NCBI GenBank assembly: GCA_020057885.1
Contig: JAGVEX010000016.1
Location: forward strand, 1-55,726
DNA length: 55,726 nt
Reading direction: 5' to 3'
From: a bacterium
GTDB taxonomy: Bacteria; Patescibacteriota; Patescibacteriia; Veblenbacterales; UBA10138
Shown: piece by piece, positions 1 to 55,726 of the stretch
Numbering within the stretch: position 1 is the first letter of the stretch
How the letters are laid out: every line of letters starts with the position of its first letter
Position numbers and translations under genes: made by a program
Notes under the pieces: generated by a model
What the model was told of the DNA's origin: nothing
What the model saw: only the letters and a program-made list of their open reading frames with translations
Databases searched by the model: none

Positions 1-66
1 ACCCACAGCGTTGTCAGCGAATCAATCATCCGTAACTACATTAAGAATCAAAAACAAGACCGTTAA
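1..66 (+). CDS. C-terminal tail of an IS200/IS605-like TnpA (Y1) transposase, partial
   Basis: Frame 1 reads THSVVSESIIRNYIKNQKQDR*; resembles the 'vseexIxxYIexQ' C-terminal helix of Y1 transposases. Only 21 residues visible. Confidence 0.45.
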   Translation, partial: THSVVSESIIRNYIKNQKQDR

Positions 67-90
67 TACTGCGGGCTTTAGACCGCAGTA
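67..90. repeat. Hairpin tactgcgg-gctttaga-ccgcagta just after the transposase-like tail (possible IS right-end hairpin)
   Basis: Perfect 8-bp inverted repeat 67-74/83-90. Confidence 0.6.
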
Positions 91-95
91 ATTTA

Positions 96-422
96 TTATA
101 AATTGGCCAATTGTTCGTCACTAATTTTATCCCAATAGTGCTCTTTAATTTTATCGTAAATTTCTAATAAAAAAGCTAGATGAACGCTTTTATTGGTATT
201 AGTGTTCTGGTTGTCAGTTTTTGGCTGAGCAGCATAAAAATATCCTGCCAATGAACCAGTAGTAAAAATAAGCAAAACTATCAAGACATAACCAACGATT
301 TTGTAGGGATGTTGGTTGTTTGTAAAATGATGTTTTATCTGTCCGCGCAGGGTGGGCCGATTGTTTATTGCCCGAAGTGTATTATTCTCGGCGGAATTAT
401 AGGAAGATGAATTAAATTCCAT
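96..422 (-). pseudogene. Truncated N-terminal part of an S41-type (CtpA-like) protease: TM segment followed by 'LEIYDKIKEHYWDKISDEQLANL*'
   Basis: Signal-anchor plus the pre-PDZ helix typical of S41 C-terminal processing proteases; ORF stops right where the hairpin/transposase-like tail begins. Confidence 0.45.
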
Positions 423-520
423 AGGTAGATTTTATTATAGCAATTTTTTATAATTATGCCAAAACTTGCTTGTAAATTCATACACAGGTAAGATATTAAT
501 ATAATAATAAATACTAATTT

Positions 521-973
521 ATGAAAAAAATCTCAGTTATAATGAGTTTTGCGTTACTTTTAGTAGTCAGTATAATATTTGGTTGGTGGGTAGGGCAAAA
601 TAAGTGTATGGGGCCACAAAATATAATAGAACTCCCACTTGCTAATTTTTCCTCCCCAAATGTGCGAGCAACAAACCCTAAGGTAAATCAAATAGTCACC
701 AGCCCTTTGGAAATTCAGGGTGAAGCCCGCGGCACTTGGTATTTTGAAGCTTCTTTTCCAGTGAAGTTATTAGATGGTAATGGCAATGAGATCGCTTCTG
801 GAATAGCGAGTGCGCAAAGTGATTGGATGACGGAAAATTTTGTGCCATTCAAATTAAAGCTTGTTTTTAATAAGCCAACTACAGCCACAGGCACTTTAGT
901 TTTAATTAAAGATAATCCTTCTGGTTTGCCGCAGAATGATGCTCAAGTTAGTTTTCCCATTCGTTTCCAATGA
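521..973 (+). CDS. Gmad2 immunoglobulin-like domain protein, exported/anchored
   Basis: N-terminal TM; 'NPKVNQIVTSPLEIQGEARGTWYFEASFPVKLLDGNG...' matches Gmad2 pattern. Confidence 0.7.
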   Translation: MKKISVIMSFALLLVVSIIFGWWVGQNKCMGPQNIIELPLANFSSPNVRATNPKVNQIVTSPLEIQGEARGTWYFEASFPVKLLDGNGNEIASGIASAQSDWMTENFVPFKLKLVFNKPTTATGTLVLIKDNPSGLPQNDAQVSFPIRFQ

Positions 974-2106
974 TTAATTTTAAAGTTTTAAAAAAATCTC
1001 AACATAGTCAGGCGCGGCTAGGATTACTCACTACATCACACGGTGAAGTGGAAACGCCTTGTTTGGTGCCTGTGGCCACGCAAGCCACAGTAAAAACTTT
1101 AACCAGTGAAGAAGTTTTGCAAACTAAAGCCAAATTATTAATTTCCAATACTTTTTATTTACACCAAAAACCAGGTGAGGGTTTGGTAAAAGCGGCCGGC
1201 GGGTTGCACTGTTTTATGAACTGGTCGGGCAGTTTAATGACTGATTCGGGCGGCTTTCAGGTTTTTAGTCTTGGTTTTGGCACAGATTTAGGAACTACTA
1301 AAATAGCAAAATCAAAATCGCGTTCTGAAATTGTTGTGGGACAGCAACCTAAATTGATAAAAATTACTGACCAAGGAGTTCATTTCACTTCTTACTTGGA
1401 TGGCGCTAAGCTTTTTTTAGGGCCGCGTGAATCAATTAAAATCCAGCAGGATTTGGGCGCTGATATTATATTTGCTTTTGACGAATGCCCGCCGCCACAC
1501 GCCACGCAGGACTATATGAAAAAATCTTTGGAGCGCACTCATAAGTGGGCTAAACTTTGTTTAAAACACAAAACTTCCGAGCAAGCACTTTTTGGCATTG
1601 TGCAGGGTGGCCGTTTTAAAAATTTACGTACCATTAGTGCACAGTACATTGCCAGTTTGCCTTTTGACGGTTTTGGCATTGGCGGTGAATTTGGGGCCAA
1701 TAAAGCAACTATGGAAAAAATGATAGGCTGGGTAGTGCAAAATTTACCACCCTCCAAACCAAGGCATCTTTTGGGCATTGGTTATGTGGAGGATATTTCT
1801 CGCCTTATCAAATCAGGAGTGGATACTTTTGATTGTATAGTGCCAACCCATTATGCTCGCCGCGGCATAGCTTTTACTGCAACTGGCAGGTTAGATATGA
1901 ACAAAGCCAAATTTTTACGCGATAAAAGTCCATTAGATAAAAAGTGCCATTGTTTTGTTTGCCGAGGCTATAAACGTAATTATATTACCCATCTTCTCCG
2001 TGCTAAAGAAATTACTGCACTTAAACTTTTAACTTTTCATAATTTATATTTCTTCAATGCGGTGGTGGAAAATTATCGTAAGTTAATTAAACAAGGTAAA
2101 TTGTGA
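970..2106 (+). CDS. tgt: tRNA-guanine transglycosylase
   Basis: 'LMTDSGGFQVFSLG', 'FDECPPP', 'GGEFG', 'DTFDCIVPTHYARRG', zinc site 'CHCFVCRGY'. Confidence 0.95.
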   Translation: MINFKVLKKSQHSQARLGLLTTSHGEVETPCLVPVATQATVKTLTSEEVLQTKAKLLISNTFYLHQKPGEGLVKAAGGLHCFMNWSGSLMTDSGGFQVFSLGFGTDLGTTKIAKSKSRSEIVVGQQPKLIKITDQGVHFTSYLDGAKLFLGPRESIKIQQDLGADIIFAFDECPPPHATQDYMKKSLERTHKWAKLCLKHKTSEQALFGIVQGGRFKNLRTISAQYIASLPFDGFGIGGEFGANKATMEKMIGWVVQNLPPSKPRHLLGIGYVEDISRLIKSGVDTFDCIVPTHYARRGIAFTATGRLDMNKAKFLRDKSPLDKKCHCFVCRGYKRNYITHLLRAKEITALKLLTFHNLYFFNAVVENYRKLIKQGKL

Positions 2107-3143
2107 GCATAAATTTTAAAAGATTGTTGCGGGATTATAATTATAATTTACCCGCGGATTTTATAGCGCTCAAACCAGTGCGTCCTCGCGATAGCGCTAA
2201 GCTTTTAGTGTATCAGCGCAGTTCTAATAAGATTAGTTATGATAAATTTTTTAATTTGTCAGGATATTTGCCACTCGGGTCGGTTTTAGTATTTAACCAA
2301 ACCAAAGTGATTCCCGCGCGTTTAGTTTTACAAAAGGAATCAGGGGGCAAGGTGAGAGTTTTGTATTTAGGTAGGGTGGGCAATTATCTGGAAGTTTTAG
2401 CAGACCGTAAACTAACCATTGATTCCGATATTTTTTTAAATGATAAATTAAAATTCAAAGTTATTAAACACTCTCGTGCTCATTATTTACTTAAACCGTC
2501 TTTCGCTGTAAGTCAGTTGAATAAAATATTAGAGCAATATGGAAAAACACCGTTGCCGCCTTATTTGAGGTATTCACCTTTATCAGAAAGTAGCAGACGC
2601 GAGCAGTATCAAACTGTTTTTGCGCGGGTTCCTGGATCAGTAGCGGCGCCTACCGCTTCTTTACATTTTACCAAGCGGTTGTTGCACAATTTAAAAAAAT
2701 CAGGCGTTAGTTTAAAATTTGTTACACTTCACGTTAATTTGGGAACTTTTGCGCCACTGACACAGGATCAAGTCATTACCAATAAACTTCATCGTGAATA
2801 TTATGAGATAGATAAATCAACCGCCCAATTTTTAAATAAGGCAAAAATGGAACAGCGACCAATTATTGCTGTTGGCACTACCGTAGTTAGGGCCTTGGAA
2901 TCATCCTGTGTGGCTAACAATAAAATTAAAAAGTTACGCGGCGACACCAGGTTGTTTATAAAACCGGGTTATAAATTTAAGTTTGTGAACGGTTTAATAA
3001 CGAATTTTCATGTGCCGCGTTCAAGTTTATTAATGTTAGTGTCGGCTTTTTTGTCGCGTCAAAAATTATTTAAATTATACAATTTGGCTCGTCGTCGAAA
3101 TTTTAGATTTTTTTCTTTTGGCGACGGAATGATGATACGCTGA
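2103..3143 (+). CDS. queA: S-adenosylmethionine:tRNA ribosyltransferase-isomerase
   Basis: 'YNLPADFIALKPVRPRDSAKLLV', 'VFNQTKVIPARL', 'GSVAAPTASLHFT', 'ITNFHVPRSSLLMLVSAF'; GTG start overlaps tgt stop. Confidence 0.95.
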   Translation: MSINFKRLLRDYNYNLPADFIALKPVRPRDSAKLLVYQRSSNKISYDKFFNLSGYLPLGSVLVFNQTKVIPARLVLQKESGGKVRVLYLGRVGNYLEVLADRKLTIDSDIFLNDKLKFKVIKHSRAHYLLKPSFAVSQLNKILEQYGKTPLPPYLRYSPLSESSRREQYQTVFARVPGSVAAPTASLHFTKRLLHNLKKSGVSLKFVTLHVNLGTFAPLTQDQVITNKLHREYYEIDKSTAQFLNKAKMEQRPIIAVGTTVVRALESSCVANNKIKKLRGDTRLFIKPGYKFKFVNGLITNFHVPRSSLLMLVSAFLSRQKLFKLYNLARRRNFRFFSFGDGMMIR

Positions 3144-3267
3144 AGTATTTAATTGGCTTGACTTGTAGGTGCATTAGTAATATTATCGTTGTAAGTTAAA
3201 TAAATAATTTAAAAATGCTACCGTATAATTTTGTATAATTAATTAAATTAAAGGAGGAGTAATAAAA

Positions 3268-4140
3268 ATGGATTATTTTATTAAACAGTCGAAAGTTGTG
3301 GAGGAGAGGATATCTTTTGATTTTAATGGAAAACCTAGTTATGTGAATGTAAGGTTTTTCGAAGGCAAACGTCCTGGAAATCTTTTAGCCCTGCACGGAC
3401 TTGGCACGCAGGGATATTGTTTTGATAAAGTTGCAGACAAGCTGAAGTTGACACTCATTGCTATAGATTGGTATGGATATGGTAAATCAGATAGAAGGCT
3501 TGGAAAAAATGATAAATATGAAGCACAGACGTGCGCTGATTGGTTATTGGTTGCAGTGACAGCATTGCAGGCTAGGGGAGTTCTGGCTAGTAAATTCAGT
3601 GTCCTGGCCATATCGATGTCGGCTATACCTTTAGCATTAGACTATGAGAAAATGCCCATAGAAAAGATAATATTAATTCATCCAGCAGGGCTTGATAAGA
3701 AGATAAGTAAGAAGTTTGCCTTCGGACTAAGTAGTGGAATATTATCCGACGGTTTACTTAATGTCCTAACTTTGCACCCAGTCTGGGAGTTAATATGGAA
3801 ATTTACACCTATCCAAAGTTCAGATGAGCGAAGAAGATACATCAGGGCTGATGTACTGCAGCATAATGGTGAGTTTGAGGTTTTACGTAGATATTCTAGG
3901 AGTGGTTTTGACTTTTTTGGAAATATGAGAAAAACTCATTACATCCCAGAATATTTCAATAGGATTAAATGTCCAGTACTTTTGCTTTATGGGAACGATA
4001 CCATATTTTATAAGAAGAAGTATGTAGAGTTCGCAAATAAAGTAGGTTGGAAAACTGTACACTTACCAAATTTTCCCCATAATATGGTTAGGAGTCATGC
4101 AGATATAATTGCTAGATCAATCAATGATTTTCTAGATTAA
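3268..4140 (+). CDS. alpha/beta hydrolase
   Basis: 'LLALHGLGTQGYCFD', 'AIDWYGYGKSDR', 'PVLLLYGNDTIF', 'FPHNMV'; RBS aaggaggag. Confidence 0.85.
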   Translation: MDYFIKQSKVVEERISFDFNGKPSYVNVRFFEGKRPGNLLALHGLGTQGYCFDKVADKLKLTLIAIDWYGYGKSDRRLGKNDKYEAQTCADWLLVAVTALQARGVLASKFSVLAISMSAIPLALDYEKMPIEKIILIHPAGLDKKISKKFAFGLSSGILSDGLLNVLTLHPVWELIWKFTPIQSSDERRRYIRADVLQHNGEFEVLRRYSRSGFDFFGNMRKTHYIPEYFNRIKCPVLLLYGNDTIFYKKKYVEFANKVGWKTVHLPNFPHNMVRSHADIIARSINDFLD

Positions 4141-4254
4141 TATGATACAAAAGAACAACGTAAACATAAAGGTACAAAGCCCTGGTTGGAATTTGTCGGG
4201 GCTTATTTTTTTGACTATAGAATGATGATATACTGAAATAGGGGAGCGAGGTTT

Positions 4255-4545
4255 ATGCTTAAACATTTAAATATCAGGGTCTTTGGCAGAGTGCGGGATG
4301 TTGGTTATCGTGCCACAGCGCGGCAAAAAGCCATAGCCCTTGGTTTGGTTGGCCTAGCTCGTAATGAGACAGATGATTCGGTTTATCTTGAGATAGAGGG
4401 TGAGGCAGGTAAGATAGATAAATTTCTTAAATGGTGCTACAAAGGGCCTTGGTTTGCTAAGGTTATTAAGGTTGAAGTGACTGAAGGAGTTATTAAGCAC
4501 TATATTAACTTTATTATTGATTACAACCAAACATTATTGACATAG
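4255..4545 (+). CDS. acylphosphatase
   Basis: 'NIRVFGRVRDVGYRATARQKAIALGLVGLARNE' matches acylphosphatase signature. Confidence 0.85.
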   Translation: MLKHLNIRVFGRVRDVGYRATARQKAIALGLVGLARNETDDSVYLEIEGEAGKIDKFLKWCYKGPWFAKVIKVEVTEGVIKHYINFIIDYNQTLLT

Positions 4546-4566
4546 TATTTATTAATCTGTTATCAT
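4537..4566 (+). promoter_or_regulatory. Sigma70-like promoter: TTGACA 4537-4542, TATCAT 4561-4566
   Basis: -35/-10 with 18-bp spacer upstream of the AbrB-type gene. Confidence 0.65.
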
Positions 4567-4568
4567 AT

Positions 4569-4588
4569 AAGTATGATATTTCATACTT
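4569..4588. promoter_or_regulatory. Perfect inverted repeat AAGTATGA-tatt-TCATACTT, putative operator
   Basis: 8-4-8 palindrome just downstream of the -10 and upstream of the regulator gene. Confidence 0.6.
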
Positions 4589-4602
4589 TTCATATTTAAA
4601 CT

Positions 4603-4851
4603 ATGTCTGTTACTAAACATAAATTAGCATGCGTTATTGACAATATGTGTTTAGGGACTACTACTATGGGAGCTCGTGGCCAAGTGGTAGTGCCAGTAGA
4701 AGCCAGAAAGGCTATGCGTTTAAAGCAGGGGGATAAATTAATGGTTTTTGTTAAATTTGGCAAAGCGCTAGGATTTATCAGAACAGAAGAGATGTCTGGT
4801 TTTATCGATAGCCTTACCAAACATGTTAATAAAATTAAAAAACATAAATAA
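4603..4851 (+). CDS. AbrB/MazE/SpoVT-type DNA-binding protein
   Basis: 'GARGQVVVPVEARKAMRLKQGDKLMVF' swapped-hairpin AbrB motif. Confidence 0.85.
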   Translation: MSVTKHKLACVIDNMCLGTTTMGARGQVVVPVEARKAMRLKQGDKLMVFVKFGKALGFIRTEEMSGFIDSLTKHVNKIKKHK

Positions 4852-4873
4852 TTTATAAATAATTTTTTAATCT

Positions 4874-6445
4874 ATGTCAGTTTTACGTATTTTAAAACTT
4901 AAGATATTTTGGATACCGTTTGGGGTAGTTGTTTTAATTATAGTTGGTGTAATATATCAACGCGGACAAAATGCTAAACCAACCTATTCCACCGAAACAG
5001 TTAAAAAACAAGATCTCATGCAGACAGTTTCGGTAACTGGTACAGTTGAGGCGGCGGAAGAAATAAATTTAAATTTTAAAACTTCGGGGAGAATTTCTTC
5101 CCTTAAAGCCAAAGTAGGCGATAGTGTAAGGGCTGGCGATTCCTTAGCTAGTTTAGATAGCCGTGATGCTGAAAGCGCGGTATTAACTGCTGATGCTAAT
5201 CTGAAAAGTGCACGAGCCACTTTAGATAAACTAAAGGCTGGTACACAACCAGAAAGTATTGCAGTAACACGTGCTGCTTTTAGCGCCGCGCAAACCACTT
5301 TGGATAATGCCCGACAATCTTTGGAAAATACTAAAAATTCTCAAACACAGGCAGTGTCCAATGCTTTGGCACAGTTAGTTGGCTTACCAGTAACAGTCGT
5401 GTCAGCTAAAGATAATCTTTCTACTATTACACTTACAGTCAGTGGTACTTACTCAGGAACTGAAATGGGAAAGTATACTATCCGTCTTGATAATCCATAC
5501 AATTTATTATATTTGGTTACTGGTTTAGAAACAGGTGGAGCCGAGGGTAGTCGCACTACTAGTACACCAATTGGTATCCGCGGTTTAAAATTACAATTCA
5601 GTTCGACCGGCACTTTTGTTGTTGGTGACACTTTTACAATAGAAGTTCCCAACACATCAAGTTCCAGTTATGCTAGCTATAAAGCCGCTTATGATGCTGC
5701 TCTCACAACTAAAAAACAGCAAGTAGATGCCGCCGAAGCTACAGTTAAAGCGGCCGAGCAGTCATTGGCCCAAGCGCAAGCTTCCTTGTCTTTAGCAGAA
5801 GCGCCTGCTAGGTCTTTTGATATTAATGTAGCTGAGGCAAATGTGGAATCTGCGCAAGCAACTTTAATTAAAATGCAGAGTGATTTTGGCGACCGTATTT
5901 TACGTGCGCCAGTTGATGGCATAGTTACGAAAGTTAATAATGAAGTGGGTGAAACAAATTCATTGGCAACCCCTGTTGTGGTAATGTTGTCGCTCGGTAA
6001 TCGAGAGGTGAAAGTAAAAGTTCCAGAATCAGATATTGCCAAACTTAAAGTTGGTCAACTGACCGATATGACGCTTGATGCTTTTGGCAGTGCCGAACAT
6101 TTTAGTGGACATATTTCTTTTATTGATCCAGCCTCAACTGTGGTTCAGGATGTGGTTTATTATGAGGTTACTATATTGTTTGACGGCAAAGATGAACGTA
6201 TTAAACCAGGCATGACTACAAATATTGATATCACCACCGGCGCCAGTACCAATGTTTTGGTAATTCCTTTGCGTGCGGTTAAGTATGATGCAGATCGTAA
6301 AATTTATGTGGAAACTCTGGTAAACGATCAGGTTGTAAAAAAAGAGGTCAGTTTAGGTTTGAAGGGTGATGATGGTTTAGTTGAGATAACGAGCGGGTTG
6401 CAAGAAGGTGAAAATGTAATTACTTTTAAGCAAAACGGCAAATAG
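4874..6445 (+). CDS. Efflux periplasmic adaptor (HlyD/MacA-like)
   Basis: 'VTGTVEAAEEINLNFKTSGRISSLKAKVGDSVRAGDSLASLD', 'RAPVDGIVTKVNNEVGE', C-terminal 'LQEGENVI'. Confidence 0.9.
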   Translation: MSVLRILKLKIFWIPFGVVVLIIVGVIYQRGQNAKPTYSTETVKKQDLMQTVSVTGTVEAAEEINLNFKTSGRISSLKAKVGDSVRAGDSLASLDSRDAESAVLTADANLKSARATLDKLKAGTQPESIAVTRAAFSAAQTTLDNARQSLENTKNSQTQAVSNALAQLVGLPVTVVSAKDNLSTITLTVSGTYSGTEMGKYTIRLDNPYNLLYLVTGLETGGAEGSRTTSTPIGIRGLKLQFSSTGTFVVGDTFTIEVPNTSSSSYASYKAAYDAALTTKKQQVDAAEATVKAAEQSLAQAQASLSLAEAPARSFDINVAEANVESAQATLIKMQSDFGDRILRAPVDGIVTKVNNEVGETNSLATPVVVMLSLGNREVKVKVPESDIAKLKVGQLTDMTLDAFGSAEHFSGHISFIDPASTVVQDVVYYEVTILFDGKDERIKPGMTTNIDITTGASTNVLVIPLRAVKYDADRKIYVETLVNDQVVKKEVSLGLKGDDGLVEITSGLQEGENVITFKQNGK

Positions 6446-6449
6446 TAAT

Positions 6450-7178
6450 ATGACCGATCTTATTAAAATAGTAAAACTTAATAAGCAGTACGAAAATGAA
6501 GATGTGGTTACGCCAGTACTGCACGAATTATCATTCAATATAAAATCAGGAGAGTTTGTCTCCATTATTGGTCCTTCTGGTTCTGGAAAATCGACCCTGA
6601 TGCATATTTTGGGTTTTTTAGATCGATTATCTAGTGGAGAATATTTTTTTGAAGATAAAGATGTTAGCAAATTTACCGAAGATGAATTAGCTCAAATGCG
6701 TTCACAAAAAGTTGGATTTGTTTTCCAGCAATTTAATTTATTGCCCAAGACCAGTGTGCTGGAAAATGTTAAATTACCTTTGCTTTATGTAGATATAACA
6801 GAGGGGGAGCGGGATAAGCGCGCCCGCGAGGCGGTAAAATCGGTTGGTTTGGAGCATCGTGTAAATTATTTATCTAACCAGCTTTCGGGCGGTGAAAAAC
6901 AGCGCGTGGCTATAGCACGGGCGTTGGTAAATAATCCGGCAGTAATTTTTGCTGACGAGCCAACTGGCAATTTAGATTCAAAATCAGGCCAACAGATTAT
7001 GAAATTGCTTTATGACCTCAATACTAAAGAGGGTCATACCGTAATTTTGGTTACACACGAAACATATACAGCTGAGCATGCTAAGCGCATTTTAAAACTG
7101 AAAGACGGTAATTTGGTGTCGGATGAGTTAGTGCCTGAAGATCGTCGGCAGAATGCGATTAGCGGTGAACTTAAATAA
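6450..7178 (+). CDS. ABC transporter ATP-binding protein (MacB/LolD-like)
   Basis: Walker [10 protein letters not shown], signature [15 protein letters not shown], Walker [13 protein letters not shown]. Confidence 0.95.
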
Positions 7179-7220
7179 AAAAGGAGTAGTACGTTTTGTT
7201 TTTGATTGCCAGCTATTTTT

Positions 7221-8465
7221 ATGAATTTCCGCAGTGTATTAAAATTATCAACCAATAATCTCAGAGCTAATCCTTTGCGGTCTTTTTTAACAATGCTCGG
7301 GCTTATTATTGGTATTGGTTCGGTGATACTTATTGTTTCGGTTGGCGCTGGTGCACAGTCACTCATCTTGTCGCAAGTTAATAAAATAGGGAGTAATCTT
7401 ATAGGCATTTTGCCAGGCGCTTCGGATGCCAAAGGGCCGCCCGCTTCTGTATTTGGCATTCAGGTAAAAACTTTAATCAATGATGATATAAAGGCTATTT
7501 CGAACGATGGCCGCGCGCATCATATTGTGGCGGTGGCTGGTTATGCCCAAGGTCAGGGTGAGGTGATTTACGAAAATCGTAGTATTAAAAGTGGTACTTT
7601 TATGGGAGTGTCGGACAATTATCCAGAGGTTGAAAATGTTGCTTTACAATCTGGACGTTTTTTTACTGCCGAAGAGGAAAGTGGATTGGCTAGAGTGGCA
7701 ATTTTAGGGAGCGAGGCGGTTAATGAACTTTTTCAGGGAGAAAATCCCCTTGGTAAGACCATCAAAATCAAACATACGTCTTATAAAGTAATAGGTGAGT
7801 TTGAATCACGCGGTTCGGTTGCTTTTACAAATCAGGATAAATATATCTTTATTCCTTTGGGTACGGCACAAAAAATTATGCTCGGTTGGCGGCATCTTTC
7901 TTTAATTCGGGCTAAAATAGATGACGCTGCCAATGTAGACGAAACTATAGATTCGGTTAAACAAATTTTACGTCAGCAGCATAAATTGGAAGGTGATGCG
8001 GAAGATGATTTTTCAGTGCGTAACGCCGCTCAAGCCATTGATATGCTTAAAAGCATTACAGATGCTTTTCGTTTTTTCTTAGCGGCCATTGCGGCTATTT
8101 CTCTTTTAGTTGGCGGAATTGGGATTATGAATATAATGTTGGTAGCAGTAACAGAACGCTATCGGGAGATTGGCTTGCGTAAGGCCGTGGGCGCTACCAA
8201 GCGTAATATTTTAAATCAGTTTATTTTAGAAACATTGGTTATTGCCACCATTGGTTCAGCGCTTGGCATTTTTGGTGGAGCAGCTATTTCCGGAATAATT
8301 GCTATTGTAGCCAAAGCGCTTGGTTATGATTGGTCATTTATTGTTTCCGTCACTTCTATTTTATTAGCAGTGGTCGTGGGCACATTGATAGGCTTGGTTT
8401 TTGGTTATTATCCAGCCCGCCGTGCAGCTGGCTTGGATCCAATTACCTCGTTGCGCTATGAATAA
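7221..8465 (+). CDS. ABC transporter permease (MacB/FtsX type)
   Basis: MacB_PCD plus FtsX domain; 'RYREIGLRKAVGATKRNILNQFILE'. ATG at 7221 preferred over track TTG at 7206. Confidence 0.9.
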   Translation: MNFRSVLKLSTNNLRANPLRSFLTMLGLIIGIGSVILIVSVGAGAQSLILSQVNKIGSNLIGILPGASDAKGPPASVFGIQVKTLINDDIKAISNDGRAHHIVAVAGYAQGQGEVIYENRSIKSGTFMGVSDNYPEVENVALQSGRFFTAEEESGLARVAILGSEAVNELFQGENPLGKTIKIKHTSYKVIGEFESRGSVAFTNQDKYIFIPLGTAQKIMLGWRHLSLIRAKIDDAANVDETIDSVKQILRQQHKLEGDAEDDFSVRNAAQAIDMLKSITDAFRFFLAAIAAISLLVGGIGIMNIMLVAVTERYREIGLRKAVGATKRNILNQFILETLVIATIGSALGIFGGAAISGIIAIVAKALGYDWSFIVSVTSILLAVVVGTLIGLVFGYYPARRAAGLDPITSLRYE

Positions 8466-8470
8466 TTTTT

Positions 8471-9727
8471 ATGCTTACTAAAGACTATTTTAAACTCGCC
8501 TCGGTTTCATTTAGGCGTAATTTATTACGCACTTTACTTTCTGGTTTGGGTATTGTTATTAGTATAGCTTCGGTTATAGTGGTCATTTCCGCCGCTCAAG
8601 GCGTAAAAGGGTTTATTATTGGTCAGTTTGATTCTTTTGGCAGTAATTTGTTACAAACCGAAACGCGTGTACCTTCCACTGGCAGTATTAATAGCGGTGA
8701 TAGCGCACAGGCGCAAGCCTTAGGTACAGTAATTACTACTTTGACGCTTGATGATATGTTGGCCATACGCAAATTACCTAACATTGTTACTAATTATGGT
8801 TATCAAATGGGACAAGCAGTTGCTACTTCGCCTACGGACAAAAAAACCGTAATGCTCTGGGGAGCGTCAGCCACTTTTTTAGATATTGATACTGGTAAAA
8901 TTAAAGAGGGGCGTTTTTATACTGAGGAGGAGGATGCTTCATTAACACGTGTTGCAGTATTAGGCTCCGAGGTAGCCAGTGAATTATTTGGCGATATTAA
9001 TCCAGTAGGGCAGACTATAAAAATAAAACAGAAAAATTTTGAAGTGATAGGTGTTTTTGCTAAGCGTGGGGCGGCCTTATTTTTTAATCTTGACGCGGTA
9101 GTTTATGTTCCGGTAAAAACACTGCAAAAACAAATTTTAGGAACAGATTATGTTTCTGCTATTACTAGTCAGTATCGCGATAAAAGCAAATTAACCGCTA
9201 CTATTGCCGACGTGCAGGATTTATTACGCGCGCGGCACAACATTGACCTTAGCGACCCTGATAAAGATGATTTTATTGTTACGACCAGCGATGATGTGGC
9301 TAATATTTTGGATACAATTTTGGGTGGCTTTACTATTTTATTAGTCGCGCTAGCCGCCATCTCTTTAATAGTAGGCGGCGTGGGAATTATGAATATTATG
9401 TACGTTTCTATTTTAGAAAGAACTTTTGAAATAGGTTTGCGCAAGGCCGTGGGTGCTACACGGGAACAAATTTTAAGGCAATTTTTAATTGAAGCAGTAC
9501 TGGTAACAACCATGGGTGGTATTACTGGTATTATACTCGGCGTGTTGATTTCTTTGGGGATTGCGGGGGTAGCAAAAATACAAGGTTTTGCCTGGAGTTT
9601 TGTAATTCCCTTGTACTCAGTAATTTTAGCTACTGGTTTTTCTATAGTCTGTGGACTTATTTTTGGACTTTACCCAGCCCGCCGTGCTGCTGAGCTGGAT
9701 CCAATAGAGGCCTTGCGGAAGGAATAG
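8471..9727 (+). CDS. ABC transporter permease (MacB/FtsX type), paralogue of the preceding ORF
   Basis: 'RTFEIGLRKAVGATREQILRQFLIEAVL', 'YPARRAAELDPIEALRKE'. Confidence 0.9.
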   Translation: MLTKDYFKLASVSFRRNLLRTLLSGLGIVISIASVIVVISAAQGVKGFIIGQFDSFGSNLLQTETRVPSTGSINSGDSAQAQALGTVITTLTLDDMLAIRKLPNIVTNYGYQMGQAVATSPTDKKTVMLWGASATFLDIDTGKIKEGRFYTEEEDASLTRVAVLGSEVASELFGDINPVGQTIKIKQKNFEVIGVFAKRGAALFFNLDAVVYVPVKTLQKQILGTDYVSAITSQYRDKSKLTATIADVQDLLRARHNIDLSDPDKDDFIVTTSDDVANILDTILGGFTILLVALAAISLIVGGVGIMNIMYVSILERTFEIGLRKAVGATREQILRQFLIEAVLVTTMGGITGIILGVLISLGIAGVAKIQGFAWSFVIPLYSVILATGFSIVCGLIFGLYPARRAAELDPIEALRKE

Positions 9728-9738
9728 TGAGATAAAAA

Positions 9739-9768
9739 AACGAGAATATCCATTTAAATACTCTCGTT
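9739..9768 (+). terminator. Hairpin aacgaga...tctcgtt after the MacB-like operon
   Basis: 7-bp stem, T-rich downstream tract. Confidence 0.45.
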
Positions 9769-9799
9769 GGCGTTTTATAAAAATTGCGTTTGTTTAGTC

Positions 9800-10225
9800 T
9801 TATTGGAAAAAAGCGAGCGCTTTATTTGAGGCGTTGATACACAGCCTGTCATCGGGCATATTAATAACTTTATCTAATAATCCGTCTACTGGTAGGTGAA
9901 TGGTAACTGTTCTTATCATTCTTTTTATATTATTTACATTATCGTGTAGATTTTTTACCGTGATAACTACCGAGAAGCACATTTTTGTAGCATCAAACGA
10001 AGATTTTTGCACGCGGCCTTTTAGGACGTAGTTAGGGACGACACTACCCGCCAGTCCATAAATTTCGCATTTTTTATTTTTTAGATTAGTAAGTATTTCC
10101 GGCAGTTGATTTGATGTGAGTAAGGCACATCCCTCTGGCACGTCAATCAAATCATGCCCATTACCACCCTCTGGCACATTTGTCATTTTACGATAATCAA
10201 TCGTAATTCTCTGTCTTTTCTTCAT
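9800..10225 (-). CDS. Hypothetical protein
   Basis: Complete 141-aa ORF with own RBS (ggagaat); family not recognised. Confidence 0.65.
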   Translation of the reverse strand: MKKRQRITIDYRKMTNVPEGGNGHDLIDVPEGCALLTSNQLPEILTNLKNKKCEIYGLAGSVVPNYVLKGRVQKSSFDATKMCFSVVITVKNLHDNVNNIKRMIRTVTIHLPVDGLLDKVINMPDDRLCINASNKALAFFQ

Positions 10226-10330
10226 TTATTCTCCTTAGTTTAGTTTTGTGATTAGTTTTTTTAATGAACAATAACCCTATTTTATAGTGCCTAGAGTAGG
10301 TGAGTCAAGGGTTGGGTGTAGTGTTATCCC

Positions 10331-10359
10331 TTGACACCATTTTGGGGGTATTTTACAAT
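10331..10359 (+). promoter_or_regulatory. Sigma70-like promoter of hrcA operon: TTGACA 10331-10336, TACAAT 10354-10359, 17-bp spacer
   Basis: Near-consensus boxes with optimal spacing. Confidence 0.85.
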
Positions 10360-10363
10360 GATA

Positions 10364-10390
10364 TTAGCACTCTCGACCTTAGAGTGCTAA
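10364..10390. promoter_or_regulatory. CIRCE element TTAGCACTC-N9-GAGTGCTAA
   Basis: Exact match to the canonical HrcA operator, directly downstream of the promoter. Confidence 0.97.
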
Positions 10391-10420
10391 CGCGATAAAA
10401 TTCAATATTTTAGCCATTTT

Positions 10421-11116
10421 ATGGATAAAAGACAGCATAATCTGTTAGCCGAAGTGGTGCGAAGCTATATACGCGAAGCAGAGCCAGTTGGCTCTAAAGC
10501 GTTAGAAGGGGCTTTGGGTGTAAGTTCGGCTACTATCCGTAATGACATGGCTGAATTGGAGGAGCAAGGTTTTTTGGCCCAACCATACACTTCAGCCGGC
10601 CGAGTGCCGACTTTAAAAGGTTATCAATTTTTTATTGATAATTTATTGGAAGCGCGCGAGCCTAAAATAACAGAACAAAGACTTTTAAAAGATTTAGTGA
10701 AACAATTGCAAGCCTCTCACGAAGCTGTGGTTAAAAATTTAGCGCGCAAGTTAGCCGAACTAGCGGGTGAGGCAGTGGTAGTAGGTTTTGCACCTTACGA
10801 CGTATACTATACTGGTTTAGCTAATTTATTTGAACAGCCTGAGTTTGCTGAGGTCAATATGGTGCGCCATATTGGCAAAGTGATTGATAATTTAGACCAA
10901 GCTATGGCTAAACTTTATCATGATACTAACCATAATGAAGAAGTGGGGATAAAAATTGGTTTATCTAATCCTTTTGGCGAAGGTTGTGCCTTAATATTTA
11001 CCAGTTGCCGTAATCTCGAAACGCGTAGCTTAATTGGTCTGCTTGGCCCTATTCGAATGGATTATGATGCTCATATTGGCAGATTGCAATATATAAAATC
11101 ACTTTTCACAATTTAA
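10421..11116 (+). CDS. hrcA: Heat-inducible transcription repressor HrcA (short form)
   Basis: 'LLAEVVRSYIREAEPVGSKAL...VSSATIRNDMAELEEQGFLAQPYTSAGRVPTLKGYQFFID', C-terminal 'GLLGPIRMDYDAHIGRLQYI'; CIRCE upstream. Confidence 0.93.
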   Translation: MDKRQHNLLAEVVRSYIREAEPVGSKALEGALGVSSATIRNDMAELEEQGFLAQPYTSAGRVPTLKGYQFFIDNLLEAREPKITEQRLLKDLVKQLQASHEAVVKNLARKLAELAGEAVVVGFAPYDVYYTGLANLFEQPEFAEVNMVRHIGKVIDNLDQAMAKLYHDTNHNEEVGIKIGLSNPFGEGCALIFTSCRNLETRSLIGLLGPIRMDYDAHIGRLQYIKSLFTI

Positions 11117-11119
11117 AAT

Positions 11120-11623
11120 ATGAATAATGATGAATCAGAATTAAAAGAGAAAATTCCAACTCAAGCATCGGCCCCAGTGTCGGCCGAAGGCGAGCCAGAT
11201 TTAGCGCGACAATATTTGGAGGGCTGGCAGCGCGCTAAAGCAGATTATGCAAATTTAAAGCGCGAAACCGAAAGTAGAATGCAAGATTTGGTTAAATATG
11301 CCAACGCCGAACTTTTAAAAGAGTTATTGCCGCTAGTTGATTATTTTAAGCACGCGCTTAAAAGCGTCCCCACCGAGCATAAAGGGGATTCCTGGGTAGA
11401 GGGTATTCGGCATATTCAATCTAAACTGGAACAAGTATTGGCGTATTATGGAGTTAAAGAGCTTGAAGTAGTGGGAGAAAAATTTGATCCGGCCTTTCAT
11501 GAGGCAGTTGGTGAAGTGGAAAATTCAGGCGAGTCTGGTGGTATAATAGTAGAGGAAATTAGAACAGGTTTTATGTTACACAATAAGCTATTACAGGTAG
11601 CGCGGGTGAAAGTAGCTAAATAA
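11120..11623 (+). CDS. grpE: Nucleotide exchange factor GrpE
   Basis: 'RAKADYANLKRETE', 'LLPLVDYFKHAL', 'FDPAFHEAVGEV', 'VEEIRTGFMLHNKLLQVARVKVAK'. Confidence 0.93.
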   Translation: MNNDESELKEKIPTQASAPVSAEGEPDLARQYLEGWQRAKADYANLKRETESRMQDLVKYANAELLKELLPLVDYFKHALKSVPTEHKGDSWVEGIRHIQSKLEQVLAYYGVKELEVVGEKFDPAFHEAVGEVENSGESGGIIVEEIRTGFMLHNKLLQVARVKVAK

Positions 11624-11712
11624 ATGTAAAATGCAAATATCAAAAATAAAAATAACAAATAAAAATAAAATTTTCCATTTTGATTTTTAAATTTTAATTT
11701 TAAAATTTAATT

Positions 11713-11856
11713 ATGGACTACATCTGTCCGGAATGCGGTTACACCGATGAGGCTCGTGGCCGCTGCCCTTCCTGCGATGTGCCCTTAATCCACATTGATG
11801 ATGTGGGTGAAGAGGGTAAAAGCGAGGAAGTGGAGGAAGAAGAACCAAAAGTGTAA
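11713..11856 (+). CDS. Small zinc-ribbon protein (47 aa)
   Basis: MDYICPECGYTDEARGRCPSCDVPLIHIDDVGEEGKSEEVEEEEPKV*; CxxC...CxxC; absent from the ORF track (too short). Confidence 0.7.
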   Translation: MDYICPECGYTDEARGRCPSCDVPLIHIDDVGEEGKSEEVEEEEPKV

Positions 11857-11858
11857 AT

Positions 11859-11894
11859 TTCGAGAACAGGTCCGCGTTTAGCGGACCACTCGAA
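11859..11894 (+). repeat. Compound hairpin TTCGAG-aaca-GGTCCGC-gttta-GCGGACC-a-CTCGAA in the hsp20 upstream region
   Basis: Two nested perfect stems (6 bp + 7 bp). Confidence 0.6.
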
Positions 11895-11986
11895 CCGGCG
11901 GCATCTTTGCTTTAAAAGGTGTTTCTGGTTTGGGTTCTAAACCCATTCATTATTAATCTTTTAAAAAGAAAGGGGTGTAAAATTTT

Positions 11987-12409
11987 ATGTCAATTGTACG
12001 TTGGACACCAATGTTTCCTGCACTCGAAGAGTTTGATAAATTTTTTGACGATTTTTCTCCTATGAATCGCATGGCAAATTTTGTGCCTGCCCTGGATGTT
12101 TATCAAACTAAAGATGATGTAGTGGTAGAGGCGCCGCTTGCCGGCATAGATCCAGCCAAGGTGAGTATCTCCATTGAGAATGATGTTTTGACTATTGAGG
12201 GTCAAAGCGAGCACAAGAGCGAGGTGGATGAGAAGAATTATTACCGCAAAGAGGTGCGCTGTGGCTCGTTTCATCGTTCCGTGGCTTTACCTGCCGCAGT
12301 GAATGGCGATAAAGCTAAAGCGACTTATGAAAAAGGTGTGCTTAAAATTAGTATTCCGAAAGAGGAGAGGGCAAAACCAAAAACTGTCAAAGTTGAGATA
12401 AAGGATTAG
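11987..12409 (+). CDS. Hsp20/alpha-crystallin small heat-shock protein
   Basis: 'DVYQTKDDVVVEAPLAGIDPAKVSISIENDVLTIEGQ...ATYEKGVLKISIPKEE'. Confidence 0.93.
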   Translation: MSIVRWTPMFPALEEFDKFFDDFSPMNRMANFVPALDVYQTKDDVVVEAPLAGIDPAKVSISIENDVLTIEGQSEHKSEVDEKNYYRKEVRCGSFHRSVALPAAVNGDKAKATYEKGVLKISIPKEERAKPKTVKVEIKD

Positions 12410-12547
12410 GTAGGATGCCGTTCGGCCCTAAGGCGGACGGATCCTTAAGCAAGTTAATCAAACATTGGTCGATTTACTTAAGGAAAAAACAAAAATAAAA
12501 AAGTGTTTCCGGAATTTTAGAAACACTTTAGCACATTAAATTTTTTG

Positions 12548-13069
12548 TTACGTTTTGTTGTTTATGGTTTTACTTGGTTTCCATTCTTTAATGATTAGTA
12601 TGATAAGAAGAAGTAAAAATAAAGAAAAGAAAGTTATAACAAAGCCTTGTAGCCCTGGTTTATTACCACCATCATAATAAATAGATGTAATAGCGCTTAC
12701 ACACCAACAGGAAATAATGAGAAATATAAAAGTACTGAGAATTTTCGATCGTAATAAACTAGCGGATTGTTTGTTTGAAGGAGTTGTTAGTTGTTTTTTT
12801 CGCCAAGTGAATTTAATAATTTTGTCCCAGATTTCTTGAGCAAGATCAGACTTCCAAATGCCAAGTATAGCAAGTGGTAGCAATGAAACGTAAAATGATA
12901 GTAAATTTGCAAAAGGCATGACAGAATAAAATTCATCGGCTGATGGTTTTTTATCACTCATGAGGTTTAATAAAAAAATACACCCACTAGCAAAAGCCAC
13001 ATAAAAAACAGCTTCCCCAATTTTTTTCCAGCTAAACCACGAAGGTTTCATTTGTAAAATAGCGACCAT
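12548..13069 (-). CDS. Hypothetical membrane protein
   Basis: 173-aa ORF with several hydrophobic segments; own RBS (aggagac). Confidence 0.6.
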   Translation of the reverse strand: MVAILQMKPSWFSWKKIGEAVFYVAFASGCIFLLNLMSDKKPSADEFYSVMPFANLLSFYVSLLPLAILGIWKSDLAQEIWDKIIKFTWRKKQLTTPSNKQSASLLRSKILSTFIFLIISCWCVSAITSIYYDGGNKPGLQGFVITFFSLFLLLLIILIIKEWKPSKTINNKT

Positions 13070-13185
13070 ATTAGTCTCCTTTAAATTTGATTTTTGAATA
13101 TATTTATATTGTATTTATTTGTTAAAATTTTAAACTTATTATTAAATTTTGTCAATAATTGTAATTATTAACTTATTAAAATCAT

Positions 13186-15105
13186 ATGCCAAAAATATTA
13201 GGAATAGATTTAGGAACAACTAACTCTTGTATGGCCATCATCGAAGGTGGTGAGCCTAAGGTGTTAGAAAATAAAGAAGGCGCGCGCACCACGCCATCTG
13301 TTATAGCACAAGCCAAATCGGGTGAGCGCCTGGTTGGTTTGCTGGCTAAGCGCCAAGCAGTTACGAATCACGAGAATACGCTTTATTCCATTAAGCGCCT
13401 TATTGGCCGCCGCTGGGACGATCCAGAAGTTCAGCGTGATTTAAAAGTGTTACCGTTTAAGTTGGTAAAATCGGGTGAGGGAGTAAAAGTTGCTATGGGC
13501 GGCAAAGAATATAGTCCGCAGGAAATTTCCGCCATGGTATTGCAAAAAATGAAAGCTGATGCTGAAGAAAAGACTGGTGAAAAGATTACCGAAGCAGTAA
13601 TTACCGTACCGGCTTATTTTGACGATTCACAGCGCCAAGCTACCAAAGACGCCGGTGAAATTGCCGGTCTTAAAGTGCGGCGTATTATTAACGAACCTAC
13701 AGCCGCGGCTTTGGCCTATGGGTTTGATAAAAAAAAGGATGAAAAAATCGCAGTGTACGATCTTGGCGGTGGTACTTTTGATATTTCGGTGTTGGAAGTT
13801 TCAGCTGACACAGTAGAGGTTAAGGCTACCAACGGTGATACGCATTTGGGTGGCGATGATTTTGATCAGCGTATTATTCACTGGATTGTGGACGAATTTA
13901 AAAAAGATACATGTGTGGATTTATCCAAAGATAATTTAGCGCTACAACGCGTAAAAGAATCAGCGGAAAAAGCTAAAATTGAACTTTCCACCTCAATGGA
14001 AACGGAAATCAATCAGCCGTTCATTACTTCCGATGCCTCTGGCCCTAAGCATTTGGTAATGAAAATGACACGCGCCAAACTGGAGGAATTAGTGAACGAT
14101 TTAGTGCAAAAAACTTTAGAGCCGACTAAAAAAGCTTTGCAGGATGCCGGTTTAACCGTGGGACAGCTTAACGAGGTAGTTTTGGTTGGCGGTATGACTC
14201 GTATGCCGCTAGTGCTAAAAACTGTGGAAAAATTCTTTGGTAAAAAACCAAATGTGTCAGTGAATCCCGATGAAGTTGTGGCAGTGGGTGCGGCCGTGCA
14301 AGCTGGTGTTTTACAGGGTGAAGTGCGCGACGTACTATTGCTTGACGTAACTCCGCTTTCACTTGGCATTGAAACTTTGGGTGGCGTAATGACCAAATTA
14401 ATAGATCGTAATACCACTGTGCCAACCTCCAAGAGTCAAATTTTTTCTACCGCAGCCGATGGCCAAACCAGTGTGGAAATTCATGTGTTACAGGGTGAAC
14501 GCGAATTTGCGCCCGATAATAAAACCTTAGGCCGGTTTATTTTGGATGGTATTCCACCAGCCCCGCGCGGTATGCCGCAAGTGGAAGTATCTTTTGATAT
14601 AGATGCCAACGGTATTCTCTCGGTAAAAGCCAAAGATAAAGCGACCAGCAAAGAGCAAAAAATTACTATCACAGCTTCTAGTGGCCTTTCTAAAGATGAA
14701 GTGGAAAAAATGAAGAAAGAGGCAGAACTGCACGCGGAAGATGATAAAAAGAAGCGCGAACTTATAGATATGAAAAATACGGCAGAATCTACTGTGTATC
14801 AAACTGAGAAAATGCTAAAAGAGCAGGGCGACAAAGTGCCGGCTGATATTAAAAAAGATGTGGAAGAAAAATTAGAAGCTGTGAGAAAAATTAAGGACGC
14901 CGAAGATGTAGCTACAATTAAATCAGCGCTGGATGCTTTACAGCAGTCTGTAATTAAGATTGGCGAGGCAATGTATAAAGCTCAATCAGCCTCCGCGCAA
15001 GGCTCCGGCGGATCTTCGACCGGTTCAGAGCAGTCCACTGGTCAATCAGCAGAGGATAAGAAAGATGAGCCCATTAGTGGGCAGTATGAGGAGGTTAAGA
15101 AGTAA
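13186..15105 (+). CDS. dnaK: Molecular chaperone DnaK
   Basis: '[14 protein letters not shown]', '[15 protein letters not shown]', '[15 protein letters not shown]', '[10 protein letters not shown]'. Confidence 0.98.
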
Positions 15106-15113
15106 TTAAGTAG

Positions 15114-15137
15114 GGCGCCCCGCATACGCGGGGCGCC
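15114..15137 (+). terminator. Strong GC hairpin ggcgccccgc-atac-gcggggcgcc after dnaK
   Basis: Perfect 10-bp stem, 4-nt loop; no clear U-run, so terminator or 3' mRNA stabiliser. Confidence 0.6.
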
Positions 15138-15181
15138 TAGATTCTAAATTGTCATTCTTAATTTTTACAAACGTTCTTTGA

Positions 15182-15573
15182 AATAAAAAACTGGCCACCG
15201 AATATGCAAGTGACCAGTATGAGATGACAATCCGCGGGGTGGAGATTCTTTGCCAGGAAAAGCTCACGCAACTTGTCTTTTCTCTTCAAGAAGAATTGAC
15301 CTCCACCACCATTAAGGAGGTAATAGGGTTAGCGCTATGAAGATAGCAGACGTTGTAGTTTAGCTACTTGGCGTCACTTCCATGGGTTCCCCTTGTTATA
15401 TATTTTGGCTCGGGCTCCCTCCTTAGCTATAGTGTGCCAGTGTCATTACTTCCTGGCAGCCCCTAAAAAGTGTTACTACTGGATTGTCGTGGAGGTATAC
15501 TTCATGATAGCCTCCTTTGTTTGTTGTTACGCCGCCAGCCGAGTACACTATTAAAGTACAGGTCAGCAACTTA
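15182..15573 (-). ncRNA. Candidate structured non-coding RNA (~390 nt), family unassigned
   Basis: Minus-strand promoter TTGACT (15608-15603) / 17 bp / TAAGAT (15585-15580); multiple hairpins (GGAGGcTAT..AgTAtaCCTCC; GCCAG..CTGGC; GTAG-ctaaa-CTAC; ACCTCC..GGAGGT); terminator hairpin 15217-15191 followed by TTTTTT. No convincing ORF. Confidence 0.5.
15191..15217 (-). terminator. Rho-independent terminator CTGGTCAC-ttgcatattcg-GTGGCCAG-TTTTTT (minus strand)
   Basis: 8-bp stem (one G-U) plus U6 run. Confidence 0.75.
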
Positions 15574-15579
15574 AGCATT

Positions 15580-15608
15580 ATCTTATTCCAAATCAAATAA
15601 TTAGTCAA
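15580..15608 (-). promoter_or_regulatory. Putative promoter of the candidate ncRNA (TTGACT-N17-TAAGAT)
   Basis: -35/-10 boxes, 17-bp spacer, minus strand. Confidence 0.6.
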
Positions 15609-15629
15609 TTTACAATTTTATTCCATATT

Positions 15630-15663
15630 ATTACTTTCTAATTTGCCTAAATAGGAAAGTAGT
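15630..15663. repeat. 34-bp palindromic repeat, copy 1 (attactttctaatttgcctaaataggaaagtagt)
   Basis: Reverse-complement-like copy of 18328-18361; internal inverted repeat. Confidence 0.7.
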
Positions 15664-15722
15664 AGAAATAAAAATATTTAAAATTTATTCATTATTCATA
15701 ATTCTTAATTCCAAATTAATTT

Positions 15723-15747
15723 AAAACTCTTACTCTTAACTCTTACT
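15723..15747 (+). repeat. 25-nt leader repeat copy 1: aaaactcttactcttaactcttact
   Basis: Identical to 23200-23224; ends 7 nt before an ATG. Confidence 0.8.
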
Positions 15748-15754
15748 TAACTAT

Positions 15755-16042
15755 ATGCCTAACGAACAACAGCAAATCCAAGTCAAAATCAGCGATAAGG
15801 TGCTAAAAGGTGTTTATGCCAATTTGGCGCAAATTGCCCACAGCAAAGAAGAATTTGTTATAGATTTTATGACCATGATGCCACCTCAGGGTATTGTAGG
15901 CGCGCGGGTTTATATGAATCCAGCCCATGCCAAGCGCTTAGGGCATGCTTTGCTCGAGAATGTAAAAAAATATGAAGATCAATTTGGCAAGATTGAAGAC
16001 GTTGCCCAACAAACTCCAGAAGTTGGCTTTAAAACCAGCTAG
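15755..16042 (+). CDS. DUF3467-family protein
   Basis: 'LKGVYANLAQIAHSKEEFVIDFMTMMPPQGIVGARVYMNPAHAKRLGHALLENVKKYE'. Confidence 0.8.
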   Translation: MPNEQQQIQVKISDKVLKGVYANLAQIAHSKEEFVIDFMTMMPPQGIVGARVYMNPAHAKRLGHALLENVKKYEDQFGKIEDVAQQTPEVGFKTS

Positions 16043-16129
16043 TTTTTGACAATTTAAATATTTTTTGTTAATCTTGGTACAAATTGCACACTTAAATTAA
16101 CTAAAAATAAACATCAATAGGAGAAATAT

Positions 16130-16426
16130 ATGTCTGATAAACAAAATACTGATCAGTTAGTTGTAGATGAAGGTGGACAATATGCATTTTTTCCACCATC
16201 AGATGGTACCAGAAAGTCTGGACCTATTGGACCGACTGAGGCGGATAGAGTTATTGCAACTATTAGATCAGGACAAATAGAACTTGATATACATCAAAAA
16301 AAAGAAGATTCATGGGAAATTTCAAAGGATTATCTTAGTTTTCGAGTACAAGAGGAGTTAGTAGCAATAGATCCGGATTCTTCAGATATTCCTGTTTTTA
16401 AAGAAGAAGAATCCAGTTTTTTATGA
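16130..16426 (+). CDS. Hypothetical protein
   Basis: 98-aa ORF, RBS aggaga, upstream TTGACA at 16046; family not recognised. Confidence 0.6.
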   Translation: MSDKQNTDQLVVDEGGQYAFFPPSDGTRKSGPIGPTEADRVIATIRSGQIELDIHQKKEDSWEISKDYLSFRVQEELVAIDPDSSDIPVFKEEESSFL

Positions 16427-16438
16427 ATCATTTAAAGT

Positions 16439-16473
16439 AAGGCATCGTTAATAATTTTTACTGCGATGCCTTT
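16439..16473 (+). terminator. Hairpin aaggcatcg...cgatgcctt + T-rich tail
   Basis: 9-bp stem followed by ttcattttttg. Confidence 0.65.
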
Positions 16474-16488
16474 TCATTTTTTGTAATT

Positions 16489-17619
16489 ATGGCTAGTAAA
16501 GATTATTATCAAACATTAGGAATATCAAAATCCGCTTCGCCAGATGAAGTTAAAAAAGCTTTTCGTAAACTGGCACACCAGCATCATCCGGATAAGCACG
16601 GTGGTTCCGATGCTAAGTTTAAAGAGATAAACGAGGCTTACCAAGTGCTTTCTGATTCCCAAAAGCGGCAACAGTATGACCAATTTGGCGCTAATTTTGA
16701 AAGTGCTGGCGGCCCTGGTGGTTTTAATTGGCAAGATTTTGCGCGCGCGCAACAGGGTGGCTTTAATCAAAGTAACGTTAATTTTGATTTTGGCGACATT
16801 GGTGATTTGTTTGGTGACTTTTTTGGCGGGGGAGCCGGTCGCCGCTCCAGACGCGCCGGACCGCGGCGTGGGGCGGATGTGGAGTTTGTCACAGCGATTG
16901 ATTTTCGTGAAGCTGTTTTTGGGGTGGAAAAAGTTTTGCGTTTTGAAAAATCTATAGTGTGCAATCATTGCAAAGGCTCGGGCGCCGAACCGGGGGCTAA
17001 AATAAACACTTGCTCAACCTGCGGCGGCGCTGGGCAAGTAGAGCAAATGCAGCGCACTTTTTTGGGCGCTATGCGTACAGTGGCTGTTTGTCCAACCTGC
17101 GGCGGCGAAGGGAAAAGCGCGGAAAAAGCTTGTACCCATTGCCACGGCAAGGGGAGTGAAGTAGGAGTAAGAGAACTTAAGGTCCAAATTCCCGCTGGTA
17201 TTGATAATGGGCAAGCTATTAGGCTTTCGGGCGAAGGCGAGCCAGGCGTCAAAAGCGGACCGGCTGGCGATTTACATTTAATTGTGCAAGTTAGGCCCGA
17301 TAAGCTATTTAAACGCGAAGGTTACAATTTAACCACTGCCCGGGAAATAAGTATGTCACTTGCCAGTTTGGGCGGCAAGGTTAAATTAGCCACGCTTGAT
17401 GGTGATATTTATTTAAAAATTCCAGCCGGCACGCAAAGCGGCAAGATTTTTAAGTTAGAAAGCAAGGGCGTGCCGCATTTACGCGGTAAGAATAGAGGCG
17501 ATATTTTAGTAACAATTTATGTAAAAACTCCGGAAAAACTTAGTAAAAAAGAAAAAGAATCAATCCGCGCCTTGCCCAAATTAGCGGGTGAGGAAATAGA
17601 TGATTTCGGGTGGTTTTAA
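16489..17619 (+). CDS. dnaJ: Chaperone DnaJ
   Basis: J-domain with HPD ('HQHHPDKHGG'), G/F region, four CxxCxGxG-type zinc motifs. Confidence 0.97.
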   Translation: MASKDYYQTLGISKSASPDEVKKAFRKLAHQHHPDKHGGSDAKFKEINEAYQVLSDSQKRQQYDQFGANFESAGGPGGFNWQDFARAQQGGFNQSNVNFDFGDIGDLFGDFFGGGAGRRSRRAGPRRGADVEFVTAIDFREAVFGVEKVLRFEKSIVCNHCKGSGAEPGAKINTCSTCGGAGQVEQMQRTFLGAMRTVAVCPTCGGEGKSAEKACTHCHGKGSEVGVRELKVQIPAGIDNGQAIRLSGEGEPGVKSGPAGDLHLIVQVRPDKLFKREGYNLTTAREISMSLASLGGKVKLATLDGDIYLKIPAGTQSGKIFKLESKGVPHLRGKNRGDILVTIYVKTPEKLSKKEKESIRALPKLAGEEIDDFGWF

Positions 17620-17630
17620 ACCACCCTTTT
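17608..17630 (+). terminator. Terminator overlapping the dnaJ stop codon: gggtggttt-t-aaaccaccc-tttt
   Basis: 9-bp perfect stem plus T-run. Confidence 0.7.
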
Positions 17631-17639
17631 GTTTACTCC

Positions 17640-17668
17640 TTGACAGTTTTAATTTTTAGTATTATAAT
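17640..17668 (+). promoter_or_regulatory. Exact-consensus sigma70 promoter TTGACA-N17-TATAAT
   Basis: Both hexamers exact consensus, 17-bp spacer. Confidence 0.85.
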
Positions 17669-17756
17669 GTATTATTAAATAAAAATTCAAAAATAATCAA
17701 CTAAAATAACTAAAAAACAAACAAAATAAAAAAATCAAAGATTGGAGTTTAATAAA

Positions 17757-18200
17757 ATGAACCAAATGGAAGTTTCCGGCAAAAGTCTCGTAACAATTTT
17801 GCACTTGTTATTATCTGAGATGTTCTATCTTTTGGTTATGGCGAATAAATATTCGCTTGATGATTCCGAGAAAATTCTTAATTTATTACAAAAATATTGC
17901 TCCGATAAATCCGGGGTGACCAGTGATGAAATAAAAGCCTTTTCGATGTGTTATGGGTTAAGAATTGAGGGCATCAATGATTTTAAACAGAGACTAGATT
18001 GTTTCGATGTTGCCAAAGAGATGGGTATATCACCATCGAAAGTTACACAACTTACGCATTCCTTCATTGGTAAAATTAAAAATTCTCATTTTTGCATTGA
18101 ATTTCATTCAATGTTCAGAGCATTCAAATATGCTGACGATGGCCAAAAACTGCAAGACGTTGAGCTAATTCAAGTCGTAACCGAGATAGTAGAATTGTAG
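17757..18200 (+). CDS. Hypothetical protein with possible helix-turn-helix-like segment
   Basis: ATG at 17757 preferred; 'CFDVAKEMGISPSKVTQLTHSFIGKI' is HTH-like; family not recognised. Confidence 0.6.
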   Translation: MNQMEVSGKSLVTILHLLLSEMFYLLVMANKYSLDDSEKILNLLQKYCSDKSGVTSDEIKAFSMCYGLRIEGINDFKQRLDCFDVAKEMGISPSKVTQLTHSFIGKIKNSHFCIEFHSMFRAFKYADDGQKLQDVELIQVVTEIVEL

Positions 18201-18223
18201 CCGCTATAATAAATAAAATTTTA

Positions 18224-18254
18224 GAGAGGATTCATTTTTATTTTGAATCCTCTT
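18224..18254 (+). terminator. Hairpin agaggattca...gaatcctct + tttcttttt
   Basis: Long stem plus T-rich tail. Confidence 0.65.
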
Positions 18255-18327
18255 TTCTTTTTTAAAAATGTTATTATTTAAAGCAACATTAATCAAAAAC
18301 TCTTAATCAATGTTTTTTACTTACCAT

Positions 18328-18361
18328 ACTACTTTCCTACTTAGGCAAATAGGAAAGTAGT
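18328..18361. repeat. 34-bp palindromic repeat, copy 2 (actactttcctacttaggcaaataggaaagtagt)
   Basis: 11-bp perfect terminal inverted repeat (actactttcct/aggaaagtagt); inverted near-copy at 15630-15663. Confidence 0.75.
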
Positions 18362-18453
18362 TAAATTAATGTGTCTGGTTTGACAAACAATGTTTAATTT
18401 AGTAAGTTGTCAAAAACAAAATAAGAGCAATGTAGTATTGCCAAAGGAGACAT

Positions 18454-18720
18454 ATGACAGAAGAACGAAGAAAGGTTTTAGAGAAAATCAAAACCGACCT
18501 CGCGATTATTAAAAATAACGGCGGAATGGCTGTAAGCTGGGTAGACAATCATAGCAATATTCATTCGGCCAGGTGTTTAGGCCCAGACAAGAGTGGTGAT
18601 TGTATGCTTATTGAGCGTTTTCCAGGCCATGGAACTATTGAGGTGCCACTTGATACTATTTATAGCTTCACGATACTAGTGGCGTACAATAATTTAACAT
18701 TTCCGCCAAAATCAAAATGA
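18454..18720 (+). CDS. Hypothetical protein
   Basis: 88-aa ORF with RBS aaaggaga; family not recognised. Confidence 0.6.
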   Translation: MTEERRKVLEKIKTDLAIIKNNGGMAVSWVDNHSNIHSARCLGPDKSGDCMLIERFPGHGTIEVPLDTIYSFTILVAYNNLTFPPKSK

Positions 18721-18773
18721 TTGCACGAATCTTAACGTAAATAAGCCGGTCTTAAATAATTTGATCGGCTTTT

Positions 18774-19736
18774 TTAATTAAAATTTACTGTTAGTATGTT
18801 TTTAATCTCTTCCAGTGTTTTTATGTGCACTAATTGCGTGCGTATTTGGGAAGCACCGGCAAAACCTTTTACATACCAGCTTAAATGTTTGCGCAGTTCA
18901 ATTAAACCATATTCGCCTTTGCTTTGTAGAGCGATTTCGGCGTGTTTAAGCATAACTTGTTTTATGGCTGTCCAATCTGGGGTTTTGTAACTGCCAGTAG
19001 TTAGATATTGTTTAATCTGTTCAAAAAACCAGGGTTTCCCCCAAGCGCCGCGGGCAATGCCAACGCCGTCAGCCCTAGTTGCTTCTAGAACCTCTTTGGC
19101 ATTTTCCGGCGTGTAGATTCCGCCATTGGTTAGCAGAATGCCGGACCAAATTTTTCGCACTTCCGCCACTACGTTTAAATTTGGTTCGCCGTCAAAAGGC
19201 TGTTCGTAAGAACGCGCGTGAATCATAATAGTGCTTACTGGCAGTGCTTTTATTTTATCCACCAAATCCAGCGCAGTTACTACACCAGCATTTTGTTTTT
19301 TAATACTGGCGCGGATTTTTATGGAGATTGGCAATTTAGTGCCTTCGCAAGCCGCTTGTACAAGTTCATAACACAAAGGTAAGTCACGCATTAAAGTTAC
19401 CCCGCCGCCGTTACGCACTACTTTATAGGCCGGACAGCCAAAATTTAAATCTATGCCGGCAAAGCCCATCTCTTCTAAAACTTTCACGGCTTTAAAAAAA
19501 TGTTCCGGTTTTTTGCCGAATATTTGGCAAACTACTGGCTGTTCGGCTGGATCATAACCAATAAATTCTTTGGTTTTTTTATTTTCATAAACCAAAGCAT
19601 CAACCGAGGCAAATTCAGTATAAATAACATCCGCGCCGTAAGCTTTACAAAGTTGCCGAAAAGCTGTATCAGTCACGCCAGCCATCGGCGCCAGCGCGAT
19701 TATTGGTTTAGGTAATTTTGTCCAAAAATTGTTCAT
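18774..19736 (-). CDS. dus: tRNA-dihydrouridine synthase
   Basis: '[16 protein letters not shown]', '[19 protein letters not shown]', '[13 protein letters not shown]', '[13 protein letters not shown]'. Confidence 0.95.
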
Positions 19737-21181
19737 TTACTTTTTACCACCGGACCGAATTCGGTATCATCTACTGCAAAACCCTGTTCTAAAATTTGTT
19801 GCCGCAAAGAATCAGCTTTGCCCCAATTTTTCTCCTGGCGAGCTTGTTCGCGCTCCTTCACCAAATTGGTTATTTCTTTGGGTACAGCAAGAGGTTTAAT
19901 ATTTTTTAATCCCAACCCAAGTATTTCATCAAATTTAAACAAAGTCTGTTTTTTAACAGCATCCTGCTCCTCTTCTTTTAATAATTCCCACATAATTGCC
20001 AGAGCTTGCGGCGTATTTAAGTCGTCATTCATGGCTTCCATAAACCTTTGTTCAAAACTAGTGTTTATTTTACCAGCCTTGCTTATAGTGGCAACTTTGT
20101 TTTGCAGGTTGAGTAAGGCTTTAGCCGAGCCCAGTAAAGCTTCCCAGGAAAAATTTAACGGTTTGCGGTAGTGCGTACCCAAACAGAAGTAGCGATAGGC
20201 GAGCGGGGTAATGTTTTTTTCTTTTAAAGAATCAAGTGTGATAAAATTATCTTCGCTTTTGCCCATACGTTTTTCATCAATTACCATAAATTCGCCGTGC
20301 AGCCAATACTTCACAAATGATTGACCAGTAGCCGCTTCACTCTGGGCAATTTCATTAGGATGATGCACAGGAAGATGATCAATTCCGCCGCAGTGGATAT
20401 CAATGGTTCGACTGCGCTCACCATAAAATATTCCATTAGGGTCATAGGCATCGCCCAAGTACTTTAGAGACATAGCCGAGCATTCAATATGCCAGCCTGG
20501 GAAACCAACTCCCCAAGGGCTAGGCCATTCCATTTGGCGTCGTTTAGTGGCGTCATCCTGAGCCGAGTCAAAGGATCTCCCATTAGTATGCGAAAATTTC
20601 CACAAAGCAAAATCGGTTGAGTTTCGTTTTTCAAGATTAGCCTCCACACGTGCGCCTTCTTTTTGGCCTTGTATATCAAGCCGCGCTATTTTGCCGTAAT
20701 CTCTGAATTTAGATGTATCAAAATAAATACCATCAGAAATTTGGTAAGCATAGCCCTTATCTTGTAGTTTTTGTATAAGCTCAATTTGCTCTTTGATATG
20801 GTCAGTGGCCTTGCACCAAATATTAGGTTCCAAAATATTAAGCTCTTGCAAATTGCGTTGGAACATTTTAGTATATTCCTCGGCAATTTCCCAAACACTT
20901 TTGCCTTCGCGCCGCGCGCCTTTTTCCATTTTATCTTCACCTTCGTCCGCGTCGCTGGTCAGGTGGCCTACGTCGGTAATGTTCATTACGTGTTTGATTT
21001 TGTAGTTATTGGCCAAAAGCGTACGTTTTAAAATATCCTCAAAAAAATAAGTACGCATATTGCCAATATGTGGCGCGCCATAAACCGTCGGGCCGCAAGT
21101 ATAAAGGCCAACTTCGTTCTTGTGAAGCGGTACAAAATCCTCTTTGGAGCGGCTGAGAGAGTTAAAAAGTTTAAGCGTCAT
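19733..21181 (-). CDS. cysS: Cysteinyl-tRNA synthetase
   Basis: '[25 protein letters not shown]', '[13 protein letters not shown]', '[21 protein letters not shown]', '[15 protein letters not shown]'. MTLKLFNS start preferred over upstream track start. Confidence 0.96.
20551..20577. repeat. Dispersed repeat core cgtcatcctgagccgagtcaaaggatc located inside cysS
   Basis: Resembles the widely seen 'gtcatcctgagc(g)gagtc(g)aaggatc' repeat; encodes SFDSAQDD in frame on the minus strand. Confidence 0.65.
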
Positions 21182-21299
21182 ACTTATGATATTGTAGCTT
21201 AATTTGCGATTTCTTGACAATTTAATGTGTTGCCAGTAAAGTAGTGGCAATTAAAAAGAAATAAAAATAATCAAAAACAAACAATATTATGGAGTAGTT

Positions 21300-21713
21300 A
21301 TGATAAAATTGTTTTTTAAATTTGCCGTTATTATGTTCCTGGCTTGTGTAGTTAGGGGGATATTTGTAGATGATTACCCAATTGTTACATCATACGTAGC
21401 CGCCATCATTATCTTAGCTGTGGCTTATGGAATTAATCATTTCTTATTGTTTTGGGGATCCAAAGAAGTGTTCAGTAGACGTTTTGAAACAAGCCTAATA
21501 ATTTTTGTTGCTGACGTTGTGATGACGATTTCTATGTGTCTTGACCCAGAAGTAATTATTAATAGCGCTGGACCTATTACTGGTATTATTTTTATGGTCG
21601 CATGTCTTATTGGTGTTATAGTTTCTTTTAGTTATGACGACGATACTAATTTTACATTAGATAAAGCACTTACACTCATTACAGTGGCGACAGTTAGTGT
21701 ATTTGTCGTCTAG
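21300..21713 (+). CDS. Hypothetical membrane protein
   Basis: 137 aa, about four TM segments. Confidence 0.6.
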   Translation: MIKLFFKFAVIMFLACVVRGIFVDDYPIVTSYVAAIIILAVAYGINHFLLFWGSKEVFSRRFETSLIIFVADVVMTISMCLDPEVIINSAGPITGIIFMVACLIGVIVSFSYDDDTNFTLDKALTLITVATVSVFVV

Positions 21714-21732
21714 GAAAAGAGGGATATTATAA

Positions 21733-22221
21733 ATGGTTCTAATAGAAATTATAAGAAAAGTATTTCGCGTAGCAATAGCGATTAGTATAGTGTGGTTATT
21801 GGTATTCAAATTCACGTCTGATAATGTAGCTGTGGCCAGCGTTTCCGTTTTTGTTTTTATTGTTTTTGTAGCGTTGTATTTGTTCCGGTCATTTTTGAAA
21901 GGAAGGTTTTTGGTTGGCCCCGAATCGCCAAAGCTATACGATGTGCAGTTGTGGATATTGATATTTGTTTCTGCAATTCCGAGCGTGTTGTGTAGTATTA
22001 GTGGTGCGGAGATTTTTTCTGCACTCACCTTGTTATTTATATTAGTATTTAGCGCAGCACAATCAAAAAAGATAGGATTACACAAAAAGGAATTAGTAGC
22101 AGCATTATTAAGTGAATCACTGATACTTGGATTAATAATTTATTTGATGGCAAATTGGGGTAAAGTTATACTATGGTTTCAACAGCTATTAAACAATTTG
22201 CGCATATTATTTAATCCTTAA
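21733..22221 (+). CDS. Hypothetical membrane protein
   Basis: 162 aa, multiple TM segments, same operon as preceding ORF. Confidence 0.6.
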   Translation: MVLIEIIRKVFRVAIAISIVWLLVFKFTSDNVAVASVSVFVFIVFVALYLFRSFLKGRFLVGPESPKLYDVQLWILIFVSAIPSVLCSISGAEIFSALTLLFILVFSAAQSKKIGLHKKELVAALLSESLILGLIIYLMANWGKVILWFQQLLNNLRILFNP

Positions 22222-22343
22222 ACAATAAAAAGTAGTTATAATAAAGTCGGTCTTAGTCTATGGCCGACTTCTTTTATTTATTTAGATAATATTATAAATT
22301 TATGCTATGATTATTTTATACTTTGTTATTAAATGTTAAATTT

Positions 22344-22541
22344 ATGGCTAGGTTGGTGAAAAAAGAGGCCAAGGGGCCTATGGAAATTAAACCGTCCGAT
22401 AAGCCGGCTTGGATTTGTATGTGTGGACTTTCTAAAAATCAGCCATTTTGCGATGGTTCACATATTAAAACCAAAAGCGAGGAAGATGATAAAACATACA
22501 CTTATGATGAACAAGGAAATCGTCATGAGGTAAAAGAATAA
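22344..22541 (+). CDS. CDGSH iron-sulfur domain protein
   Basis: 'KPAWICMCGLSKNQPFCDGSH' = CxCx..CDGxH motif; ATG 22344 preferred. Confidence 0.85.
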   Translation: MARLVKKEAKGPMEIKPSDKPAWICMCGLSKNQPFCDGSHIKTKSEEDDKTYTYDEQGNRHEVKE

Positions 22542-22546
22542 AATTT

Positions 22547-22717
22547 ATGCCTAAACATTATGATTTTATAATATTTCTTGGTATTTTGGCAGGTGCTTTT
22601 ATTGGTACTATGTTAGTTCCCGGAATTGGCACTATTGTAGGTTTGGTAGTTGGTTTGTTTGTAGGGTGGCATTTTTCTAAACACAGCAAGAAAGAAGAGG
22701 GGCCAAGGCCAAATTAG
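22547..22717 (+). CDS. Small glycine-rich membrane protein (56 aa)
   Basis: MPKHYDFIIFLGILAGAFIGTMLVPGIGTIVGLVVGLFVGWHFSKHSKKEEGPRPN*; absent from the ORF track. Confidence 0.55.
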   Translation: MPKHYDFIIFLGILAGAFIGTMLVPGIGTIVGLVVGLFVGWHFSKHSKKEEGPRPN

Positions 22718-22732
22718 GTTTTTATATAAAAT

Positions 22733-22761
22733 TTGACTTTTTCTCAAATAACTCCTACTAT
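22733..22761 (+). promoter_or_regulatory. Promoter of the Rrf2/suf block: TTGACT 22733-22738, TACTAT 22756-22761
   Basis: 17-bp spacer; -10 lies inside the palindromic operator. Confidence 0.75.
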
Positions 22762-22774
22762 TTTAGTAGGAGTT
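22750..22774. promoter_or_regulatory. Perfect palindrome AACTCCTACTA-ttt-TAGTAGGAGTT, putative Rrf2 operator
   Basis: 11-bp inverted repeat covering the -10 and the SD of the regulator gene. Confidence 0.75.
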
Positions 22775-22780
22775 ATTTAT

Positions 22781-23194
22781 ATGTTAAATCTTTCAGCCAA
22801 AGGGGATTACGGGTTAGTTTTTTTGCAGCAATTAGCCAAATTGCCAAAAGGACAATATTTGGGACTTAGGGAAGTAGCTAATGCTCATAATTTACCCCTT
22901 AAATACTTAGAACAGCTAGCTTATAAATTAGCGCGGGCTGGTGTTGTGGCTAGTCGTGAGGGCAAGAGCGGTGGGTATGCTTTAGTTAAAAAGCCAAGCG
23001 CTATTTCCTTAGGCAAGGTTTTGGAGGTGTTGGAAGGCGGATTATCACCGACTGTATGTGCGGCAGGGTGCAGTTTGTGTTCCCGTCAACAGGCTTGTGA
23101 AAAAAAAACCGGCTGGAAAAAAATTCACCAGCAATTGTATAAAGTAATTTCTAAATATACTTTGGCGGATATATTGTTTAATTCTAAAAAATAA
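22781..23194 (+). CDS. Rrf2-family (IscR-like) regulator with Cys cluster
   Basis: 'LNLSAKGDYGLVFLQQLAKL...LREVANAHNLPLKYLEQLAYKLARAGVVASREGKSGGYAL', 'CAAGCSLCSRQQAC'; ATG 22781 preferred. Confidence 0.9.
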   Translation: MLNLSAKGDYGLVFLQQLAKLPKGQYLGLREVANAHNLPLKYLEQLAYKLARAGVVASREGKSGGYALVKKPSAISLGKVLEVLEGGLSPTVCAAGCSLCSRQQACEKKTGWKKIHQQLYKVISKYTLADILFNSKK

Positions 23195-23199
23195 TTTTC

Positions 23200-23224
23200 A
23201 AAACTCTTACTCTTAACTCTTACT
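23200..23224 (+). repeat. 25-nt leader repeat copy 2: aaaactcttactcttaactcttact
   Basis: Identical to 15723-15747; ends 6 nt before the sod ATG. Confidence 0.8.
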
Positions 23225-23230
23225 AAACAT

Positions 23231-23833
23231 ATGTTCGAACTTCCTAAACTTTCATATTCATACGATGCGCTTGAGCCATATATAGATGCCAGTACTATGG
23301 AACTGCATCATTCCAAGCATCACGCCACTTATGTAGCCAAACTCAATGAAGCTTTAGCCAAAGCACCGGAGTGGCAAAATAAAACAATCGAAGAATTACT
23401 TACTTCACTAAATAGTATTCCTGAGAGTATTCGTACCGCGGTAAAAAATCATGGCGGCGGACATTATAACCACTCTTTGTTCTGGAGTATTTTAAAATTA
23501 AATGGTGGCCAAGAGCCTCAGGGCGAATTAGCAAAAGCTATCGCGCGCGATTTTGGCGATTTTGCCAAGTTTCGTGAAATTTTTACCCAAGCAGCTGTTG
23601 GTTTGTTTGGCAGTGGTTGGGTTTGGTTGGTGGCAGATGCCGCAGGCAAGCTTTCTGTAATTACTACATCAAACCAAGAAAGCCCAATTTCTCAGGGATT
23701 AAAATCTCTACTTACACTTGATGTTTGGGAGCATGCTTATTATCTTAAATTCCAAAATCGACGCACCGAATATGCGGAGGCATGGTGGAACGCAGTGAAT
23801 TGGGAAGAGGTTGGCGCCAGATTAAATAAATAA
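23231..23833 (+). CDS. Superoxide dismutase (Fe/Mn type)
   Basis: 'LSYSYDALEPYIDASTMELHHSKHHATYV', 'GGGHYNHSLFW', 'LTLDVWEHAYYLKFQNRRTEY'. Confidence 0.95.
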   Translation: MFELPKLSYSYDALEPYIDASTMELHHSKHHATYVAKLNEALAKAPEWQNKTIEELLTSLNSIPESIRTAVKNHGGGHYNHSLFWSILKLNGGQEPQGELAKAIARDFGDFAKFREIFTQAAVGLFGSGWVWLVADAAGKLSVITTSNQESPISQGLKSLLTLDVWEHAYYLKFQNRRTEYAEAWWNAVNWEEVGARLNK

Positions 23834-23843
23834 AATTATTAAC

Positions 23844-24593
23844 ATGTTGCATTTACTTGAGATTAGGAATCTGCATGTAAAAGTGGGCGACAAAGTAATA
23901 ATTAAGGGCCTTAATCTTATAATAAAGCCGGGAGAAACCCATGCTTTAATGGGGCCTAATGGTTCTGGTAAATCAACTTTATCAGCCGTATTAGCAGGAC
24001 ATCCGTCGTATAAAATAACAGTTGGTTTACTTAGATACTTAGGTAAAAATATTATTAAGCTTGCCCCTGAAAAAAGAGCGGGTAAGGGATTATTTTTGGC
24101 GTTCCAGTATCCGCAGAGCATCCCTGGTCTTTCGGTGGAGGAATTTTTGCGTACGGCTTATAACGCACAAGCAGAAATTAAAAAAAATAAAAAACTGAAT
24201 GTTTTAGAATTCCGTCAGCTCTTGGAGCAGGCCATGGCCGGGCTTAAATTTAAAATTGAATTTTTGTCACGCAGTGTTAATGATGGTTTTTCAGGCGGAG
24301 AGAAAAAACGTTTAGAAATTTTGCAATTAGCAATATTTAAACCCAAGTTAGCAATTTTAGATGAAATTGATTCTGGGTTAGATGTCGATGCGCTTAAACT
24401 GGTCGCGCAAAGCGTGAAGCGTTTGGTTACCGCTAAAATGGCGGTAGTTGTAATTACCCATCATCAACGCATATTGCATTATTTAAAACCAACCAAAGTG
24501 CACGTGATTATGAATGGTAAAATAGTTAAATCAGGCGGCCGCGAATTGATTGCCAAAGTTGAGCGTAGCGGCTACGAGCAATTTATAAGTTAG
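23844..24593 (+). CDS. sufC: Fe-S assembly ATPase SufC
   Basis: 'HALMGPNGSGKSTLSAVLAGHPSY', 'FSGGEKKRLEILQLAIFKPKLAILDEIDSGLDVDALK'. Confidence 0.95.
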   Translation: MLHLLEIRNLHVKVGDKVIIKGLNLIIKPGETHALMGPNGSGKSTLSAVLAGHPSYKITVGLLRYLGKNIIKLAPEKRAGKGLFLAFQYPQSIPGLSVEEFLRTAYNAQAEIKKNKKLNVLEFRQLLEQAMAGLKFKIEFLSRSVNDGFSGGEKKRLEILQLAIFKPKLAILDEIDSGLDVDALKLVAQSVKRLVTAKMAVVVITHHQRILHYLKPTKVHVIMNGKIVKSGGRELIAKVERSGYEQFIS

Positions 24594-24607
24594 ATGTATA
24601 TAATAAA

Positions 24608-26008
24608 ATGTCTCGGCCGAGCAAAACCATATTGAACGATAAGTATAGTTATGGTTTTCACGATTCAGTGAAGCCAGTTTATTCTTTATCGCGCGGACTT
24701 TCGCAGCGCGTGGTAGAAGAAATATCTTCGCTTAAAGCAGAGCCGGCTTGGATGTTTAAACTTCGTTTAAGAGCCTTGGAGATTTTTAAAAACAAACCAC
24801 TGCCCACTTGGGGTGCGGATCTTTCGAGTATTGATTTTTCTAAAATTTGCTATTATGTAAAACCATCCGAAAGGCGCGAGTCAACCTGGGCCGAAGTGCC
24901 TACCAAAATTAGAAACACTTTTACCAAGCTTGGCATACCGCAGGCCGAGGCTAAATTTTTGGCTGGTGTGGGCGCGCAGTATGATTCCGAAGCTGTGTAT
25001 CATAATTTAAAAACCGAGTGGAAAAAGCAGGGCGTGATATTTTTGGATATGGATTCGGCTTTGCGCGAACATCCTGATATTGTAAAACAATATCTTGGTA
25101 CAGTGGTGCCTCTGGCAGATAATAAATTTGCCAGTCTTAATTCTGCCGTATGGTCAGGTGGTAGTTTTGTTTATGTGCCGCGTGGCGTGCGGGTTAATAT
25201 ACCAATACAAGCTTACTTTAGGTTAAACGCCCAAAATATGGGGCAGTTTGAAAGGACTTTAATTATTGCCGAAGAAGGTAGTTTTGTGCATTACATTGAG
25301 GGTTGTACAGCTCCGGTTTACGCGGTTGATTCGTTGCATTGTGCAGTAGTGGAAATTATTGCCAAGCCATATTCGCACGTGCGGTACACCACTATGCAAA
25401 ATTGGTCCACGGATGTTTATAATTTAGTAACTAAACGGGCGGTAGCTTATGAGGGTGCCACAGTGGAGTGGGTAGATGGTAATTTTGGCAGCAAGGTAAC
25501 CATGAAATATCCTTGTGTGATAATGAAAGAGCGCGGCAGTCGGGTAGATGTGCTGTCACTTGCTTTTGCGGGGGAGGGGCAGTATCAAGATACTGGCACT
25601 AAAGTAATTCATTTGGCTCCTGACACAAGTTCTAATATTGTTTCTAAATCTATTTCACGCGGCGGGCGAGCGAGTTACCGCGGTCTTTTAAAAGTGGCGT
25701 CACAGGCACTTAATGTAAAAAGTAAAATTAAATGTGATGCTTTATTGTTAGATGAAAAATCCCGTTCGGATACTTATCCTACTATACAAATAAATGCGAG
25801 CGACGCGCAAATAGAACACGAAGCTACTGTTTCCAAAGTAGGAGAGGAGCAGTTATTTTATTTACGTTCGCGGGGATTATCTGAAAATGAGGCTTTGTCA
25901 ATGATAGTTTCTGGATTTATAGAACCAGTGGCTAAGGAGTTGCCTATGGAATACGCCGTTGAACTTAATCGTTTAATCAGATTAGAAGTGGATGGAAGTG
26001 TAGGATAA
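24608..26008 (+). CDS. sufB: Fe-S assembly protein SufB
   Basis: 'EEGSFVHYIEGCTAP', 'HCAVVEI', 'LFYLRSRGLSENEALSMIVSGFIEPVAKELPMEYAVELNRLI'. Confidence 0.95.
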   Translation: MSRPSKTILNDKYSYGFHDSVKPVYSLSRGLSQRVVEEISSLKAEPAWMFKLRLRALEIFKNKPLPTWGADLSSIDFSKICYYVKPSERRESTWAEVPTKIRNTFTKLGIPQAEAKFLAGVGAQYDSEAVYHNLKTEWKKQGVIFLDMDSALREHPDIVKQYLGTVVPLADNKFASLNSAVWSGGSFVYVPRGVRVNIPIQAYFRLNAQNMGQFERTLIIAEEGSFVHYIEGCTAPVYAVDSLHCAVVEIIAKPYSHVRYTTMQNWSTDVYNLVTKRAVAYEGATVEWVDGNFGSKVTMKYPCVIMKERGSRVDVLSLAFAGEGQYQDTGTKVIHLAPDTSSNIVSKSISRGGRASYRGLLKVASQALNVKSKIKCDALLLDEKSRSDTYPTIQINASDAQIEHEATVSKVGEEQLFYLRSRGLSENEALSMIVSGFIEPVAKELPMEYAVELNRLIRLEVDGSVG

Positions 26009-26011
26009 AAA

Positions 26012-26040
26012 AATCATCAACTAGTAGTAAGTTGATGATT
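26012..26040. terminator. Hairpin aatcatcaac...gttgatgatt between sufB and the reverse ORF
   Basis: 10-bp perfect inverted repeat at a convergent junction. Confidence 0.5.
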
Positions 26041-26060
26041 AGGGAAATTATCGCCCTGTA

Positions 26061-26525
26061 TTAAGGCTTAACTATATACATACGATATGCATATTGTGGT
26101 GCAAGAATAATCAAATATTGTATTATTGAGGTAATCATATAATTTTTATGGGTTAGTCCGTCAGTCTTATTCTCTTCACAAATAACTTTGCGAGCCATGA
26201 ATACACATATCATACATAATATAAAAACGAACAATAATAATTGATACATTACGGAATCATTTTTCCATGTAAGCGCACTTGATGGTCCCATAGCAATGAG
26301 CGCGGCCACAAGTAGGGAATTAGGCGTTCCTGTTATGAGTATATAACCCATTGAAAGTATTGAACCAAACACTAATCCCATAGCCATTATATTTAGAAAT
26401 ACCATGACGCTTGTCTGTGGTCCAGTAAAGTACATTATACCTATACCTATCCAAACTGCGATTACATAGAAAATTTGATGTACCATGAACGATGACATCT
26501 TAAATATATTTGAAAAGTACGACAT
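26061..26525 (-). CDS. Hypothetical membrane protein
   Basis: 154 aa, about four TM segments, opposite strand inside the suf block. Confidence 0.6.
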   Translation of the reverse strand: MSYFSNIFKMSSFMVHQIFYVIAVWIGIGIMYFTGPQTSVMVFLNIMAMGLVFGSILSMGYILITGTPNSLLVAALIAMGPSSALTWKNDSVMYQLLLFVFILCMICVFMARKVICEENKTDGLTHKNYMITSIIQYLIILAPQYAYRMYIVKP

Positions 26526-26601
26526 TTTAATTTCTTTCTGTATTTATTTAACATTAGTGGTTTAGTTTCATTTTAAGTTATTTTAGAGTAAACACATCTA
26601 A

Positions 26602-27432
26602 ATGTCAATTTATATCAATTTCGTTGTTAATTCTATGTTACCTAAGAAAATATTTTATAATGTTAAAAAATCTAACACAACTCAACAGTTGACTATTAAA
26701 CCAAGTCGTCAGTCCGTGGCTTATGATTTAAAATTTGAATCGTATTCAGTGGCAGATATTTATATAAAAGAACAAGTTATTGACACTTGTTTTAATATAG
26801 ATATAAAAGATGCCGCCAAAGTTAATTTAATATTAGAAGGAATTTTTGGAAATAATAAGTTTTTTATTAATGTTGGTAAATTAGGAAATTTAGCTTTTAC
26901 TTCCTTTATAGCATCCAAAAAATCAGTCAAACTTTTTTCACAAATTAATTTACAGGGTGATGGAGCGCGGGCTTATCAGCAAGTGTTGGTTTTGGGCAGT
27001 GGTAATAGTCAAAATAATCTAAATTTGGTATTAAATCACAAGGCTCAGAATACTTTTGGCAGATTAATTGTGCGGCGTGTTCAGGCCGAAGGTTCAGCTA
27101 GTTCGCTTTATGGTATGCTTAATATAGAGTCAACAGCACACGGAACAAATAGTTATCTTTCCGATAAAGTTATTCTTTTAGGTAATAAATCAAAGGCCGA
27201 CTCCATTCCAAGTTTAGAAATAAAAACTAATGATGTACAAGCTTCGCACAGTGTTACTATTGCCAAATTATCACCAGAAGAGTTGTTTTATTTACGTAGC
27301 CGTGGGTTGACAGAAGATGCGGCTCGTGCTTTACTTTTAAAAGCGTTTATAGGACCAGTTTTAGTAGATGTGCCGAACGGTTTAAAAGATTCTACAATTA
27401 TTAAATTGTCACAATTGAATACCAAATGTTAA
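26602..27432 (+). CDS. sufD: SufD-like Fe-S scaffold protein (short)
   Basis: SufBD beta-helix; 'ASHSVTIAKLSPEELFYLRSRGLTEDAARALLLKAFIGPVL'. Confidence 0.85.
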   Translation: MSIYINFVVNSMLPKKIFYNVKKSNTTQQLTIKPSRQSVAYDLKFESYSVADIYIKEQVIDTCFNIDIKDAAKVNLILEGIFGNNKFFINVGKLGNLAFTSFIASKKSVKLFSQINLQGDGARAYQQVLVLGSGNSQNNLNLVLNHKAQNTFGRLIVRRVQAEGSASSLYGMLNIESTAHGTNSYLSDKVILLGNKSKADSIPSLEIKTNDVQASHSVTIAKLSPEELFYLRSRGLTEDAARALLLKAFIGPVLVDVPNGLKDSTIIKLSQLNTKC

Positions 27433-28640
27433 AAAATAATATCAAGTCACAATTTCCATTATTGGATTCACCGGAGAATAAAAATCTGGCTTTTTTGGAT
27501 AATGCCGCCTCCACACAAAAGCATGAAAGCGTGCTTAAGGCTATGGATGATTTTTATCGTGGTAGTTATGCCAATATTCATCGTGGTGTGTATCGTTTAG
27601 CTGAGGCGGCTACAGCTGCTTATGAGAACGCCCGCGTTACCATAGCCCAGTTTATAAATGCCGGTGAAGAGGCCGAAATAATTTTTACGCGTAATACTAC
27701 CAACTCACTGAATATGGTAGCGAGTTCAATTTGTCAACAGTTTGCCCCGGGTGATGAAATTTTGCTTACCGAGATTGAACATCATGCCAATTTAGTGCCT
27801 TGGCAGCAAGCGGCTAAACACTATCAATTGAAACTAAAATTTATACCAGTTACTAGTGAAGGACGTTTGGACTTATCAAATATTTCTGATCTTTGTAATA
27901 ATAAAACAAAAGTGGTGGCCGTGAGCGCTATGTCCAATGTTTTGGGCACCATCACCGAATTGGAGCCGATAATTAGCGCGGCTCATAAAGTTGGCGCAGT
28001 AGTAGTGGTAGATGCGGCTCAAGCCGTGCCACATACGCCAATTGATGTTAAAAAATTGGATTGTGATTTTTTAACCTTTAGCGCCCATAAAATGTTTGGC
28101 CCCTCTGGCATTGGTGTGCTTTATGGCAAAAGGAGTTTATTAGAAGCCCTGGAGCCGTTTGAGTTTGGCGGTGGTATGATTAGCGAAGTAACTTGGAATA
28201 GTTCAACTTGGGCTGACATTCCTGAAAAATTTGAAGCAGGCACACCGCCGATCGCAGAAGCTGTTGGTTTGGCCAAGGCAGCTGAGTTTATACAAAGTGT
28301 TGGTTGGGATAATTTTTTATCGCACGAAGCTGAGCTCACAAATTATGGTTTGACAGAACTTACAAAAATTTCTGGCTTGCACTTATTTGGCCCTAGTGAT
28401 GCAAAAAATCGCGGACCAGTTTTTGCTTTTACATTAGATGGTGTTCACCCCCATGATTTAGCCAGTGTGTTGGATGAAAATAATATAGCAGTGCGTTCTG
28501 GGCACCATTGCGCTATGCCCTTGCATCGTAAATTTGAGTTATTGGCCACCACGCGCGCCAGTTGCACTATTTATAATACCAAAGAAGACATTGATAGGTT
28601 AGTGGAAGGAATTAAAAAAGCCCAAAAGCTATTTTGTTAA
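27426..28640 (+). CDS. sufS: Cysteine desulfurase SufS
   Basis: 'FLDNAASTQKHESVLKAMDDFYRGSYANIHRGVYRLAE', 'DAAQAVPHTPIDVKKLDCDFLTFSAHKMFGPSGIGVLYG', 'RSGHHCAMP'. Confidence 0.95.
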   Translation: MLKNNIKSQFPLLDSPENKNLAFLDNAASTQKHESVLKAMDDFYRGSYANIHRGVYRLAEAATAAYENARVTIAQFINAGEEAEIIFTRNTTNSLNMVASSICQQFAPGDEILLTEIEHHANLVPWQQAAKHYQLKLKFIPVTSEGRLDLSNISDLCNNKTKVVAVSAMSNVLGTITELEPIISAAHKVGAVVVVDAAQAVPHTPIDVKKLDCDFLTFSAHKMFGPSGIGVLYGKRSLLEALEPFEFGGGMISEVTWNSSTWADIPEKFEAGTPPIAEAVGLAKAAEFIQSVGWDNFLSHEAELTNYGLTELTKISGLHLFGPSDAKNRGPVFAFTLDGVHPHDLASVLDENNIAVRSGHHCAMPLHRKFELLATTRASCTIYNTKEDIDRLVEGIKKAQKLFC

Positions 28641-28693
28641 TTTTTCTTTTATTGTTTCGGATTTAGAAATTAGGATTTAGGATTTTAATAGTT

Positions 28694-29050
28694 ATGGATC
28701 TCTATCAGCAGAACATTCTGGATTATTATAAACATCCTCGCAAATCAGGCGAGGTGGCTGGGGCTACCCATCATTGCAAAACTTCCAATCCTTTGTGTGG
28801 TGACAATGTAGAGCTTTGGCTTAAATTAGATGGTAATAAAATTGTTAAGGCTGGCTGGCAGGGTGAGGGTTGTGTATTATCACAAGCTGCTTCGGATATG
28901 TTGTCAGAATATTTAGAGGGTAAAACAATTTTAGAAATTAAAAATATTGATAAAAATGTTTTACTTAAAATGGTGGGAGTGGAGCTTGGGCCGAATAGGT
29001 TAAAATGCGCTCTCTTGCCGCTGGATGCCTTAAGAGAAGCAATTAAATAA
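28694..29050 (+). CDS. sufU: Fe-S scaffold SufU/IscU-like
   Basis: 'ILDYYKHPRKSGEVAGATHHCKTSNPLCGDNVELWL', 'GEGCVLSQAASDMLSEYLEGK', 'RLKCALLPLDALREAI'. Confidence 0.9.
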   Translation: MDLYQQNILDYYKHPRKSGEVAGATHHCKTSNPLCGDNVELWLKLDGNKIVKAGWQGEGCVLSQAASDMLSEYLEGKTILEIKNIDKNVLLKMVGVELGPNRLKCALLPLDALREAIK

Positions 29051-29060
29051 ATTTAAAATT

Positions 29061-29087
29061 AAAAAGCCTTTTTATCAAAGGCTTTTT
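29061..29087 (+). terminator. Terminator aaaaagccttt...aaaggcttttt after sufU
   Basis: 11-bp stem with A/U flanks. Confidence 0.75.
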
Positions 29088-29103
29088 TGATTATGGTATA
29101 AAA

Positions 29104-29448
29104 CTATTTTTTATATTTACCACCGATTAAACATCCCGCCACACCAATAATGGCATGAAAAAAATGTTCCGGCACTTCTAAGTGAAAAATATCAAAAAAA
29201 TTCGGAAAAGTAAGCCCAAAGCTAAGTAATACCAATCCCATAATACCAGTCGCCGTAGCATAGCGACTACGTGTTTTGTCTGTTGCTTTACCCCAACCAA
29301 GCTGCATACCAATAGCTCCTCCAATCAAATATACAAAGCTTTGCCACAAGTCCAATTGGGCAAAACCTGGAATATGTCCAATAAAGAATCCCCCCAAGCC
29401 CAACAGGAACAAAATTAAGCCAATAATTCGTATATACCATTTAAGCAT
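29104..29448 (-). CDS. Hypothetical membrane protein
   Basis: 114 aa, hydrophobic. Confidence 0.6.
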   Translation of the reverse strand: MLKWYIRIIGLILFLLGLGGFFIGHIPGFAQLDLWQSFVYLIGGAIGMQLGWGKATDKTRSRYATATGIMGLVLLSFGLTFPNFFDIFHLEVPEHFFHAIIGVAGCLIGGKYKK

Positions 29449-29507
29449 ATTTATAGTATAGGAGAGAGTCTTTTTATACTCAAGTTTTTATGATACAATT
29501 TAGCTAT

Positions 29508-30488
29508 ATGAAAAATCAAGTTTGCGTAATTGGAGGTGCAACTTGGGATGTACTTTTTACAACACCCCAAGCCTGTTTGTTGCCGGTTTCAAAAACTAGA
29601 CAAAGTTTTTTGGCTTTTCCCTATGGTAGTAAAGTAGATGCCAAAGATATAACTTATTGTTTTGGCGGTGGTGCGGCCAATGTGAGTATCGGCTTAGCTC
29701 GCTTAGGTGTTAAAGCTAGTATTTTAACATGTGTAGGTAAGGATTGGCGAGGGCAAGAAGTGGCAAAAAATTTACAAAAGCAGAAAGTTGATACTAAGTT
29801 ATTACAATACAATAACAGCGAAACTACTGCCTTGGCATTTATTGTAACCACAGTTGGTGCCCACGATCACGTGGCTTTTGTATCGCGCGGCGCGAGCGGT
29901 AAATTAAAACTGCCAATGTTATTGTCTAAAAAATTTGATTGGTGTTATGCAACTTCAGTATCTGCTCTAAATTGGTACCAAGGACTTAATAGACTATTTA
30001 AACAATTAAAAGAACAAGGCACGAATATTTTTTGGAATCCTGGCGTGGCACAACTTGCCACCGGTCGCAAGCTTAAAAATTTATTACGCTATGTTACAAT
30101 TCTTGATCTTAATAAAGAAGAGGCAGAAATTTTGGCACGCGACTTAAAATTGTCTTACGTAGGCTTAAACGGTTTGTTAAAAGTATTAAAATCTACTGGA
30201 CCATCTGCCGTGCTTATTACCAATGGTGCCAAGGGCGCTTATTTTTATGATGGTAAAAAAATAATTTATCACGCTTCTTTGACGGTAAAATTAGTTAACA
30301 CTACTGGTGCTGGTGATAGCTTTGGTGCTGGGTTTTTGGCTGGTTATTTAAATACTAGAGACATTAAACAAGCTATGCGCTGGGGAATGCTTAATTCAAG
30401 TTCAGTAATTATGCAAGCAGGTGCTCAACGCGGCTTGCTTAATATTAAATCTCTTAAAATTTTTCTTAAAAAATATGGCAGAGCATAA
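29508..30488 (+). CDS. PfkB-family carbohydrate kinase
   Basis: 'CFGGGAANVSIGLARLG', 'VLITNGAKGAYFYDG', 'VNTTGAGDSFGAGFLAGYL'; internal ATG 29508 preferred. Confidence 0.9.
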   Translation: MKNQVCVIGGATWDVLFTTPQACLLPVSKTRQSFLAFPYGSKVDAKDITYCFGGGAANVSIGLARLGVKASILTCVGKDWRGQEVAKNLQKQKVDTKLLQYNNSETTALAFIVTTVGAHDHVAFVSRGASGKLKLPMLLSKKFDWCYATSVSALNWYQGLNRLFKQLKEQGTNIFWNPGVAQLATGRKLKNLLRYVTILDLNKEEAEILARDLKLSYVGLNGLLKVLKSTGPSAVLITNGAKGAYFYDGKKIIYHASLTVKLVNTTGAGDSFGAGFLAGYLNTRDIKQAMRWGMLNSSSVIMQAGAQRGLLNIKSLKIFLKKYGRA

Positions 30489-31047
30489 GGTATTAATAGA
30501 AGTCTCAGCGCGGCACATTCATTTATCGGCAGAGCATTTGGAAGCCCTTTTTGGCAAAGGTGCCGAGCTCCATGTTTATAAAAAAATATCACAGCCTAAT
30601 CAATTTGCGGCTGTGGAAAAAGTTACACTGGTTGGCCCAAAAGGCAAACTTGATCTTAGGGTGGTTGGCCCTTTGCGTTCCGAGACACAGGCAGAGCTTT
30701 CAGTGTCTGATTGTCGCACCTTAGGCTTGCCTGTGGTTTTGCGTGTTTCTGGAAATTTAGCTGACACTGCTGGCGCAATAATAGAGGGTCCTCAAGGTAA
30801 AGTAGAGCTTAAGCAGGGTGTAATTGTGGCTCAACGTCATTTACATATTAATCCTAAGCAAGCCGCCTTATTCGGTTTAAAGCATGGCGACGTAGTTTCT
30901 GTTAAAACAAATAGCACTAGGCCAGTGACTTTTCACGATGTCTTTGTGCGGAGTAGGGAAGGTGTGGACGAAATGTCATTTATGATAGATACCGACGAGG
31001 CTAACGCCGCAGGTATTAATAGTGGGGAAGAGGGAATTATTATTTAA
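30475..31047 (+). CDS. PduL-type phosphate propanoyl/acetyltransferase
   Basis: 'VLIEVSARHIHLSAEHLEALFGKGAEL', 'VVGPLRSETQAELSVSDCRTLG', 'VIVAQRHLHINPKQA'; ATG 30475 preferred. Confidence 0.9.
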   Translation: MAEHKVLIEVSARHIHLSAEHLEALFGKGAELHVYKKISQPNQFAAVEKVTLVGPKGKLDLRVVGPLRSETQAELSVSDCRTLGLPVVLRVSGNLADTAGAIIEGPQGKVELKQGVIVAQRHLHINPKQAALFGLKHGDVVSVKTNSTRPVTFHDVFVRSREGVDEMSFMIDTDEANAAGINSGEEGIII

Positions 31048-31112
31048 CTTTTTTATTTTAGGATTATTTGTACAAACTATTCCGTAATTATATGAGGGAT
31101 GAATCTTTGAAA

Positions 31113-32267
31113 ATGGATAATAATTATATTTTAGTGCTTAATGCCGGCAGTGCGACTTTGAAATGGTCGTTATTTGAATATGATGATTTGGTTGAATTTG
31201 GTAGAGGAGTGGTAGAGCGTATCGGTAGCAAGGGTAGCTTTACTGAGTGGCGATTAAAAGGCAAAACCGCGGTTAAATACTCTTCATTTAAAGATCACAA
31301 ATCCGCTTTGACTTATGTGCTTAAAATGCTAGCGTGGCATGGCTTTGATTTGAATAGGATTAAAATAGTAGCACATCGAATTGTTCACGGCGGTAGTAAA
31401 TTTCAAGCGCCTACAAAATTAAATAGCTCTGTGTTAAAACAAATTAGCCAATACAATAATTTAGCGCCACTGCATAATCCAATTCAATTAATGGTGGCCA
31501 ACTTGGCAATTAAACTTTTACCACAAGCAAAGCCGATGGCTGTGTTTGACACAGCCTGGTTTACTAATTTACCACCTCAAGCGTGTGAGTATGCCTTACC
31601 CCAACAATTAGTTAGTAAATATAATCTCAGGCGTTTTGGTTTTCATGGTATTTCCCATTCTTATGTGGCTGGTCAGGCGGCACGCGGTTTAAATAAATCA
31701 CTTGATAATTTAAATCTCATAACTTGCCACTTGGGCAGTGGTTCTAGTATTACAGCAGTGCGTGGTGGTAGAGCAATAGACACCTCAATGGGTTTTACAC
31801 CCTTGGAGGGCTTAATGATGTGTACGCGTGCAGGCGACATTGACCCGGGAATATTACTGCATTTATTATCTCAAAAAGGTATGAATGTTAAAAAACTGCA
31901 AATAATTTTACAAAATGAATCTGGCCTTAAGGGCGTGGCAGGGGTTAGCGATATGCGTGAGGTTATGGTACGTGCTGGCTATGAGGTGCTTGGTTTTAAA
32001 GAGGGTGGCAAGATTAGTGCAGAAGATAAAAAACGAGCTGGTTTGGCTTTTAAAATGTTTCTTTATCGTGTACAAAAATATATCGGAGCTTATGTCGCCA
32101 TATTAGGACGAGTGGATGCCGTTGTGTTTACTGGAGGTATAGGAGAGCGCAACGAAGCAGTGCGTAATTTAATTATGAAAGGTTTACCTAATTTTAAAGA
32201 TATTCCTATTTTAGTCATTCCTACTAATGAGGAATTAGCTATAGCACAACAAGTGTTAATAAAATAA
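31113..32267 (+). CDS. ackA: Acetate kinase
   Basis: 'ILVLNAGSATLKWSLFE', 'RIVHGG', 'RRFGFHGISHSYV', 'CHLGSGSSITAVRGGRAIDTSMGFTPLEGLMMCTRAGDIDPG', 'VFTGGIGERNEAVR'. Confidence 0.95.
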   Translation: MDNNYILVLNAGSATLKWSLFEYDDLVEFGRGVVERIGSKGSFTEWRLKGKTAVKYSSFKDHKSALTYVLKMLAWHGFDLNRIKIVAHRIVHGGSKFQAPTKLNSSVLKQISQYNNLAPLHNPIQLMVANLAIKLLPQAKPMAVFDTAWFTNLPPQACEYALPQQLVSKYNLRRFGFHGISHSYVAGQAARGLNKSLDNLNLITCHLGSGSSITAVRGGRAIDTSMGFTPLEGLMMCTRAGDIDPGILLHLLSQKGMNVKKLQIILQNESGLKGVAGVSDMREVMVRAGYEVLGFKEGGKISAEDKKRAGLAFKMFLYRVQKYIGAYVAILGRVDAVVFTGGIGERNEAVRNLIMKGLPNFKDIPILVIPTNEELAIAQQVLIK

Positions 32268-32272
32268 TTTAT

Positions 32273-32893
32273 ATGAATGAACGCATGGGCACTGTGCCAG
32301 GAACAGTAATTCACGAAGGACAAGTACAAAACGGTTCCAGTATGGTAGCGGTTATTAAGGGTGTAGTAAGCGGCGAGGTGGAAATTAAAACAGCTGGTTT
32401 GGTGGTGGCTATTTCGGGTGGGGGAAAATTACCGCAATCTGATCCTATTTGTTATGAAGCACAAAAATTAGCCACTGGTGTAGCGGCACGCGGTGGTGTT
32501 TTGGTTAATGGTGGTGAAAATGGTGGCACCATGTTGGCTGTTACTGAAGTAGAGCCAGATATTACCTTGGGGGTGGTTTGCCCTTATCACGAATCCATAC
32601 ATTTTGGCACCAAAGCTACAGTAAACTCTTACCAAACACGTAAAACTATAATTTCTATTATGCCAGTTGTTGTGGTTTTTCCAGGCCAAGTCGGTACTTT
32701 GGATGAATTAATAATGGCTATAGGTTGGATAAAATCATTGTCAAAACAAAATACTGAACCGCCCAAATTATGGGCGCATCAGTATTGGTGGGATGTTTTA
32801 GATTTATTACACAACAAAGGAACAATACAAGATAATGTTTGGGATAAAATTAATCGTTTTAATGAAGTAGATGAAATCCTCGTTACATTTTGA
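32273..32893 (+). CDS. LOG-family-like Rossmann protein (TIGR00730/DprA-like fold)
   Basis: 'VVAISGGGKLP', 'ARGGVLVNGGENGGTM', 'VVVFPGQVGTLDELIMAI'. Confidence 0.65.
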   Translation: MNERMGTVPGTVIHEGQVQNGSSMVAVIKGVVSGEVEIKTAGLVVAISGGGKLPQSDPICYEAQKLATGVAARGGVLVNGGENGGTMLAVTEVEPDITLGVVCPYHESIHFGTKATVNSYQTRKTIISIMPVVVVFPGQVGTLDELIMAIGWIKSLSKQNTEPPKLWAHQYWWDVLDLLHNKGTIQDNVWDKINRFNEVDEILVTF

Positions 32894-33857
32894 TAAAAAA
32901 CAGAATGCTTATATTAATATAAAGCGAGTCATAGTTTATGGCTCGTTGGCTTATGATAGAGTGATGGATTTTCCAGGTAAGTTTCGTGATAATTTTTTGC
33001 CAGATAAACTGCATCTTATAAACGTATCCTTTGCTGTACCTAAACTCACAGAGAATTTTGGCGGTACTGCAGGCAACATCGCTTACAATTTATCTCTTTT
33101 GCGTGCCAGGCCGATTATTTTGGCGGAGGCTGGCAATGATTTTATTAAATATTCCAAATGGCTGGTCCAGTTAAAAATAGAAACAAAGCATATTTATTCA
33201 GTCAAAGATTTGCCCACAGCTTCGGCTTATATTATTACTGATAAAGAAGATAATCAAATTACAGGATTTTATTCTGGCGCTATACAAAAGCACTACCCTA
33301 GTTTTTCAGACGATATTTTTAAAAACGCTTTAGTTATTATTTCACCAGGTAATTGCAGAGATATGTCTACACTCGTGAAAATTTGTTTTAAAAAACAAAC
33401 TCCTTTTATATATGACCCCGGCCAACAAATTCCCCATTTAACCAAAAATGAGCTTGCATATGGTGTAAAAAATAGTTTGGTATTTATTGGTAATGATTAT
33501 GAGATAAGTTTAGTGGCGCATATATTAAAAATTAGCGAACAAACTCTTATTCAGCGTGCAAATATATTAATTAAAACTTTGGGCGCAAAAGGCTCAGAAA
33601 TTTGGCATAAGGGTAAGTGTATAAAAATTCCGGCTTTTAAGCCACGACAGGTGATTGATCCGACTGGCGCAGGCGATGCTTATCGTGCTGGTTTAGCAAT
33701 GGGTTTATTGCGCCATTGGCCGATTACTAAAATTGGTCGTTTTGTCTCTTTAGTAGCTTCATATGCCGTGGAACAATATGGCACGCAAAAACATAAATTT
33801 ACTCAAACAGAATTAGAGCAACGGTATTCAAAACGTTTTAAAGAGAATTTATTTTAA
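32871..33857 (+). CDS. PfkB-family carbohydrate kinase
   Basis: 'NFGGTAGNIAYNLSLLRARPIILAEAGND', 'VIDPTGAGDAYRAGLAMGLL'. Confidence 0.9.
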   Translation: MKSSLHFDKKQNAYINIKRVIVYGSLAYDRVMDFPGKFRDNFLPDKLHLINVSFAVPKLTENFGGTAGNIAYNLSLLRARPIILAEAGNDFIKYSKWLVQLKIETKHIYSVKDLPTASAYIITDKEDNQITGFYSGAIQKHYPSFSDDIFKNALVIISPGNCRDMSTLVKICFKKQTPFIYDPGQQIPHLTKNELAYGVKNSLVFIGNDYEISLVAHILKISEQTLIQRANILIKTLGAKGSEIWHKGKCIKIPAFKPRQVIDPTGAGDAYRAGLAMGLLRHWPITKIGRFVSLVASYAVEQYGTQKHKFTQTELEQRYSKRFKENLF

Positions 33858-33887
33858 CTAAAGGTTAAAAACCTGTATAATAATCTT

Positions 33888-34154
33888 ATGAGTAACAAAT
33901 CATTAAAAATAGAAATTATTACCAAGATGAGCGAGTTAGCAACTGCCGGTTTTGGCTTAGTAGCCGCTTTGGCTTGGAACGATGCCATTCAATCGCTATT
34001 TAAAGAACTGTTTGGTTCGCAATCGGCCGTGTGGGCCAAGTTTGCTTATGCGGTAATAGTTACCGCGTTAGTAGTATTGGTTATTATTAAACTTGGAAAT
34101 ATTTTAAACAAACTTAAAGAAAATAATAATGGAGAGCAAAATAAACAATCTTAA
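33888..34154 (+). CDS. DUF5654-like membrane protein
   Basis: 'KMSELATAGFGLVAALAWNDAIQSLFKELFG' plus C-terminal TM. Confidence 0.65.
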   Translation: MSNKSLKIEIITKMSELATAGFGLVAALAWNDAIQSLFKELFGSQSAVWAKFAYAVIVTALVVLVIIKLGNILNKLKENNNGEQNKQS

Positions 34155-35919
34155 TTGGAAAATAGGAGGTGAGGCTGGCTATGGCATTGCTTCGGCTGGC
34201 GAGATTTTTACTTATGCTTGCGCTCATGGCGGCTTGAAAACTTTTACTTATTTAGAATATCCCTCTTTAATTCGCGGCGGGCATAATACCTATCAGGTTT
34301 TAGTGCGCGAGAATAATGTACAATCGCACTCGGCGCGAGTTGATTTGTTAGTTGCACTACACAAGCAAGCCATAGATAAAAATTTAAATGAATTAGTATC
34401 GGGCGGCGGTTTGATTTTTGATGTAGATAACAGTAAAATGGCTGACTTTAAATGTCTGCGCCAAGATATACACTGTTTTCCTATACCACTTGAAACTTTG
34501 GCCAAGCAAGCTGGTGGCGAAAAAGTAATGCGCAATATGGTGGCGGTGGCCGCCTCGCTCGCTTTAGTACAATTTCCCTTTGCATATTTAACTGAACTTA
34601 TAACCCGAGTTTTTAGTAAAAAAGGAGAAAAAATTGTTGAACTCAATATCGCGGCGGCTAAAGCTGGTTATGATTATGTAGAACAAAATTTTGCCGGTAA
34701 GTTTGGTTATAAATTACAAATCAAGCCAGAATCAGGTAAGCGATTATTAATAAATGGCAATGAGGCTATTGCTATGGGTGCTATTAAAGCCGGGCTTAAG
34801 TTTTTTGCAGCTTACCCCATGACCCCAGCAAGTTCTATTATGCAATATCTAGCTAATAATGAGCGTAAATATAATCTGATAGTTAAACAAACAGAAGATG
34901 AAATCGCGGCTATGAATATGATAGTCGGCGCTGGTTTTGCTGGCGTACGCACCATGACAGCCACCTCGGGCGGCGGTTTTGCTTTAATGACAGAGGCTTT
35001 GGGACTCTCTGCTATGGTTGAATCGCCAACTGTAATTGCCTTAGTACAGCGTCCTGGGCCTGCCACAGGGCTTCCTACCTGGACAGAGCAGGGTGATTTG
35101 CGTTTTGCCTTGCATGCGGCACAGGGCGATTTTCCGCGCGTGGTATTGGCGCCAGGCGATCCAGAGGAATGTTTTTATATGACTTTCCAAGCTTTTAACA
35201 TTGCGGATAAATATCAACTGCCGGTAATTATTTTATCTGATAAATATTTGGCTGAAGCGCGCCAAACCTTGCCTTATTTTGAAACATCTGATTTGAAAAT
35301 TGAAAGAGGGGGATGGGCCAATGTTTCCGGGTTAGGAGCTAATGAACGTTTTGATAGATATGTTGATACTCCAACTGGCGTATCCCCGCGGGTTATGCCT
35401 GGTACTCCGGGCGGAGTTTTTATAGCTAATAGTGATGAACATGAACTTGATGGTTTGGATAATGAGGAGGCGGAAAATAGAAAAATGATGATGGATAAAA
35501 AAATGCGTAAACTTCAGTTTATAAAAAATGATATGCCAGAGCCAGTGAAACTTTATGGCCCCAAAGAGGCAGATGTTACGATTGTGGGTTGGGGTTCAAC
35601 CAAAGGTCCGATACTTGAGGCTATGAAAATGATTGAGAGCGAGCCTATGAAGGCGAAGCCCGGTACCGAAACGCGTAGCGGGTCTGGTACTCGGGTAAAT
35701 TTTTTACAAATTAAACTTTTAAGTCCGTTTCCTGTAAAAGAAGTTGATGCTATTTTGCGGCAAGCTAAGAAGAGGGTATTGGTGGAAAATAACTTTTCTG
35801 GTCAACTTGGAGGATTAATCCGCGAGAAAACTGGTATTGATATAACTGAAAAGTTATTGAAGTACGACGGCCGGCCAATACATCCGGAGGAAGTGGTAGA
35901 TAAAATTCAATCCATATAA
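34129..35919 (+). CDS. korA: 2-oxoacid:acceptor oxidoreductase, gamma-alpha fusion subunit
   Basis: N-terminal 'GGEAGYGIASAGEIFTYACA'; 'FAAYPMTPASSIMQYLA', 'QTEDEIAAMNMIVGAGFAGVRTMTATSGGGFALMTEALGLSAM'. Confidence 0.92.
   Translation: MESKINNLNWKIGGEAGYGIASAGEIFTYACAHGGLKTFTYLEYPSLIRGGHNTYQVLVRENNVQSHSARVDLLVALHKQAIDKNLNELVSGGGLIFDVDNSKMADFKCLRQDIHCFPIPLETLAKQAGGEKVMRNMVAVAASLALVQFPFAYLTELITRVFSKKGEKIVELNIAAAKAGYDYVEQNFAGKFGYKLQIKPESGKRLLINGNEAIAMGAIKAGLKFFAAYPMTPASSIMQYLANNERKYNLIVKQTEDEIAAMNMIVGAGFAGVRTMTATSGGGFALMTEALGLSAMVESPTVIALVQRPGPATGLPTWTEQGDLRFALHAAQGDFPRVVLAPGDPEECFYMTFQAFNIADKYQLPVIILSDKYLAEARQTLPYFETSDLKIERGGWANVSGLGANERFDRYVDTPTGVSPRVMPGTPGGVFIANSDEHELDGLDNEEAENRKMMMDKKMRKLQFIKNDMPEPVKLYGPKEADVTIVGWGSTKGPILEAMKMIESEPMKAKPGTETRSGSGTRVNFLQIKLLSPFPVKEVDAILRQAKKRVLVENNFSGQLGGLIREKTGIDITEKLLKYDGRPIHPEEVVDKIQSI
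35659..35695. repeat. Imperfect palindrome cccggtacc...ggtactcggg inside korA
   Basis: Inverted arms with 1-nt bulge, encodes the atypical stretch KPGTETRSGSGTR. Confidence 0.5.
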
Positions 35920-35936
35920 ATCTTGATAATAACTTT

Positions 35937-36638
35937 ATGGCCTTGCAGCAAAATCAAATAGAACAATTAAAGAAGTATATTTCTGATTCTTTTCTTGCTG
36001 GTCAGAATAAGGAACAAATTAGGACAAATTTACGCACCGCTGGTTGGGAAGATATTGATATTGATTTAGTATTTGATGATAAAAACCCTAAGAGATCGGG
36101 GAAAAAATATTATTTTGGTATGACTGGGAGAACTTTCTTACTTTTTATTGCTATCGTATTATTTTTCATGTTAGGGAGTTTTTCTACACCAAATAATTAT
36201 CAAATATTTAATGTTATTTCATTGATTTTTTCTAGTATTTTTTTGGTTGTAGCTTCTTATGTAGTGGTGAAATTATTACGTTCAACTTTACCTAATTTTA
36301 GTTTGCTAAAAACTAAAAAGGGGTTGCTATACTTGCTTAGCCAATTGTTGCCAAGCCTTATTTCATTGTTTTTGATTAGAGTGTTTGGTGAAATCGTGAG
36401 TGAGAATTTTTGGATTCACGTTTTTCCTGGAGATATACTAGGTATAGGGCCAATATTTGTTATTTTAATTGGTAATCTGCTTTTTTCTATGATGATTGTT
36501 GGAATATTAAACAGGTTGTGGACAGTATCACTACCAGAGGTCAGATCAACAAAGTGGTTTTGGACCATGGTGTTATTAGAAAATTGTTTATTTTATGGTT
36601 TTGTTGTGACTGCTTCATATTTGAATATTTATATTTAG
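35937..36638 (+). CDS. Hypothetical membrane protein between the korA and korB genes
   Basis: 233 aa, N-terminal 'QIEQLKKYISDSFLAGQNKEQIRTNLRTAGWEDIDID' helix followed by TMs. Confidence 0.65.
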   Translation: MALQQNQIEQLKKYISDSFLAGQNKEQIRTNLRTAGWEDIDIDLVFDDKNPKRSGKKYYFGMTGRTFLLFIAIVLFFMLGSFSTPNNYQIFNVISLIFSSIFLVVASYVVVKLLRSTLPNFSLLKTKKGLLYLLSQLLPSLISLFLIRVFGEIVSENFWIHVFPGDILGIGPIFVILIGNLLFSMMIVGILNRLWTVSLPEVRSTKWFWTMVLLENCLFYGFVVTASYLNIYI

Positions 36639-36642
36639 TGTT

Positions 36643-37530
36643 ATGTCCACCACCAAAGATTTTGAAACTAAACAATTTCCCACCTGGTGCCCCGGGTGCG
36701 GTGATTTTGGTATTTGGACAGCCTTAAAAAACGCTTTTGTAGCGCAAGGGCTGGAACCACATCAGATTGTGACTGTTTTTGGTATTGGCTGTTCTGGCAA
36801 CATGGCATCTTTTCTTAATACTTATGGTTTTCACGGGCTTCATGGTCGCAGTATTCCAGCAGCTACTGCTATTAAACTGGCTAATAATAAATTACAAGTA
36901 GTGACTGTAGGGGGTGATGGCGATGGTTATGGCATTGGTTTAGGGCATACTATTCACGCTATGCGCCGAAATGTGGATATGACTTATGTGGTGCACGATA
37001 ACCAAATTTATGGGCTTACCAAAGGCCAAGCCTCGCCAACATCAGAAAAAGGCGTTACCACCAAATCCACGCCGTTTGGTTTAATAGAAACTCCACTTGA
37101 TCCAATTGCTATGGCTATAAGCGTTGGCGCAACTTATGTGGCGCGCGGTTTTGCCGGCAACACCAAACAACTAACAGAACTTATTGTGGGCGCTATGAAA
37201 CATAAAGGTTTTGCCTTGGTTGATGTATTACAACCATGCGTAACTTTTAATCATCATAATACATTCCACTGGTTTTATGATCGGGTTTATGAATTAGAAA
37301 AAGAAGGCCATAATCCAAAAGATAAACAAGCCGCTTGGACGCGTGCTATGGAATGGCCCACGCCACTAAAAATTGACGAGAGCAGGGTAGACAAAATTCC
37401 CACGGGATTGTTCTATGTGGAGGACCGAGCAACCTACGAAGATGAATTGCCACAGATAGCAGAGAAGCCGTTAGTAGAGCACCCACTTGATAATATCGAC
37501 ATTACTCCTTTAATGGAAACCCTGAGTTAG
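36643..37530 (+). CDS. korB: 2-oxoacid:ferredoxin oxidoreductase beta subunit
   Basis: 'TWCPGCGDFGIWTALKNA', 'GIGCSGNMASFLNTYGFHGLHGR', 'VTVGGDGDGYGIGLGH', TPP motif. Confidence 0.95.
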   Translation: MSTTKDFETKQFPTWCPGCGDFGIWTALKNAFVAQGLEPHQIVTVFGIGCSGNMASFLNTYGFHGLHGRSIPAATAIKLANNKLQVVTVGGDGDGYGIGLGHTIHAMRRNVDMTYVVHDNQIYGLTKGQASPTSEKGVTTKSTPFGLIETPLDPIAMAISVGATYVARGFAGNTKQLTELIVGAMKHKGFALVDVLQPCVTFNHHNTFHWFYDRVYELEKEGHNPKDKQAAWTRAMEWPTPLKIDESRVDKIPTGLFYVEDRATYEDELPQIAEKPLVEHPLDNIDITPLMETLS

Positions 37531-37552
37531 TTTGGAAATTTTATACAAATGG

Positions 37553-37585
37553 AAAAGGAGAGCCTGCAATTTGAGCTCTCCTTTT
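37553..37585. terminator. Bidirectional terminator aaaaggagag...ctctcctttt
   Basis: 10-bp perfect inverted repeat between convergent genes. Confidence 0.75.
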
Positions 37586-37853
37586 AGTATAATTTTTGAT
37601 TTTTTTCTTTAGGCAGGCGTGCCAGCAGTGAAAAAAGCCATACGACCAACGTGGTTATTAAAACTTGAGCAATTTTTTCGCTCCAACTTGGCACTTCAAT
37701 ACCGCCTGTTAAACCGCCGGCAATCACACCGCAAATTATAAATCCCCATCTAATTCGGGGATATTTATTAGCAAAGAAAACTATCAGATAATAAATCGAG
37801 GTGAATACGGCGGAAAATATTATATTAGCAATGTTAAATACTGTAAGGTTCAT
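37584..37853 (-). CDS. Hypothetical membrane protein
   Basis: 89 aa, hydrophobic. Confidence 0.55.
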   Translation of the reverse strand: MNLTVFNIANIIFSAVFTSIYYLIVFFANKYPRIRWGFIICGVIAGGLTGGIEVPSWSEKIAQVLITTLVVWLFSLLARLPKEKNQKLY

Positions 37854-37945
37854 TTTTTCCTCTTTGATTAGTTGTTTTGATTTTATATAACCTTAATACA
37901 AATACAGCTTTTGTCAAGCCTTGGTTTTTCCAGTAAAATAGATTT

Positions 37946-39673
37946 GTGATTACTAAAAATTGGCAAATAGCCGAGTTAATTAATAAAGATGTTTTAGGGT
38001 CGTGGCCGGAAATCGACCCCGTTTTGTTGCAGCTTTTGTGGAACAGGAATATTCGTACCCAAGAAGCGATTGATGAATTTTTAAATCCCGATTGGAGCCA
38101 GGATGTGCACGATCCGTACTTGTTTAGAGATATGAAAAAGGCAGTAGAGCGAATTTATGAAGCTGTTGGCGCCAAGCAAAAAATAGGTATTTTTGGCGAT
38201 TATGATGCCGATGGCGTTTCGGCCGCGGTAATGCTGGCCACTACGCTAAAAAAATTAGGCGCTATTCCGGAAGTTTATTTGCCTCATCGCGAGCGCGAGG
38301 GGTATGGAATAAATAATGAGGCTATTAAATATTTAGCAGATAAGGGCGTTGAACTTCTCATAACTTGTGATTGTGGTATTGCCAACGTAAGCCAAGTAGC
38401 TTATGCGAATAGTTTGGGTTTAGTGCTAATTATCACTGATCATCACCAACAGCAAGCTGAATTACCGCCAGCTTACGCTATTTTACATTGCGGGTTGGAG
38501 GACGAAACATATCCTTTTAAATATCTCTCGGGCGGGGGAGTAGCTTTTAAATTGGTGCAGGGATTATTGCGCTACGAAGGTTGCCACTTGAGTAAACAGG
38601 AGGGTGAAGCTTGGGAAAAATGGTTGCTGGATTTAGTGGCAATTTCCACTGTTGCCGATATGGTGCGCTTAGTTGGTGAGAATCGTACTTTAGCTCTTTA
38701 TGGTCTTAAAGTATTGTGTAAAACACGCCGGTTGGGTTTGCGTAAAATAATAGAGGTTGCTGGTTTGAGATTTGATAATTTGGGTACTTACTCTATAGGT
38801 TTTCAAATAGCGCCACGCATAAATGCTGCTGGACGTATGGATCATGCCAACGCGGCTTATGCTTTGCTTGTTTCGGAAAATGCCACTGAGGCAGAGGAGC
38901 TGGCGCGGGCGCTTAATTTAACAAATTCGGAAAGGCAAAAAGTAACAGAAGAAATGCTGCAAACCGCTCGTTTGCAAATTGGTGAATTAAAACCGGAACA
39001 ATATTTCGTGCACGCTTTTGAACCTTCGTGGCAGCTTGGTATTGTTGGTTTGGTGGCTGGTAAATTGGTGCAGGAATACAATAGGCCGGCTTTAGCAATG
39101 TGTCAGATAGGGGATAAAATTTGCGGTTCAGGGCGAAGTGGCGTGGGGAATTTTGATTTAGCCGCCGCGCTTAAAGAGTGTCAGGAACATCTTATAACTT
39201 GGGGCGGGCACAAAGAAGCGGCTGGTTTTTCACTGGGTAAAGACAAATTAGAAGAGTTTTTAAAAGCTTTTACCAAAATAGTCAAACGTGAATTAAAAGG
39301 GATTAATCTGGCGCCAATATTGAATATTGATTTACCATTAAAATTAAATCAAGTGGATTGGTCGCTTTATGAACAGGTTGAAAAAATGGAACCTATTGGG
39401 CAACTTAACCCAACACCTAAATTTGTATCTTATGGTCTAAATGTAGCCGGGTTAATACCAGTTGGTAGTACAGGTCAGCATTTGCGATTAGTGCTGGAAG
39501 GCGACGGCTTAAGCCGTAAATTTATTTTATTTAGACAGGGTGACGCGAGCACGCAATTTAGAATAGGTGACGCAGTTGATGTAGTATATGAAGTGGGGGT
39601 AAACGAATGGAATGGCAATAGAGAGTTGGAGCTTAAGCTAGTTGATATTAAACTAAGTAAGGATAAAGAGTAA
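37946..39673 (+). CDS. recJ: Single-stranded-DNA exonuclease RecJ
   Basis: 'IGIFGDYDADGVSAAVML', 'LITCDCGIANVSQV', 'IITDHHQ', 'RINAAGRMDHANAAY', 'GGHKEAAGFSL'; GTG start. Confidence 0.95.
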   Translation: MITKNWQIAELINKDVLGSWPEIDPVLLQLLWNRNIRTQEAIDEFLNPDWSQDVHDPYLFRDMKKAVERIYEAVGAKQKIGIFGDYDADGVSAAVMLATTLKKLGAIPEVYLPHREREGYGINNEAIKYLADKGVELLITCDCGIANVSQVAYANSLGLVLIITDHHQQQAELPPAYAILHCGLEDETYPFKYLSGGGVAFKLVQGLLRYEGCHLSKQEGEAWEKWLLDLVAISTVADMVRLVGENRTLALYGLKVLCKTRRLGLRKIIEVAGLRFDNLGTYSIGFQIAPRINAAGRMDHANAAYALLVSENATEAEELARALNLTNSERQKVTEEMLQTARLQIGELKPEQYFVHAFEPSWQLGIVGLVAGKLVQEYNRPALAMCQIGDKICGSGRSGVGNFDLAAALKECQEHLITWGGHKEAAGFSLGKDKLEEFLKAFTKIVKRELKGINLAPILNIDLPLKLNQVDWSLYEQVEKMEPIGQLNPTPKFVSYGLNVAGLIPVGSTGQHLRLVLEGDGLSRKFILFRQGDASTQFRIGDAVDVVYEVGVNEWNGNRELELKLVDIKLSKDKE

Positions 39674-39683
39674 ATATTATTTT

Positions 39684-40088
39684 ATGTCTAAAATTATTAT
39701 TTTAAGAACAGATGGCGGAGCACGCGGTAACCCTGGTCCGGCGGCTATTGGCGTGGTGTTGGAAGATGAACAAAAAAAAGTTATTAAAGAATTTGGCCGT
39801 TATATTGGCGAAACCACAAATAATCAGGCCGAGTATCAAGCTTTGTTAGCAGGCCTTACTGAGGCGCATAAATTGGGCGCAGAAGAGGTTTATTGTTATT
39901 TAGATAGTGAATTGGTGGTAAAACAGCTTAAGAGGGAATATAAGGTTAAAGATAAAGAATTGGCTCCGCTTTTTATTAAAATTTGGAACTTGAGCCAAAA
40001 TTTTAAAAAAATTTCTTATCATCATATACCGCGCGAGCAAAATAAGCACGCTGATATGTTGGTAAACAAAGCGCTTGATAATAATTAA
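39684..40088 (+). CDS. rnhA: Ribonuclease HI family protein
   Basis: 'RTDGGARGNPGPAAIGVVL', 'NNQAEYQALLAGL', 'YLDSELVVKQL', 'IPREQNKHADMLVNKAL'. Confidence 0.92.
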   Translation: MSKIIILRTDGGARGNPGPAAIGVVLEDEQKKVIKEFGRYIGETTNNQAEYQALLAGLTEAHKLGAEEVYCYLDSELVVKQLKREYKVKDKELAPLFIKIWNLSQNFKKISYHHIPREQNKHADMLVNKALDNN

Positions 40089-40098
40089 TTAAAATTCT

Positions 40099-40536
40099 AT
40101 GAGCGAAAAAGGCATTACTGGCGGGGGAGCTGGAGTAATGGTTATTAAAGAAGGTAAAGTATTGTTGGGTTTGAGAAATTCCGATCCAACTAAAGCGGAT
40201 AGCGCTCTTCATGGCGAGGGTAATTGGACAATGCCTGGCGGCAAAATACGTTTTGGTGACACCTTCGAGCAAACAGCTTCACGCGAGTTAACAGAGGAAA
40301 CTGGTTTAGTAGGCAATAGTTTTAAGGTTTTTTCAGTATCAAACGATAAAGTTCCAGACGCTCATTTTATTACTGTAGGTTTATTGTGCGATGATTTTAA
40401 TGGAGAACCTAAAGTTATGGAGCCAGACGAGATTGTTGAATGGCGTTGGTGGAATATAGATAAACTGCCGAGCAATATTTTTCCACCAAGCAGAATAATG
40501 GCAGATAATTATTTGAGCGGTAAAATGTATCATTAA
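40099..40536 (+). CDS. NUDIX hydrolase
   Basis: Nudix box 'GGKIRFGDTFEQTASRELTEETGL'. Confidence 0.92.
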   Translation: MSEKGITGGGAGVMVIKEGKVLLGLRNSDPTKADSALHGEGNWTMPGGKIRFGDTFEQTASRELTEETGLVGNSFKVFSVSNDKVPDAHFITVGLLCDDFNGEPKVMEPDEIVEWRWWNIDKLPSNIFPPSRIMADNYLSGKMYH

Positions 40537-40546
40537 TTTTGGAAGT

Positions 40547-41104
40547 ATGAAAATTCCACCACAAGCCAAAAGAGTTTTTAAAGGAGTTATTTTTGATGTG
40601 TATCAATGGGAACAGGAGATGTTTGACGGTTCTAAGGTAATTTTTGAAAAAATCAAACGCCCTTATACTGTTGAAGTTATCCCGGTGTACGAAGGTAAGA
40701 TATTGGTTGCTTTACAAGAACAGCCAACTCGTCCGTTGAGTTATTCTTTATTTGGCGGCAGAGTTGATGAAGGAGAGGACGAATTAAGTGCAGCCAAACG
40801 TGAACTCTTAGAGGAAGCTGGTTTAGCTTCGGAAGATTGGGAATTATTTAAAATAGACGACCCTAGTTCCAAAATAGATTGGAAAGTTTATTATTTTATT
40901 GCGCGTAATTGTAAGAAAACAGCCGAACAAAAACTTGATGCCGGTGAAAAAATACAAATTAAAACAATGTCTTTTGATGAATTTATAAATTTAATGTCGT
41001 CTGGCGAAACCCATGATAATCAGTTAGTAGCCGATATTTTGAGAATGAAACTAGAACCGAGTAAGTTGGAAGAATTTAAGAAAAAATTATTTAAAAATAT
41101 ATGA
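40547..41104 (+). CDS. NUDIX hydrolase (ADP-ribose pyrophosphatase-like)
   Basis: Nudix box 'GGRVDEGEDELSAAKRELLEEAGL'. Confidence 0.9.
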   Translation: MKIPPQAKRVFKGVIFDVYQWEQEMFDGSKVIFEKIKRPYTVEVIPVYEGKILVALQEQPTRPLSYSLFGGRVDEGEDELSAAKRELLEEAGLASEDWELFKIDDPSSKIDWKVYYFIARNCKKTAEQKLDAGEKIQIKTMSFDEFINLMSSGETHDNQLVADILRMKLEPSKLEEFKKKLFKNI

Positions 41105-41874
41105 ATTATAAAAATAAAATTTTGCCAATTATACGACAAACGCGGGCGATTTCTTTGTCTAAATATGGTGTTGATAAAATTATTAGGCAAAAAGGTCAAT
41201 CACAAGTTGATGTGGTTACAGAGGTTGATATTAAAATTGAAAAGCTTTTAAAAAACAAGTTAAAAATTTTATATCCCGATATAGAATTTGTTGGGGAAGA
41301 GTTGGGTGGAAATAGAAAATCAAGCCGTTTTTGGTTAGTTGATCCAATTGACGGTACCGGCCATTATATAAGAGGTTTGCCGTTTTGTACCACAATGCTA
41401 GCTTTGATTGACAAAGGAAAACCGGTTTTTTCCGTAATTTATGATTTTGTAAAAGATGAGGTTTATTGGGCGCAGAGCGGTGGTGGAGCATTTTGCAATA
41501 AAACAAGAATCGGGGTAAGTAATAGGAAGCCTCAGAAATCTTATATTGCCTGTGAAACTCATCTTGCTAAACCGGCTAATATTAAAATTCTTAATTCTCT
41601 GGAAAAGAAAATGGCCATTATGAGCACTATTAGTTCTGGTTGGGAGCATGCCATGGTCGCCACTGGAAAGTTAGACGCCAGAATATGTTTTGACCCCTAT
41701 GGCTGTGATTATGATTATGCTCCAGGTGCCTTGCTTATAGCAGAGGCCGGTGGTATTGTTCGAAATCTTTATTCTAATAAGTACGATTATCGTAATGTTA
41801 ATTTTATTGCAGCGGCTCCAGCTATTTATAAAGAATTAACTAAAGGCCCAAGTGCCATATTTCCAGTTAAATAA
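41101..41874 (+). CDS. Inositol-monophosphatase-family phosphatase
   Basis: 'FVGEELGG', 'WLVDPIDGTGHYIRGLPFCTTMLAL', 'CDYDYAPGALLIAEAGGIV'. Confidence 0.9.
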   Translation: MNYKNKILPIIRQTRAISLSKYGVDKIIRQKGQSQVDVVTEVDIKIEKLLKNKLKILYPDIEFVGEELGGNRKSSRFWLVDPIDGTGHYIRGLPFCTTMLALIDKGKPVFSVIYDFVKDEVYWAQSGGGAFCNKTRIGVSNRKPQKSYIACETHLAKPANIKILNSLEKKMAIMSTISSGWEHAMVATGKLDARICFDPYGCDYDYAPGALLIAEAGGIVRNLYSNKYDYRNVNFIAAAPAIYKELTKGPSAIFPVK

Positions 41875-41891
41875 AAATTTTATAGATAAAC

Positions 41892-41921
41892 AAAAACTTC
41901 GGGGTTGAACCCGAAGTTTTT
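41892..41921. terminator. Bidirectional terminator aaaaacttcggg...cccgaagttttt
   Basis: 12-bp inverted repeat between IMPase gene (+) and rnpB (-). Confidence 0.8.
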
Positions 41922-41933
41922 GATGTTTAATTT

Positions 41934-42410
41934 GCCAGATAAACCAATAAGCCGAATTTTGTATTCCGATTTGCATCGGAACAGCGACTATCTATCTTGT
42001 TCCTAATTCGCATTAGGACTCTAGCTACCAACCCGTCCCGCCTAGCGGGACCTACTTGGTATTGCACCGGGTAGAGTTTGCCTAGCCCTCCAAATCACTT
42101 TGGAAGCTGGTGAGCTCTTACTTTACCCGCCGAAGCGAGCTATCCCGCGCGTAGGCGGGCTCACCGTTTCACCCATCACCCCGTAAAATTAATTTTGCAA
42201 TTAATCACGTGGCTGGTTTATTTTCTGTTGTACTTGTCCTGCGGCCTTGTTACCAAGGCCAACGGCTCCTGTTAGGAGCTACCCCTCCCTAAAAGCGGGA
42301 GCGCTATGGTGTTCGGACTTTCCTCCCCTCGACAAGCTCGGGGTAAACCCCAAAGTATATTAGGGTTTGTCTTGAGCTTGCCGAAAGGCAATCGCCTAGA
42401 TTTACCTAGC
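41934..42410 (-). ncRNA. rnpB: RNase P RNA (type A-like)
   Basis: Minus strand contains 'gaggaaagtccg', 'gacaagtacaacagaaaataaaccagcc', 'gggtgaaa', 'gtaagagctcacc', 'ggcaaactctacccggtgcaataccaagtagg', 'acaaaattcggcttat'; 5'/3' ends pair as P1. Exact ends approximate. Confidence 0.95.
42330..42384 (-). repeat. Long hairpin of dispersed-repeat character (cgacaagctcggggtaaaccc...gggtttgtcttgagcttgccga) within the 5' domain of rnpB
   Basis: About 20-bp imperfect inverted repeat; arms resemble the common 'tcgacaagctcagg' dispersed repeat. Confidence 0.6.
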
Positions 42411-42581
42411 GTTATTAACCTAGCATAAACTCGCAAAAAGTCAAGTGTATGCGCTATACTATAGTTTGTATCACCCAATAACTTAATTTAGCGTCTATAT
42501 TAGACAATTAATGCTATTGGGTTTAAAATACCAATCGATTTTGGCCTATATTAGTAGTTTTAACGAATTTTATTATTGAGT

Positions 42582-43958
42582 ATGAAACGATCGCAATTAG
42601 TCCTTTCTACCATAGCATTACCGCTTGATTATTTAATGTTGCTTTTAGCCGGTTTATTGGCTTATCAGTTACGTTTTGTGACCTTTATTCGCGATATTAA
42701 GCCAATTGTTTTTCAATTGCCACTGCATAATTTTATTCCAATATTGTTGATAATGTCGGTGATTTGGATAGTTCTTTTTGCGGTGGCTGGTTTATACACC
42801 TTGCGTTCTTATTTAAAATTTTCTAAAGAAGTATCAAGATTGTTTTTGGGTTGTTCTGCCGGACTCGCTTTGATTATTGTATTATTCTTTTTTAATCCAT
42901 TTTTATTTAATTCCCGTTTTATTGTTTTAGCTGGTTGGTTACTGGCTTTTGTTTTAACTACTATTGGTCGTTTGGTTTTAAGATTAGTACGCGCAAGTTT
43001 ATATCGTCGCAATATAGCGACTACCAAAATTCTTTTGGTGGGTAACGATCAAGCCACCTTGGTTTTAGAAAATCTTTTTAAACAATCGCCTGGTTTAGGT
43101 TTTAGAATAATCTCTCGCGTTGATTCGTTACCAGTCGACAAACTCGACGATTATACCTTTGGTGTAGACGAAGTAATTGTGGGCGATCCAACTTTATCGC
43201 GTGAGGCTAATTTGAATATTTTAGAATATTGCGTTACACATCATTTAGGCTTTAAATATGTGGCAGATATGTTTGAAGCTCAATCGCACAATGTGGTAAT
43301 ACATACCTTTGCTGGTATGCCGTTAGTGGAAATTAAACGTACACCACTTGATGGTTGGGGCAGGGTGGCAAAGAGAATATTTGATTTAGTGTTGTCTTTT
43401 TTTCTGCTAATAATATTATTACCAATATTTTTTATTATTACCGTGTTAATATATTTAGATTCAAGTGGGACGGCTATAGTAGCGCTCGAACGAGTGGGGG
43501 AGCACGGTAAAAAATTCCGTTTGTATAAATTCCGTTCCATGATTTGCGGCGCGGAAAAATTAAAGGATCAGCTAATGCCATATAATGAACGTGCCGATGG
43601 CCCTTTATTTAAAATGACAAATGATCCCAGGGTTACTAAATTTGGCCGCATTTTACGCCGTACCTCGCTCGATGAATTGCCACAGTTGTGGAATGTTATA
43701 AGGGGTGAAATGTCGCTGGTCGGTCCGCGTCCCCACGAGCCGCGGGAAGTTGAAAAATACAAACAACATCATCATAAATTGCTTAATTTAAAATCTGGTA
43801 TGACCGGTTTGGCGCAAATTTCCGGGCGCTCTAATTTGAATTTTGAAGACGAGGCTAAATTGGATATGTTCTATATAGAAAACTGGTCACTGGGGCAGGA
43901 TATTGTTATTTTGGTGAAAACTATTATAGTAGTGTTACAGCGTAAATCAGTTTCATAA
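42582..43958 (+). CDS. Polyprenyl-phosphate sugar transferase (WbaP/bacterial sugar transferase)
   Basis: TM segments, then 'KRIFDLVLSFFLLIILLPIF', 'KFRSMICGAEK', 'RRTSLDELPQLWNVIRGEMSLVGPRPHEPREV'. Confidence 0.93.
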   Translation: MKRSQLVLSTIALPLDYLMLLLAGLLAYQLRFVTFIRDIKPIVFQLPLHNFIPILLIMSVIWIVLFAVAGLYTLRSYLKFSKEVSRLFLGCSAGLALIIVLFFFNPFLFNSRFIVLAGWLLAFVLTTIGRLVLRLVRASLYRRNIATTKILLVGNDQATLVLENLFKQSPGLGFRIISRVDSLPVDKLDDYTFGVDEVIVGDPTLSREANLNILEYCVTHHLGFKYVADMFEAQSHNVVIHTFAGMPLVEIKRTPLDGWGRVAKRIFDLVLSFFLLIILLPIFFIITVLIYLDSSGTAIVALERVGEHGKKFRLYKFRSMICGAEKLKDQLMPYNERADGPLFKMTNDPRVTKFGRILRRTSLDELPQLWNVIRGEMSLVGPRPHEPREVEKYKQHHHKLLNLKSGMTGLAQISGRSNLNFEDEAKLDMFYIENWSLGQDIVILVKTIIVVLQRKSVS

Positions 43959-43968
43959 TTTGCATATT

Positions 43969-45054
43969 ATGCGTGTTGCTTTAGCTCATGATCATTTAAA
44001 TCAAATAGGCGGTGCCGAGCAGGTGCTGGCGGAGTTTCACAAACTTTATCCAACCGCGCCGGTTTTTACCTTGCTTTATGATCGCGCAGTGGTGGGTAAA
44101 TTTTGTGATGATTGGAATATAAAAACTTCTTTTGTGGAGAGGTTGCCTGGCGGCGCGCGATTTTTTAAATGGTATCTTTGGTTAATGCCAACTGCCGTGG
44201 AACAATTTGATTTTACTAATTTCGATACAGTGATAAGTTCAGCCTCGGCGCTTATTAAAGGCATAGTGGTAAAACCGGCTACCACACATATCTGCTATTG
44301 CCACACTCCCACCAGATATTTGTGGAGTGATACTCATCAATATACTTCCGACTTACCACAGCCGCGTTGGGTAAAAAAAATATTGCCAATTTTACTCACT
44401 CGTCTTAGACAGTGGGATTTTGTGGCGGCTCAGCGTGTTGATTATTTTGTAGCTAATTCAAAATTTGTAGCGAAACGCATTGCTAAATATTACCGTCGTG
44501 AATCCGAAGTTATTTACCCGCCAGTTAAGGTATCTAATTTTAAAAATTTAGCTGAACCAGAAGATTATTATTTGATTATTTCTCGCCTGAGACCATACAA
44601 ACGAGTTGATTTGGCAATTCGCGCTTTTAATAAATTAGGCATCCCTTTGCGTGTTATTGGCACCGGTGAACAAGAAGCTGAACTAAAAGCTTTAGCAAAA
44701 CCGCATATTACTTTTTTGGGTCAAGTTTCCGAAGAGGAAAAGGCACGTCAATTGGCGCATTGTCGGGCGCTCATTCATCCCCAAGAAGAAGATTTTGGCA
44801 TTACAGCGGTGGAGGCTATGGCCTCCGGCAGACCAGTAATTGCTTATGGAGCAGGCGGAGCCATAGAAACAGTGCAAGATGGAATTACTGGTAAATTATT
44901 CATCGAACAAAGTTGGGAGGCTCTCGCTGATACTGTAATACGTTTCCGTTATGAAAAATTTGATCCAATTAAAATTCAAGCCGAGGTTCAAAAATTTTCT
45001 CAGGAGCATTTTGATGAAAAATGGCAAAGTTATGTTAAAAAAGTAACAGCCTAA
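43969..45054 (+). CDS. GT4-family glycosyltransferase
   Basis: 'DHLNQIGGAEQVLAEFHKLYP', 'ALIHPQEEDFGITAVEAMASGRPVIAYGAGG'; ATG 43969 preferred. Confidence 0.92.
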   Translation: MRVALAHDHLNQIGGAEQVLAEFHKLYPTAPVFTLLYDRAVVGKFCDDWNIKTSFVERLPGGARFFKWYLWLMPTAVEQFDFTNFDTVISSASALIKGIVVKPATTHICYCHTPTRYLWSDTHQYTSDLPQPRWVKKILPILLTRLRQWDFVAAQRVDYFVANSKFVAKRIAKYYRRESEVIYPPVKVSNFKNLAEPEDYYLIISRLRPYKRVDLAIRAFNKLGIPLRVIGTGEQEAELKALAKPHITFLGQVSEEEKARQLAHCRALIHPQEEDFGITAVEAMASGRPVIAYGAGGAIETVQDGITGKLFIEQSWEALADTVIRFRYEKFDPIKIQAEVQKFSQEHFDEKWQSYVKKVTA

Positions 45055-45055
45055 T

Positions 45056-46216
45056 ATGGTAGTCGGCGTTGATATTCGTTGTTTGCAAGACACTTGGCGC
45101 ACTGGCGTGGGTGAAGTGGCTTGGCAAACTTTACGCGCCTTAGCTAATTTTCCCGATATTAAGTTAGTTGGTTTTGCTAATGCAGCTGGAAAAATTAATT
45201 TACCACCTGAAGTTGAAAAAGTTATTAAAGTAGTTAGGACTAGGGTGCCCAATAAAGTTAAAAACTTGGCATTTTATCTAAAACTAGGCAAATCGTTAGA
45301 TAAATTATTAACTGAACAAAGCGGTACACCAATAGATGTTTTGTGGTTACCAAACCCGGGATTTGCTTTTTTTAGCGGTCAAGTGCCAGTAGTGCTGACA
45401 GTGCATGATTTATCTTTTATTCATTTTTCAGAATTTTTTCCGCGTCGAGGTAAGTGGTGGTATTTTCCAGCCGTGCGCCAGTTGCTAAAAAAAGGCTTAC
45501 CGCAAAAATCTTTTGTAGCCGCTGTTTCTCAACATACGGCTGATGATTTAGTTGAACAATTTCCCAATCTACGCTCTAAAATTAAGGTTATATATCCAGG
45601 TGTAACAGAGGATAATTTTACCTCGCCTTCAGATCAATTTAAAAAAAGTGTTAGAGATAAATTTAATTTACCAACCAGATTTCTTTTAAGTGTAGGCACG
45701 GTTGAGCCGCGCAAAAATTATGGTTTGCTTTTGCAAGCCTATGATAATTTATTAAAAATAGAACCAACTTATCCTTGGGATTTAGTAATTGTCGGCGGTT
45801 GGGGTTGGCGTTCACAAGCTTTAAAAAAGCAATATAATAATTTAACTTGCCAAAGTAGAATTCACTTTGTTGGTTATGTAACTAGTGAAGAAAAAAAAGC
45901 GCTCTACGCTCAGGCTGAATTGTTTTTGTACCCGTCTTTTTATGAAGGGTTCGGTATTCCACCACTGGAGGCCATGGCAGCTAGCGTGCCAGTGGTGGTT
46001 AGTCACACCTCTTCACTAGCAGATGTGGTAGGTGAGGGGGGTGTTTTATTAAACCCGCGAAAATCCTCAGCTTGGGTGGAAGCTTTGCAATGGCTCAAAG
46101 AAGATGCAGGCGCGCGGCAACAATTATCTCAGCAAGGCCGCAGGCAGGCACAAAAGTTTTCCTGGACCAGTTCCGCCCAAAGTTATTATGATTTATTTAA
46201 ATCTTTGCTTAATTAA
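45056..46216 (+). CDS. GT4-family glycosyltransferase
   Basis: 'SVGTVEPRKNYGLLLQAY', 'LFLYPSFYEGFGIPPLEAMAASVPVVVS'. Confidence 0.93.
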   Translation: MVVGVDIRCLQDTWRTGVGEVAWQTLRALANFPDIKLVGFANAAGKINLPPEVEKVIKVVRTRVPNKVKNLAFYLKLGKSLDKLLTEQSGTPIDVLWLPNPGFAFFSGQVPVVLTVHDLSFIHFSEFFPRRGKWWYFPAVRQLLKKGLPQKSFVAAVSQHTADDLVEQFPNLRSKIKVIYPGVTEDNFTSPSDQFKKSVRDKFNLPTRFLLSVGTVEPRKNYGLLLQAYDNLLKIEPTYPWDLVIVGGWGWRSQALKKQYNNLTCQSRIHFVGYVTSEEKKALYAQAELFLYPSFYEGFGIPPLEAMAASVPVVVSHTSSLADVVGEGGVLLNPRKSSAWVEALQWLKEDAGARQQLSQQGRRQAQKFSWTSSAQSYYDLFKSLLN

Positions 46217-46218
46217 AA

Positions 46219-47313
46219 ATGAAAATAGTAATTGATGCGAGACTTTATGGTTTAGAGCACCGAGGTTTGGGCAGATATTTAGTTGAGTTGATTGACGCGC
46301 TCGGTAAAATTGATCGTGAAAATAATTATATTTTATTAACCAACCCCAACAATAAGGGGCAAATTTTAAATTTACCCTCAAATTTTACAGTCGTATCCGC
46401 GCCTTGGCGGGTTTATAGTTTGGTAGAACAAATTAAATTACCGCTTTTGTTGCGTAAAATTAAACCGGATTTAATCCATTTTCCGCATTTTACTGTTCCT
46501 TTTTTGGCGCCTGCACCATTTGTCGTAACAATTCACGATTTAATCTTGCACCATTTTCCTTCAGAACGAGCCACTACTTTATCCCCAATATTATATTGGT
46601 TTAAAGTGCGTGTTTATTATTTAGTGGTAGGGGTGGCTATACGCCGAGCTAAAAAAATTATTACTATAAGCCAGGCCGTGGCTCAGGATATAATTAATTA
46701 TTATCCAAAAGAAAAAAGTAAGATTTCAATTATTCCTTTAGCACCAGGCAGTTTAAATGAGGGTGTAGTTTTAAACCTGCCACTGAAATATTTTTTAGCA
46801 GTGGGTGCGGCTTATCCGCATAAAAATTTGGAATTAGTACTAAGAGCACTTAAGCAAGTGCCAGCTGATTTAAATGATTTTAAATTTATAGTAGTGGGCA
46901 GAAAAGATATTTTTATGGAGCGTTTAGAAAAATATGCTAGCGAGTTGGGTTTGGTTGAAAAAGTAATTTTTTGGGGTGAGGCCAGCGAGGGCGAGCTGGT
47001 TACTTTATATAAAAATGCCACAGCGTATCTTTTGCCATCGCTCGCTGAGGGTTTTGGCTTAGGCGCGGTAGAAGCTTTAGCTTGTGGTACACCGGTGATT
47101 GCGGCTGATATTCCGGTATTGCATGAAGTTCTAGGCCAAGCAGCCCTATTTGTTAATCCGCAAAGCGAGTTGGACTTAATTAAAGCCTGGCAAGCCATTC
47201 AAAATTCCGAAACAAGAAAAATTTTATTGTCAGCTGGTCAAGGCGTGCTTCAAAATTTATCGTGGGACAAGGTGGCACATAAAATGCAAAAGTTATATAC
47301 AGACCAAAATTGA
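46219..47313 (+). CDS. GT4-family glycosyltransferase
   Basis: 'AVGAAYPHKNLELVLRAL', 'AYLLPSLAEGFGLGAVEALACGTPVIAADIPVLHEV'. Confidence 0.93.
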   Translation: MKIVIDARLYGLEHRGLGRYLVELIDALGKIDRENNYILLTNPNNKGQILNLPSNFTVVSAPWRVYSLVEQIKLPLLLRKIKPDLIHFPHFTVPFLAPAPFVVTIHDLILHHFPSERATTLSPILYWFKVRVYYLVVGVAIRRAKKIITISQAVAQDIINYYPKEKSKISIIPLAPGSLNEGVVLNLPLKYFLAVGAAYPHKNLELVLRALKQVPADLNDFKFIVVGRKDIFMERLEKYASELGLVEKVIFWGEASEGELVTLYKNATAYLLPSLAEGFGLGAVEALACGTPVIAADIPVLHEVLGQAALFVNPQSELDLIKAWQAIQNSETRKILLSAGQGVLQNLSWDKVAHKMQKLYTDQN

Positions 47314-47372
47314 GTTTTAATTAAAATTCTTGTATAATATTAGAGTGTTAAAAATAAGAAGTTAACAAAAAC

Positions 47373-49919
47373 ATGTTAGAAACAGACATTCATAATCAAG
47401 CTAAACAAAAATCATCTGTTTCGCGCCGGAAAACAAAGGAATTTTGGCCGTGGCTAAAAGTTGAAATAGCTGGTTCTAAATCTAGAATGGAGGGTCGAAC
47501 GCAAGCTGCGCTTTCGCCTCATGTTTTGAATTTGCGTCCCAACCCAATTTTGTCAACCTCCGCTGTCGTTAATCAAAAAGTGGAGGCTAAATCTCAAATC
47601 CATTATTATAGTCACTCCAAAATAGATTTTTTAGAATTAGCTCTGCCTAATTATAAACTTTCTGGTGATTCATTGTGGCATTCCTTATCACATTTCCCTA
47701 AACTAAGACAACTTTCTATCTTTACAATATTGGAGATACTATGGTTACCCTTGAGTTTTTTGTGCAACATAGCCCTTTATGGATTTTTTAATATAGCCGA
47801 AGAAGCCTACGCCATCGGCCGTGAGATAAAAGCAGACGCACTGGCCTTTACCAAAGCTGTTGGCACGGTTTTAGGAATATTGTTTAGTCCTTTACGCGGT
47901 TTGTTGCCGCGAAGAGTTTTAACAGTAGAGAGCCAAAGGTTGGCTTGGCCGGCTTTGGGTCAGGTCGGATTTTTTTTGTTTATAGCGTTGATTATAACCT
48001 TGCCTTTTAAAGGATTTGATCTGTGGCAAAAAGTAACAGCCAGCGAGGGTAAGGTGATTACCTTAGCGCAAAATGCTATTGGTAATTTAAAATCGGGCGG
48101 AGAACAATTTACCAGTGGTAACCCTGCTTTGGCGGAGATTGATTTTAAACGCGCGAGTGATAATTTTTCCCAAGCTTTAAATGTCTTAGGCGGTTTACCC
48201 GATCGTATGCTGGGAGTTTTAGATAAATTACCTGGTACGCCACAAAAGTTATCAGCCGCCAATCATTTATTGGCAGCTAGTCGCGAAGCCTCACAGGCCG
48301 CGGCTTTGGCAGCTGGTGTGTGGCAGCAAGTGGTGGGTGGAACAGCTAACCAGCCGAATGATTTAGGTGCGCGTGTTACGCTTTTGCAAAATACATTAAT
48401 TGAACTTAAACCGCATTTGGATACAGCTCTCAAAGAGCTTAAAGAGGTTGATTCAGCCTCATTGCCGCCAGAACTCAGTAGTAGTGTATTAGCTTTGCAA
48501 AATGAGGTTGATAGTTTGGAGGCTTTAATTGGACAAGCCTTTACTTTGCCTGGTTTTTTACAAGAAGTGCTAACCTCGCCTACAATTAAGCGTTATGTAA
48601 TTTTATTCCAAAATTCCAGCGAGCTTAGACCCACGGGCGGATTTATGGGAAGTTTGGCTTTTGTAGAAATAGCCAGTGGCCAGGTAAAACAAATGCAGAT
48701 ACCGGGCGGCGGGCCTTATGATTTTCAGGGTTCCTTAACGCGCGTTATAAATCCACCTGAGCCGTTAAGATTAGTGCGCGGCACTTGGCAGTTGCAAGAT
48801 GCCAATTGGTTTTTTGATTTTCCGACTTCAGCACGAAAGGTTTTGTGGTTTTTGCAGGAGTCAGGCGGACCCGAGGCACAGGGTGTAATTGCACTAACAC
48901 CCGATTTGGTAATAGGGCTTTTAAAACTCACCGGTCCGGTAGATTTACCTCAATATAAAAAAGTTTTGACAGCTGATAATTTTATGCGCGAAACACAAGA
49001 AGCGGTTGATATTGAGTATGATAAAAAATTAAACAAACCAAAACAATTTATTGCTGATCTCGCGCCAATTTTATTACAACGCGCTTTGGAATTATCGGTT
49101 GATAAAAGAATGGAGCTTGTGCAGTTATTGGAGCAGGGGATAACAAAACGGAGTTTCCAGGTTTATTTAACCGAACCCGAGTTACAGGCCAATGTCAGCG
49201 CCTATGGCTGGAGTGGTGAGGTTAAAAAAGCGCCCTTGGATTATTTAGCAGTAGTGCGTACTAATATTGGCGGCGGTAAAACTGATGCTGTAACCAACGA
49301 TCAAATACGCCACCAGGTTGAAGTAACCGAGTCTGGTGAACTAATGGTTAATTTGGAATTTACCCGCACTCATCAGGGTAGTAAAACAGATATTTTTGAA
49401 CAGCGCCGCAATAATGATTATGTGCGTTTTTATGTACCACTTGGTTCACAATTAATCAGTGGCTTTGGCTTTACCACGCCACCTGAAGATTATTTCCTTG
49501 CCGTGCCGGAAAAGGCTGAACTAGATAATGATTTATTGCAAGTTGAGCAAAATCCAAGTGTTGATTTGGGTTCGGGCGCGCGGATAACACAAGAGTTTAA
49601 TAAAACTGTTTTTGCTGGATGGTTAAATGTGGCACCAGGTGAAACCAAGACAGTAAAATTATCATACCGTTTGCCTTTTACTTTAAAATCAGAATCAAAC
49701 TGGCAGGATTTACGCAGATATAATGTTTATTTCCAGCGTCAGGCAGGCGTGCAACCGGTTGATTTTATTTCTACAATTACCTTGCCTTTGGATTGGCGCG
49801 TGCGGTGGCAAGAGGGCTCTAGCACATTAATTCCCAATGCCGCTGGCGTTGAATTTAAGAGCGAGTGGATGCGGGATGAATATTACGGCGTAGTGCTGGA
49901 AAGATTAGTAGCGTCTTAA
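47373..49919 (+). CDS. DUF4012-domain protein
   Basis: 'LFQNSSELRPTGGFMGSLAFVEIASGQV', 'DANWFFDFPTSARKVLWFLQESGGPEAQGVIALTPDLVIGLLKLTGPV'. Confidence 0.9.
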   Translation: MLETDIHNQAKQKSSVSRRKTKEFWPWLKVEIAGSKSRMEGRTQAALSPHVLNLRPNPILSTSAVVNQKVEAKSQIHYYSHSKIDFLELALPNYKLSGDSLWHSLSHFPKLRQLSIFTILEILWLPLSFLCNIALYGFFNIAEEAYAIGREIKADALAFTKAVGTVLGILFSPLRGLLPRRVLTVESQRLAWPALGQVGFFLFIALIITLPFKGFDLWQKVTASEGKVITLAQNAIGNLKSGGEQFTSGNPALAEIDFKRASDNFSQALNVLGGLPDRMLGVLDKLPGTPQKLSAANHLLAASREASQAAALAAGVWQQVVGGTANQPNDLGARVTLLQNTLIELKPHLDTALKELKEVDSASLPPELSSSVLALQNEVDSLEALIGQAFTLPGFLQEVLTSPTIKRYVILFQNSSELRPTGGFMGSLAFVEIASGQVKQMQIPGGGPYDFQGSLTRVINPPEPLRLVRGTWQLQDANWFFDFPTSARKVLWFLQESGGPEAQGVIALTPDLVIGLLKLTGPVDLPQYKKVLTADNFMRETQEAVDIEYDKKLNKPKQFIADLAPILLQRALELSVDKRMELVQLLEQGITKRSFQVYLTEPELQANVSAYGWSGEVKKAPLDYLAVVRTNIGGGKTDAVTNDQIRHQVEVTESGELMVNLEFTRTHQGSKTDIFEQRRNNDYVRFYVPLGSQLISGFGFTTPPEDYFLAVPEKAELDNDLLQVEQNPSVDLGSGARITQEFNKTVFAGWLNVAPGETKTVKLSYRLPFTLKSESNWQDLRRYNVYFQRQAGVQPVDFISTITLPLDWRVRWQEGSSTLIPNAAGVEFKSEWMRDEYYGVVLERLVAS

Positions 49920-49950
49920 TATTTTTGAAAGATTGAGTAATATTTATAAT

Positions 49951-50373
49951 ATGAAAATTACTATTGTTAGTAGTTCCGTGTTTGTAAAGCAAATGGTTGA
50001 TTATCGTGATAAACTTATTGCGCTTGGGCATATAGTTGATCTTCATCCTCATTATGTAGCTCAAGCGGCGGGGGAGAGATCAGATTTAGTTGAACGTACG
50101 ATGACAGAACATGCACTTCTTAAAAAAGAATATGATTATATTAGGTATCATTATAATGAAATAGTTGATAGTGATGCGATTTTGGTTTTAAATTTTGATA
50201 AAAATGGGATTAAGAATTATATAGGGGGTAATACTCTTATGGAAATAGGTTTTGCCCACGTACACTATAAAAAAATATTTTTGCTTAACCCAATACCAGA
50301 AATTAATTATGAAGAAGAAATTAAAGCGATGGAACCGGTTGTTATTAATGGTGATCTTTCTTTGATTGTTTAA
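49951..50373 (+). CDS. Nucleoside 2-deoxyribosyltransferase-like protein
   Basis: 'DYIRYHYNEIVDSDAILVLNFDKNGIKNYIGGNTLMEIGFAHVHYKKIFLLNPIP'; ATG 49951 preferred. Confidence 0.7.
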   Translation: MKITIVSSSVFVKQMVDYRDKLIALGHIVDLHPHYVAQAAGERSDLVERTMTEHALLKKEYDYIRYHYNEIVDSDAILVLNFDKNGIKNYIGGNTLMEIGFAHVHYKKIFLLNPIPEINYEEEIKAMEPVVINGDLSLIV

Positions 50374-50397
50374 TATTTGTAACCATTAAAATAATAT

Positions 50398-50429
50398 AAA
50401 AAGTACCACTTACAAAGGTGGTACTTTTT
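50398..50429. terminator. Bidirectional terminator aaaaagtaccac...gtggtacttttt
   Basis: 12-bp perfect inverted repeat. Confidence 0.8.
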
Positions 50430-50447
50430 AAATATCAAGAAATTGGT

Positions 50448-50819
50448 TTATAACGCGAGTATTTTATCAATTATAACCATAACCACAGCGCCAAAAAACA
50501 TTAAACTTATCGTGGCTGGTTGAAATTTTTTGTTTTTCAAAAACGTAGCCGCCGTAAGCATAATTATCCAAACACCAACCGTAGCTATAACCATTGGTAT
50601 TCCCACTCTGATGATTTCAGGAATCATTTCTTTAATGCCAGCAGTAAAAAATGGGGGATATAGTGTTACCTCGCCATGGTAGATGTGTTCTGGAATCAGC
50701 CAAGCCACTCCGCCCCAAAGCATTGCGAGCAACCAGCCAACATGATATTGCGCAGGAATTTTCTTTTTAGTCGCACTAACTATAATTGCCGCGGTTAAAG
50801 GAACTACAAAACAACCCAT
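50448..50819 (-). CDS. Hypothetical membrane protein
   Basis: 123 aa, several hydrophobic segments. Confidence 0.55.
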   Translation of the reverse strand: MGCFVVPLTAAIIVSATKKKIPAQYHVGWLLAMLWGGVAWLIPEHIYHGEVTLYPPFFTAGIKEMIPEIIRVGIPMVIATVGVWIIMLTAATFLKNKKFQPATISLMFFGAVVMVIIDKILAL

Positions 50820-50938
50820 AAATTAAAATTGGTTAATATTAATTATATTATAACTATAACTAAATATGATAAGAAAGCAAAGATTATCAGCAGTAATTCT
50901 AATTTAAATTTTATCATTGTCTGTGTTATCATAATACT

Positions 50939-51853
50939 ATGATAGAAGATATAAACGAGATAAAAATTGATAACCAGATTTTTTCTTACCTTGATGACCA
51001 GCGTAATGGCCTTAAGCTTTATGTGAATAAAAATCGTAGCCAATATCTTCGCTTGGGTAATGTCGAGATTATTGATAAAGAAATTGCCTTACATCAGCAA
51101 TTAATCAGTGAGGGATTCCCTATAGCTAAGATTATTAAAAAAGGTAAATGGCAGGATTTATCTTATTGGATTGAAGAGTCTTTGGGCGAGAAACACCTGG
51201 CTGATTTATTTGCTGATGAATATAAGGCAAATGGCTGTATCACTGAAAAAACATTTCAACTTTTTCTTACTATTGTTGAAAAATTTCAAACGACTCAATT
51301 TAAAACTTTAAAAATTCCAATTAATTGGGATAAGGTTTATAAAGGGGTTGGGTTTGGTGATATTTTAAAAGAGTTGCCACAATATAAAACTAAACTTGAA
51401 ACTAGCTGGACAAATATGTGTAAAGAGTTGGAGAGTTTTCCAGCCGTATATTGTCATGGTGATTTTACTTCCCATAATATATTGCCACTTGGCGTTATCG
51501 ACCACGAAGATCATTTTGAAGGCCCTTTTGGTTATGATCTTATTACAGCTATAACTCCAGCCTATTGGTTTTCAGCAGATTCATCATATGGAAACTATGC
51601 CCGTCGTTCTCAATTTAGCCCAACTCAAAAAGAAGAGTTTTTTAACCGTTTTGGGATTTTTCAGTATGGGGGCAAACAATTTAACTTAAAAGATTATTTT
51701 AGCCCTTTATTTTTCTTAAAGGCAACCTGGTGGTCTGTTCGCAATTTTAAGAATCCTAAAATGCAGGAGTGGCGATACCAGAAATATATTTATTTATTAG
51801 AAAAGTATTTAGAGAAAGGTGATTTGTATCAGATTTGGTTAGAGAGCGAATAA
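50939..51853 (+). CDS. Aminoglycoside phosphotransferase (APH)-family protein
   Basis: 'AVYCHGDFTSHNILPLGVIDHEDHFEGPFGYDLI' = APH catalytic HGD-x-x-x-N and DHE motifs. Confidence 0.8.
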   Translation: MIEDINEIKIDNQIFSYLDDQRNGLKLYVNKNRSQYLRLGNVEIIDKEIALHQQLISEGFPIAKIIKKGKWQDLSYWIEESLGEKHLADLFADEYKANGCITEKTFQLFLTIVEKFQTTQFKTLKIPINWDKVYKGVGFGDILKELPQYKTKLETSWTNMCKELESFPAVYCHGDFTSHNILPLGVIDHEDHFEGPFGYDLITAITPAYWFSADSSYGNYARRSQFSPTQKEEFFNRFGIFQYGGKQFNLKDYFSPLFFLKATWWSVRNFKNPKMQEWRYQKYIYLLEKYLEKGDLYQIWLESE

Positions 51854-51942
51854 GACAATCCTATGTCTGTGGAACAATAATATCCATTTAATTATTTTTC
51901 CCTAAACTTAGCCAAAATTAGTTTTTTATTGTTCCACAAGCC

Positions 51943-51971
51943 TTGACAAAACCACATATTCGCGCTATTAT
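51943..51971 (+). promoter_or_regulatory. Strong sigma70 promoter TTGACA-N17-TATTAT
   Basis: Exact -35, near-consensus -10, 17-bp spacer, no ORF starting nearby. Confidence 0.8.
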
Positions 51972-51977
51972 GACTAT

Positions 51978-52150
51978 GTTAAAAATCGTGTCTTTTTAAG
52001 GCTCCCTTTAGGTGGAGGAGATAGAGAATGACGTGAAGAGATGTAAGACTCGTACTCAATTGGTACGACTCGTGCACTCTCCCTGCTTGGATACCATCAT
52101 TTTGGTCCCTTCAAGCCTTCTCGCCTCCAGCCAAAGGGAGCTTTTAGTTT
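51978..52150 (+). ncRNA. Candidate structured ncRNA or murJ leader RNA, family unassigned
   Basis: Closing stem GCTCCCTTT (52001-52009)/AAAGGGAGC (52133-52141) plus TGGAGG (52013-52018)/CCTCCA (52124-52129); internal hairpins cgtac-tcaattg-gtacg and gcttgga..ttcaagc; U-rich tail; strong upstream promoter. Confidence 0.6.
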
Positions 52151-52234
52151 TCCCGCGATAATACTAATTGGCGCGCAATAAGTAATAACAAACTTCCATT
52201 TTAGTCTAGATACAGCTATAATTATTGATACGAT

Positions 52235-53821
52235 ATGTTGAAAAATAAAATGGCGAATTTAAGTCTGACGGGCGGTGTTTTAATCATCGCCGTTTTTTCT
52301 GTACTTTCGCGTTTGTTGGGAGTTTTAAGAGATAGGTTGCTAGCTTCACACTTTGGCGCCGGTTCGGTGCTCGATGCTTATTACGCCGCTTTTAAGATTC
52401 CTGATTTTATTTTTAATATTTTTGTATTGGGTGCGCTAGCTTCGGCTTTTATTCCGGTGTTTATTAGTTTGCGAGATAAAGAGGGCGAAGCAAGTGCACA
52501 AAAGCTCGCGCAAATTGTTTTTAATTTATTGGTGGCATTTTTAACCGCTTGCGCCTTTTTAGGAATTATTTTAGCGCCTTGGTTAATGCCGCTTATAGCG
52601 CCAGGATTTGATCCAGAACGTCAGGCGCTTGCTATTTCATTAACGCGCATAATGCTTCTTTCAATTATTTTCTTTGGTGCTTCCAATGTTTTGGGTAGTG
52701 TGTTACAGGCGAAAAAAAGATTTTTAAGCTATTCTATTGCACCAGTGCTGTATAATTTAGGAATTATTTTTGGACTTTATACTTTTGTTTCCCGGTTTGG
52801 TCCTATTGGTTTGGCTTGGGGCGTGGTGTTAGGGAGTGTACTGCATCTTTTAATTCAAATTCCCGCCGCGCGACAAGCTGGTTTTAGTTGGCGTCCTTTG
52901 TTTAATTGGAGCGAGCGCGGTGTAAAACAAGTGTTAAAACTTTTAGGTCCGCGTACCATTGGCTTGGCCGCGAGCTCACTAGAGCAAATTATCACAGCCA
53001 GCTTTGTTTCCACTTTGGGTGTGGGAAGTTTGGCCGCTTTTACATTGGCTTCCAATTTGCACAGTTTTCCCATAAATGTTTTTGGCGTATCACTCGCCGT
53101 GGCGACTTTTCCTTTGTTTAGCGAGGCTTTTAGTAATAACAAAAATGATGATTTTATTAGTCATTTTAAACATAGTGTAAGGCGAATTTTATTTTTTGTA
53201 ATACCAATGTCCGTGCTTTTTTTAGTATTACGCGCGCAAATTGTGCGTGTGGTGCTGGGGAGTGGCGCTTTTGATTGGAGCGATACCATTCGTACCTCGC
53301 AGGTATTAGGATTTTTGGCCCTCGCTATGGTGGCAGATAGCTTAGTGCCGCTGGTGGCGCGCGCTTTTTATGCTTTGTCCGATACACGCACACCGGCGCT
53401 GGTAGCAGTGAGTAGCGTAGTTCTTAATTTATTTTTATTGATGATTTTTGCCCGTTATGGTTTAGGCGGTATTGGTTTGGCTTATGTAGCTTCGCGCGTT
53501 TTAAGCCTAAGCGCTTTGGTTGGTTTGCTGGGCAAAAAAATAGGCGATTTGGGCGCGGCCTATATTATGCAAGGCGCTTGGCGAATGTTATTTGCTTCCG
53601 TACTTTCAGGAGCGGCCGCTTATGCCACTTTATGGTTCATGGCGCCACAAGTTAATATGCATACTTTTATCGGCATTTTTATGCAAGGAACAACAGCTGG
53701 TAGCGTGGGAGTGTTGAGTTATTTGGCCTTGGCTTTTGTTTGGCGCTTGCCCGAAGTTAATTTTGTTAAACGATGGTTAGTTTCGGCTTGGCAACTTTCA
53801 TTGCATTTAGGGAGGCGTTAA
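52235..53821 (+). CDS. murJ: Lipid II flippase MurJ
   Basis: 'VLSRLLGVLRDRLLASHFGAGSVLDAYYAAFKIPDFIFNIFVLGALASAFIPVF', MATE-like repeats. Confidence 0.95.
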   Translation: MLKNKMANLSLTGGVLIIAVFSVLSRLLGVLRDRLLASHFGAGSVLDAYYAAFKIPDFIFNIFVLGALASAFIPVFISLRDKEGEASAQKLAQIVFNLLVAFLTACAFLGIILAPWLMPLIAPGFDPERQALAISLTRIMLLSIIFFGASNVLGSVLQAKKRFLSYSIAPVLYNLGIIFGLYTFVSRFGPIGLAWGVVLGSVLHLLIQIPAARQAGFSWRPLFNWSERGVKQVLKLLGPRTIGLAASSLEQIITASFVSTLGVGSLAAFTLASNLHSFPINVFGVSLAVATFPLFSEAFSNNKNDDFISHFKHSVRRILFFVIPMSVLFLVLRAQIVRVVLGSGAFDWSDTIRTSQVLGFLALAMVADSLVPLVARAFYALSDTRTPALVAVSSVVLNLFLLMIFARYGLGGIGLAYVASRVLSLSALVGLLGKKIGDLGAAYIMQGAWRMLFASVLSGAAAYATLWFMAPQVNMHTFIGIFMQGTTAGSVGVLSYLALAFVWRLPEVNFVKRWLVSAWQLSLHLGRR

Positions 53822-53831
53822 AATTATTTTT

Positions 53832-55625
53832 ATGATACACGAGCAAATTAGAAATTTTTGTATAATTGCGCATATTGACCACGGCAAATCAACTTTGGCT
53901 GATAGATTTTTAGAATTAACAGGCACTATAGCTAAACGCGATATGAAAGAGCAGTTGCTTGACCAAATGGATTTGGAACGTGAGCGCGGCATTACTATCA
54001 AACTACAGCCCGTTATTATGCATTGGAAGGGTATTCAACTTAATTTAATTGATACGCCCGGGCACGTGGATTTCACTTATGAAGTTTCGCGTTCACTAGC
54101 TTGTGTGGAAGGGGCTATTTTATTAGTAGATGCAACCCAAGGTATTCAGGCACAAACTATTGCAAATTTTGAATTAGCGCGCGAGCAGGGTTTGGTTATG
54201 ATTCCTGTAGTAAATAAAATAGATCTGCCGGCGGCCGATGTGGAGCGCGCTACGGCCGAACTTTGTCAATTATTAAATACTACTCCAGATAAAATTTTTA
54301 AAGTTTCAGCTAAAGACGGTAGGGGGGTGAAGGAGGTGTTGGACGCCGTAGTGGCGCTAGTGCCTGCGCCACAAATAAAACAGGGTGAAGGTACAAGGGC
54401 GCTTATTTTTGATTCGTCTTATGACGATTTTCGTGGTGTAGTGGCGGCAGTACGTGTTTTTGACGGTGAGCTTAAAGCTAGGGATATTTATACTCTTTTA
54501 GGGAGTAAGGCCAAGCAAGAAATATTGGAAGTTGGTATTTTTACTCCAAAATTAAAACGGACAGAAAAACTTAAAGCTGGCGAAATAGGCTATGTGGTAA
54601 CAGGCTTAAAAGATATTCGTTTGGCGCGCGTAGGTGATACCTTGGCGGTAGGAGGTGTGGAACCAAAACCTCTTTCCGGATATAAAGAAATAAAACCAAT
54701 GGTATTTGCCGGGTTTTTTCCAGCCGCGGGCGAAAGTGCGGATAAATTACGGGAAGGCTTAGGCAAACTTAAGCTTAGCGATGCGAGTTTATCTTATGAG
54801 GGTGAGCATTCTTCCGCGCTTGGTTTTGGTTTTCGTTGCGGTTTTTTGGGATTATTACATTTGGATATTGCGCGTGAAAGACTAAAACGTGAACATAATT
54901 TAAATGTAGTTATTACTACGCCATCGGTGGCTTACGAAGTGGATTTAAAAAACAATGAAACAATAATAGTGTGCGGCGCGTTGGAGCTGCCGAGCCCCGA
55001 CAGAATAGCAGAGGTGCGCGAACCAATGGTTAAGGTGGATGTAGTAACGCCCATAGAGTATTTGGGTAATTTGATGAAAGTGGCGCAAGATTTTAGGGGG
55101 ATTTATTTAACTACAGATTATTTGAGCATGAGCCACAACAAAGGACGTGCGATATTGCATTACGAGTTGCCGTTGAATGCGATTTTGGTTGATTTTTATG
55201 ATCAAGTTAAAAGCGTTAGCTCTGGCTATGCTTCGTTGAATTACGAATTTTTGGAATATAAAAAATGTGAAGTGGTTAGGCTCGATCTTATGGTAGCTGA
55301 TGGAGTGGTAGAGGCCTTGGCTTCAATTGTCTATAAAGATGAAGCTTATAGGCGTGGCCGAGTGGTAGTTGATAAATTAAAAAAGATTTTACCTCGTCAA
55401 ATGTTTGAGGTAAAAATTCAGGCGGCTTTGGGCGGCAAGATAATCGCCGCGGAACGCATCCCAGCCATGCGCAAAGATGTTATAGCTGGTCTTTATGGTG
55501 GCGACGTTACACGTAAACGAAAACTTTTGGAAAAGCAAAAAAAGGGCAAGCGTCGAATGAAGCTGGAAGGTAAAATGAATATTCCGCCTGAGGCTTATTT
55601 GGCCTTAGTTAGCCGTCAGGAATAA
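53832..55625 (+). CDS. lepA: Elongation factor 4
   Basis: 'IRNFCIIAHIDHGKSTLADRFLELTGTI', 'LNLIDTPGHVDFTYEVSRSLACVEGAILLVDATQGIQAQT', C-terminal 'KGKRRMKLEGKMNIPPEAYLALV'. Confidence 0.98.
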   Translation: MIHEQIRNFCIIAHIDHGKSTLADRFLELTGTIAKRDMKEQLLDQMDLERERGITIKLQPVIMHWKGIQLNLIDTPGHVDFTYEVSRSLACVEGAILLVDATQGIQAQTIANFELAREQGLVMIPVVNKIDLPAADVERATAELCQLLNTTPDKIFKVSAKDGRGVKEVLDAVVALVPAPQIKQGEGTRALIFDSSYDDFRGVVAAVRVFDGELKARDIYTLLGSKAKQEILEVGIFTPKLKRTEKLKAGEIGYVVTGLKDIRLARVGDTLAVGGVEPKPLSGYKEIKPMVFAGFFPAAGESADKLREGLGKLKLSDASLSYEGEHSSALGFGFRCGFLGLLHLDIARERLKREHNLNVVITTPSVAYEVDLKNNETIIVCGALELPSPDRIAEVREPMVKVDVVTPIEYLGNLMKVAQDFRGIYLTTDYLSMSHNKGRAILHYELPLNAILVDFYDQVKSVSSGYASLNYEFLEYKKCEVVRLDLMVADGVVEALASIVYKDEAYRRGRVVVDKLKKILPRQMFEVKIQAALGGKIIAAERIPAMRKDVIAGLYGGDVTRKRKLLEKQKKGKRRMKLEGKMNIPPEAYLALVSRQE

Positions 55626-55637
55626 ATGTTTATTTAA

Positions 55638-55683
55638 TGTCGCAGAATACTCCAGCCTTTTAAGGCTGGAGATGAATGCGACA
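55638..55683. repeat. Compound hairpin TGTCGCA-gaata-CTCCAGCC-ttttaa-GGCTGGAG-atgaa-TGCGACA
   Basis: 7-bp + 8-bp perfect stems with a symmetric 5/5 internal loop; terminator or IS-end-like structure. Confidence 0.6.
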
Positions 55684-55726
55684 CCACTCCGAGCGTTAGC
55701 GAGGATATGCTAAATTTGAGGCATGA

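Follow-up and report, generated by a model that had tools for sequence, protein, structure and literature searches.

The closest described counterparts of the locus considered here are the bacterial cis-antisense and orphan intergenic small RNAs (sRNAs) with intrinsic terminators. Like members of that class, the candidate is intergenic, has a promoter-like site, an intrinsic terminator, no ORF and a narrow phylogenetic range, and is complementary to a possible read-through mRNA, while it differs from them in being long (~390 nt) and in being a putative RNA known from sequence alone. In our searches, the literature offered nothing specific about sRNAs in these bacteria or about antisense RNA of dnaK or dnaJ.

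Several longer RNAs also invite comparison. GOLLD, ROOL, and OLE are large ornate bacterial RNAs (PMC12286853). They share with the candidate a long non-coding sequence and an unclear role, but the candidate has no Rfam match, no homologues, and a predicted fold that does not go beyond chance. RNase P RNA (RF00010) is encoded in the same window, also on the minus strand, with similar length and a terminator; however, it has a strong fold and could be detected in 6 of 7 same-family genomes, whereas neither holds for the candidate, and its separate position excludes it as the candidate's identity. The tmRNA (RF00023) is of similar length, but neither Rfam at the locus nor ARAGORN in the window gave a match, and the genome's tmRNA lies on contig 6. 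For 6S RNA, RF00013 had no match at the locus, elsewhere in the genome, or in the seven same-family genomes, although many distant lineages escape this model, 9 of 14 control genomes among them. More generally, and in keeping with the original prediction of an unassigned RNA, Rfam 15 at curated cut-offs found nothing at the locus; with E relaxed to 10, all matches stayed at chance level, and two of them span the dnaK 3' hairpin.

The chaperone block and its variable neighborhood

The window, i.e., the whole 55,726-nt stretch that was analyzed, is part of a 952-kb genome (21 contigs) from an uncultured bacterium with a reduced (tiny) genome. It holds a plus-strand chaperone block in the order hrcA, a GrpE-like ORF (named from sequence and position), hsp20, dnaK, spacer, DUF3467 gene, 98-aa orphan, and dnaJ. 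The original prediction placed the candidate between dnaK and dnaJ; the chaperone setting stands, while the actual flanks are dnaK and the DUF3467 gene, with dnaJ the third gene downstream. The candidate sits on the minus strand inside the 649-nt dnaK-DUF3467 spacer (Table 1), has a GC content of 46% vs 18% in the adjoining 15580-15754, and occurs as a single copy in its own genome, so that a repeated or mobile copy was rejected. The nearest minus-strand gene upstream of its terminator ends 3.5 kb off. Among named genomes, a MAG of Candidatus Kerfeldbacteria holds the best DUF3467 relative (77% identity), so that the host probably belongs to, or lies close to, this patescibacterial group.

Table 1 Positions in the window of the candidate, its predicted elements, and the features around it
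Feature	Coordinates	Strand	Description
dnaK	13186-15105	+	Chaperone block
dnaK 3' hairpin	15114-15137	+	GGCGCCCCGC-ATAC-GCGGGGCGCC, without T tract; weak terminator at best
Open frame	15182-15340	+	52 codons
Putative transcript	15182-15574	-	~390 nt (393), inferred from promoter position and terminator
Intrinsic terminator	15184-15218	-	10-bp stem ACTGGTCACT/GGTGGCCAGT, loop 9, then TTTTTT
Long-range stem	15488-15481/15233-15226	-	GACAATCC/GGATTGTC; predicted, mean probability 1.00
Long-range stem	15463-15460/15239-15236	-	GGGG/CCCC; predicted, mean probability 0.77
Long-range stem	15458-15449/15260-15251	-	TGCCAGGAAG/TTTCCTGGCA; predicted, mean probability 0.69
Anti-SD-like word	15314-15321	-	ACCTCCTT; predicted mostly paired
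61-aa frame	15423-15608	-	
9-codon ORF	15473-15505	-	MKYTSTTIQ, tandem stops TAG TAA; 5 nt after AAAGGAGG (AAAGGAGG-N5-ATG)
Hairpin	15491-15515	-	GGAGG of SD-like AAAGGAGG (15518-15511) with CCUCC (15495-15491); predicted, helix pairing probability 1.00
Promoter-like site	15580-15608	-	TTGACT-N17-TAAGAT; 9/12 match
Promoter-like site for DUF3467	15602-15631		Weak
Dispersed palindrome	15634-15658	-	
DUF3467 gene	15755-16042	+	Chaperone block
98-aa orphan gene	16130-16426	+	Between DUF3467 gene and dnaJ
dnaJ	16489-17619	+	
Dispersed palindrome	18333-18357	+	
RNase P RNA	41932-42408	-	

The order dnaK-DUF3467 is kept in five same-family genomes, and the readable spacer differs in each. One holds a GIY-YIG-like ORF and a second, HD-like ORF (G001; names read from the sequence), others a long ORF (G007) or an 84-aa ORF (G004), one is only 93 nt long (G006), and one, from another genus (G002, locus L007), has ~200 GC-rich nucleotides with a long imperfect hairpin, apparently non-coding and without an Rfam match. 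This last spacer was rejected as a homologue, having no sequence similarity to the candidate and no match to its covariance model (R1). The dnaK-DUF3467 spacer is a site where lineage-specific material accumulates, and the candidate is this genome's version of it.

Separately, the window carries two copies of a dispersed palindrome with the consensus CTACTTTCCTATTT-AGGC-AAATAGGAAAGTAG, which occurs in 6 copies in its own genome and 1 to 6 copies in four of the seven same-family genomes (a reversed control gave 0 matches), with copies at L067, L072, L074, L076, and L077. In three genomes a copy precedes DUF3467 by ~100 nt, and several copies flank or adjoin genes for 86-92-aa ArsR-type regulators. 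At L066 (G002:C17), palindromes at 390, 995, and 1849 share one orientation with a cassette-like spacing of 600-850 nt and bracket single genes or pairs, namely an 87-aa and 74-aa pair (toxin-antitoxin-like by sequence) and a 267-aa gene. The palindrome may be an operator of an ArsR-type regulator or a small repeat element; the link to ArsR is unproven, given that ArsR-type genes are present in three genomes that lack the palindrome.

Terminator, promoter, and coding potential

To calibrate terminators, the whole window was scanned and scored for hairpins with T tails, with a threshold score of 13, which yielded 15 terminators vs 1.6 in block shuffles. Two of these lie inside coding sequence and 13 are intergenic, and 12 of the latter sit within 40 nt (at most 37 nt) of a same-strand gene 3' end, following 11 protein genes and RNase P (the one at 29062, for example, follows a 118-aa ORF, 28694-29050). 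The sole intergenic terminator of this quality that does not directly follow a gene is the candidate's (scored at 15218-15190), which ties for second-highest score in the window, is matched in score by 2 of 2000 spacer shuffles, and has a local fold of z -4.6; a stricter pattern scan with a loop limit of 8 did not list it, its loop being 9. The rho-independent terminator of the original prediction is therefore present, and it is the one strong signal of the locus, the other sequence features being mostly weak individually. Because the 12 other such terminators all mark gene ends, and because so few shuffles do as well, a minus-strand transcription unit that starts within the spacer and has no credible protein gene is probable. 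That there is no such unit, and that AT-rich and GC-rich spacer DNA has produced a terminator-like palindrome by coincidence, would agree with chance-level promoter and folding signals and with the lack of conservation, but it fits poorly with the shuffles and with the company that such terminators otherwise keep in the window, and we consider it highly improbable.

The minus-strand promoter that had been predicted exists as a site, although its 9/12 match is not significant alone: sites this good number 20 vs 11.7 expected in the 5.2 kb scanned, which is AT-rich. Since such sites are near chance level, the candidate promoter weighs little. Judging from its -10 site, transcription would start at ~15574-15572.

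The absence of a credible minus-strand ORF was borne out. Frames before the terminator are short, have codon scores at out-of-frame level, and have no matches in Pfam, PHROGs, or NCBIfam. For the 61-aa frame, a search of 287 genomes gave nothing convincing (one match had E 0.0045 at 39% identity), and phages gave no match. Masking the stops to search whole frames brought no minus-strand Pfam match, nor did the one such frame tried against plasmids match there. On the plus strand, the open frame has a weak coding score of 0.082 per codon (gene median 0.257; out-of-frame 95th percentile 0.024), and was rejected as a gene, with a score just above out-of-frame and no convincing family or homologue.

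One possible coding element on the minus strand is a 9-codon ORF led by a Shine-Dalgarno (SD) word. Of 37 gene starts checked in this window, 6 show an SD-like motif where one would be expected, 31 do not, and most starts have A/T-rich leaders; the full AAAGGAGG occurs one other time only. Genes with an SD include several small or orphan ones, e.g., 9800-10225 (minus), 12548-13069 (minus), and 16130-16426 (plus). A short mRNA, in which this ORF (15505-15476) with its ideal SD, or another tiny ORF, encodes a small peptide and is followed by a long 3' region, would account for the tandem stops and for an SD so unusual here. However, it would encode nine codons only, its stop lies ~260 nt before the terminator vs at most 37 nt for the other terminators, and a predicted hairpin would sequester the SD. 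We regard this reading as distinctly unlikely; the ORF, which has no known homologue, may be a chance occurrence.

The same SD has another potential source, namely a horizontally acquired minus-strand gene that has decayed, with its SD and start codon (15518-15503) and terminator surviving, its frame broken, and no function left. A full AAAGGAGG where few genes use SD would suit such a remnant, as would the different ORFs held by the relatives' spacers, which imply that genes are gained and lost here, and the lack of conservation of the locus. Against it, the minus-strand frames show no residual codon signal, and the stop-masked frames, as described above, brought neither a Pfam nor a plasmid match. 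On balance a decayed gene is unlikely, though it deserves to be taken seriously.

Folding and Shine-Dalgarno-like words

The candidate had been described as structured, with several hairpins. Its 393-nt RNA is predicted to fold at -110.4 kcal/mol, which is z -1.24 against dinucleotide shuffles; the core of the RNA gives z -1.55, and the plus strand of that core folds better (z -2.16). RNase P of the same window, as a positive control, reaches z -6.3. The candidate RNA is not folded beyond chance, and the description is unsupported because the fold lies within the shuffled range, with no homologues in which covariation could show. Individual helices are nonetheless predicted with high probability, including a hairpin on the SD-like word and long-range stems spanning 15226 to 15488 on the minus strand, while the overall fold is no more stable than that of the shuffles.

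The reported richness in SD-like and anti-SD-like words was confirmed as to their presence and enrichment, with some of them predicted to pair: the minus strand has GGAGG three times and CCTCC twice, i.e., 5 vs 0.7 expected, a number reached by 0.05% of shuffles, for a motif chosen after seeing the data. The link to the ribosome or translation that had been built on these words found support in no test. One way in which they could matter is a trans-acting sRNA whose SD-like or anti-SD-like segments (e.g., ACCTCCTT, read 15321-15314) pair with mRNA translation starts. The enrichment speaks for such an RNA, but it was defined after the fact, an SD is available as a target at only 6 of 37 window gene starts, ACCTCCTT and the first CCUCC are predicted to be paired within the RNA, and a conserved seed is not definable without homologues; we accordingly judge trans action to be clearly improbable. 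More ambitious still, and extremely improbable, would be a ribosome-interacting RNA of a new kind that presents SD and anti-SD segments and tunes translation globally in a genome that seldom uses SD. Of the stand-alone non-coding RNA first proposed, the supported part is a minus-strand unit without a protein gene, on the strength of the terminator and the lack of convincing coding homologues, whereas "structured" and "ribosome-related" are not upheld.

Phylogenetic range and the proposed cis-antisense effect

The candidate DNA was not found in 57 relatives, nor, apart from short chance-like matches, in 382 same-class genomes (7 same-family and ~375 others). The class-wide matches, 18-38 nt long and in many cases located at AAAGGAGG-ATG, were dismissed as chance or as ordinary gene starts. 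A single-sequence covariance model (R1) likewise had no match in the 57 relatives. RNase P DNA from the window, used as a control, finds its homologues in 6 of the 7 same-family genomes at E 2e-13 to 2e-67, and the DNA search would therefore detect an RNA conserved like RNase P. A phage or plasmid origin was rejected, with no significant DNA match (phage matches of 22 nt at E 0.4, none in plasmids), and viral contigs contained neither of two core words as an exact match. Among the relatives searched, then, neither homologues at dnaK/dnaJ or other loci nor codon-type conservation came to light. The candidate is an orphan sequence that appears to be lineage-restricted, and because no homologue was found there is no sign of selection on it.

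We tentatively favor, at somewhat less than an even chance, the reading of the locus as a lineage-restricted sRNA gene in a variable spacer, whose likeliest effect would be cis-antisense, on dnaK-DUF3467-dnaJ read-through. Transcription would run on the minus strand from ~15574 to the intrinsic terminator at 15218-15184, giving an RNA whose position would make it complementary to the spacer in whatever mRNA reads through from dnaK into DUF3467 and dnaJ. Read-through of this kind is plausible because the hairpin at the dnaK 3' end has no T tract and because no plus-strand terminator of score at least 13 occurs from dnaK to the end of dnaJ, and overlap with the opposite-strand transcript is likewise plausible from this geometry and the weak dnaK terminator. 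Through pairing with the read-through RNA, its cleavage, or transcriptional interference with it, the sRNA might uncouple dnaK from DUF3467 and dnaJ farther downstream, which complementarity to a plausible mRNA makes the simplest functional reading. Read-through need not matter, however, since DUF3467 is equipped with an AT-rich leader of its own as well as with a weak promoter-like site.

The candidate alone changes little, because it has no family placement and offers no possibility of comparative study. The approach behind it, i.e., calibrating intrinsic terminators on known gene ends and then seeking those that no gene accounts for, is a simple one that could catalog such RNAs across a genome. 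If the candidate is transcribed, it would be an orphan sRNA of an uncultured, reduced-genome bacterium, placed to set dnaK expression apart from that of the downstream genes.

Follow-up and report, generated by a model that had tools for sequence, protein, structure and literature searches.

A structured RNA upstream of murJ restricted to one family of Patescibacteria

Background

Does the interval just upstream of murJ in a patescibacterial genome encode an RNA of its own, or the leader of the murJ mRNA? The question arises from a 55,726-nucleotide stretch of DNA (the window; contig 5 of a 952-kb genome), in which an earlier note had marked a strong promoter followed by a compact, branched RNA and had proposed either an orphan small RNA or an attenuator or riboswitch leader. 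Patescibacteria have tiny genomes and few described regulatory RNAs, and no earlier description of 6S or other RNAs in Patescibacteria, or of an mviN RNA motif, was found in the open-licence literature. In the window, a DUF4012 gene and an APH-like kinase gene lie upstream of the RNA, while murJ (lipid II flippase; 52235–53821, plus strand; Pfam PF03023, E 8e-94) and then lepA lie downstream.

Results and discussion

Promoter and fold

The candidate gene opens with a sigma-70-type promoter on the plus strand, TTGACA-N17-TATTAT (51943–51971; −35 box at 51943–51948, −10 box at 51966–51971), exactly as the earlier note had read it, with 11 of 12 consensus positions. TTGAC(A/T) with a spacing of 16–18 nt to a −10 was observed at the equivalent place in all eight genomes of the family, and the closing stem, P1, begins 6–27 nt past the −10 in each (26 bases after the promoter in the window). 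With the promoter so placed, transcription would start shortly upstream of the closing stem, an arrangement typical of free-standing RNAs; from the sequence we infer a start at about 51978. A perfect 13-nt inverted repeat (TGTGGAACAATAA/TTATTGTTCCACA; 51868–51880 and 51926–51938, 45 nt apart) ends 4 nt before the −35 box; it may serve the APH-like gene as a terminator, or may mark a mobile-element or operator end.

The structured RNA itself covers 51998–52147 on the plus strand (covariance-model span 51997–52145). The minimum free energy of 51975–52160 is −67.3 kcal/mol, compared with a mean of −45.9 (sd 4.4) for shuffled sequences (z = −4.9), and none of 200 shuffles was as good. The closing helix of 9 bp plus 6 bp that had been proposed was recovered, with GCTCCCTTT (52001–52009) pairing with AAAGGGAGC (52133–52141) and TGGAGG (52013–52018) with CCTCCA (52124–52129), as were the two hairpins enclosed by it, P2 at about 52036–52081 and P3 at 52085–52116. 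P1 comprises 20 bp in total. Eleven of these pairs are changed on both sides among the family genomes, and 96.3% of cells are paired. Its 5' strand lies at 51998–52018, and its 3' strand, CCUCCAGCC..AAAGGGAGC plus UUUU (52124–52145), has a terminator-like end, as judged from the sequence and the family comparison. The inner part of the stem, GGUUGGAGG/CCUCCAGCC, is almost invariant in the eight-genome alignment. The U-rich end that the earlier note had described is there, although the tract is modest in the window (GCTTTTAGTTTT). Seven to eight U residues follow P1 in two of the relatives (G004 and G006), while the tracts of the other family genomes are interrupted, so termination may be weak.

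Comparison across genomes also resolved a short helix inside P1, which we call P1b, between GAGAA (52024–52028) and UUCUC (52118–52122, identified in the covariation analysis). It is paired in 8/8 genomes, and two of its five pairs show a compensatory change, both from the single genome G002. The junction is thereby predicted to be a compact three-way junction, and, in the aligned sequences, the pairing in every genome and the two compensatory pairs show the third arm to be genuine. P2 is variable in sequence and covaries heavily (13 of 19 pairs changed on both sides). P3, which reads GCUUGGAUACCA..UGGUCMCUUCAAGC and carries a 1x3 internal loop, is nearly invariant and is the most conserved part of the RNA, with its two helices (helices 4 and 5) paired in 100% and 95% of the alignment. 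The apical loops of both hairpins vary across the eight genomes. The 3' strand of P1b and P1 was found to be more invariant than its 5' partner, a hint of some further constraint.

Conservation, covariation and distribution

A DNA search of 57 relatives found the RNA in 8/8 genomes of the same family and in 0/49 of the others. In all eight it occupies the same slot, between the DUF4012 gene and murJ. The window also holds three ORFs, including the APH-family kinase, between DUF4012 and the RNA (49933–51853), while DUF4012 lies directly beside the RNA in several family members; the three-ORF segment looks like a lineage-specific insertion. Since the structured RNA is kept in every family genome, in under 1 Mb of DNA, it is probably important.

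To quantify covariation, the eight sequences, all from one family, were aligned with a fit to the covariance model of the RNA (R1), and the figures that follow rest on these eight genomes. In this alignment, 95.5% of cells were paired (84.9 in shuffled alignments), 27 of 56 predicted pairs were compensatory and 58 cells were changed on both sides (13.6 and 19.4, respectively, in shuffled alignments); none of 500 shuffles reached these values. Control structures slid along the alignment were only 32–50% paired, and an earlier alignment built without the model already contained 19 compensatory pairs. Comparative folding of relatives, one of the checks that the earlier note had suggested, thus showed the closing stem to be conserved with compensatory changes in 8/8 family genomes, and the RNA observed in that note is confirmed as real. 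A small ORF after GGAGG..GAGAAUG was considered and rejected, as its frame is not common to the genomes and its length ranges from 2 codons to open. The ATG-led frame downstream of GGAGG is either short or not the same from genome to genome, and the indels in the hairpins are not multiples of three, so the region is not coding. At the level of sequence, then, the locus has its own promoter, a conserved fold and no coding content, which are features of a free-standing small RNA.

Searching 381 genomes of the class with R1 returned the same eight family genomes (69–153 bits) and no match in the other 373. In a phylum sample of 380 genomes, about 347 of them from other classes, only the window's own genome was matched, and R1 found nothing at 22 murJ loci of other families. 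These searches point to a real, single-copy RNA that is, at this sensitivity, restricted to the family. When 84,980 species were scanned for the core motif and fold, only Patescibacteria of the Veblenbacteria/Kerfeldbacteria type were found. A scan of GTDB genome contigs for the P3 pattern gave 14 records, of which six were supported by the covariance model: Parcubacteria GW2011_GWD2_43_10, two further Patescibacteria, one Ca. Veblenbacteria and two Ca. Kerfeldbacteria. The remaining eight (Microvirga, Pseudomonas and others) were discarded as chance matches, having no model support (the best was a 15-bit fragment in L035).

Comparison with known RNA families

The Rfam comparison that the earlier note had suggested matched no family, even at permissive thresholds. 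For the RNA and its surroundings (51850–52260 of the window), no Rfam 15 family scored above its gathering score, nor at E ≤ 10, and the RNAs of the seven relatives had no match at E ≤ 3. In being defined by covariation and synteny, the RNA resembles the orphan structured RNAs found by comparative genomics (e.g. PMC2864571); it differs in being limited to one patescibacterial family and has no Rfam entry. By these sequence comparisons it is a new structured RNA restricted to one family of Patescibacteria.

Two housekeeping RNAs were rejected because they lie elsewhere in the genome: tmRNA (RF00023) on contig 6 (C6:55578–55959), and RNase P RNA within the window at 41932–42408 on the minus strand. 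The latter is of class A (177 bits); at 477 nt it exceeds its 367-position model and so contains additional sequence.

Bacterial SRP RNA (RF00169, RF01854) is likewise a small, stable-looking RNA gene, but the window RNA has no helix-8 core and no match to either SRP model, in agreement with the earlier reading that it is not SRP RNA, and no Ffh M domain could be detected in the lineage. RF00169 had no match in 19/19 genomes of the class, while RF01854 gave only two sub-threshold matches, located elsewhere. The Ffh M domain (PF02978) was absent from all 19 and present in 14/14 controls. The identity was rejected on the missing core and on Ffh and SRP RNA being undetectable in the lineage. SRP appears to have been lost across the class, which agrees with the reported lack of ffh and 4.5S RNA in Parcubacteria (PMC4508563); Patescibacteria appear to be without a signal recognition particle.

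The RNA could also be a strongly diverged analogue of 6S RNA (RF00013), an open-promoter mimic binding RNA polymerase, with P2 as the apical arm and P3 as the small hairpin 3' of the bubble. It has the right length (6S RNA is about 150–190 nt), paired ends, its own promoter and a single copy. RF00013 found no 6S RNA in the 19 class genomes; as it also failed to find one in 8 of 14 controls, four of which are archaea, this absence is not proof. Structural RNAs of Patescibacteria can escape Rfam cut-offs, as exemplified by RNase P RNA (PMC8172020). Yet neither the window RNA nor its relatives matched 6S RNA even at permissive thresholds, and P1b, which is paired in 8/8 genomes and has two compensatory pairs, spans what would be the open central bubble. 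That P3 should be the most conserved part is likewise unlike 6S RNA. With a covarying helix across the position of the bubble, 6S identity is unlikely, and the earlier description of a branched RNA rather than the 6S rod holds, with a three-way junction in its place.

A free-standing RNA or a murJ leader

As a 5' leader of murJ, the RNA would terminate conditionally at P1 and the U tract, or be processed there by RNase III, and its junction would sense a metabolite, protein or RNA and so set read-through. Synteny with murJ holds in 8/8 family genomes. In seven of them murJ follows the RNA directly and in the same orientation, with about 16–90 nt between RNA and ATG; this counts against a free-standing gene and also fits a leader. 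Several of these gaps leave no room for an obvious additional promoter, and the conserved P3 and junction resemble an aptamer core. Riboswitch and attenuator leaders similarly place a junction with a conserved core and a terminator-like end upstream of a gene, but P1 here is 20 bp long, and inspection of the alignment revealed neither a conserved alternative partner for it nor a conserved competing structure, leaving no visible switch. In G002, moreover, the RNA and murJ are separated by about 460 nt and a 215-aa ORF. There are also signs of a promoter belonging to murJ itself, namely TATAAT at 52217–52222 on the plus strand, a possible separate −10 just before the ATG with no good −35, and TTGAAT-N17-TATACT in the gap of G005; murJ may therefore be transcribed from a leaderless promoter of its own. 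Taken together, we consider a leader function doubtful.

No Shine-Dalgarno sequence was visible ahead of murJ in the window (start at 52235), in G004 or in G006, and the −10-like TATAAT of the window ends 12 nt before the ATG. This combination suggests a leaderless murJ mRNA.

The reading we prefer, with a probability of roughly 60%, is that the locus is a free-standing gene, with its own promoter, encoding a small structured RNA that most likely serves as a protein-binding scaffold in a ribonucleoprotein. An RNA of about 150–170 nt would be transcribed from the strong sigma-70 promoter, its ends would be locked together by P1, and P1 with the following U-rich tract would terminate the transcript at least partly. 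P1 and P1b would present the three-way junction, with a nearly invariant P3 arm and 3' strand and two variable apical loops. As conservation lies in the helices and junction and not in the loops, a scaffold for a putative protein partner is more probable than pairing of the loops with mRNAs. We infer transcription, termination, stability and scaffold function alike. The interpretation in the earlier note is supported; of its two proposals, the orphan small RNA is favoured over the murJ leader, with neither proved, and read-through into murJ or a leader role is possible. With promoter, fold and covariance model defined, the RNA can now be annotated, its expression can be followed in RNA-seq, and protein partners can be sought.

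A second orphan RNA elsewhere in the class

A second RNA was observed in other families of the class (L048, L050, L051, L053, L054, L077, L079, L080, L082, L084, L089–L094 and L096–L099). It is a rod with a closing stem and a 14-nt strand, AAA(U/A)CUCUCUCCUC, beside the apical hairpin, on either side. Often it has a TTGACA promoter and a T tract, and murJ is often but not always downstream. Its pattern gave 72 matches in 66 of 381 class genomes, compared with about 8 for a reversed control, and it is rare outside the class (L132, L138 and L139). The RNA had no Rfam match at gathering score. The displayed strand is anti-Shine-Dalgarno-like in sequence and is predicted to be unpaired in most cases.

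The window RNA might be its family's version of this second RNA, the CUCUCUCCUC-like strand CUUCUCACCUCC (3' strand of P1b/P1) being folded away by GAGG/GAGAA and acting on Shine-Dalgarno sequences when opened. The slot is common to several families, and DUF4012 is also upstream in L053, L089 and L090. The second RNA was not found exactly in any genome of the window's family; the window RNA also has a local likeness to L089 (UCUC-n-CCUCCAGCC), and its 3' strand varies less than the paired 5' strand. The likeness is short, however, the motif is unpaired in the second RNA and paired in the window RNA, and the covariance models of the two (R1 and R2) do not match each other. This non-match is a weak negative, because R2 failed to recover most RNAs of its own type and had a poorly predicted consensus structure. 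We hold such a relationship to be improbable; it concerns origin and mode, and is partly compatible with a free-standing scaffold.

A broader idea, which we rate as quite unlikely, is that the window RNA is a hitherto unrecognized ribonucleoprotein RNA of SRP-less Patescibacteria in a core role normally filled by 6S or SRP RNA (control of polymerase, or of the ribosome and membrane targeting), and that a class-wide slot upstream of murJ holds different RNAs of this sort. A target search for the second RNA, counting GAGGAGAGA upstream of start codons, returned nothing beyond the RNA genes. The anti-Shine-Dalgarno-like loop that the second RNA displays suggests an unmapped layer of small RNAs in the class.
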